The notes under the pieces were generated by a model, which worked only from the letters and a program-made list of their open reading frames with translations, searched no databases and was not told where the DNA came from. The position numbers and the translations under genes were made by a program. 32,058 nucleotides of DNA from assembly GCA_001816655.1 (NCBI GenBank), contig MHCP01000019.1, positions 1 to 32,058 on the forward strand, given 5' to 3'. Positions 1-32,058 of this stretch are shown here, one piece after another (within the stretch, counting starts at the first letter, position 1; the number at the start of each line of letters is the position of its first letter). Source of the DNA: Candidatus Woykebacteria bacterium RBG_13_40_15. GTDB taxonomy: Bacteria > Patescibacteriota > Microgenomatia > Woykebacterales > RBG-16-39-9b.

Positions 1-1
1 A

Positions 2-1639
2 TTTTGGTCTTCATTAATCACACTTTTTCTGTTTGCGCTTCTATTAGTCTTCCCAAACTTCTTGGGTACTGGAATTCGCTCGCTTTTTCAGATAGGGCTA
101 CTTAGTAATTTCTTTGTTTTGCCCCTATTTTTCTTGTTTTTAGCCTCACTAAACTGGCAAAAACCTTACTTGTCAGCAATCCTTCTTTCTGCTACGGTCT
201 TGACTCATCTAGTCGCTGGGGCAGTTGCTGCGGTTTATCTTATTGTATTTATTGCTACGGATCTATTAATTAAGAAGGGTAAAAATCTATCAGATTATCT
301 AAAAATAATTCTAGTTGCCTTACTGCTCACCTCCTTTTTCTGGATTCCAATGGTATTAAACCTTTCCTACACTTCTGTTTCTCGCCACGTTTCAAGTTAT
401 TTTCTGCCAAATATCGCTATATTTTTAGCCTCTGTTACAGTCTTAATTTTTGCTTTCAAAAAGAAAGAAAGAAATATTTTCGTTCTTGGTAGCCTTGCGT
501 TGATATTTTCCGGCCTAAACAGCGCCGATGCATTTCTTATTGGCAAGTATGAAACAAGTTTTGTCCTTTACCCGCTCCATTTATATCGTTTCCAACCGTT
601 TAGTTATCTATTTTTTGCTGTAGCACTAGCGCTTTTAATTGAAAAATCAAGATTCGGGGTATTGGTCGGAAAAACAAAGCAAATCAAGCTGGCCTTCATT
701 CTGCTTGGGTTTGCGTTCATAGTTGGATACTTAGTTTTTAAAAATCCAGCCGAACTACCACAAGCTTCATTTAAAGTAGGCAGACCGAGTTTTGTTTCGG
801 GTAGATTTCTGGAGACATTTAAAAGAAGCGATATAGATCCTTTTTGGTACGGGCCACAAACTGTGATAGAAGAAAAAAGTGCCTACTCCAACTGGGCTTA
901 TGGTTTATTTACAGATTCATCACTGAATGCTCCTTACATCGAATCGTTAAAGAAAAATATGGCAGAAAAGAAAGAAAAAGAGGAGCTTTTTATTGAGACA
1001 AAGTTGGTTGATAAGCAAAGAATAAACTCACTTCTAAATCTCTTTGGGATTAATTATCTGATTAGATTAGACACTGATCCCCTCTATTCGATAGGGTTCC
1101 TTCAAATAAATGGAAAGACCGAATTTTTGAATGCAGGAAGAGTTTCGGAGAATTCACCGGTTGAGATTATTCGTATTCCACTGCGGGCAGTTACTAAAGA
1201 TTGGAATAGGGAAGTGGAAAAATGGTGGTTAGAGAAAGGCGATGTGAAAGATTTGCCGTATTTTGCTCAAAATAAGAAATTAAACTTACCTTCGGTTGAG
1301 GGTCTAGCAAGCGCATGGATTGTTTCAGAAAATCTAAATAAAGCTAGGACAAAAATCGACCTTCAAATAGACTCAAAAGAAAAAGTACCCGTTTTGATTA
1401 AAAATTCCTATTTTCCTTATTGGAAAGCATATGAAAACGGCTCGCCTCGCGCTGCAGGCGAAGCGGGAAAAGAAATCCCAATTTATCGCGCTGCACCAAA
1501 TCTAATGTTAATTTCCGCAGCCGGAAAAGTTACTCTTGAATATAAGGAACCAGTTTGGACAAAGCTCCTTTATCTTATTTCCGCCATAACATTACTAGCT
1601 ACTATTTTCCTCATTTTCAAGGGTAGGCGATCGTCTTAG
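2..1639 (+). CDS. Large multi-pass membrane protein, GT-C/YfhO-like (5' end cut by window)
   Basis: The reading frame is open to the window edge, so the N-terminus is missing; the TTG at 62 is only an internal candidate start. The visible part has about seven hydrophobic segments, a hydrophilic extracytoplasmic stretch, and one last membrane helix before a basic tail (KGRRSS). The late motif NSYFPYWKAYENG followed by a short beta-rich region resembles the C-terminal outer domain of YfhO-type and other GT-C membrane glycosyltransferase relatives ('yfpgWka'). No catalytic motif can be checked because the first loop is missing. Residues around GSPRAAGEAG are encoded by a palindromic GC-rich insert (1443-1460) that looks like a small repeat inserted in frame. 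Likely role is cell-envelope glycan or lipid-linked sugar work; this is a family-level guess. Confidence 0.6.
   Translation, partial: FWSSLITLFLFALLLVFPNFLGTGIRSLFQIGLLSNFFVLPLFFLFLASLNWQKPYLSAILLSATVLTHLVAGAVAAVYLIVFIATDLLIKKGKNLSDYLKIILVALLLTSFFWIPMVLNLSYTSVSRHVSSYFLPNIAIFLASVTVLIFAFKKKERNIFVLGSLALIFSGLNSADAFLIGKYETSFVLYPLHLYRFQPFSYLFFAVALALLIEKSRFGVLVGKTKQIKLAFILLGFAFIVGYLVFKNPAELPQASFKVGRPSFVSGRFLETFKRSDIDPFWYGPQTVIEEKSAYSNWAYGLFTDSSLNAPYIESLKKNMAEKKEKEELFIETKLVDKQRINSLLNLFGINYLIRLDTDPLYSIGFLQINGKTEFLNAGRVSENSPVEIIRIPLRAVTKDWNREVEKWWLEKGDVKDLPYFAQNKKLNLPSVEGLASAWIVSENLNKARTKIDLQIDSKEKVPVLIKNSYFPYWKAYENGSPRAAGEAGKEIPIYRAAPNLMLISAAGKVTLEYKEPVWTKLLYLISAITLLATIFLIFKGRRSS
1443..1460. repeat. 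In-frame palindromic insert in the membrane-protein gene
   Basis: CGCCT (1443-1447) and AGGCG (1456-1460) flank a GC-rich loop inside an AT-rich gene, encoding residues of the GSPRAAGEAG stretch. It resembles the in-frame palindromes in sufU and polA, but the stem is shorter. Confidence 0.4.
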
Positions 1640-1667
1640 TCGTAATTACGTCAGCACCCCATAGTAC

Positions 1668-1696
1668 TTGACTTTCAGGCCCCATTCTGTTAAACT
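1668..1696 (+). promoter_or_regulatory. Promoter of the GC-rich two-gene island
   Basis: TTGACT (1668-1673), 17-nt spacer, TAAACT (1691-1696). The predicted start near 1704 gives a leader of about 48 nt containing the short palindrome GCAGAAATCTGC and a Shine-Dalgarno AAGGAGG just before the ATG at 1753. The same hexamer pair with the same spacing stands before sufC. Confidence 0.6.
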
Positions 1697-1752
1697 TTTT
1701 TGAAATAAATGAATAGTCGGCAGAAATCTGCTATTCTTAAGGAGGGATTTTC

Positions 1753-2139
1753 ATGGTGAGCTACGCTAGGAAGACGGTCGAGGAGGAACTGAGGGAGGTC
1801 GTTTCGGGAGAGGAAAGCGACTCCCTAGTTGCCTTCCATGACAGGTTGAGGGCTTTCGCAATGAGGCACAGAACTGTTGCGATAGTCGGCGTCAGGAAAG
1901 GGGTGCGAGTGCAGCTTACCATCTCTAAGGATTCCACAGCCCTGAAGATAGGGAACCGGCTGGATCCCTTGGGTGACGAAGAGCTTAAGCGCTTTCTTGA
2001 CAACCCAGAGCGAGAAAACGTTGTGGAACGACTCGCGCACGATCTACTCGACGACCTATGGAGAATGCTCGCCGGCCAGGAGGTCGACGAACCCATTGTG
2101 GTGACAGTTGGTGTGAGTACACTTAACCTAGGTCGCTAG
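1753..2139 (+). CDS. Unknown 128-aa charged cytoplasmic protein
   Basis: I do not recognise this family. The protein is soluble and acidic/arginine-rich. An N-terminal helix-forming region (EEELREVVSGEESDSLVAF) is followed by a beta-prone segment (TVAIVGVRKGVRVQLTISK), a helical region and a C-terminal strand (EPIVVTVGVSTLNLG). The start is supported by AAGGAGG about 7 nt upstream. Base composition is far more GC-rich than the AT-rich flanking genes and codon choice differs (many GAG, CTC, GTC). With the following small membrane protein it forms a two-gene transcription unit with its own promoter and a strong terminator. The features suggest a horizontally acquired cassette; the function is unknown. 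Confidence 0.6.
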   Translation: MVSYARKTVEEELREVVSGEESDSLVAFHDRLRAFAMRHRTVAIVGVRKGVRVQLTISKDSTALKIGNRLDPLGDEELKRFLDNPERENVVERLAHDLLDDLWRMLAGQEVDEPIVVTVGVSTLNLGR

Positions 2140-2155
2140 GTAGAAGGGGGCACAG

Positions 2156-2392
2156 ATGGAGATCGTAACGAAGTTAGTGACCACCGTCGTCTTTGGCGGA
2201 GGATGGCTGCTGCTTCTGCTTGGCTTGGTTGCCATAATACCCATCGCAACTAGCCAACTGAGGACGGTCAGACCAGTAAACCCATTCGTCGATATGTTGG
2301 GTGAGTTTGTCTGTATGATGGCGGCCGTCACACTCATCACAGTCGGTGGCCTCATGGTCCTAGCTTCCACCAGAGCCTTCGGTCTGATGTGA
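2156..2392 (+). CDS. Unknown 78-aa protein with two membrane helices
   Basis: There are two hydrophobic segments, roughly residues 9-29 (VVFGGGWLLLLLGLVAIIPI) and 49-70 (FVCMMAAVTLITVGGLMVLA), separated by a short polar loop (SQLRTVRPVNPFVD). The start ATG follows GAAGGGGG. It begins 16 nt after the preceding gene's stop and is probably cotranscribed. GC-rich composition matches its partner. No motif gives a function. A small membrane anchor or partner of the 128-aa protein is possible from gene order only. Confidence 0.55.
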   Translation: MEIVTKLVTTVVFGGGWLLLLLGLVAIIPIATSQLRTVRPVNPFVDMLGEFVCMMAAVTLITVGGLMVLASTRAFGLM

Positions 2393-2410
2393 GGCACAAT
2401 CGGTGCAGAA

Positions 2411-2450
2411 AGGGCCGTACGCAAGGTTGCTACGGCTCTCCTCTCTTCTT
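2411..2450 (+). terminator. Rho-independent terminator closing the GC-rich island
   Basis: GCCGTA (2414-2419) pairs with TACGGC (2431-2436). The stem continues outward through G12-C38 and inward through GCAA/TTGC. A pyrimidine-rich tail (CCTCTCTTCTT) follows. Confidence 0.75.
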
Positions 2451-2472
2451 CGACTCCGCTTTAGGACAGGTT

Positions 2473-2501
2473 TTGACAAAAAACCCTCCGCAGCTTATTA
2501 T
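2473..2501 (+). promoter_or_regulatory. Near-consensus promoter of the vanY-like gene
   Basis: TTGACA (2473-2478), exactly 17 nt, TATTAT (2496-2501). The predicted start at about 2508 falls on the ATG at 2509, so the mRNA would be leaderless. This decides the start of the downstream gene. Confidence 0.75.
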
Positions 2502-2508
2502 TTTTAGG

Positions 2509-3288
2509 ATGTTTAAATCCAAGGGCAAGCTATCCTACCTGATATTAACCCTCATTATCTTGACTAGCTTAATTTTTGTAAAAATTAACGATTTAAGACC
2601 AAAATCCGATGCCAACTCTACTGCTTCTGAATCGAACAGTGTCTTGGGGGAGTCTCTCCAGGAAAAAGTCTCACCAATCTCCATAACCGCAACGATAAGC
2701 GCCCAAAAATGGGTGCCGTCGAATACAATTACTTATAAAGGAGACAATCTATTAGTCTTAATCAATAAAAAAATAGGCTTGCCGCCAAACTACGAACCGT
2801 CTGATTTAGTTTTTGTCGCAGGAACTCTGCGGTTAAGGAAAGGAGCGGCAAACGCCTATTCAAATATGGTTTCTGCCGCTGCAAGAGAGGGTATACCGCT
2901 TGTTATTTCGTCAGCTTATCGTTCGTATACAGATCAGCAAAATACCTTTAACTACTGGGTTTCTAAAAGTGGTTCGCAACAGGCCCAAACTTTTTCTGCC
3001 TTTCCAGGTCATTCCCAGCATCAACTTGGTACAGCAGTAGATTTTACTTTAGCCGGGGGGAGTAGCTTCTTTTCAGAAAGTTTCGGCCAAACAGCTCAAG
3101 GATCTTGGCTCTCAAATAACGCTTCTAGATTTGGTTTTGTTTTGTCGTATCCTAAAGGGAAAGAATCCATAACAGGTTATATCTACGAGCCGTGGCACTA
3201 TCGCTACATTGGAGTCGAAAATGCCAAAAGACTAGCATCTTCCGGGCTTTGCCTTGAGGAATTCTTACAGAGATATGGAGTTTGGTGA
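2509..3288 (+). CDS. VanY-type D-alanyl-D-alanine carboxypeptidase, membrane-anchored
   Basis: Predicted to be a zinc peptidase that trims the terminal D-Ala from peptidoglycan stem peptides outside the membrane. The product is about 259 aa. An N-terminal anchor (LSYLILTLIILTSLIFVKI) is followed by a serine/threonine-rich linker and the M15B domain: SSAYRSY substrate loop, then PGHSQHQLGTAVDFT carrying the zinc His and Asp, then EPWHYRYIG with the catalytic Glu and third zinc ligand His. A longer frame begins at 2389, but it would run across the upstream terminator and a consensus promoter, so ATG 2509 is chosen. The next gene overlaps or abuts its stop, suggesting coupling in an envelope operon. 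Confidence 0.88.
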   Translation: MFKSKGKLSYLILTLIILTSLIFVKINDLRPKSDANSTASESNSVLGESLQEKVSPISITATISAQKWVPSNTITYKGDNLLVLINKKIGLPPNYEPSDLVFVAGTLRLRKGAANAYSNMVSAAAREGIPLVISSAYRSYTDQQNTFNYWVSKSGSQQAQTFSAFPGHSQHQLGTAVDFTLAGGSSFFSESFGQTAQGSWLSNNASRFGFVLSYPKGKESITGYIYEPWHYRYIGVENAKRLASSGLCLEEFLQRYGVW

Positions 3289-3293
3289 GTCTT

Positions 3294-4211
3294 ATGAGAG
3301 AAAAGATAGGGCAAAATCTTATAAATATCCTCCTTTTTGCTTACCTTGCCGTGGTTATTATTTTTATGCTAGTTAAAAATATCTCCATTACGCCCGATCG
3401 CCTGTTTATTTTCTTACTATTTGCCGCTGTAATTGTTGGTAGGGGAAAGACCTTTCTGCGGGATTGGCTGCCATTCTTGGCTCTCCTTCTTGGTTATGAG
3501 ATGCTACGGGGACTTGCGGATAATTTCTTCAGCGTTCACACGAGCCTTTTAGTAACCTGGGAAAAACTCCTCTTTTTTGGTCACATACCAACCGAATTTT
3601 TGCAGCATGTATTTTACAAGGCTGGACAGATAGGCTTTATTGACATCTTTGCGACTTTGATGTACTTCGTACATTTCCCACTCCCGTTGGCTATCGCCTT
3701 CTTTCTGTGGCTAAAAAATCGGCGTGAATACTTACTTTTTGTTATTTCGTTTGTAATTCTTTCCTTCGCCGGATTTATAACTTACTTACTTTTCCCGGCC
3801 GCGCCGCCTTGGTATGCTAGCGATCACGGATTAATCCACGTTACTAAAATAACTAACTTAGTGGTGGAGAAACTAGGTTGGAGCTGGAATCTTTCCTTTT
3901 ACTACACCCATTTGAACCCAAACCAAGTTGCCGCTATTCCATCACTTCACGCGGCCTTTCCAACTCTTTCCCTTCTTTCCCTTCGGCATTACTCAAAGAG
4001 ACTTTTTTGGTTTTTCTTAGCGTACCCTCTGTTAGTTTGGTTTTCGATCGTATATTTAGGAGAGCATTATGTTGTGGATATAATCGCTGGGGTTTTATAT
4101 GCAGTAGCTGCTTATTACGTTGTTTATAATTTTGAAGAAATTAAAAAATATTTCAAGGAACTTTCCAAATTGCTAAGAGTTAGACTGGTTTCCTTGACTA
4201 GGCGAGGCTGA
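3294..4211 (+). CDS. PAP2-superfamily membrane phosphatase / lipid phosphotransferase
   Basis: An integral membrane protein with about seven helices. The PAP2 signature is seen as IPSLHAAFPTLS (catalytic His loop) and EHYVVDIIAGV (the His-Asp pair), preceded by FPAAPPWYA, which is typical of the inositol-phosphorylceramide-synthase-like PAP2_3 branch. It probably acts on isoprenoid or glycerolipid phosphates at the outer face. The start is uncertain: TTG 3282 and GTG 3285 overlap the vanY stop, while ATG 3294 lies just beyond it with GGTGAG 4 nt upstream, so I chose ATG. Gene order with vanY suggests an envelope-maintenance pair. Confidence 0.8.
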   Translation: MREKIGQNLINILLFAYLAVVIIFMLVKNISITPDRLFIFLLFAAVIVGRGKTFLRDWLPFLALLLGYEMLRGLADNFFSVHTSLLVTWEKLLFFGHIPTEFLQHVFYKAGQIGFIDIFATLMYFVHFPLPLAIAFFLWLKNRREYLLFVISFVILSFAGFITYLLFPAAPPWYASDHGLIHVTKITNLVVEKLGWSWNLSFYYTHLNPNQVAAIPSLHAAFPTLSLLSLRHYSKRLFWFFLAYPLLVWFSIVYLGEHYVVDIIAGVLYAVAAYYVVYNFEEIKKYFKELSKLLRVRLVSLTRRG

Positions 4212-4222
4212 TGAAATAAACT
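4194..4222 (+). promoter_or_regulatory. Promoter of the suf gene cluster
   Basis: TTGACT (4194-4199), 17 nt, TAAACT (4217-4222). The predicted start is about 4229 and the sufC ATG is at 4232, so the transcript is essentially leaderless and no Shine-Dalgarno is seen. The -35 lies inside the end of the PAP2 gene. Confidence 0.65.
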
Positions 4223-4231
4223 TACGAAACT

Positions 4232-4972
4232 ATGCTGGAAATCAAAGACGTCCGTGTCTCTTCCGATAGCAAGGAAATAGTTAGAGGAATTAATTTAAAG
4301 ATAAAGCCGGGTGAAATCAACATTTTAATGGGGCCAAATGCTTCTGGCAAATCAACTCTTTCGCTCGCTCTAGCTGGCCACCCTAACTATAAAATCACTT
4401 CAGGCAAAATTATTTTGGATAAAAAAGATATTACGAATCTAAACCCTGATAAAAGAGCAAAGCGGGGTTTGTTTCTGGGTATGCAATATCCTATTTCTGT
4501 CCCCGGTGTCTCGGTAGTTAACTTTCTTCGATCCTCATATCAATCTGTAAAAAACAAAAAGGCTGCGCCAAAAGAATTTATCGGTGTTCTGGACAGAAAA
4601 CTTCAAAGTTTCAAGTTCAACGAGAGCCTTTTGGAAAGAGAGGTAAATGAAGGTTTCAGCGGAGGAGAGAAAAAGAAATTTGAGATATTACAACTTGAAC
4701 TATTAAAACCAAAATACGCAATACTTGACGAACCTGATTCCGGCCTCGACATTGATGCACTGTCGGTTGTTGCCACCAAGATTAAACAGGCTGCAAAGGC
4801 AGGTACCGGAATACTTTTAATTACGCATTATCAGCGGATTCTGAAATATTTACCAATAGACTGCGTTCATGTACTTTTTGATGGAAGATTAATTGAAAGT
4901 GGCGGTCAAAAACTTGCCCAGGAGATTGAAAACAAAGGCTACAAATCGTTGGTAAAACAATATGGCAAATAG
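4232..4972 (+). CDS. sufC: SufC, Fe-S cluster assembly ATPase
   Basis: The ABC-type ATPase of the SUF scaffold complex; ATP binding drives rearrangement of SufB during cluster assembly. The protein is 246 aa, the usual family length. Walker A is GPNASGKST (about residues 34-42), the signature is FSGGEKKKFEILQ and Walker B is YAILDEPDSGLD, all intact, followed by the H-loop in LLITHYQRIL. The characteristic QYPISVPGVSVVNFLR segment (Q-loop region that contacts SufB/SufD) is present. It heads the suf cluster, transcribed from a leaderless promoter, and is separated from sufB by an 84-nt spacer carrying a dispersed palindromic repeat. Confidence 0.95.
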   Translation: MLEIKDVRVSSDSKEIVRGINLKIKPGEINILMGPNASGKSTLSLALAGHPNYKITSGKIILDKKDITNLNPDKRAKRGLFLGMQYPISVPGVSVVNFLRSSYQSVKNKKAAPKEFIGVLDRKLQSFKFNESLLEREVNEGFSGGEKKKFEILQLELLKPKYAILDEPDSGLDIDALSVVATKIKQAAKAGTGILLITHYQRILKYLPIDCVHVLFDGRLIESGGQKLAQEIENKGYKSLVKQYGK

Positions 4973-5035
4973 GATCCTTTGTAACTAAATGAATTCGTTA
5001 ATCACTCCTTAATTTAGGTACTCTCGGATCCTGCG
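4971..5035. repeat. Dispersed inverted-repeat element, copy 1
   Basis: AGGATCC (4971-4977) and GGATCCT (5026-5032) form the outer stem. The right end reads GTACTCTCGGATCCTGCG (5018-5035), which recurs with one change at 15778-15795. It sits between sufC and sufB and could attenuate or process the message. Confidence 0.55.
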
Positions 5036-5056
5036 ACCACTAACGTGGACTAAAAT

Positions 5057-6451
5057 ATGAAAAAAATAATTTCAGAAAAGGAATACAAGGAAAAATATGG
5101 CTTTTCTAAGAGAGAAAATTATATATTTAAGAGTAAAAAAGGCTTGGATGAAGGGGTTATCAAGGAGATTTCAGAGCAAAAAAAGGAACCCGCTTGGATG
5201 AGAGATTTTAGGCTAAAATCATTTGAGATCTTTAAATCCAAGAAATACCCTTCCTGGGGTCCCGATTTATCGGAGTTGAATCTTGATGAGATCTATTACT
5301 ACATAAAGCCGACAGAAAATCAGGTTAATAGCTGGCGCGAGTTGCCTAAAGAAATCAGAGAAACGTATGAAAAAATTGGAATTCCCGAAGCTGAAAGAAA
5401 ATACTTAGCTGGTGTGGGCGCTCAATATGAAAGCGAAGTCGTTTACAAATCGCTAAAGAGCGAGTGGGAGAAAAAGGGTGTTATTTTTTCTGATACAGAT
5501 ACAGCGCTGAAGAAGCATCCGGAAATCTTCAAAGAATATTTTGGAAAAGCCGTTCCTGCAGCTGATAACAAATTCGCCGCACTAAACAGCGCTGTTTGGA
5601 GTGGCGGTTCGTTCATTTATGTTCCTAAAGGCATTGAGGTTGCGATTCCTTTGCAGGCGTACTTTCGAATAAACGCTGCCAAAATGGGACAGTTTGAGCG
5701 GACTTTAATAATTATCGATGAAGGTGCAAAAGCTTCTTATATTGAAGGTTGTACTGCACCGATTTATAGTTCTAATTCGCTGCACGCAGCTGTAGTTGAA
5801 ATTTTTGTTAAGAAAGACGCCGCTCTTCGTTATACCACAATCCAAAATTGGTCAAAAAATGTATTTAACTTAGTTACCAAACGCGCCTTTGTTGAAAGTA
5901 AGGGGAGGATGGAATGGATAGATGGCAATCTTGGATCAAAAGTAACAATGAAATATCCAAGTATCTATTTGAAAGGGCAGGGGTCAAGGGGTGAAATTCT
6001 TTCTGTTAGTTTTGCTTCCAGCGGGCAAAATCAGGATGTCGGAGGCAAAATTATTCATTTAGCCCCTCAAACTTCGAGCAGAATTATTTCAAAATCCGTT
6101 TCAAAAGACGGTGGGATCAGTAGTTACAGAGGACTTCTGAAAGTTACAAAGGGGGCTGAGGAATCAATCGGAAACGTTCGTTGCGATGCCCTTATTCTAG
6201 ATACGAAAAGTCGAAGCGACACTTATCCAACTATGCAAGTCAGCGAAAAGGATTGCAAAGCAAGCCATGAAGCAACTATTTCAAAAGTTGATGAGGAACA
6301 GCTGTTTTATTTACAAAGTAGAGGCTTAAGTGAAAATGAAGCTACAAGTATGATTGTTAATGGATTTATCGAGCCAATCGCCAAAGAACTACCCCTCGAA
6401 TACGCTGTTGAACTGAACCGCCTGATTCAACTCGAATTGAAGACAACTTAA
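5057..6451 (+). CDS. sufB: SufB, Fe-S cluster scaffold protein
   Basis: The scaffold subunit on which clusters are built from SufS-derived sulfur. The protein is 464 aa, near the usual length. The family core is clear: [20 protein letters not shown], then YIEGCTAP, then a right-handed beta-helix region, and near the C-terminus [10 protein letters not shown] (equivalent to the conserved cluster-site Cys) and [10 protein letters not shown] with the conserved His. There is no Shine-Dalgarno. TAAAAT directly abuts the ATG, too close to act as its -10. No SufD paralogue follows, so a SufB2C2 complex is expected (inference). Sulfur would be delivered by the SufS/SufU pair encoded next. Confidence 0.94.
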
Positions 6452-6461
6452 TGTACTTTTC

Positions 6462-6491
6462 TTGTAAATAACCCCAAAACTACTGTAGAAT
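6462..6491 (+). promoter_or_regulatory. Promoter of sufS
   Basis: TTGTAA (6462-6467), 18 nt, TAGAAT (6486-6491). The GTG start at 6501 lies 9 nt beyond the -10, so the transcript would be leaderless. Confidence 0.5.
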
Positions 6492-6500
6492 AGCTTCATT

Positions 6501-7748
6501 GTGGATATTGATAAGATCAGATCCGATTTTCCAATTTTAAAGAGAGAAATCTACGGGAAACCCTTAATTTATTTGGATAATGCTGCTACCAGCCAGAAAC
6601 CTCGCGCCGTAATTGAGGCAATCAAAGAATATTACGAGCAGCACAACGCAAACACTCATCGAGGTGTACACAAGCTTTCCGAGGAAGCGACCGAACTCTA
6701 TGAAGAGGCACGAAAAAAGATAGCTAGCTTTGTTAACGCAGGGGGCAATAGCCAAATTATCTTCACGAAAAATGCTACTGAAGGTATAAATCTTGTCGCT
6801 TATTCCTGGGGTAGGGCAAATATAAAGGCTGGAGATGAGATATTACTAACTGAGATGGAACACCATTCCAACATTGTCCCGTGGCAGATTTTAGCTAAAG
6901 AAACAGGTGCAAAACTGAAATTTATACCATTAGACGAAAATTCAGAATTAAGAATTCGGAATGGAGAATTAAAAAAACATTTAAGCTCAAAAACGAAAAT
7001 AGTTGCGCTAACGCATGTTTCAAACGTATTGGGAACAATTAACCCTGTAAAAATAATTATCGAGGAAATTCGCAAATTCAATCCAGATATAAAAATATTG
7101 GTTGATGGTGCCCAGGCCGTGCCACATGTACCGGTAAGCATTCAAAATATAGATTCCGACTTTTACGTCTTTACTGGCCACAAAATGCTCGGCCCAACTG
7201 GAGTTGGTGTTTTGTACGCAAAAAAAGAATTGCTGAACGAAATGGAGCCTTTTATTACTGGTGGAAATATGATCCTGGAGGTGAAAAAAGAAGCTTCAAG
7301 TTGGAATTATGTTCCTTGGAAATTTGAAGCTGGGACTCAGAATGTTTCTGGAGCCGTTGGTCTTGCCGCCGCCGCTAGCTATCTGATGAATTTTGGAATG
7401 AAAAACGTTTTAGAACACGAAAGAAATTTAACGTCCTACGCAATCGATAAATTATCAAAGATTAATCATCTAAAAATTTACGGTCCTAACAACCTAGAAA
7501 AGAGAATTGGAGTAATTTCTTTTAACATTACCAATCAAACTGGAAAATTATTGCACCCCCATGATGTAGCTTCGATTTTAGATGGGGAGGGAATTGCGAT
7601 TCGTTCGGGCCATCACTGCGCTCAGCCGCTGATGGAGGTTTTGGGTGTTGAAGGTATCTGTCGGATCTCGTTCAGCGTTTTCAATGACCGCGTGGAAATT
7701 GACAAACTAGTTTTGGCAATTGAAAAAGCCAAGAAAATATTAAGATGA
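6501..7748 (+). CDS. sufS: SufS cysteine desulfurase (class II)
   Basis: A PLP enzyme that takes sulfur from L-cysteine as an enzyme persulfide for Fe-S cluster building. The protein is 415 aa. The PLP lysine lies in FTGHKMLGPTGVGVLY; TEMEHHSNIVPWQ and DGAQAVPH are the cofactor-contact motifs; the catalytic cysteine is in RSGHHCAQPLM near the C-terminus, a class II arrangement. The start is GTG, supported by the -10 box 9 nt upstream and by alignment to the family start (IRSDFPILKRE). The last four bases overlap the sufU start (ATGA), so the two are probably translationally coupled. Confidence 0.95.
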   Translation: MDIDKIRSDFPILKREIYGKPLIYLDNAATSQKPRAVIEAIKEYYEQHNANTHRGVHKLSEEATELYEEARKKIASFVNAGGNSQIIFTKNATEGINLVAYSWGRANIKAGDEILLTEMEHHSNIVPWQILAKETGAKLKFIPLDENSELRIRNGELKKHLSSKTKIVALTHVSNVLGTINPVKIIIEEIRKFNPDIKILVDGAQAVPHVPVSIQNIDSDFYVFTGHKMLGPTGVGVLYAKKELLNEMEPFITGGNMILEVKKEASSWNYVPWKFEAGTQNVSGAVGLAAAASYLMNFGMKNVLEHERNLTSYAIDKLSKINHLKIYGPNNLEKRIGVISFNITNQTGKLLHPHDVASILDGEGIAIRSGHHCAQPLMEVLGVEGICRISFSVFNDRVEIDKLVLAIEKAKKILR

Positions 7749-8146
7749 AAAACATCATTTACCGAGAAGTAATTTTAGATTTATATCGCAATCCAAAAAA
7801 TAAAGGGGAAATTAAAGACGCCGATTTTGAGGCCAAATCAGCGAACCCTTTATGCGGGGACACGATCAAAATCCAATTAAAAATGAAAAATTCAACCAGC
7901 CTGCCGGCGAGGCAGGAATCAAAAGTTATTGAAAAAGCAGTTTTTTCAGGTAGTGGTTGTGTTATATCACAAGCTAGTGCGTCCCTAATTTGTTCTTACA
8001 TCACAGGGAAAAAACTTTCTGAGATTAAAAAGATAAAATCTGATGATATAATAAAACTAATTGGTGTTCGTCCTAGCCCTTCAAGGCTTGGGTGTGCTAT
8101 TCTTAGTTTAAAAGCGCTGAAGGAGGTTTTAAAAAATGCCGTATAA
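7745..8146 (+). CDS. sufU: SufU-like sulfur acceptor / scaffold
   Basis: A zinc-dependent sulfurtransferase partner of SufS. The conserved ligand motifs are NPLCGD (Cys and Asp), GSGCVISQAS (Cys) and SRLGCAILS (last Cys), matching the SufU/IscU fold. At 133 aa it is a little shorter than usual SufU. Residues NSTSLPARQES are encoded by a stretch containing the palindrome CCTGCCGGCGAGGCAGG (7900-7916), apparently a small repeat inserted in frame between two beta strands. It overlaps sufS by 4 nt and the ferredoxin gene by 11 nt. Confidence 0.88.
   Translation: MKNIIYREVILDLYRNPKNKGEIKDADFEAKSANPLCGDTIKIQLKMKNSTSLPARQESKVIEKAVFSGSGCVISQASASLICSYITGKKLSEIKKIKSDDIIKLIGVRPSPSRLGCAILSLKALKEVLKNAV
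7900..7916. repeat. In-frame palindromic insert in sufU
   Basis: CCTGCC and GGCAGG form a perfect 6-bp stem with a 5-nt loop. The layout (6-bp stem, 5-nt loop) is the same as that of the polA insert at 20432-20448. It is GC-rich within an AT-rich gene. Confidence 0.6.
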
Positions 8147-8351
8147 AATTCAAATTGATCGAACGTTGTGTATGGGCGATGGTATCTGTACAGCCATTGC
8201 CCCAAACACGTTCGAACTTAACAGTGAGGGTAAGTCAACGGTTAAAAATCCAACTGGTGATTCAGATGAAAAAATTCTTGAGGCAGTAAAGGCCTGCCCA
8301 GTAAAAGCCATGTTGCTAAAAGACGAAAACGACAAGCAGGTCTATCCATAG
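8136..8351 (+). CDS. Small single-cluster ferredoxin
   Basis: A 71-aa electron carrier. Ligand pattern CMGDGIC followed by ACPVKAM gives three Cys plus an Asp in the second position (C-x2-D-x2-C...CP), as known for Pyrococcus-type 4Fe-4S/3Fe-4S ferredoxins. The start is set by AAGGAGG upstream within the end of sufU, one of the few clear Shine-Dalgarno sites among the native genes. Its overlap with sufU suggests it supplies electrons for cluster assembly or is itself a client of the cluster. The Asp ligand implies an easily converted cluster. Confidence 0.88.
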   Translation: MPYKIQIDRTLCMGDGICTAIAPNTFELNSEGKSTVKNPTGDSDEKILEAVKACPVKAMLLKDENDKQVYP

Positions 8352-8366
8352 ATCCAGTTCACTAAA

Positions 8367-9098
8367 ATGCTGTTCAATAACCCTGAAGCTTTAGACAGAA
8401 ATTCACACAAAACTCCCTCAAGCCTTCGTGATATTGTTCTTGGTGGGCAAGATGGAATCGTCAACACACTTGGAGTTTTGTTGGGTATTGCAATTGCCTC
8501 AAATGATCTAAGAATTATCTTTGCTGGAGGATTGGCAGCCGCTTTTGCTGAAAGTGTTTCTATGGCAGCTGTGGCATATACTTCAACTGTTGCCCAGCAC
8601 TCTCTTTATGAAGGGGAGCTTGCTAAAGAGAGAAGACACATAAAAGAGATTCCAGAAAAAGAGAGGGAAGAAATCAGAGAGTTTTTTAGACAAAAGGGTT
8701 TTTCCGGTAACTTGCTTGAGGATGCGGTAAAAACAGTAACTGCTCGAGAAGAAATTTGGCTGAAAGAAATGATGAAATTTGAGTTTGCCTTAGAACCTAT
8801 AGGCAAGAAGAAAGCAGTAATTAGTAGTGCTGTGGTTGGCCTGGCCGCAATTATCGGTTCCCTGCTCCCACTAATCCCATTTTTATTTGTTCCAATATCA
8901 AATATATCAATAATTGTTGCTATTTGGGCATCATTAGTAGTATCTGCCATCGCTTTATTTATAATTGGCGTTTATAAAGCCCAAACTACAATAGGCGATT
9001 GGAAAAAAAGCGGGCTAGAAATGGCTGCGATTGGCACACTTTCTGCATTGGTTGGATTCTTTATTGGTTACTTATTCAAGACTCCGGCGGTTTCTTAA
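8367..9098 (+). CDS. VIT1/CCC1-family iron/manganese transporter
   Basis: A 243-aa membrane protein. The N-terminal motif DIVLGGQDGIVNTLGVLLGIA and the following FAESVSMAAVAYTSTVAQ are the family hallmarks (metal-binding residues on helices 1 and 2). A charged cytosolic section of about 70 residues rich in Glu and Lys comes next, then three more helices. Members move Fe2+/Mn2+ out of the cytoplasm. The gene begins 15 nt after the ferredoxin gene, so it is part of the same unit. This placement ties iron handling to cluster assembly (inference). Confidence 0.85.
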   Translation: MLFNNPEALDRNSHKTPSSLRDIVLGGQDGIVNTLGVLLGIAIASNDLRIIFAGGLAAAFAESVSMAAVAYTSTVAQHSLYEGELAKERRHIKEIPEKEREEIREFFRQKGFSGNLLEDAVKTVTAREEIWLKEMMKFEFALEPIGKKKAVISSAVVGLAAIIGSLLPLIPFLFVPISNISIIVAIWASLVVSAIALFIIGVYKAQTTIGDWKKSGLEMAAIGTLSALVGFFIGYLFKTPAVS

Positions 9099-9147
9099 TA
9101 TATAAATGTCGAATTATTTAATATCCCCCTTACTTTCAACCCGTTCC

Positions 9148-9176
9148 TTGACTTTTTTAAGCAGGCTGGTTACGAT
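9148..9176 (+). promoter_or_regulatory. Promoter of the response-regulator gene
   Basis: TTGACT (9148-9153), 17 nt, TACGAT (9171-9176), then ATG at 9186 only 9 nt later, so the transcript is leaderless. Confidence 0.65.
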
Positions 9177-9185
9177 TAGAAGGTA

Positions 9186-9566
9186 ATGGCAAAAGAACGG
9201 AGGAAAATTCTTGTTGTGGATGATGAAGCGGCCATTCGCGAAATTTATAACAAGGAATTTAGCGAAGCGGGCTTTGATGTAGTGCTTGCTTCAGATGGGG
9301 AAGAGGGTCTGTTGAAAGCCGGGGAGGAGATACCCAGCCTAATCTTACTCGACATTATGCTTCCTAAAATGAGCGGTATTGATGTGCTGAAAGTCCTAAA
9401 GAAAAATTCTCTAACCAAAGATATCCCAGTTCTTCTTCTTACAAATCTTGGCGAAGAAACAATTATTAAAGAAGGGTTTAGCCTCGGGGCCAATGGGTAT
9501 TTGCTCAAAGTTTCTTATACACCAGCCCAAGTAATTGAAGAGTGCCGCAAATTTTTATCAAAATAA
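9186..9566 (+). CDS. Stand-alone response-regulator receiver domain
   Basis: A CheY-like phosphoacceptor domain of 126 aa without an output domain. VVDDEAA carries the acidic pair, LLLDIMLPKMSG carries the phosphorylatable Asp (about residue 56), LLLTN the switch Thr, and LLKVSYTP the conserved Lys. No histidine kinase gene is present in the window. It may signal by protein-protein contact. It has its own leaderless promoter between the suf cluster and the SufT-like gene. Confidence 0.9.
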   Translation: MAKERRKILVVDDEAAIREIYNKEFSEAGFDVVLASDGEEGLLKAGEEIPSLILLDIMLPKMSGIDVLKVLKKNSLTKDIPVLLLTNLGEETIIKEGFSLGANGYLLKVSYTPAQVIEECRKFLSK

Positions 9567-9624
9567 GCCTCCTCCAGATTGATAGTTTAAAATCAAACCA
9601 ATTTAGTTATAATGTTAAATATAA

Positions 9625-9930
9625 ATGCTCTCAAAAAACCTAGTTACAAAGAAATTAGGGCAAGTTTTAGATCCGGAGCTTGGTATCAGTATCATAGATC
9701 TTGGTTTGATTTACGATGTGAAAATTAAAAAAAATGATGTGTCTCTTTTAATGACCCTTACATTTCCAGGCTGCCCACTATACACAGCTATCCAAAAAGA
9801 AATTGAAAGTAAACTGAAGGAACTTGATGGGATAGGAAGAATTAATATAAGAATCACGTTTGATCCGCCCTGGGAGCCGTCCAAGATTAGTGAAAAAGCA
9901 AAGGCAAAATTAGGTATAATTAGTTATTAA
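9625..9930 (+). CDS. SufT / MIP18-family Fe-S maturation protein
   Basis: A 101-aa DUF59 protein. The motifs VLDPELGISIIDLGLIYDV, TFPGCPL with the conserved Cys, and FDPPWEPSKIS are all intact. Relatives (SufT, the MIP18 domain of CIA2) help load clusters into target proteins. TATAAT (9608-9613) with TTTAAA (9586-9591) makes a promoter whose start would leave about 5 nt before the ATG. It lies close behind the suf genes, consistent with Fe-S maturation. Confidence 0.88.
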   Translation: MLSKNLVTKKLGQVLDPELGISIIDLGLIYDVKIKKNDVSLLMTLTFPGCPLYTAIQKEIESKLKELDGIGRINIRITFDPPWEPSKISEKAKAKLGIISY

Positions 9931-9936
9931 AGGCTT

Positions 9937-10917
9937 ATGTCGGTTAACTTTATTGACATTGTTGTTCTTTTTTTCGCACTATATTTTGTCTGGCAGGGTT
10001 ACCACACTGGTTTTATTGGCGGTATTCTGAATATCGTTAGTACAATTGCCTCTTTTACCGCCGCAATCATTTTCTACCCCCCTTTAGCTAGCTTTTTAGG
10101 AAAAACCTTTAACTGGAGCGATAATCTTTCACTGGTCATTTCATTTTTTAGTATCTTAATATTTTTTGAAGTAATTTTAGGTTTTTTGCTCAACCGTCTT
10201 TACGCCTTCGTGGCTCCTGTGTATAAAAAAATCCAAAATTTCATTTTAGCGGATAAAATTTTAGGTGTTTTCCCTTCATTATTGACAGGACTATTTTTAG
10301 TAAGCCTATTTTTATTGCTACCGCTTATTTTGCCTGTTAAAGAGACCGTAAAAGAACCTATATCCAAATCTTGGTGGGGGAAAAATGTCTTAGTGGGGCT
10401 TTTGCAGTACCAACCTCAGATCGAGACTGTTTTAAATAGGCTGCCTTACAAAAATTTAGCCTATCTGATTACACCTCAACCACTTAGCAAAGAATCGATA
10501 AAACTGGATTTTCCTAAAGAAATAAAGCTTACTCCCGATCCCGCCAACGAGAAAGTTATGTTTGATTTGGTAAATAAAGAAAGAGCTAACAGTGGGATAA
10601 AAACCTTAGTTTGGAGTGATGCTTTGATGGATGTAGCAAGAGCCCACTGTTTGGATATGTTTAGCCGGGGGTATTTTTCGCATTACACCCCTGAAGGATT
10701 GTCACCATTTGATCGGATGGATAAAGCCGGCATTACTTATACCGCGGCCGGAGAAAATCTAGCTTATGCCCCAAATGTTGAGATTGCACATCAGGGTCTG
10801 ATGAATTCTCCGGGGCATAAAGCGAATATTTTAAGGGTGGAATTTGGCCATCTTGGCGTTGGAGTAATTGATGGTGGTATAAACGGCAAAATGTTCTGCC
10901 AAGAGTTCACTAATTAA
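9937..10917 (+). CDS. CvpA-like membrane domain fused to an extracellular CAP (SCP) domain
   Basis: Residues about 1-150 contain four hydrophobic helices in the CvpA pattern (VNFIDIVVLFFALYFVWQGY at the start). After a linker, residues about 205-326 form a CAP/SCP-like domain: LVNKERANSGIKTLVWSDAL, AHCLDMFSRGYFSHYTPEG, AGENLAYA and MNSPGHKANIL, keeping the His/Glu residues of YkwD-type proteins. Topology puts the CAP domain outside. It starts 7 nt after the SufT-like gene. TATAAT at 9915-9920 could give an extra promoter. Function of such fusions is unproven; an envelope role is inferred. Confidence 0.85.
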   Translation: MSVNFIDIVVLFFALYFVWQGYHTGFIGGILNIVSTIASFTAAIIFYPPLASFLGKTFNWSDNLSLVISFFSILIFFEVILGFLLNRLYAFVAPVYKKIQNFILADKILGVFPSLLTGLFLVSLFLLLPLILPVKETVKEPISKSWWGKNVLVGLLQYQPQIETVLNRLPYKNLAYLITPQPLSKESIKLDFPKEIKLTPDPANEKVMFDLVNKERANSGIKTLVWSDALMDVARAHCLDMFSRGYFSHYTPEGLSPFDRMDKAGITYTAAGENLAYAPNVEIAHQGLMNSPGHKANILRVEFGHLGVGVIDGGINGKMFCQEFTN

Positions 10918-10984
10918 AACACCCCTCAATTTATAAAATTACTGATCCAGCAGTATTACCGGCCCTTGTTTATTGCTATTTCCC

Positions 10985-11132
10985 CAAAAATATGCCACTG
11001 TGGACTTGAATAGGAGGTTTTATGGAGCGAGCCCCTCCGATATGAGCCTGCAGGAGCAGCGCCAAGAGTGATTGTCCTCAATTACTCTTGGCTGAAGTTA
11101 TCAACAAACCCAAAGCCAACTTTGGGTTTTTT
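10985..11132 (+). ncRNA. Candidate small RNA with two strong 3' hairpins
   Basis: This lies in the 315-nt gap between the CAP gene and the tRNA genes. A Shine-Dalgarno-like AGGAGG stands before ATG codons of two tiny frames (MERAPPI and MSLQEQRQE), and the GGAGG can pair with CCTCC just downstream, hiding it. CCAAGAGT and ACTCTTGG (about 11070-11096) then form a long stem extended by ATTG/CAAT, followed by a textbook terminator. No gene follows on this strand, so it is a free-standing short transcript, not the leader of a gene. The RNA family is not recognised. Confidence 0.4.
11107..11132 (+). terminator. Rho-independent terminator
   Basis: AACCCAAAG (11107-11115), loop CCAA, CTTTGGGTT (11120-11128), with a T-run to 11132. 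Confidence 0.85.
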
Positions 11133-11202
11133 ATGTTTAAGTTTTTAACTTGCTTTACTTGTAGAGTCGTCAGTAATCTGCCAGTTAAGGCATCGGTGGC
11201 TA

Positions 11203-11241
11203 CGCCCACCACCCTTCGCACAAGGCTTCGGGTGGTGGGCG
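11203..11241 (-). promoter_or_regulatory. 12-bp hairpin joining the tRNA 3' end to its trailer
   Basis: CGCCCACCACCC (11203-11214) and GGGTGGTGGGCG (11230-11241) are perfectly complementary. On the minus strand the first arm is the acceptor 3' strand plus the encoded CCA of the interrupted tRNA, and the second arm lies in the trailer. It would mask the mature 3' end until processed, or act as a terminator. Confidence 0.55.
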
Positions 11242-11458
11242 CGGATGGATTCGAACCATCGACCCCGTCTTTACCCCGATTTGATCGGGGCGCGAACTTT
11301 GCACCAAAGTAATCTAGTCAATAAAGACCCTGGTGGGCACACTTGGATTCGAACCAAGGACCCCCACTTTATAAGAGTGATGCTCTACCGCTGAGCTATG
11401 TGCCCAGCTTTGTCAAAGTTCGCTAAAGAGACGTGCTCTACCACTGAGCTACGCGCCC
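11233..11458 (-). tRNA. tRNA-Lys(UUU)-like gene interrupted by a 151-nt insertion
   Basis: Exon 1 (11458-11425): acceptor GGGCGCG, D-arm GCTC..GAGC, anticodon 5' stem CGTCT and loop start CTTT. Exon 2 (11273-11233): loop end TAA, stem AGACG, variable GGGTC, T-arm GATGG/CCATC with loop TTCGAAT, acceptor CGCGCCC, A, encoded CCA. Joined, they give a perfect 75-nt tRNA with loop CTTTTAA and anticodon UUU. Other joints would give UGU or GGU (Thr). The interruption (11424-11274) lies in the anticodon loop, follows a U and ends in G, and contains the complete tRNA-Ile on the same strand. A 10-bp inverted repeat, GCGAACTTTG (11292-11301) and CAAAGTTCGC (11414-11423), lies within the insertion. It could be an intron, a disrupted gene or an assembly artefact. 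Confidence 0.6.
11331..11405 (-). tRNA. tRNA-Ile(UAU)
   Basis: A complete 75-nt cloverleaf: acceptor GGGCACA/TGTGCCC, D-arm GCTC/GAGC, anticodon stem TCACT/AGTGG with loop CTTATAA (anticodon UAU), T-arm CTTGG/CCAAG with loop TTCGAAT, and encoded CCA. It reads AUA directly, without the lysidine-modified CAU tRNA that most bacteria use. It is nested inside the insertion of the tRNA-Lys-like gene. Confidence 0.88.
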
Positions 11459-11598
11459 AATCTAACGATCACATATTCTAGCAAAAAATTAGCTTTTGTT
11501 CAATTTTCTCAGTATTAATTTAAATATACAGTTTTTTGGTATAATCGGAAAGATTACATCTCGCGTTTATTTCTCTAGCGAGATATAATTGGAAAGCG

Positions 11599-12009
11599 AT
11601 GAAACTTCTTTACGCTTTGCTTTGTGACAATGCTTTTTTGTCCATCGATAAGAAAGTAAATATAATTGGGGTTTTTGAAACTATTGGGGCCTCTAAATTT
11701 CCAATAACTCACCCCAAGTTTGTTATCGTGGGTTCAATAGCTCCTGATAAGCGTAAATTCAAGATGAGTTTGAATATTGTCTCCGAAAAAAGCAAGGAAG
11801 CAATATTGGGAAATCTTCAGGAACGTGAGGTAAGCTTGCCCGAAGAAAGTAAAGATCAAAATTTCAATTTTATAATTGAAGTTGTCAACGCAAGCTTCAA
11901 TGAGCCAGGAATCTACAAAGTTGAAATTTCAATTGATGATAAAGTAGTAGGAGAAATACCGTTTAAATTAGTTGAAGGAAGTTTAAGTTCTGTTGGGTCT
12001 CCCTCTTAA
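11599..12009 (+). CDS. DUF6941-like protein
   Basis: A 136-aa soluble protein. The opening MKLLYALLCDNAFLSIDKKVNIIGVFETI, with the 'LCD..' and 'GVF' motifs, resembles the DUF6941 family common in uncultured bacteria. The rest is beta-rich with an NFIIEVVNASFNEPGIYKVEISID segment, suggesting an immunoglobulin-like sandwich. Function is unknown. TATAAT (11584-11589) ends 9 nt before the ATG, so it is probably leaderless. Its end overlaps the convergent recombinase gene by 4 nt. Confidence 0.7.
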   Translation: MKLLYALLCDNAFLSIDKKVNIIGVFETIGASKFPITHPKFVIVGSIAPDKRKFKMSLNIVSEKSKEAILGNLQEREVSLPEESKDQNFNFIIEVVNASFNEPGIYKVEISIDDKVVGEIPFKLVEGSLSSVGSPS

Positions 12010-12878
12010 AGCTCGCCAATCTTTATTGGTTCTTCCATTCTTCCTTGTATTAGATTTAAGTATTTTTCTGTAGTTGCTAGACGTTTGTGGCCGGCAAGTT
12101 TTGATACTAAAACTAAAGATGTTCCGGCCATCAGGTGATGGGCGACAAATGTGTGGCGAAGATCATTTACTTTAGCATTGCGTATTCCAGCCAGTTTAAA
12201 GTAGCGGTCAATTGCAGTTCTAATGTTTCTTACCAGAAGAGGTTTTCCGGTCTTTGTAATGAATAATGTTTCATTTTTACTTTCAGGACGGACATCCAGA
12301 TATTTTTTCAAAGAGGCTTCTGCGGCCTTGTTCAAAGGAACAGTTCTTTCAGGGTAGCTTTCACCAGCTGGGACATGCACTTCCCCTAGCTTGTTACTAG
12401 TACTAAAGTTTATATCCGCTAATTGCAATCGTGCCAGCTCACCAATTCGTATTCCCGTTTGAAGCAATAATTCTATAATTGCACCCATGCGAAAGTCCCC
12501 TCGAGCAGCGTCTCGGAGTGCTCGGTACTCTGTTTTTGATAAAATTCGAGGGGGTTTCATTTCAAACTTGGGGTGTTCAAGTAGAGAAGCGGGGTCGTCA
12601 GTAATGTAATCATTAATTTTCAAAAATCTAAAGAAAGTTTTTGTGGAATTTGTTTTTCTTGAAATACTCTTTGGGGTATAGCCTTCTTTTGAAAGCTTGG
12701 CCATAAAAGCCTGTAAGTCTTTAGTAGAAATGTCTTGAATACTTACCTTGTTCAATTGAGCCAAAAAGTCTCTTAGTTGCTCAATATCCTTACCATACGC
12801 TAAAACAGTCGCACTACTGCGGCCTTGACTTTTCAGGTGATCAATAAATTTTCCGTGGGCTTCATGAATTTTTGACAT
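12006..12878 (-). CDS. Tyrosine recombinase (XerC/XerD or integrase type)
   Basis: A 290-aa site-specific recombinase. The N-terminal SAM-like DNA-binding domain spans about residues 1-95. The catalytic domain shows TGIRIGELARL (first Arg), VNDLRHTFVAHHL (second Arg), LAGHKRLATTEKYLNL (His/Trp position and nucleophilic Tyr). The His of the usual HxLR motif is Asn here (NDLR). AT-rich, with a leaderless native-style promoter upstream, so it looks like a resident gene. The C-terminus overlaps the convergent DUF6941-like gene. It might be the dif resolvase or a mobile-element remnant; no attachment sites were identified. Confidence 0.85.
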   Translation of the reverse strand: MSKIHEAHGKFIDHLKSQGRSSATVLAYGKDIEQLRDFLAQLNKVSIQDISTKDLQAFMAKLSKEGYTPKSISRKTNSTKTFFRFLKINDYITDDPASLLEHPKFEMKPPRILSKTEYRALRDAARGDFRMGAIIELLLQTGIRIGELARLQLADINFSTSNKLGEVHVPAGESYPERTVPLNKAAEASLKKYLDVRPESKNETLFITKTGKPLLVRNIRTAIDRYFKLAGIRNAKVNDLRHTFVAHHLMAGTSLVLVSKLAGHKRLATTEKYLNLIQGRMEEPIKIGEL

Positions 12879-12890
12879 AGTATTATTGAA

Positions 12891-12919
12891 ATTTTAACAC
12901 CAAAAAGGTACTAAGTCAA
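12891..12919 (-). promoter_or_regulatory. Promoter of the AT-rich recombinase gene
   Basis: On the minus strand TTGACT (12919-12914), 17 nt, TAAAAT (12896-12891), then ATG 12 nt later. Confidence 0.65.
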
Positions 12920-12991
12920 TAGACTATGGGTTAGGTAAATTTTCGGGTCTGTTGGGCAAACTGGCTAGGTTGGGATATAATTAAATAAGTT

Positions 12992-13321
12992 ATGAGATTA
13001 ATAATTCAATTATTAATTATTTTGTTATTAAGTACGGTGACTCTTGCTTTGAGTAAAGATGTTTACACCCAGTTTAAAAAGTTTAGAGAGATTTCAAATA
13101 TTGAGAATAAAGTTCAAAAATCTGCCGAGGAAAATAAAGAGCTGGAAGAAAAATTAGAAGAGTCGAAATCGGAGTTTTCCTTAGAAAAAGAAGCACGAAG
13201 TAAACTGGGCTATCAAAAGAGAGGCGAAGTGCTGTATGTCGTTGATCTTGGAGGAGCAGATAAAGAAACTACTAAGAAAAAAGAGAATTGGCAGAAGTGG
13301 TTAGACCTTTTTCTTCACTGA
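12992..13321 (+). CDS. DivIC/FtsB-type septum formation initiator
   Basis: A 109-aa bitopic protein. One N-terminal helix (residues about 2-20, LIIQLLIILLLSTVTLAL) is followed by a coiled coil of about 40 residues rich in Glu/Lys (IENKVQKSAEENKELEEKLE), then the short KEARSKLGYQKRGEVLYVV motif that is typical of the family ('a r e k l g l v k p g E'). It takes part in divisome assembly with FtsL/FtsQ. TATAAT (12976-12981), preceded by TTGGGC at 18 nt, forms the promoter. Confidence 0.82.
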   Translation: MRLIIQLLIILLLSTVTLALSKDVYTQFKKFREISNIENKVQKSAEENKELEEKLEESKSEFSLEKEARSKLGYQKRGEVLYVVDLGGADKETTKKKENWQKWLDLFLH

Positions 13322-13324
13322 CCG

Positions 13325-13801
13325 CTATTTAAGAAATGCAGTGGAGGAAGTTTCTTTTAAGGTTATTTCAAGACTGTAATTTATTGTCGAGCTACCATTA
13401 TTTCTAATCGATAGTCGATATGTTCCAGTTTTAGCCCTACTTAGTAAAATGGTATTTTCGGAGCTTAGTTTTGTAAAATCAAAAACCTCAACGGTTTTAT
13501 CTGGGTGATAAACCCAAATTGAAATTTTTGATTCCGGTTGCCAACTAGGTTTGATAAATAGATTACTAATACCACCTTTTTGATAATTAAACTCGTAGGC
13601 TTTAGAGAAATTGGGTTTAATTCTTCCAGAGAACTTTATACCTCCTTGATCGAGACTTTCAAAACCTCCAACTAATAACTTAAGAGACACAAGAAGTATG
13701 AGAACCGATGTTACTAAAATTGGAAAAATTATATAAAGATATTGAGAACCTGAGAGTTTACGGGTTTCTTTGTATACACGACTTAAGACACGTCTAATCA
13801 T
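13325..13801 (-). CDS. Single-pass membrane protein with outer beta-sandwich domain, unknown
   Basis: About 158 aa from ATG 13801. A longer TTG frame exists, but a TTGACT-17-TACGAT promoter ends 7 nt before this ATG, which decides the start. One membrane helix (YLYIIFPILVTSVLILLVSL) follows a basic cytoplasmic tail. The outer part (about residues 60-155) is beta-rich with a pattern like pre-peptidase C-terminal domains: SKISIWVYHPDK, TGTYRLSIRNNGSSTINYSLEI. Function is unknown. It is convergent with the divIC-like gene, with CACTG/CAGTG (around 13316-13343) forming a weak hairpin between them. Confidence 0.65.
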   Translation of the reverse strand: MIRRVLSRVYKETRKLSGSQYLYIIFPILVTSVLILLVSLKLLVGGFESLDQGGIKFSGRIKPNFSKAYEFNYQKGGISNLFIKPSWQPESKISIWVYHPDKTVEVFDFTKLSSENTILLSRAKTGTYRLSIRNNGSSTINYSLEITLKETSSTAFLK

Positions 13802-13808
13802 TAATTTT

Positions 13809-13837
13809 ATCGTAGTATCATTTTGGCTATTAGTCAA
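13809..13837 (-). promoter_or_regulatory. Promoter of the membrane-protein gene at 13325-13801
   Basis: On the minus strand TTGACT (13837-13832), 17 nt, TACGAT (13814-13809). It is divergent from the initiator tRNA promoter 18 nt away. Confidence 0.65.
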
Positions 13838-13855
13838 ATAAATCTACTACTCCAG

Positions 13856-13884
13856 TTGACTATAGTTACAAAGTTTGGTAATAT
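13856..13884 (+). promoter_or_regulatory. Promoter of the initiator tRNA gene
   Basis: TTGACT (13856-13861), 17 nt, TAATAT (13879-13884). The tRNA begins 15 nt beyond the -10. Confidence 0.7.
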
Positions 13885-13899
13885 GATTAAGCTAAACGA

Positions 13900-13974
13900 C
13901 GCGGGTGGGGGGTATAGAATCCCGCGAGGCTCATAATCTCGCTTAAGCCGGTGCGAATCCGGCACCCGCAACCA
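13900..13974 (+). tRNA. Initiator tRNA-fMet(CAU), atypical
   Basis: Acceptor CGCGGGT pairs with ACCCGCA leaving the C1-A72 mismatch that marks bacterial initiators; anticodon loop CTCATAA; encoded ACCA end. Departures from the norm: a G-rich D-stem with an 8-nt loop (TATAGAAT) lacking the usual GG pair, and a T-loop TGCGAAT with G at position 55. The three G-C pairs usual in the initiator anticodon stem are not seen (CGAGG/TCTCG). It has its own promoter and terminator. Confidence 0.82.
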
Positions 13975-13975
13975 T

Positions 13976-14014
13976 CACAAACCCTTGCTGTAAAGGCCGG
14001 GGTTTGTGCGTTTT
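13976..14014 (+). terminator. Terminator of the initiator tRNA gene
   Basis: CACAAACCC (13976-13984) pairs with GGGTTTGTG (14000-14008), followed by CGTTTT. Confidence 0.8.
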
Positions 14015-14046
14015 AAGGTAAAACCCCTTTGTGTTAAAATCCAAAT

Positions 14047-14460
14047 GTGGAATTTATTGACGTTTCAGCTGCAATTATATTTTCAGGAAATAAAGTTCTA
14101 ATTGCCCAGAGAAATAGGAAAAGTTTTATGGGTGGGAAATGGGAATTTCCCGGAGGTAAGGTCGAAAAAGGCGAGACTGGGGAAGAATGTTTAAAAAGAG
14201 AAATTTTTGAGGAATTCAGGGTCGAAATAAAGGTAGGTAAGCTACTTACTAAAGTGGAATATGAGTATGACGGTGTAATGAATGTAAGATTGAACCCATA
14301 TTTTTGTAAGATAAATAAAGGGACCCTAAAGGTTTTAGAGCATGAAAATGTAGCTTGGGTTTTGCCAAACCAACTTAAGAATTATGATTTGGTACCTGCC
14401 GATAAGGAAATAACTGCGATCCTTCTAAAGACATCGAAGGATTTACAAATTAGCGACTAA
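14047..14460 (+). CDS. MutT-type Nudix hydrolase
   Basis: A 137-aa pyrophosphohydrolase of nucleoside triphosphates or related substrates. The Nudix box is seen as GGKVEKGETGEECLKREIFEEF, with the REIFEE metal-binding core; the usual Gly after the EE pair is Arg. A preceding GGKWEFPGGKVEKGE and a late WVLPNQLKNYDLVPAD are typical of the 8-oxo-dGTP/CTP branch. The start is GTG 14047, 6 nt after TAAAAT, consistent with a leaderless message. Confidence 0.88.
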   Translation: MEFIDVSAAIIFSGNKVLIAQRNRKSFMGGKWEFPGGKVEKGETGEECLKREIFEEFRVEIKVGKLLTKVEYEYDGVMNVRLNPYFCKINKGTLKVLEHENVAWVLPNQLKNYDLVPADKEITAILLKTSKDLQISD

Positions 14461-14554
14461 TTAGTAGAATTGTGCATTGGCTAGGGTAGCTAGAGTGGAA
14501 GACCCGCCTTCAGTAAACTTTCGGCGGGCAGGGCAGCGGGCTACTAGAAATTTT

Positions 14555-14629
14555 GGCTGCGTAGCTCAGTGGTAGAGCAGCGGACTCATAAGCCGTTAGT
14601 CACTGGTTCGAATCCAGTCGCAGCCACCA
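14555..14629 (+). tRNA. Elongator tRNA-Met(CAU) (or tRNA-Ile2)
   Basis: Acceptor GGCTGCG/CGCAGCC fully paired, D-arm GCTC/GAGC, anticodon loop CTCATAA, T-arm ACTGG/CCAGT with loop TTCGAAT, encoded CCA; 75 nt. The anticodon stem has an A-G mismatch next to the loop. Since a tRNA-Ile(UAU) is present nearby, this CAU tRNA is more likely Met than lysidine-type Ile. A GC-rich hairpin CCCGCC/GGCGGG lies upstream near 14504-14528. The cupin gene starts 19 nt downstream, perhaps on the same transcript. Confidence 0.88.
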
Positions 14630-14648
14630 TTTATCCCTTTGAAACAAT

Positions 14649-14999
14649 ATGGCATATATTAAAGATAAACCAAAAAAACCGACTTTCTCCCAGAGTGGAT
14701 TAGACGGTTATCAATTCCCATTGGAAAATAAAGAGATCGAGGTCTATTTTGTTGACGTTGCTAAAGGACACGATAACTACATTGTTAGTAAAAAGATTAC
14801 CCACGTTTATTATATTTTTGAAGGAAAGGGTTTCTTTGATATTAACGGCGAAAAATACGACGTCACTCCTGGCGAACTCATAGAGGTTCCGCCAAATGTT
14901 GAATATGCTTATTCTGGATCTATGAAATTATTGCTAATTATGACTCCCTCCTGGTTCGAAGGTAATGAGATGATTACAAAGAGAAACCAAGGTAATTAA
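14649..14999 (+). CDS. Small single-domain cupin protein
   Basis: A 116-aa protein with one conserved beta-barrel. The segment THVYYIFEGKGFFDINGEKYDVTPGELIEVPPNVEYAYSG shows the two cupin motifs, although the metal-binding His set is incomplete (only the first His and the later Glu are obvious). The substrate is unknown. Its stop codon abuts the ATG of the tRNA-binding protein gene (TAAATG). Confidence 0.78.
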   Translation: MAYIKDKPKKPTFSQSGLDGYQFPLENKEIEVYFVDVAKGHDNYIVSKKITHVYYIFEGKGFFDINGEKYDVTPGELIEVPPNVEYAYSGSMKLLLIMTPSWFEGNEMITKRNQGN

Positions 15000-15350
15000 A
15001 TGAATAGTATTTCTTTCGAAGAATTTAAAAAGCTTGACATCCGAATGGGTAAAGTTCTGTCCTGTGAGAAGGTTGAAGGTTCAGAGAAACTCCTAAAGCT
15101 AGAGGTTGACATTGGAACCGACTCTTCGACAGGTTCAGGATTGGGAAAACGCCAAATCATTGCTGGAATTGCCCAATATTATTCACCTGAAAAATTAATT
15201 GGTAAAAACTTTGTGTTTCTGGCTAATTTAGAGACTAAGAAATTAATGGGTTTGGAATCTCAAGGGATGATTCTTTGTGCTGACCAAGACGGCGAGCCTG
15301 TTTGTTTAACTTCTGTTAAAGAAGTTCCTCCAGGAACAATTGTTCGCTAA
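15000..15350 (+). CDS. Stand-alone tRNA-binding (EMAP/CsaA/MetG C-terminal-like) domain protein
   Basis: A 116-aa OB-fold protein. FEEFKKLDIRMGKVLSCEKV and VFLANLETKKLMGLESQGMIL match the tRNA-binding domain found at the C-terminus of methionyl-tRNA synthetase and in free CsaA proteins. It may act in trans with MetRS. A GC-richer stretch encoding DSSTGSGLG contains CTTCGACAGGTTCAGG (15124-15139), resembling a common genome-dispersed palindromic repeat, inserted in frame between strands. Confidence 0.85.
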   Translation: MNSISFEEFKKLDIRMGKVLSCEKVEGSEKLLKLEVDIGTDSSTGSGLGKRQIIAGIAQYYSPEKLIGKNFVFLANLETKKLMGLESQGMILCADQDGEPVCLTSVKEVPPGTIVR

Positions 15351-15370
15351 GGCGATTTTTATCCTTGCTT

Positions 15371-15727
15371 TCAACATCCTCCTGAATCTTTGGAACTTAC
15401 AGAGCCATCGATAAGTATTGATGAAGCAGAACCTGATTTTATGAAAGCTTTGTTGGAGCTGCAAAGCTGATATTCAAAGGCGTTCAAATCCAAACCATAA
15501 GAATCAATGTCGCTTAAAGCAGTTGGGTAGTACCCATTTTCCGCGTAATATATATTTAATTTTGTTGCGAGAGCGGATAAATTTGCAGTACTTTGAACAG
15601 AAGCAGCATTATTTATTGGAGTCTTAACGTTACCGCCATTTTTGCCATAGAGATCAAGCTCCTTTACGACCAAAAAGGCTATTGCTAAAACAGCAATTAA
15701 CAAACCGATTATTCCAAAAACCCTCAT
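15371..15727 (-). CDS. Pilin-like small secreted/membrane protein
   Basis: 118 aa with one N-terminal hydrophobic helix (FGIIGLLIAVLAIAFLVV) and a C-terminal region resembling a type IV pilin or PulG head: LSALATKLNIYYAENGYYPTALSDIDSYGL, with two cysteines near CSSN and GGC that could form a disulfide. There is no pre-pilin peptidase motif (G|FxxxE) at the N-terminus, so assembly as a true pilin is doubtful. On the minus strand TATAAT lies 6 nt before the ATG, suggesting a leaderless message. Confidence 0.65.
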   Translation of the reverse strand: MRVFGIIGLLIAVLAIAFLVVKELDLYGKNGGNVKTPINNAASVQSTANLSALATKLNIYYAENGYYPTALSDIDSYGLDLNAFEYQLCSSNKAFIKSGSASSILIDGSVSSKDSGGC

Positions 15728-15738
15728 AGGTTTATTAT

Positions 15739-15827
15739 AGCATCCTCCGTATGCTCAGAAAGCTTCGCGTTCTTCGCGTACTCTCGGATGCTGCGCTTAA
15801 ACATAGGCTACGCCTATCTGCTTAAGC
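15739..15827. repeat. Dispersed inverted-repeat element, copy 2, with a second hairpin
   Basis: AGCATCC (15739-15745) pairs with GGATGCT (15786-15792); its right end GTACTCTCGGATGCTGCG (15778-15795) repeats copy 1 at 5018-5035 with one change. It is followed by a nested hairpin, GCTTAA..TTAAGC around TAGGC/GCCTA (15795-15827). It lies between the divergent pilin-like gene and trpS. Confidence 0.55.
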
Positions 15828-15909
15828 TAAAAACTAAACTCGTCAAACCGGCGGCTTTTTGTTATACTTTCATCGTCATGTCTCGCTAAAGCGTGACGTA
15901 ATTTAAATT

Positions 15910-16956
15910 ATGAAAAAAAGAATTTTGACGGGCGATCGCCCAACGGGAAAACTACATCTGGGCCACTATGTTGGCTCGCTAAAAAATCGCTTAAGGCTTC
16001 AGGATGAGTATATCCCCCTTCGTCCTTCGGACTCGGCTGATGTATTTCCGCATGAGCGAAAATATGAAATTTATCTTCTCGTGGCCGATTTGCATGCCCT
16101 TACCACGAAGACTGACACATCAAATTTAAAACAAAATATCAAGGATCTGGTTTTAGATCAATTATCAGTTGGAATAGACCCAGCTAAAGTTACTTTTTGT
16201 GTCCAAAGCCAAATTCCTGAAGATCAGGAATTGGCGATAATATTTTCAATGCTCGTTCCAAAACCAAGACTTGAAAGGGTTCCAACCCTTAAAGAAGTTA
16301 TGCGTGATTTAAAGATAGAAACTGCTTCCTTGGGTTTACTTGCCTACCCTGTGCTTCAAGCGGCTGATATTTTAATGGTTCGAGCAAACCTAGTTCCAGT
16401 AGGTAAAGACCAAACTAGCCATGTAGAGCTAACCCGAGAAATTGCTCAGAAATTTAATTCCACCTATGGTAAGGTTTTTCCGTTACCGGAGGCATTAGTC
16501 CCTGAAGAAATTGGTACTCTTCCTGGAATAGACGGGAAGCAGAAGATGAGTAAAAGCTTAGATAATGCAATTTTTCTATCCGATAATGAATCAGCAGTTC
16601 GAGAAAAAGTGATGAAAATGTATACAGATCCTACTCGCATTCATCCAACTGATCCAGGACACGTTGAAGATAACCCAGTCTTCATATATTTAGAAGCTTT
16701 TACCACTTCCAAAGACGAAAAGCAGCTCGCTGAATATAGAGAGAAATATAAAAAAGGGGAAATTGGCGATATAGAGGTAAAGGAGTTCCTCGTTAAAACA
16801 TTAAACGAGTTTCTTTCTCCGATTAGAATTCGTCGGCAGGAATTGGAAAAGCAGTCTGGTTTAGTTGACGAAATACTTGATGAAGGAAATAAAAAGGCTT
16901 CCGCCGAAGCTCAAAATACCCTTAAATTGGCGAAAGAGGCAATGAAGCTCCCTTAG
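15910..16956 (+). CDS. trpS: Tryptophanyl-tRNA synthetase
   Basis: Class I aminoacyl-tRNA synthetase charging tRNA-Trp; 348 aa, slightly longer than usual. The ATP-binding HIGH-like motif is GKLHLGHYVGS and the KMSKS motif is KQKMSKSLDN; LLVADLHALT and LLAYPVLQAADIL (tryptophan pocket) are intact. After LRLQDEY there is an extra stretch, IPLRPSDSADVFPHE, absent in typical TrpS and encoded by DNA containing GTCCTTCGGAC, apparently another small in-frame insert. A leader of some 35-40 nt with a GTC-CGC/GCG-GAC hairpin (15880-15897) follows TATACT at 15863-15868. Confidence 0.94.
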   Translation: MKKRILTGDRPTGKLHLGHYVGSLKNRLRLQDEYIPLRPSDSADVFPHERKYEIYLLVADLHALTTKTDTSNLKQNIKDLVLDQLSVGIDPAKVTFCVQSQIPEDQELAIIFSMLVPKPRLERVPTLKEVMRDLKIETASLGLLAYPVLQAADILMVRANLVPVGKDQTSHVELTREIAQKFNSTYGKVFPLPEALVPEEIGTLPGIDGKQKMSKSLDNAIFLSDNESAVREKVMKMYTDPTRIHPTDPGHVEDNPVFIYLEAFTTSKDEKQLAEYREKYKKGEIGDIEVKEFLVKTLNEFLSPIRIRRQELEKQSGLVDEILDEGNKKASAEAQNTLKLAKEAMKLP

Positions 16957-16968
16957 TCTTTCAGCCTC

Positions 16969-16997
16969 TTGTTGACTTACGATCAAAATGGTACAAT
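16969..16997 (+). promoter_or_regulatory. Promoter of ftsH
   Basis: TTGTTG (16969-16974), 17 nt, TACAAT (16992-16997). It lies inside the longest open frame, which argues for the ATG at 17023 as the true start. Confidence 0.55.
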
Positions 16998-17022
16998 CCA
17001 CTTTCTTGGGGAGAATCTAAAA

Positions 17023-18924
17023 ATGGAGACTTTAAAAAAACGCAGTAAGAATTCGAATATTTTGAGAACCGCCGCTCTCTACGTAATACTAGCTTTGATC
17101 GCTACGTTCATATTCTTTACCTTCTTGCAACCTCAAAAGGTCGCAGAACAAAAAGACCTTTCGGAAGTTCTGACGTTGGTAAAAGAGCAAAAGGTTAAAG
17201 ATATAGTAGTCGATGGTAACAATGTAATCGCAACTTTAAAAGACGGCCTCATTATAAAAGCGACTAAAGAGGAGGGAATAAGTTTTTCTGAGATACTCAA
17301 AGATTCTGATATTGGCCCAACAAGCGTTAAATGGGGTGTAAAGAATAACGATATAACAAAAACGATAACTAACTTACTTGTAACATTCTTGCCGGTTCTA
17401 ATAATTGTTGGTTTTTTCCTCTTTTTCCTTCGCCAAGCAAAAATGACAGGGGATAATCTACTCTCGTTCTCGCGCAGCAGAGCTAGGGTTTTTAATAAAG
17501 ATAAGCCGGGGATCAAGTTTACAGAAGTGGCCGGTGTGGAAGAAGCTAAGACAGAACTGCGGGAAGTGGTCGATTTTTTGAAGCATCCAGAAAAATTCAG
17601 AGCTCTTGGTGCGAAAATTCCTAAAGGAGTACTTTTGGTGGGCCCTTCTGGGGTGGGTAAGACCTTGCTGGCTCGCGCAGTAGCTGGAGAAGCAGAGGTG
17701 CCCTTCTTTTCCATCGCTGGTAGCGAATTTATGGAAATGTTAGTTGGGGTTGGAGCTTCCAGAGCGCGAGATCTTTTCGAGAATGCAAAAAAGAATGCAC
17801 CTTCGATTATTTTCATTGATGAGATAGACTCTATTGGTCGTCAACGTGGCTTGGGTATTGGTGGTGGACATGATGAACGTGAGCAGACTTTGAATCAAAT
17901 ACTTACTGAAATGGACGGATTTGAGCAAAACGACAATGTGATAGTTATAGCTGCTACCAACCGACCAGATATGCTGGATCCCGCACTAGTGCGGCCCGGT
18001 AGATTTGACCGACGAGTTTCCTTGGATTTACCTGATATTGAAGGCAGAAAAGCAATTATCAAAATTCACTCTCGTAATAAGCCGTTGTCGGGAGATGTTG
18101 ATGTTGAAAAGCTGGCTAAAAGAACAGTTGGTTTTTCTGGAGCGGATTTGGAAAACATGCTTAACGAAGCGGCCATTATAGCGGCCAGGCGGAATAAAAA
18201 AGAAGTTGACAACAAAGATTTGGAAGAGGCTGCGATAAAAGTTCAACTAGGACCTGAGAAAAAAAGAATAACGAGTGAAGACGAAAAGAAAATCACAGCC
18301 TACCACGAAGCAGGCCATGCGCTTGTCACAAAAATGTTGCCCCACATGGACCCAGTCCACCGTATTTCAATTGTCGCTAGAGGTATGACTGGTGGACACA
18401 CGATTATTCCACCTTCAACTGATCGCTACAATGAAACAAAAACTAGGCTTTTGGAGACAATTACCTCCCTTCTTGGAGGCCGTGCCGCAGAGGAAATTGA
18501 ATTCAATGAATTTACTGTTGGTGCCGCTTCTGATATACAGCAAGCAACAGATATTGCTCGAAGAATGGTTACGGAGTTTGGAATGGGTGCTCTTGGCCCC
18601 CAGGCCACTGGTGTCCGTGGAGAAAACCCCTGGCTTGCGAGGGAACTCGGTGATCCAAAACCTCTTTCTGAAAGCCTTGCGTCTAAAGTTGACGCCGAAG
18701 TTGGTAAAATTATTAACGACTCTTTTACAAAGGCAAAAAAGATTCTGAAAGAAAATAAAGAAAAGCTAGATTTAGTCGCGAATGAGTTGTTACAAAAAGA
18801 AACTCTCGAAGGAGACGAGTTTGAAGAGATTGTTGAGCGAGGCGAAAAACTCCATCAGATGAAGGATCAAATTGGGGAAACAAGTCCAAAAGAAGAGGAA
18901 AAGGTTCCAAAAACCGAAGTCTAA
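17023..18924 (+). CDS. ftsH: FtsH, membrane-anchored AAA+ zinc metalloprotease
   Basis: An ATP-driven protease that degrades membrane and regulatory proteins. From ATG 17023 (GGGGAG 9 nt upstream) it is 633 aa. Two membrane helices (about residues 13-33 and 117-135) flank a small outer domain. The AAA+ module has Walker A GPSGVGKT (about 207-214), Walker B IIFIDEID, the pore-loop segment and SRH. The protease has HEAGH (about 428-432) and the later Asp ligand in the [14 protein letters not shown] segment. A longer frame starting at TTG 16969 contains the promoter and is rejected. The C-terminal tail is acidic/lysine-rich. A strong terminator follows. Confidence 0.95.
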
Positions 18925-18949
18925 CGGTCACTTACCAGTTTTAACGAAG

Positions 18950-18980
18950 GAAGGGCAGTCCTAAGGACTACCCTTCTTAT
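18950..18980. terminator. Terminator between ftsH and the convergent recombinase gene
   Basis: GAAGGG + AGTCC (18950-18961) pair with GGACT + CCCTTC (18965-18976) around loop TAA with a single mismatch. T-rich sequence on the right and A-rich on the left suit use in both directions. Confidence 0.8.
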
Positions 18981-19012
18981 CTCTCCGAACTTCACTCCTA
19001 CTATCCCGCTCG

Positions 19013-19903
19013 TTAAGCAGTACGGGCGAATGGGGCGTAAACTCGAGTTGTCGATTGGCAGGCGTGACCCAGGAGTGCCTGAACGTTACGTAACGGAGCT
19101 CCCCCATTCAGCATATGGGTAGCGAAGCTGTGGCGCAAGGTGTGCGGGGTAACCGGCTTAGCGATTGCGGCGGCCTTTGCGTAGCCCTTCAGGATCAGCC
19201 AGAAGCCCTGCCGCGTCAGACGCTCCCCCCGCCGGTTGACGAAGAGGGCCGCTTGGTGCTTGTTACGCACCAGACGCGGCCGGCCGTCGTCCAGGTACTC
19301 CTCCAGCGCCTGGAGCGCGTCCTTGTGGATAGGGATCGTGCGCTCCTTGGACCCCCTTCCCACGCAGCGGATGTGGGGGACGCGCCGGTTCATGTGAAGG
19401 TGGTTCACGTCCAGAGACACCAGCTCGGTAACCCGCAGGCCGGTGGCGTAGAGCAACTCCAGCATCGCCTTGTCCCGTTTCGCCTCCGGTGTGACGAGAC
19501 GAGCCGGCTGCTCCAGGAGCTCGTCCACCTCGCGGATCGACAGCGGTTTGGGAAGGGACTTTGGGACCCGGAACCCTACGTTCTCGGTGGGGTTGTGCCC
19601 TACAATCCCTTCGACCTGATGGAGGAAAGCGAAGAATGCTTTCAGGCTGACTATCTTCCGGGTGACCGTCGCTGCCTTGTAGTGCCGTTCCTGCAACTCC
19701 GAAATATAGCCACGAATCAAAGCTTCGTCGACTTTATTCCAGGGTAGAGAGGTTCCATCAGCGTTGGTGGCAGTCCGAAGATATCCCCAGAGCTGATGAA
19801 GGTCAGCTTTGTAGGCTAGAGCTGTGTTATCAGCGAATAGCATTCTTTCCTGAATGTGCCTAAGAAATGCTGTGACTTCGACGTCCACAACTTGTGCAAT
19901 CAC
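19013..19903 (-). CDS. XerD-type tyrosine recombinase (GC-rich)
   Basis: A 296-aa recombinase with a full catalytic set: TGLRVTELVSLDV (Arg), GKERTIPI region (Lys, here GSKERTIPI), TPHTLRHSFATHML (His and Arg), LGHACQSTTRVYA (His and nucleophilic Tyr). The N-terminal SAM-like domain covers residues about 1-100. The gene is much more GC-rich than ftsH and polA on either side, begins at GTG with GGGAGGT upstream, and has a leader of about 70 nt. These traits suggest horizontal origin. It is a different protein from the AT-rich recombinase at 12006-12878. Role: chromosome dimer resolution or mobile element; no target site was seen. Confidence 0.85.
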   Translation of the reverse strand: MIAQVVDVEVTAFLRHIQERMLFADNTALAYKADLHQLWGYLRTATNADGTSLPWNKVDEALIRGYISELQERHYKAATVTRKIVSLKAFFAFLHQVEGIVGHNPTENVGFRVPKSLPKPLSIREVDELLEQPARLVTPEAKRDKAMLELLYATGLRVTELVSLDVNHLHMNRRVPHIRCVGRGSKERTIPIHKDALQALEEYLDDGRPRLVRNKHQAALFVNRRGERLTRQGFWLILKGYAKAAAIAKPVTPHTLRHSFATHMLNGGAPLRNVQALLGHACQSTTRVYAPFARTA

Positions 19904-19982
19904 CTGCTCACCTCCCAGGAAAATGGAGAATCTAAACTAACGGTTAGGTGTGCGTTTATTCCCTCACTCTCTTCATGCCGAA

Positions 19983-20011
19983 AATGTACGCTTCTATAAA
20001 GAAAAAGTCAA
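19983..20011 (-). promoter_or_regulatory. Promoter of the GC-rich recombinase gene
   Basis: On the minus strand TTGACT (20011-20006), 17 nt, TACATT (19988-19983). It is divergent from the polA promoter, with which it is almost adjacent. Confidence 0.6.
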
Positions 20012-20016
20012 ATTCA

Positions 20017-20046
20017 TTTACAATTAACGTCTTCTTGAGGTAGAAT
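20017..20046 (+). promoter_or_regulatory. Promoter of polA
   Basis: TTTACA (20017-20022), 18 nt, TAGAAT (20041-20046). The ATG at 20057 is 10 nt after the -10, so the leader is a few bases at most. Confidence 0.55.
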
Positions 20047-20056
20047 TTGCTTCATA

Positions 20057-22273
20057 ATGAAAAAATTAGTTTTAATTGACGGTCATGCAGTTTTTCACCG
20101 TGCTTACCATGCATTGCCCCCACTAACAACCTCAAAAGGTGAACTAGTAAACGCTGTTTTTGGATTCACTAGTATGTTACTTCGGGCAATTGCAGATATA
20201 AAACCAGACTATATTGCAGTCGCTTTTGATACTTCCGAGCCGACATTTCGCCACCAAGAATACACGGCCTACAAGGCCCAAAGAATTGTAGCTCCCGAAG
20301 AACTACACGAGCAAATGCCGAGAGCAAAAGAAGTTGTAGAGGCTTTAAATATTCCAATTTTTGAACTAGCGGGATACGAAGCTGACGATATTATCGGGAC
20401 TTTGGTAACTCAAAGTGCAAAATTCAACCCGCCTACCGGACGGGTAGGAACTCGAAACGATTTAGAAGTAATTATCGTTACTGGTGATAGGGATACACTT
20501 CAGTTGATTAGACCCGGTGTAAAAGTTTACTCGCCAGGTAAAAGCTTTTCTGATGTGGTTTATTTCGATCAAAAAATAGTAAAAGAAAAGTATGGTTTGG
20601 AACCGGCACAATTGATCGATTTTAAAGCGCTGGCTGGAGACCAAAGCGACAACATCCCAGGGGTTAGAGGGATAGGAGAAGTAACCGCAAAAAAACTTTT
20701 GCAAGGCTTTGAAAGTCTCGAAAATATTTACAAAAATCTTAATAAAATCCCAGAAAAGACCAGAAATTTGTTAGCTAAAGATGCTGAGGTAGCAGCGCTT
20801 TCTAAGAAATTGGCGACAATTGATGTTCAAACTCCGGTTAAATTAGATCTAGCAAAATGCGTCCTGAAAGACTATGACCAAAAGGCAGCGGAAGAGTTGT
20901 TTTTAGAACTTGAGTTTCGAAGTTTGATACCAAAGTTACCTGGGTTTAGCAAAAGTAAAGTTGCCGACAATCCAGCTGGTCAGGGAACCCTATTTGAAAA
21001 ACAAAAGGAAGAGGAAACAGGAAGAAGTGATGATTTGGAAAAAGTCCTGCGGGAAATGGAAAATTATGGTGTTTTAATCGATACTAAGAAACTCTCTAGC
21101 CTCGCAAAAGAAATCGACGGAAAGCTTTCTTCCTTGGAAAAGGAAATTTATAAGCACGTTGGCCACGAATTTAATTTAAATTCGCCAAAACAGCTTTCAA
21201 CCGTTCTATACGACGAATTAAACTTGACACCAGAGCGTTCGACCCGAATAAAGACCCATAAATCCACCGACGAAGCCACACTTTCGACCATGGTTGAGGC
21301 TCACCCGGTCATTGAGCCAATTTTGCAATACCGAGAGCTTTTTAAACTAAAATCCACCTATGTTGACGCGCTGCCAAACCAAATTGGCCAGGATGGCCGT
21401 ATTCACACCCATTACCACACTGATATCACGAGAACCGGCCGACTTTCTTCGAAGGATCCAAATCTACAAAATATACCAGCAAGAAGCGAGCTTGGGGAAA
21501 AGGTTCGTTCGGCTTTCATAGCACCGTCGGGTTGCCTTTTACTTTCCGGCGATTATAACCAGATAGAACTGCGCGTCATGGCACATATTAGTGGTGACGA
21601 AGCTCTAAAAAAGGTATTTGAAGAGGGCCAGGATATTCATACTGAAGCTGCCGAAGCTGTTTTAGGTAAAAAACACGGTGAGGTGACAAAAGAGGATCGT
21701 CGAATCGCAAAAATAGTAAATTTCGGCATAATGTATGGTATTTCTCCCTATGGCCTAGCTACGCAACTAAAAATTGAGCCTGCGGCCGCAAAAGAGATAA
21801 TAGACCGCTATTTTGAGCGTTTTCCAGGCGTCCGAGAGTGGGTAGGGGCGATACTGCGAGAGGCGTACGAAAAAGGCTTTGTAGAGACTTTGGGAGGCTT
21901 CAAGAGGTATGTGCTGGAGCTTCGAAGTAGCAACCAAACGGTACGCAGGCTTGGAGAGCGAGTTGCAGTAAACTCTCCAATCCAAGGCACAGCTGCGGAT
22001 ATTATTAAAAAAGCAATGGTCAATATCAGTAAGCAGTTAGCACCCGCCCGCCAGGCTTCGCCAGGCGAAGTGGGCGGGGAAAGCAGAAAGCAGACAAAGA
22101 TGATTTTGCAGGTGCATGATGAGCTAGTTTTTGAAGTACCGGAAGGTGAATTGAAAGAAGTTACCCCAATTATTAAAGACTGCATGGAAAACTGCTTTCC
22201 TCTCTCTATCCCGCTTGTTGTTGAACTTAAAGTGGGGAAGAATTGGGGAGAGATGAAACCTGTTGAAGTTTAA
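20057..22273 (+). CDS. polA: DNA polymerase I lacking the 3'-5' exonuclease domain
   Basis: 738 aa against about 930 in E. coli. Residues about 1-290 form the 5'-3' flap exonuclease (LIDGHAVFHRAYHAL, GYEADDIIGTL, VTGDRDTLQL, GDQSDNIPGVRGIG). The region 300-330 is a short linker where the proofreading domain would be; it is absent. The polymerase has motif A SGDYNQIELRVMAH (about 497-510), motif B KIVNFGIMYGISPYGLA (about 552-568) and motif C LQVHDELVFEVP (about 684-695). Two in-frame palindromic inserts interrupt the protein: PPTGRVGTR (about 125-133) and PARQASPGEVGGES (about 663-676), the latter just before motif C. It repairs DNA and removes RNA primers. Confidence 0.95.
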   Translation: MKKLVLIDGHAVFHRAYHALPPLTTSKGELVNAVFGFTSMLLRAIADIKPDYIAVAFDTSEPTFRHQEYTAYKAQRIVAPEELHEQMPRAKEVVEALNIPIFELAGYEADDIIGTLVTQSAKFNPPTGRVGTRNDLEVIIVTGDRDTLQLIRPGVKVYSPGKSFSDVVYFDQKIVKEKYGLEPAQLIDFKALAGDQSDNIPGVRGIGEVTAKKLLQGFESLENIYKNLNKIPEKTRNLLAKDAEVAALSKKLATIDVQTPVKLDLAKCVLKDYDQKAAEELFLELEFRSLIPKLPGFSKSKVADNPAGQGTLFEKQKEEETGRSDDLEKVLREMENYGVLIDTKKLSSLAKEIDGKLSSLEKEIYKHVGHEFNLNSPKQLSTVLYDELNLTPERSTRIKTHKSTDEATLSTMVEAHPVIEPILQYRELFKLKSTYVDALPNQIGQDGRIHTHYHTDITRTGRLSSKDPNLQNIPARSELGEKVRSAFIAPSGCLLLSGDYNQIELRVMAHISGDEALKKVFEEGQDIHTEAAEAVLGKKHGEVTKEDRRIAKIVNFGIMYGISPYGLATQLKIEPAAAKEIIDRYFERFPGVREWVGAILREAYEKGFVETLGGFKRYVLELRSSNQTVRRLGERVAVNSPIQGTAADIIKKAMVNISKQLAPARQASPGEVGGESRKQTKMILQVHDELVFEVPEGELKEVTPIIKDCMENCFPLSIPLVVELKVGKNWGEMKPVEV
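20432..20448. repeat. In-frame palindromic insert 1 in polA
   Basis: CCTACC and GGTAGG form a 6-bp stem with a 5-nt loop (GGACG), the same design as the sufU insert. Encodes part of PPTGRVG in the exonuclease domain. Confidence 0.6.
22043..22078. repeat. In-frame palindromic insert 2 in polA
   Basis: CCCGCCC (22043-22049) pairs with GGGCGGG (22072-22078), and inside it CTTCG (22056-22060) pairs with CGAAG (22066-22070). The nested hairpin encodes PARQASPGEVGG in the polymerase domain. Confidence 0.65.
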
Positions 22274-22290
22274 TATCCGGGGAATAGATT

Positions 22291-22389
22291 GGACAAAATC
22301 AAAATTGTCCGACTTGTTCCGAGCTTGCCGAAGGGTATTTTAATAGTGAGTATAGTCGAATTATTTATACTGAGTTTTATCGAAGTATT
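22291..22389. repeat. Hairpins and repeat-like sequence between polA and cas12f
   Basis: GGACAA (22291-22296) and TTGTCC (22305-22310) form a 6-bp hairpin after polA that may end its transcript, though no T-run follows. Next comes GAGCTTGCCGAAGGGT (22321-22336), like the widespread GAGCTTGTCGAAGGG-type repeat; AGTATA (22349-22354) and TATACT (22366-22371) form a stem, followed by a diverged copy GAGTTTTATCGAAGTAT (22372-22388). Confidence 0.45.
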
Positions 22390-22416
22390 GCAGCCTGATT
22401 GATAAAGCAGTAAAAT
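22388..22416 (+). promoter_or_regulatory. Promoter of the Cas12f-like gene
   Basis: TTGCAG (22388-22393), 17 nt, TAAAAT (22411-22416). The ATG at 22427 is 10 nt further on, so the message is nearly leaderless, as for native genes. Confidence 0.5.
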
Positions 22417-22426
22417 TTCCCTGCCA

Positions 22427-24064
22427 ATGAGGCTTACTAAATCGTACAAGTTAAAAATCTTACCTACCAATGAGCAGGTTAAGTTCCTTGAAGATTATTT
22501 CTCAAGATTCGCTAAAGCGGTAAACTTCTATATAAGTAAAATTGGCTTGCTTCGAAAAGACTATGAGTGGCTATCTAAGGACAAGCAGAAAAAAGGAAAG
22601 TGTGCGAATTGTGGCCAAAATACCGATCTTAGTCACAAATTCCTGCCTGCTAACTCCTTAGTTTGCCCCCGCTGCTATAATTACGAAGTTGGCGACCTTT
22701 TTATTAGAAAAAAGCTATATGCAACCAGAATAGGCCCAAATAAAAGAAAAAGGGGCAGGTTTGATGTTCGAGATGCAACAAAATTGCCGGGGACGGATTA
22801 CGCCTTAGCCTTCAAGAGAGCAGCCGATACTATCAAGGGACAAAAGAAACAACTGGGAAAAGTCAAAAAGCAGCTAGTTTTTACAGAACGACGCTTAAAT
22901 GAATGGATTGAGGTGCTTGAAAATAAGGAAACCCTACTACAAGATGGCAAAAAAGCCCTAACAAGATTTACACTTCCTAAAAAACCAGGACAGAAAGTAG
23001 AAAGATTTAAGCACATCCTTTATAAAGACAACCCATCCCAAGGAAAAACAGAATCCCAGATCAAAGGAATAATCAAGGCTTTGGATAGGACTGTTCAAAG
23101 GCTTACTAAAAGGTTAAAAACTGCGGACATTAAATTCAATGGGGACATTGTTGATCTTCACTACTCAGCAGTAAAAAACATTATAGAAAAATTCACCGAA
23201 ATAAGCCTTGATTTAAAAAAGCAACAGTTTCCAATTGCAGCAGAAAATGTAGTTTCTAAGAAAAGTAGGGGTTGGATTATTGAAAAGATAAACGAGATGA
23301 AAAAGGGCAAACCCTTATATCCGCTTCTTCTGAAAAAGAAAAACGATTTTTACCTAAGCTACCCAGTCCGATTGGAGCTAGAAGAACCAAAAGAGGAAAA
23401 AGTCACTAAAGCAATGGGGATTGATCGGGGAGTAAATCAAATAGCTGTTACTGCAGTTATTGACAGGCCTACAGATAAACCTCATCATATTGAATTTTAT
23501 TCAGGAAAAGACTTAATAAAAAGCAAATTAAAATACCAGCTAATAAGGAAGAAATTTACTGGAACAAAAAGTGTTAATAAACGCAGGGCAAAATTTGGAG
23601 AAAAGGTAGCAAGGGGATCTATGTATGTTCTCCACGATATTTCAAGGCAGATAGTAAATCAAGCAAAAGAACAAAAACCAATTGTTATTGTTATGGAAGA
23701 TTTAAAAATGATTCAAGGCGAGAAAAGGGTGAAAAAAGGAAGTGCCGTGAGGGAAAGAAAAGTCAATTTTCTTCTCTCCAACTTTAACTATGGCCGATTA
23801 CAAAGTTTAATTAGTTATAAGGCTTTACAAGAGGGAATCCCAATTAGGTTTATAAAACCTGAATATACATCCCAAACCTGTTCAAAATGCAGGGAAATAG
23901 GCAAAAGGACTAAGGGGTTTTTTCAGTGCGTCAATCCAAAATGCAACCATAAAATGAATGCAGATCTCAATGCCGCCATTAATATTGCAAACTCATATTG
24001 TAAGGAAGATTCATTTACAAAAAAGCCAAAAAGTGCTATATTGCAAGCGACGACGAGCTCTTAG
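22427..24064 (+). CDS. cas12f: Cas12f (Cas14)-like RNA-guided DNA nuclease
   Basis: 545 aa, in the Cas12f size range and larger than ordinary TnpB (about 400). The RuvC acidic triad is at D333 (GIDRGVN), E424 (IVMEDLK) and D513 (ADLNAAINIA); from memory, Un1Cas12f1 has D326, E422 and D510 in 529 aa, a close match in spacing. A C-terminal zinc ribbon has C485, C488, C501, C506 (TCSKC..CVNPKC). An N-terminal zinc finger, C59, C62, C80, C83, is a Cas12f trait not usual in TnpB. The middle (about 130-260) is lysine-rich and helical, suited to RNA binding. Directly downstream lie a tracrRNA-like segment and two repeats ending in GGAATGCAAC. A TnpB relative is the main alternative. No adaptation genes are nearby, and composition is like the native genes. 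Confidence 0.88.
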   Translation: MRLTKSYKLKILPTNEQVKFLEDYFSRFAKAVNFYISKIGLLRKDYEWLSKDKQKKGKCANCGQNTDLSHKFLPANSLVCPRCYNYEVGDLFIRKKLYATRIGPNKRKRGRFDVRDATKLPGTDYALAFKRAADTIKGQKKQLGKVKKQLVFTERRLNEWIEVLENKETLLQDGKKALTRFTLPKKPGQKVERFKHILYKDNPSQGKTESQIKGIIKALDRTVQRLTKRLKTADIKFNGDIVDLHYSAVKNIIEKFTEISLDLKKQQFPIAAENVVSKKSRGWIIEKINEMKKGKPLYPLLLKKKNDFYLSYPVRLELEEPKEEKVTKAMGIDRGVNQIAVTAVIDRPTDKPHHIEFYSGKDLIKSKLKYQLIRKKFTGTKSVNKRRAKFGEKVARGSMYVLHDISRQIVNQAKEQKPIVIVMEDLKMIQGEKRVKKGSAVRERKVNFLLSNFNYGRLQSLISYKALQEGIPIRFIKPEYTSQTCSKCREIGKRTKGFFQCVNPKCNHKMNADLNAAINIANSYCKEDSFTKKPKSAILQATTSS

Positions 24065-24089
24065 CTATATGCTTCTAGAGTTTTGAAAG

Positions 24090-24251
24090 GACTGCGTTGC
24101 ACAGTAGTTAAAGTGGATTCGCTTTAGGTTTCGTCGCCGTTTAAAAGCGATGGGAAAGTTTTAGCCTTTTTAGACTAAACCGGCCTGATCACCACAATTC
24201 TTAGTTCTTCTTGCGGGGGTTTTAATCCGCGAATCTTGACAATCTTTATTC
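24090..24251 (+). ncRNA. tracrRNA-like segment of the Cas12f locus
   Basis: It lies between the effector stop and the first repeat. The first hairpin is TAAAGTG (24109-24115), loop GATT, CGCTTTA (24120-24126); from memory the Un1Cas12f1 tracrRNA has the same AAAGTGG...CCGCTT hairpin. Then come CGTCGC/GCGATG (24132-24137, 24147-24152), GTTTTAG/CTAAAC (24158-24164, 24175-24180) and a GCGG/CCGC hairpin (24213-24216, 24227-24230). CTTTATTC (24244-24251) can pair with GAATTAAG of the repeat with one mismatch (anti-repeat). GTTGCA (24096-24101) is complementary to TGCAAC at the repeat's end. The ends of the RNA are not known. Confidence 0.68.
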
Positions 24252-24257
24252 AAAAAG

Positions 24258-24366
24258 TAGGTTCGGCTTCTTAAGAAGAATTAAGGAATGCAACTCCTCC
24301 TTTTCTAGTTGTTCCCTTATATTTTTTAAGCAACAGAACCTCCTAGGAAGAATTAAGGAATGCAAC
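24258..24366 (+). CRISPR. Minimal Cas12f-type array: two repeats, one 35-nt spacer
   Basis: The 20-base core GAAGAATTAAGGAATGCAAC occurs exactly at 24275-24294 and 24347-24366, 72 nt apart. Taking a 37-nt repeat, unit 2 is 24330-24366 and unit 1 is 24258-24294, leaving a 35-nt spacer (24295-24329). The 5' half of unit 1 is diverged. Unit 2 shares 26 of 37 positions with the Un1Cas12f1 repeat as I recall it, including CAGAACC and the GGAATGCAAC end. Nothing downstream repeats further. Confidence 0.72.
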
Positions 24367-24706
24367 AAGTACTCTAGAAACTGAATAGTAGGTAAGGCCT
24401 AAAAACTTGCAGGCAAATAAGCAAAGTACTAAAATCCTCTTAAAATCGAACAGCTTTATCAGAAGTTGAGAAGAACTTTTTATTTTCTTGACACTCTATC
24501 CCATCAGCCCTAAAAGCCACATTACTCACTCTCAAATTCTTATTTCTGCTTCGCTCAAAGGGTCGTTTTTCTTTTTGGTAAAAATTCTATTTTAAAAGTT
24601 TGATTCTTAAAGATTGAATTTCCCGATAACTATTTCCACTTAATGTTAAAATTGTTTTAGAGATCGACCATCCGTCTGCTCGGATTAGTCATAGGAAGGA
24701 AGGCTG
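24367..24706. other. Gap between the array and the hydrolase gene
   Basis: 340 AT-rich bases without a gene. TTGACA (24488-24493), 17 nt and TAAAAG (24511-24516) form a promoter-like pair on the plus strand. TAAAAT at 24647-24652 is a closer -10 candidate for the hydrolase. AAGTACT occurs at 24367 and 24424. No third repeat, leader or cas gene was found. Confidence 0.4.
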
Positions 24707-25540
24707 ATGAAGAAGAAACACTCGGATCTGCCGATCCAAAAAGTAGTTACGGCTCGAGGGTCGGTGGTTAGCTATATTGAGAAGGGCGAGGGGCCACCCC
24801 TCATCATAGTCCCGGGCCTTTTCCAGAATGTCAATGGGCTGCGACATCTCATCATCGAATTGTCGCAACACTTTCGGGTGATTTGCTTAGCAGTACCAGG
24901 CAGTGAGGGCTCTAGCTTTCTTCCTGCCTACACCAATGAAGCAATTGGAAGATGGGTCGAGGAAGCGCTTGAGTCTTTGGGGGTCCGAAAGGCGTTGTTC
25001 GTCAGCGTATCGCTCGGAGCGATACTAGTTGTGTCGGGTATCGTTGCTTTCAAGCGGGTGAAAGTATTGGGCTATGTAGCACACGAGCCTGTTACCCGGC
25101 TTACCCATACCCGGGTTTGGTGGAGACTGCTTTATCAGACGAACCGACTCCTTTACGAAAGGAGGCTTGGCTTCTTGTCCCTGACGATGATCTGGGTCAT
25201 AAGATTCGTCCTGGCCCACGTTTTTCGCCAGGGCTTCGCTCGAGCGCTTCTGGGAACTCCAGTGCGAGTCTTTCCACCAATGGGAGACGTACTGAGCGAG
25301 CAGCCAACGGATGAGCTGGCAGTAGCGGCCGCCAAAAAAGTCCCAACGCTGGTTGTACTATCAAGTGAAAGAACCAGGGGCCTGATTGAGCAGGAACAAA
25401 TGATGCGGGCAGTTGGACGGATGAGCGTGGTGGGTCTTGAAACTCTCAGCGGGGCTAAACACTTTCTCCGTCGAGAAGACCAGCGGAACTTGGCAAGGCA
25501 TGTTGTCGGGTTTGCTCGGAGGCGCAGGGTTATACTCTGA
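24707..25540 (+). CDS. Alpha/beta-hydrolase fold protein (GC-rich island)
   Basis: 277 aa. The oxyanion region is GPPLIIVPGLFQNVNGL, and the nucleophile elbow is VSVSLGAIL, with Ser in place of the first Gly of GxSxG. The catalytic His is probably in LSGAKHFLRRED near the C-terminus, with an acid in VVLSSERTRGL or nearby. It resembles the broad esterase/MhpC-like group; the substrate is unknown. Composition is GC-rich and arginine-rich against AT-rich neighbours. AGGAAGG precedes the ATG by about 6 nt and a strong terminator follows, as in the other GC-rich islands. Probably horizontally acquired. Confidence 0.78.
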   Translation: MKKKHSDLPIQKVVTARGSVVSYIEKGEGPPLIIVPGLFQNVNGLRHLIIELSQHFRVICLAVPGSEGSSFLPAYTNEAIGRWVEEALESLGVRKALFVSVSLGAILVVSGIVAFKRVKVLGYVAHEPVTRLTHTRVWWRLLYQTNRLLYERRLGFLSLTMIWVIRFVLAHVFRQGFARALLGTPVRVFPPMGDVLSEQPTDELAVAAAKKVPTLVVLSSERTRGLIEQEQMMRAVGRMSVVGLETLSGAKHFLRREDQRNLARHVVGFARRRRVIL

Positions 25541-25559
25541 CGTGAAAATCCGCCTTTGT

Positions 25560-25597
25560 GGCCGTCTCGAACCTTCTAGGTGAGGGACGGCCATCTG
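25560..25597 (+). terminator. Terminator of the hydrolase gene
   Basis: GGCCGTC (25560-25566) pairs with GACGGCC (25586-25592), with an inner ACCT/AGGT stem. Confidence 0.7.
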
Positions 25598-25618
25598 GTT
25601 TATCCTAAAAATTCTAGT

Positions 25619-27775
25619 TCAAATCAGTGAAGCTCTTACAATTAGGCGGGAGTCGAGTTTGCCTACTGGCCAGCAGGTCATTAAAGTAACTACTTCGTTA
25701 TCAGTTGGATCCAGCACACTTACATCTGTTTTCCCCACTACTTTCCGCTCCGTTACGGAATAATTAAATTTCTGACCCTCTTTGACTAAAGTTAACCTGT
25801 CTCCAGGCGACAGATTAGAAATTTTTGAAAACTCATAGGCATAATAAGGAGCTGCTTGCGTACCATCTGTGGAATGGCCAAATATAAAAATATTGCTACC
25901 TTGTCCGGGCAGGGCAGTTCCTTTATAATGCCCAAGCCCAGTTCCGAGCGGAATAGCGTAACCTTCTTTACTAGCCCCATCTACATTTTCAGTGATTGGA
26001 ACTTTTAAGCCCAGCTTCTCAATGTATAAGCCAAATTTTTGGAAATTTTTGTCAATAACAGCTTGGGCTGGTTTAGGCGGACTTTCAGCCGCGGCTGCTT
26101 TTGGGGGACCATGATTAGCAGTGCTATTTATTCCGCCGCTTAATACTAGAGCAAGGGAGGAAAATATAATAATGGTTAAAAATACACGGCCAAGTAAACG
26201 TATATTATGCACCGACTTCTTTGCTGTTAATTTCTTCAAATTTCCGTATTTCCAAAAATTAAATGCAGCTAGACAAGTTAAAAGAATAGTTAGCATAATT
26301 AGGTCACGATTTGTTGATGCCTGATTAGTTCCCCGTACACCAGTTTCCGGCAGGCCCGTCGAGACTCCCATGACAAAAGTTTTGTCGTACGTTTGGGCCG
26401 GAAAACCACCGTCGGTTACTCTGACAGTAAAGGTGTAAGAGGAATTGTGAGTTGGTATCCCATAAATTAAACCAGAAGAAGAAAGAGAGAGCCCTGGTGG
26501 TAGGGAGCCGCTTACCAAACTAAATGTGTAAGGAGATGTGCCGTATGATTCATCAAGACTGACCGAATAACTTCTGCCGATTAAAGCAGCAGGCAAAGTC
26601 TGGTTGTTGGTGATGCTAAGAGTGGGAAGTTCTTCTGATCGCCATATCTGTAAACAACCGACTAGATTCGAATTCGAAAAGCCGGCGTAAATGCGACCTT
26701 TAAAAAAAGTTAGAGCATATAGAGCATAATTATATTGGTCGCCAAATCCATCCTCTCCCATTTGGGTTGCATCTACGCCATCAGTAACCCAAAGACCGGC
26801 ACTACCAGTGGATACCCTTGTTCCAGAGTAGGCCACGCTGTTGACAATTGTCGGTTGGAGAGAAGGCCAAATGTTGGGTAAAGTGTCAAACTCGCCAGTC
26901 AAATTAACTTTTGACCAACTTTCTCCACCGGTGCTATAATAAAGCTCCAAGCCGTCAGTATTGTTTTCGGTCCCAGCGTAAAGAACACCTAAATAAGATA
27001 CAATTACGTACACACCATCGTTGTTAGTATTACCCAAGCCCCCACTACCGACTTGTGTCCAATCCGTGCCATTTGAAGTACGGTAAATTGAAGCGCCATC
27101 CGTGGAGTCCTCCGTACCGGCATAAAGATAATTTCCAAAGGAATATAACGTCATAACCCCCGTATCATTTGCACTTAAATCATCAACTGCAACTTTCTCC
27201 CAGTCGGTACCGTTTTGCGTTCTCCAAATTTGCCCACCAGTTAGTTTTCTAGTGCCAGCATATAAATACCCGTTAAAAATCTCTAAGGCGACAGTTTGGT
27301 AATTATAAAAAACCGGATCAGCTTCAAAACCTGCTCCGACAACGTCGACCCAGGTTTCCCCATCGCTACTTCTTAAAACTTCAGCCGGCTTGGAAATATC
27401 ATCAGAACCAGTAGCGGCATAAAAATAGCCGCCAAACTCTTCCAAATCTAAAACGTAGTGATCATCATTACTGAAAGAAGCTACTTCGCTCCAAGTACCA
27501 GTATCTCCGGTAGAACTTTTATAGATTGAAGCACTACCAGTAGCGGGATTGCCTACACCGGCGTAAAGAGTGTTATTAAAAATTCCAAATCGCAAATGCA
27601 CATCTCTTCCGTTAAGTCCGCTATCGTCTACTACTTTTTCGAAGTTTAAGGAAGGAGGGGAGATAATATAAGCTTTTGTGGGAGAGGGCAAAAACAAAGC
27701 TAATATGCCTATGGGTAAAGCAAAAAAGACGATGAGAAATAATAACTTATTTTCTAGAGCAGCGAATTTTTTCAT
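25619..27775 (-). CDS. Secreted beta-propeller/Ig protein with LPETG signal fused to a sortase
   Basis: 718 aa in one frame. Residues about 10-30 form a signal/anchor helix. Residues about 45-380 carry seven or so repeats of the type 'G..LYAGT......I.R..NGT.W..V', a beta-propeller. Residues 384-470 form a putative Ig domain (GTSPYTFSLVSGSLPPGLSL). LPETG stands at 475-479, followed by a membrane helix (491-509) and a basic patch (KKLTAKK): a complete cell-wall sorting signal, but internal. A second helix (529-547) returns outside to a sortase domain (573-718) with His634 (FGHST), Cys701 (TLMTC) and Arg710. Enzyme and likely substrate are thus one chain. GAGGG precedes the ATG. Confidence 0.88.
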   Translation of the reverse strand: MKKFAALENKLLFLIVFFALPIGILALFLPSPTKAYIISPPSLNFEKVVDDSGLNGRDVHLRFGIFNNTLYAGVGNPATGSASIYKSSTGDTGTWSEVASFSNDDHYVLDLEEFGGYFYAATGSDDISKPAEVLRSSDGETWVDVVGAGFEADPVFYNYQTVALEIFNGYLYAGTRKLTGGQIWRTQNGTDWEKVAVDDLSANDTGVMTLYSFGNYLYAGTEDSTDGASIYRTSNGTDWTQVGSGGLGNTNNDGVYVIVSYLGVLYAGTENNTDGLELYYSTGGESWSKVNLTGEFDTLPNIWPSLQPTIVNSVAYSGTRVSTGSAGLWVTDGVDATQMGEDGFGDQYNYALYALTFFKGRIYAGFSNSNLVGCLQIWRSEELPTLSITNNQTLPAALIGRSYSVSLDESYGTSPYTFSLVSGSLPPGLSLSSSGLIYGIPTHNSSYTFTVRVTDGGFPAQTYDKTFVMGVSTGLPETGVRGTNQASTNRDLIMLTILLTCLAAFNFWKYGNLKKLTAKKSVHNIRLLGRVFLTIIIFSSLALVLSGGINSTANHGPPKAAAAESPPKPAQAVIDKNFQKFGLYIEKLGLKVPITENVDGASKEGYAIPLGTGLGHYKGTALPGQGSNIFIFGHSTDGTQAAPYYAYEFSKISNLSPGDRLTLVKEGQKFNYSVTERKVVGKTDVSVLDPTDNEVVTLMTCWPVGKLDSRLIVRASLI

Positions 27776-27866
27776 CTGGCCCTCAAGAACCTATTCTAAT
27801 TAAACAATATACGTTGTCGTCTGATTTATCAAGGTGATAAAATAGGCTAGCTTACAATAAATATAT

Positions 27867-28718
27867 ATGCCGGAACTTCCAGAAGTTGAGACAATCAAGC
27901 GAGATATTGAAAAAAACCTAATCGGTAAAAAGATACTTGATGTTTGGACGGATTCGCCAAAGCAAGTTCAACCTAACATAGATGGATTTAAAAAAGAGAC
28001 AGTTGGCAAAAAGTTTAAAGATGTAAAAAGAAGAGCTAAGATTCTTATCTTTCACTTGGAAGACGGTACTCCAATTATTGCCCACCTGAAACTAAGCGGA
28101 AGGCTTCTTTATAGGAATCAAACTGATAAAGCCGATGCATTTACGAGAATTATCATCAAACTTGGCGAGGGGAAAGAGATCCGTTTTGCGGACCTACGCC
28201 GCTTTGGTTGGATCCGCCTTTTGAAAGACGATGCTAATTTAAAGGAATTTTTGGATGAATTTGGAATCGAGCCTTTTACCCCTGACTTCACTTTGGAAAA
28301 TTTCAAAAAAATAGTGAGTAGCAAACCGACCAAAATTAAACCTTTGATAATGGACCAAAAGCAAGTTGCTGGGGTAGGCAATATCTACTCTGATGAATCT
28401 TTGTGGTGCGCGAAAATTCATCCGGAGAGGTCGGCGAAAAGTTTAAGCAGCGACGAAATCAAAAAACTTTATGATTGTATTTTAGAGGCCTTGAAACAAG
28501 GTATAGCCGATCGGGGAACTTCTGTTGATCAATATGTCGACTTACAAGGACAAAAAGGGAAACACGAACAAAACTTACAGATTTTTAGGAAAAATGGGCA
28601 GCCCTGCCCGCGTTGCGGTACAATAATCAAGAAAATTCGCGTTGGTGGTCGAGGGACACATCTCTGTCCAAATTGTCAGAAATCACGAGGAGTCCTTGAT
28701 CACAAGTTTACCTTTTGA
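27867..28718 (+). CDS. mutM: Formamidopyrimidine-DNA glycosylase
   Basis: A bifunctional glycosylase/AP lyase removing oxidised purines (8-oxoG, FapyG). 283 aa. The N-terminus PELPEVE carries the catalytic Pro and Glu; LKLSGRLLYR and KQVAGVGNIYSDE (helix-two-turn-helix) are conserved; the zinc finger CPRCGTIIKKIRVGGRGTHL...CPNC ends the protein. TACAAT (27853-27858) is 8 nt before the ATG, so the message is leaderless. Confidence 0.95.
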   Translation: MPELPEVETIKRDIEKNLIGKKILDVWTDSPKQVQPNIDGFKKETVGKKFKDVKRRAKILIFHLEDGTPIIAHLKLSGRLLYRNQTDKADAFTRIIIKLGEGKEIRFADLRRFGWIRLLKDDANLKEFLDEFGIEPFTPDFTLENFKKIVSSKPTKIKPLIMDQKQVAGVGNIYSDESLWCAKIHPERSAKSLSSDEIKKLYDCILEALKQGIADRGTSVDQYVDLQGQKGKHEQNLQIFRKNGQPCPRCGTIIKKIRVGGRGTHLCPNCQKSRGVLDHKFTF

Positions 28719-28757
28719 TATACAAGTTAGTATATGGATACTATAATAGAGACCACT

Positions 28758-28805
28758 ATGAAAATAAGAGTACTTGTTTTTATTCAAAATAGGAATTTCT
28801 CATGA
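28758..28805 (+). CDS. 15-aa leader peptide overlapping the glycosyltransferase start
   Basis: The frame MKIRVLVFIQNRNFS begins 10 nt after TATAAT (28742-28747) and ends in TGA that overlaps the glycosyltransferase ATG (ATGA at 28802-28805). Translation of this leader could deliver ribosomes to the next start, which has no Shine-Dalgarno. Confidence 0.45.
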   Translation: MKIRVLVFIQNRNFS

Positions 28806-30055
28806 AAATTGGGGTTTTTACCGACACTTATTACCCAGATATTAGTGGGGTTACAGTTTCAATAGAAAACTTTGTTTCCATGTTTCGTAAAAAAGGTAAT
28901 AAAGTCTATATCTTCGCACCCAAAGTTAAAGGTTACAAAGACAAGGATACAGATGTATATAGGGTTACCTCACTAAAACTTATTTCTTCAGAGCCCGAAG
29001 TTAGATTGCCTTTGTTACTCCCTTACAAAACTTTGCAGAAAATGTTTAGTTTGGATCTGGATCTTATTCACGCGCATGGTAATGGACCATTTTCTCTACT
29101 TGGATACCAGATGGCCAGGATAAAAAATATTCCCTATATTTTAACTTTCCATACTATTCACACAAAATACACCCACTATTTTTTCGATGGTAAAATTATC
29201 AGCCCAAAGATGGTTGCGGGGGGACTTCGGGTCTTTGCAAATCTTTGTGACGGAGTGGTAGTCCCATCGGAAAAAATGAAGGAAGAATTAACTAGCTATG
29301 GTTTTAGGGGGCAGGTTAAAGTCATTCCAAGCTTTATCAATCTCAAAAAATTTGAAAGTTTAGAAAAAGGCTATCTGCACAAAAAGCTAAATATACCAGA
29401 AGGCTCCCCAATACTTATTTCAGTTGGCCGTCTCGGTAAAGAAAAAAACTTTAACTTTCTAATCAAAGCGTTTAAAAAAGTAACCAAGATTAATAGTAAT
29501 GCCTATTTAGTAATAGTTGGCCAAGGACCGGAGAAAAATAATTTAAAAAAACTTACTAAAAGTTTGGGTATTGAAAAAAGAGTCCATCTTACTGGTAAGT
29601 TAGCCATAAAAACCATGCCGCTAGCTTACGTTGATGCTGACATCTTTGTCTTTGCTTCGGACACTGAAACCCAAGGGATTTGTGTCCTTGAGGCAGCCGC
29701 TTCTGGGCTGCCACTAGTTGTAGTTGAAGATCCTGCGTTCAAGAATGCGGTTATAGATGGGGTAAATGGTTTTGCTACTCTTTTGGATGAAAAAATTTTT
29801 GCTCAGAAAATAGCTCTTCTTCTTAGAGACATCTCTTTGCGAAACAAACTTGGGGAGAATTCTAAAAAAATCGCCAATGAAAACTTCAAGCCTGAAAAAC
29901 TAGCTTTAGAGATGCTCTCTTTTTACAAAGAAATAATTAAAAAGCATAAAACAAAGAAAAGAATCTTAAGAAGAATTATCAATAAAGCTTCATTTATTAA
30001 CTTCTTAAAGATTGCAGAAAGGGTAAATAAGTTACTGGGATCTACTAGATGGTAA
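28802..30055 (+). CDS. GT4-family glycosyltransferase
   Basis: 417 aa with the GT-B fold. The N-terminal GVFTDTYYPDISGVTVSIENF and the LTFHTIHTKYTHYF segment are typical of acceptor domains in mannosyl-/glucosyl-transferases acting on lipids. The C-terminal half has the nucleotide-sugar site: SVGRLGKEKNF, GQGPEKNNLKKL and DTETQGICVLEAAASGLPLVV (the E-x7-E motif). Likely makes a glycolipid or envelope polysaccharide. The start overlaps a leader peptide; the end overlaps the SRPBCC gene by 7 nt, so the genes from here to folD form an operon. Confidence 0.88.
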   Translation: MKIGVFTDTYYPDISGVTVSIENFVSMFRKKGNKVYIFAPKVKGYKDKDTDVYRVTSLKLISSEPEVRLPLLLPYKTLQKMFSLDLDLIHAHGNGPFSLLGYQMARIKNIPYILTFHTIHTKYTHYFFDGKIISPKMVAGGLRVFANLCDGVVVPSEKMKEELTSYGFRGQVKVIPSFINLKKFESLEKGYLHKKLNIPEGSPILISVGRLGKEKNFNFLIKAFKKVTKINSNAYLVIVGQGPEKNNLKKLTKSLGIEKRVHLTGKLAIKTMPLAYVDADIFVFASDTETQGICVLEAAASGLPLVVVEDPAFKNAVIDGVNGFATLLDEKIFAQKIALLLRDISLRNKLGENSKKIANENFKPEKLALEMLSFYKEIIKKHKTKKRILRRIINKASFINFLKIAERVNKLLGSTRW

Positions 30056-30489
30056 AAGTGGCTGTGGATGAAGAACTAAATATGGGAGCAGATCGTCTTT
30101 GGCATCTATTTATTGATATTTCCAATTACCCTAAATATGTTAAATATGTAAGGTCAGTAGAAATATCCGGGGCTCTCTCCGCTGGCAAAGAATGGCATGA
30201 TTTGACCACTATACTATGGATTCCGATGCGCATAAAACACAAAACGATAAGAATGATAAAAAATAAAAGCATTTCCTTTGAGGCACCCCTTCCTTTTGGC
30301 GGAAAAATGCTTCAATCTTTTGATGTTTGTGAAACTGGTATTGGTAGTCGTGTTTGGGGCGAGATACACTTCGATTTAGGGAATCCCATCGCGAATTTAC
30401 TGGTTGGCCCGATTTTAAAAGCAAGACTCAAAGACATGCTCATCTCGACGTTAGAAAAAGTTCGGAAGGAGAAAACAAATGACGGCTGA
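30049..30489 (+). CDS. SRPBCC-fold (polyketide cyclase/lipid-transfer-like) protein
   Basis: 146 aa. The segment MGADRLWHLFIDISNYPKYVKYV is the start motif of START/Coq10-like lipid-binding domains. IRMIKNKSISFEAPLPFGGKML and the closing amphipathic helix (LLVGPILKARLKDMLISTLE) complete the helix-grip fold. The ligand is unknown. It overlaps the glycosyltransferase by 7 nt and folD by 11 nt, suggesting tight coupling; a role with membrane lipids is inferred from the neighbour only. Confidence 0.78.
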   Translation: MVKVAVDEELNMGADRLWHLFIDISNYPKYVKYVRSVEISGALSAGKEWHDLTTILWIPMRIKHKTIRMIKNKSISFEAPLPFGGKMLQSFDVCETGIGSRVWGEIHFDLGNPIANLLVGPILKARLKDMLISTLEKVRKEKTNDG

Positions 30490-31291
30490 ATTATTGGATG
30501 GTAAAAAAGTTTCAGAGATTATTCTTGAAGGCCTGGCTAAAAAAATTGCCAAAATGCAAAAAAAACCAAACCTAACGGCTATTTTGGTTGGGGAAGATAC
30601 TGCTAGCGAAATTTATGTAGGGCAAAAAGAAAAAGTGGCCAATAAAATCGGTATAAACTTCAATCTAATAAAAAAACCAGGCAACACCTCTCAAATTGAA
30701 CTTGAGACTTTAATCGATAGCTTAAATAAAGACCCAAAGGTGCAAGGAATTATTGTCCAGAAACCCCTCCCAAGCAAGCTTGAATCGGATAAAATTGATC
30801 TTTTAATTGATCCCAAAAAGGATGTTGATGGGCTGAATCCCATTTCAGAATTTACTCCAGCAACGACAAGAGGAATAATAGAGCTTTTAAACTTCTATAA
30901 AATAAAAATTGAAGCTAAAAGAGTAGTTGTAATTGGGATAAGTAAACTCGTTGGGTTGCCTACAGCTCTAGAATTTCTAAATAAAAACGCCACGGTTAGC
31001 ATTTGCCACATAAAGACCCCTAAATTAGTGACTGAAACTAAGCAAGCGGATATTTTAGTAGTAGCAGCGGGACACTCAAATCTAATTTCCGCCAACATGG
31101 TGAAAAAGGGGGCTGTAGTAATTGATGTTGGAATAAATAGGATAGAAAAGAGGGGCAAGATAAAATTAGTTGGTGATGTTGATTTCCAGGCCGTTTCTAA
31201 AATAGCTAGTTTCGTTACCCCAGTCCCTGGAGGTGTTGGGCCAATGACTGTTGCTGGATTAATGCAAAACCTAATTGAAACCACCTCGTAG
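30479..31291 (+). CDS. folD: FolD, methylene-THF dehydrogenase/cyclohydrolase
   Basis: A bifunctional enzyme of one-carbon metabolism converting 5,10-methylene-THF to 10-formyl-THF with NADP. 270 aa, a little under the usual 285. SEIYVGQKEKVANKIGI has the catalytic Tyr and Lys; IVQKPLP, KDVDGLNP, GISKLVGLPTA (nucleotide site) and PVPGGVGPMTVAGLMQN are intact. The ATG overlaps the SRPBCC gene end; GGAGAAAAC lies just upstream. Confidence 0.94.
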   Translation: MTAELLDGKKVSEIILEGLAKKIAKMQKKPNLTAILVGEDTASEIYVGQKEKVANKIGINFNLIKKPGNTSQIELETLIDSLNKDPKVQGIIVQKPLPSKLESDKIDLLIDPKKDVDGLNPISEFTPATTRGIIELLNFYKIKIEAKRVVVIGISKLVGLPTALEFLNKNATVSICHIKTPKLVTETKQADILVVAAGHSNLISANMVKKGAVVIDVGINRIEKRGKIKLVGDVDFQAVSKIASFVTPVPGGVGPMTVAGLMQNLIETTS

Positions 31292-31324
31292 TGCTTTTTC
31301 CCAATAGATCAATAAATTAACCGC

Positions 31325-31353
31325 TTGACTTTTGATATTTACGTAGTTAATAG
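31325..31353 (+). promoter_or_regulatory. Promoter of the GC-rich folded segment
   Basis: TTGACT (31325-31330), 17 nt, TAATAG (31348-31353). No credible gene start follows, so an RNA product near 31360 onward is suggested. Confidence 0.55.
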
Positions 31354-31359
31354 TTAAAT

Positions 31360-31680
31360 TACAGAAAGAAACTTGGGAGATTTCAGACTCCGGAGGGTCC
31401 AAGTCAAGGTGCTACCCCATTGAGCCCCTCTACCGGCGGGGAAGAAGGGCCACCAGTGGTATTTGTACCTGGGAGACGCCAAGTCTTCCCTTGGACCTAG
31501 GAATGGCCTCAGGAGGAGATTTAGGATCCTAGGGAAAAGGGACTCCGACAAACTTCCTGAGGTCGAAAACAACGCGCCGCAAGACGTTAGAGATAGAAGG
31601 TCTGAGAGAGGGGTTGGGAAACTCAGATCTTATGGGAAGAGATTCAGGCCGCCGATAACCCTCTGGTCGGTGGCCTTCCG
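31360..31680 (+). ncRNA. Candidate structured RNA of about 320 nt, family unknown
   Basis: GC-rich, in the 394-nt gap between folD and the Clp gene. Long stems are seen: GGTCCAAG (31396-31403) with CTTGGACC (31490-31497); GGGAGAC (31471-31477) with GTCTTCCC (31483-31490); GGCCTCAGGA (31505-31514) with TCCTGAGGTC (31555-31564), including a G-T pair; and a final hairpin AGGCCGCCGA (31646-31655) with TCGGTGGCCT (31667-31676). The 73-aa plus frame from TTG 31463 lacks a Shine-Dalgarno and looks like a by-product. RNase P, tmRNA and SRP RNA signatures were looked for and not found. Confidence 0.5.
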
Positions 31681-31685
31681 TTAGG

Positions 31686-32058
31686 TTAAGGAATTTCAAA
31701 CACAATCCTACTATTTTTGAGTTTTGCGATTACTTTGTCGCCAGCCTTTATTTGCCCCTCAACAATTTGCATTGCCAGCTCGTCTAGAATTTCGCTCCGG
31801 ATAGCTCGTTTTAGAGGGCGGGCACCCCAGACAGGATCAAAACCTTCAGAGGCGATTTTTTCTACAACACCTTTATCGACCTTTAACGTAATTTCCTTTT
31901 CCTTAAATCTCGCGATTACTTTATCCAATTGTAACTGCGTTATTTTAATAATTTCTTCTTTTCCAAGAGGATTAAAAATAACTATTTCATCAACCCTGTT
32001 CAAAAATTCCGGCCTAAAGGATTTTCTTACTAAACTCATCAACTCCTCCCGGTCAATA
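31686..32058 (-). CDS. ClpB/ClpC-type AAA+ chaperone, C-terminal part (cut by window)
   Basis: The frame is open to the window edge on its 5' side; about 124 residues are visible. FRPEFLNRVDEIVIFNPL (sensor/Arg-finger region), GFDPVWGARPLKRAIRSEI (sensor 2) and the beta-rich end of the D2 small domain are clear. ClpB disaggregase and ClpC cannot be separated from this piece. The TAA stop lies just beyond a strong hairpin (31646-31676), which would follow it on the minus strand. Confidence 0.9.
   Translation of the reverse strand, partial: IDREELMSLVRKSFRPEFLNRVDEIVIFNPLGKEEIIKITQLQLDKVIARFKEKEITLKVDKGVVEKIASEGFDPVWGARPLKRAIRSEILDELAMQIVEGQIKAGDKVIAKLKNSRIVFEIP

Follow-up and report, generated by a model that had tools for sequence, protein, structure and literature searches.

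In Candidatus Woykebacteria, a tRNA gene is split in its anticodon loop by another, intact tRNA gene, and similar nests occur in other families of the Patescibacteria. The window, that is, the whole stretch of DNA analyzed here (32,058 nucleotides), is one entire contig of a 0.98-Mb MAG. The nested arrangement is real and recurrent and, as far as the searched literature shows, undescribed: no description of nested tRNA genes was found in the open-access literature searched, a set without preprints and most subscription journals. Genes for tRNAs, usually seen as indivisible, are stacked here in the loops of genes of the same kind across the phylum, and standard tRNA finders show only the innermost tRNA of each nest.

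Structure of the locus

On the minus strand (11458-11233), a perfect 75-nt tRNA is interrupted within its anticodon loop, in the order outer 5' half (34 nt), insert (151 nt), and outer 3' half (41 nt) (Table 1). With long introns allowed, ARAGORN called a tRNA-Lys(ttt) at c[11233,11458], placing a 151-nt insert behind its position 35, and a tRNA-Ile(tat) at c[11331,11405] within that insert; the inner tRNA-Ile was the sole call at the locus by plain ARAGORN and by Rfam (73 bits). This mode of ARAGORN invents outer tRNAs in tandem arrays, and all nests included in this analysis were therefore inspected visually. Joined in silico, the outer gene (the "shell") forms 21 of 21 stem pairs and is a canonical tRNA with an encoded CCA.

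The insert starts with AGCGAACTTTGACAAAGCT and ends with GGTGCAAAGTTCGC G CCCCGATCAAATCGGGG. A 10-bp helix (H1) surrounds the inner tRNA, and a 7-bp hairpin (H2) abuts the outer 3' half. The original prediction had described all these parts, namely, the 75-nt tRNA split by 151 nt, the whole tRNA-Ile(UAU) on the same strand within the interruption, the 10-bp inverted repeat, and the CCCCGAT/ATCGGGG hairpin, and its positions proved exact. It had also likened the junction to that of group I introns, and the junction indeed reads CTTT^A...GGGG^TAAAG, with insertion after U and G as the final insert base; this G is not kept in the E-type inserts of other genomes described below. The inner tRNA-Ile(UAU) is presumably the working tRNA of the locus.

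Table 1 Features of the nested tRNA locus and its surroundings in the window
Feature	Position	Strand	Description
Shell 5' half	11425..11458	-	GGGCGCG TA GCTC AGTGGTA GAGC A CGTCT CTTT; last base is position 35 of the anticodon loop
H1, 5' strand	11414..11423	-	GCGAACTTTG; pairs with 11292-11301; the first insert base is the A at 11424
Inner intact tRNA-Ile(UAU)	11331..11405	-	CCA encoded
3' trailer of tRNA-Ile	11302..11330	-	Small hairpin GGTC-TTTATT-GACT
H1, 3' strand	11292..11301	-	CAAAGTTCGC
H2 hairpin	11274..11290	-	CCCCGAT-CAA-ATCGGGG; ends exactly at the start of the shell 3' half
Shell 3' half	11233..11273	-	TAA AGACG GGGTC GATGG TTCGAAT CCATC CGCGCCC A CCA
Diverged copy of hairpin repeat E (dispersed)	11540..11589	-	TTATA TCTCGC..GCGAGA TG TAATC..GATTA TA; beside the nest
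Tyrosine recombinase	12006..12878	-	Phage_integrase, PF00589; downstream and antisense of tRNA-Ile(UAU)

The hairpins recur in other genomes. The 5' strand of H1 is identical in two related genomes, G005 and G006; the trailer hairpin of relatives varies in stem sequence with its pairing kept (AGTC/GACT, AGCC/GGCT, and TTCC/GGAA, by eye and from folds); and hairpins at the place of H2 can be read from the sequences of G001, G039, G187, G063, G400, and G526.

Once the inner tRNA is removed, the insert folds far better than shuffled sequences (z = -5.5; 0/200), and its helices are H1 and H2; the whole 226 nt also folds better than shuffles (z = -4.7). In the minimum-free-energy fold, the shell stems, H1, and H2 are retained, with H1 and H2 branching off the anticodon stem, and the inner cloverleaf is imperfect. 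No bulge-helix-bulge (two 3-nt bulges around 4 bp) is present in this fold at the exon-insert borders. In G002, a paired GGGCGCTT/AAGCGCCC is left at the former shell site, by itself weakly significant (z = -1.6).

Fate of the shell in related genomes

The locus was compared across the family that includes Candidatus Woykebacteria, as the original prediction had proposed for related genomes. The neighborhood of the tRNA-Ile, with an adjoining DUF6941 and/or CAP/Colicin_V gene, is common to seven genomes of seven genera, and synteny of the nest is preserved among MAGs of the family that were assembled independently. For example, G005 carries the same Lys-type nest with the same H1, and G003 has three nested layers, the outermost of which has lost its anticodon loop. 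In G001, the 5' half is chimeric, best explained by a deletion between nested halves, and the 3' half is one base too long. In G006, one contig retains the 5' half together with the insert, and another has no shell; in G002 and G004, the shell is lost. The inner tRNA is kept in all seven family genomes, and the outer one is lost or reduced in three (G002, G004, and G006).

The tRNA locus (window 11150-11470, compared with L066, L065, and L077) is inverted against its flanking genes in the window's genome and on contig C44 of G006 and is not inverted in G005 or on contig C18 of G006, so that both orientations occur within one MAG.

Recurrence across the Patescibacteria

Ile-in-Ile, Arg-in-Arg, and multilayer nests were found in other families of the Patescibacteria. 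Among ∼75 tRNA-Ile(UAU) loci of the class that were read, 18 genomes, by a visual count, have a nest or half-tRNA relics beside an intact gene. When 380 genomes of the phylum were scanned by pattern, 9 had matches, compared with 1 for a reversed-pattern control; the matches include Ile-in-Ile nests in G400 and G526, an Arg(UCU)-in-Arg(UCU) nest in G075, four stacked 5' halves in G634, and relics in G379. The match in G596 was rejected as a nest and attributed to chance. Several 3' halves were found in G039. In G514 (L242), another match of the scan, an Arg(UCG) tRNA lies inside the T-loop of another Arg(UCG) tRNA and is followed by a further truncated 3' piece, and in G122 and G171, hairpins are inserted in the D-loops, with the cross-half stems still perfect.

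Wherever both can be named, the inner and outer tRNAs are the same isoacceptor, the exception being the UUU of the window and G005, where the outer bodies are equally close to Ile and Lys. The body of the window's outer gene matches the genome's own Ile-UAU at 60/75 positions, the Ile-GAU of G003 at 64/75, and its own Lys-UUU at 59/77. Judged by these identities, the outer gene resembles tRNA-Ile at least as much as tRNA-Lys, and the "Lys" label reflects only the chosen junction.

Pairing between the outer halves

In 14 layers, chosen for recognizable halves on both sides, the two stems that connect the halves (acceptor and anticodon) have 167 of their 168 pairs formed, with 13 different acceptor strands among the layers; halves mismatched across genomes form 7.9 of 12 pairs, and 100,000 permutations reached a maximum of 146. 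The matching pairs show that the halves belong together and, by themselves, give no date for the constraint.

The comparison with G005 bears on the constraint itself. The two genomes share the insertion and the neighborhood, from which the orthology of their shells is inferred, and the neighbor protein is 57% identical. The 14 differences between the shells all fall in stems and break no pair, and none of the 29 unpaired positions has changed; when 14 changes were placed at random, this combination arose in 0 of 100,000 trials, with the caveat that the acceptor stem may be a block exchange, as G006 has GGGCGCG just outside GGATCGG. The loops, including CTTT^TAA, are fully conserved, and the discriminator and CCA differ (G73 and no CCA in G005). 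The shell thus evolves with compensated stems, and the plain pseudogene that the original prediction had offered as an option fits poorly: decay without compensation is not seen in these two shells, and the shells of G002, G004, and G006 are decayed or lost. The loop conservation favors a tRNA-like role and counts against a pure clamp, which needs none. Several shells, however, keep their loops less than their stems, as with the D-loop inserts of G122 and G171, the loop loss in G003, and the CCA loss in G005.

A folded shell, a spliced tRNA, or a relic

Because the shell, on balance, conflicts with a spliced-tRNA reading, we tentatively favor, at slightly less than an even chance, a folded shell around the precursor of the inner tRNA-Ile. 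An older tRNA gene, probably of the Ile type, would have been hit between positions 35 and 36 of its anticodon loop by an insert made of a tRNA, whose leader and trailer pair as H1, and the 3' hairpin H2. The replacement tRNA-Ile would then take over from the older gene, and repeated events of this kind could build nests of three or more layers; no insertion step was seen between near-identical genomes. Such an insertion would be tolerated because the insert brought a replacement tRNA, and we infer that the same-isoacceptor rule arises because the loss of a single essential tRNA gene to an insertion is survivable only with a replacement. The rule thus suggests that an insertion is tolerated for carrying the very gene that it destroys. 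The split old gene would stay as a shell. Outside H1, its halves would pair through their acceptor and anticodon stems and hold the precursor of the inner tRNA in a closed and ordered structure until RNase P and the enzymes of 3' processing release the tRNA-Ile; no spliced outer tRNA would be expected. If the shell is not joined, selection has turned tRNA halves into a scaffold for folding, and successive gene takeovers are preserved in the layers like fossils.

Alternatively, the insert could be an intron of a new kind, from which the inner tRNA-Ile is excised while H1 holds the halves and the outer exons are joined into a tRNA with the anticodon UUU in the window and UAU elsewhere. Joining at 35/36 would give a perfect 7-nt loop in many lineages, and the near-complete cross-half pairing, the stems compensated between the window's genome and G005, and the loops conserved between them, which exceed the needs of a clamp and favor a tRNA-like role, are in accord with it. 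We nevertheless consider splicing rather unlikely. Intact tRNA-Lys(UUU) and tRNA-Lys(CUU) genes are present elsewhere in the window's genome, with Lys(UUU) at G000:C14:71735, and in G005; the original prediction had named an intact Lys(UUU) gene as something to look for and as one half of a refuting condition, the other half being the lack of a spliced product, and its presence rules out the outer gene as the essential Lys gene. RtcB is missing from all seven family genomes (4 of 59 relatives have it), ruling out RtcB-dependent splicing, and no group I or group II intron or small ribozyme in Rfam matched the region 11180-11620 at E ≤ 5, so that such elements were rejected as the identity of the insert, in agreement with the expectation that it lacks a group I core. 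Furthermore, the insert ends vary between lineages, the anticodon loop cannot be restored in the outermost layer of G003, the 3' half of G001 has its extra base, the D-loops of G122 and G171 contain hairpins, the G514 nest is in a T-loop, and the shell is lost in relatives. The original prediction holds in its claim of a tRNA gene inside a tRNA gene and is not supported in implying a functional spliced tRNA-Lys(UUU), given the intact Lys genes and the absence of RtcB.

A specific route in which ordinary processing frees the inner tRNA and the outer halves, kept together by H1, are sealed at 35/36 by an activity independent of RtcB is quite unlikely. If true, one transcript would yield two tRNAs, one from inside the other; joining of the shell by any means would represent an undescribed route of tRNA splicing in bacteria.

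It is likewise unlikely that the outer halves are simply the neutral remains of a tRNA gene inactivated by a replacement-carrying insertion, their good pairing reflecting a recent event. Relic halves, lost halves, and series resembling growth rings (the 5' halves of G634 and the 3' halves of G039) are what this account expects, and the outer genes are redundant. A recent event, however, is at odds with the divergence of the neighbor protein between the window's genome and G005, across which no pair has been broken and no unpaired position changed, and shells with loop inserts or a lost CCA are still fully paired.

Possible origin of the inserts

In G001, G003, G039, and G187, the ends of the Ile-in-Ile inserts resemble TTATA followed by TCTTGC..GCAAGATG-TATTC-TTGC-GAATA and then TAA. 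Repeat E is the same two-hairpin unit without a tRNA, with TAATC/GATTA, a paired change, as its H2; it is dispersed and intergenic and was matched 25 times in G002 and 6 times in the window's genome, with further matches elsewhere, including G006, G195, and G078. Its copies are ∼50 nt long, preceded by TATA, often near gene starts, and sometimes in tandem. In G002, the loop of the first hairpin of E holds other cargo. Repeat E looks like a small mobile palindromic element, and because the nest ends resemble E and its first loop carries cargo, it is plausible that the tRNA-Ile was carried in the loop of an E-like hairpin unit on insertion. The ends of the window's insert share the H1-plus-H2 layout of E and differ from it in sequence. 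As dispersed repeats, narrow patterns for the window-type ends (which would miss the window's own copy) and for the CCCGCCTGCC-type ends found nothing beyond a known nest. Repeat E was rejected as an intron of protein genes, its copies being mostly between genes. A phage origin was also discarded: the E and window motifs are absent from the viral contigs searched, and the nested-half matches read there were protein genes or tandem tRNA arrays. A candidate empty site was found in G015, where an intact tRNA-Ile, 67/72 identical to the G187 shell, shares its acceptor stem with that shell and adjoins the same NAD-kinase-like gene.

Genes for tRNAs are common integrase targets, and the gene for a tyrosine recombinase with the motif GHKRL(S/A)TTEKYL is found downstream of tRNA-Ile(UAU), in antisense orientation, in the window's own and many other families of the class. 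That a tyrosine recombinase makes the nests, with the anticodon loop (TTATAA) as its attachment site, is nonetheless very improbable: the gene is present with and without nests, the usual outcome of integration (one intact tRNA restored, with longer direct repeats) is not seen, and both Arg nests and a T-loop nest exist. The recombinase in the window is a lead only. Misassembly or chance, the former allowed for in the original prediction, has practically no prospect of explaining the nest and is ruled out, since the layout, although known from draft MAG contigs only, recurs in MAGs of different projects (MHCR01, JACZRW01, JAUYHE01, and others) and in other families.

Other features of the window and its genome

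On the plus strand, positions 11012-11135 form a hairpin-rich intergenic stretch that ends in a terminator-like stem and T-run. Its architecture is similar in G002 and G006 beside the same gene, with no convincing Rfam match, and it is possibly an unknown structured RNA. A TnpB/Cas12f-like protein (PF07282) is encoded at 22427-24064 on the plus strand, followed by ∼600 bases without a gene. Elsewhere in the genome, L078 (G000:C25:116845-117109) contains a second tRNA-Ile(UAU), two tRNA-Asn genes, and an unusual tRNA-Val(AAC); a partial tRNA lies immediately upstream of this group, which looks like a foreign tRNA array.

Comparison with known systems

When tested against the known families of tRNA introns, the nests did not qualify as members. 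Group I introns of bacterial tRNAs also interrupt the anticodon loop and share the U^...G^ junction. In contrast, the nested insert has no core, its 151 nt include a 75-nt tRNA, and it matches no Rfam intron; moreover, the insert ends vary among lineages, and one nest is in a T-loop. Archaeal tRNA introns spliced by proteins at a bulge-helix-bulge likewise interrupt a tRNA with conserved cross-exon stems, but here that geometry and the ligase are absent and the insert contains another tRNA. In the split and tri-split tRNAs of the archaea Nanoarchaeum and Caldivirga (PMC2237900, PMC10714607), complementary sequences flank the separate pieces, as H1 does here for the two halves. Unlike in those systems, both halves belong to one bacterial locus with a whole tRNA between them, and there is no bulge-helix-bulge and no RtcB. 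Twintrons resemble the nests in consisting of nested insertions, but the nested items here are tRNA genes of the same isoacceptor and belong to no recognized intron family. Finally, tRNA-targeting integrative elements and small palindromic repeats (REP/MITE and IS200/IS605-derived) share with the nests the targeting of a tRNA loop, and several Ile-in-Ile ends resemble the TATA-preceded repeat E, for which no linked transposase was identified. The difference from both kinds of element is that the insert carries a whole replacement tRNA and leaves its target permanently split.
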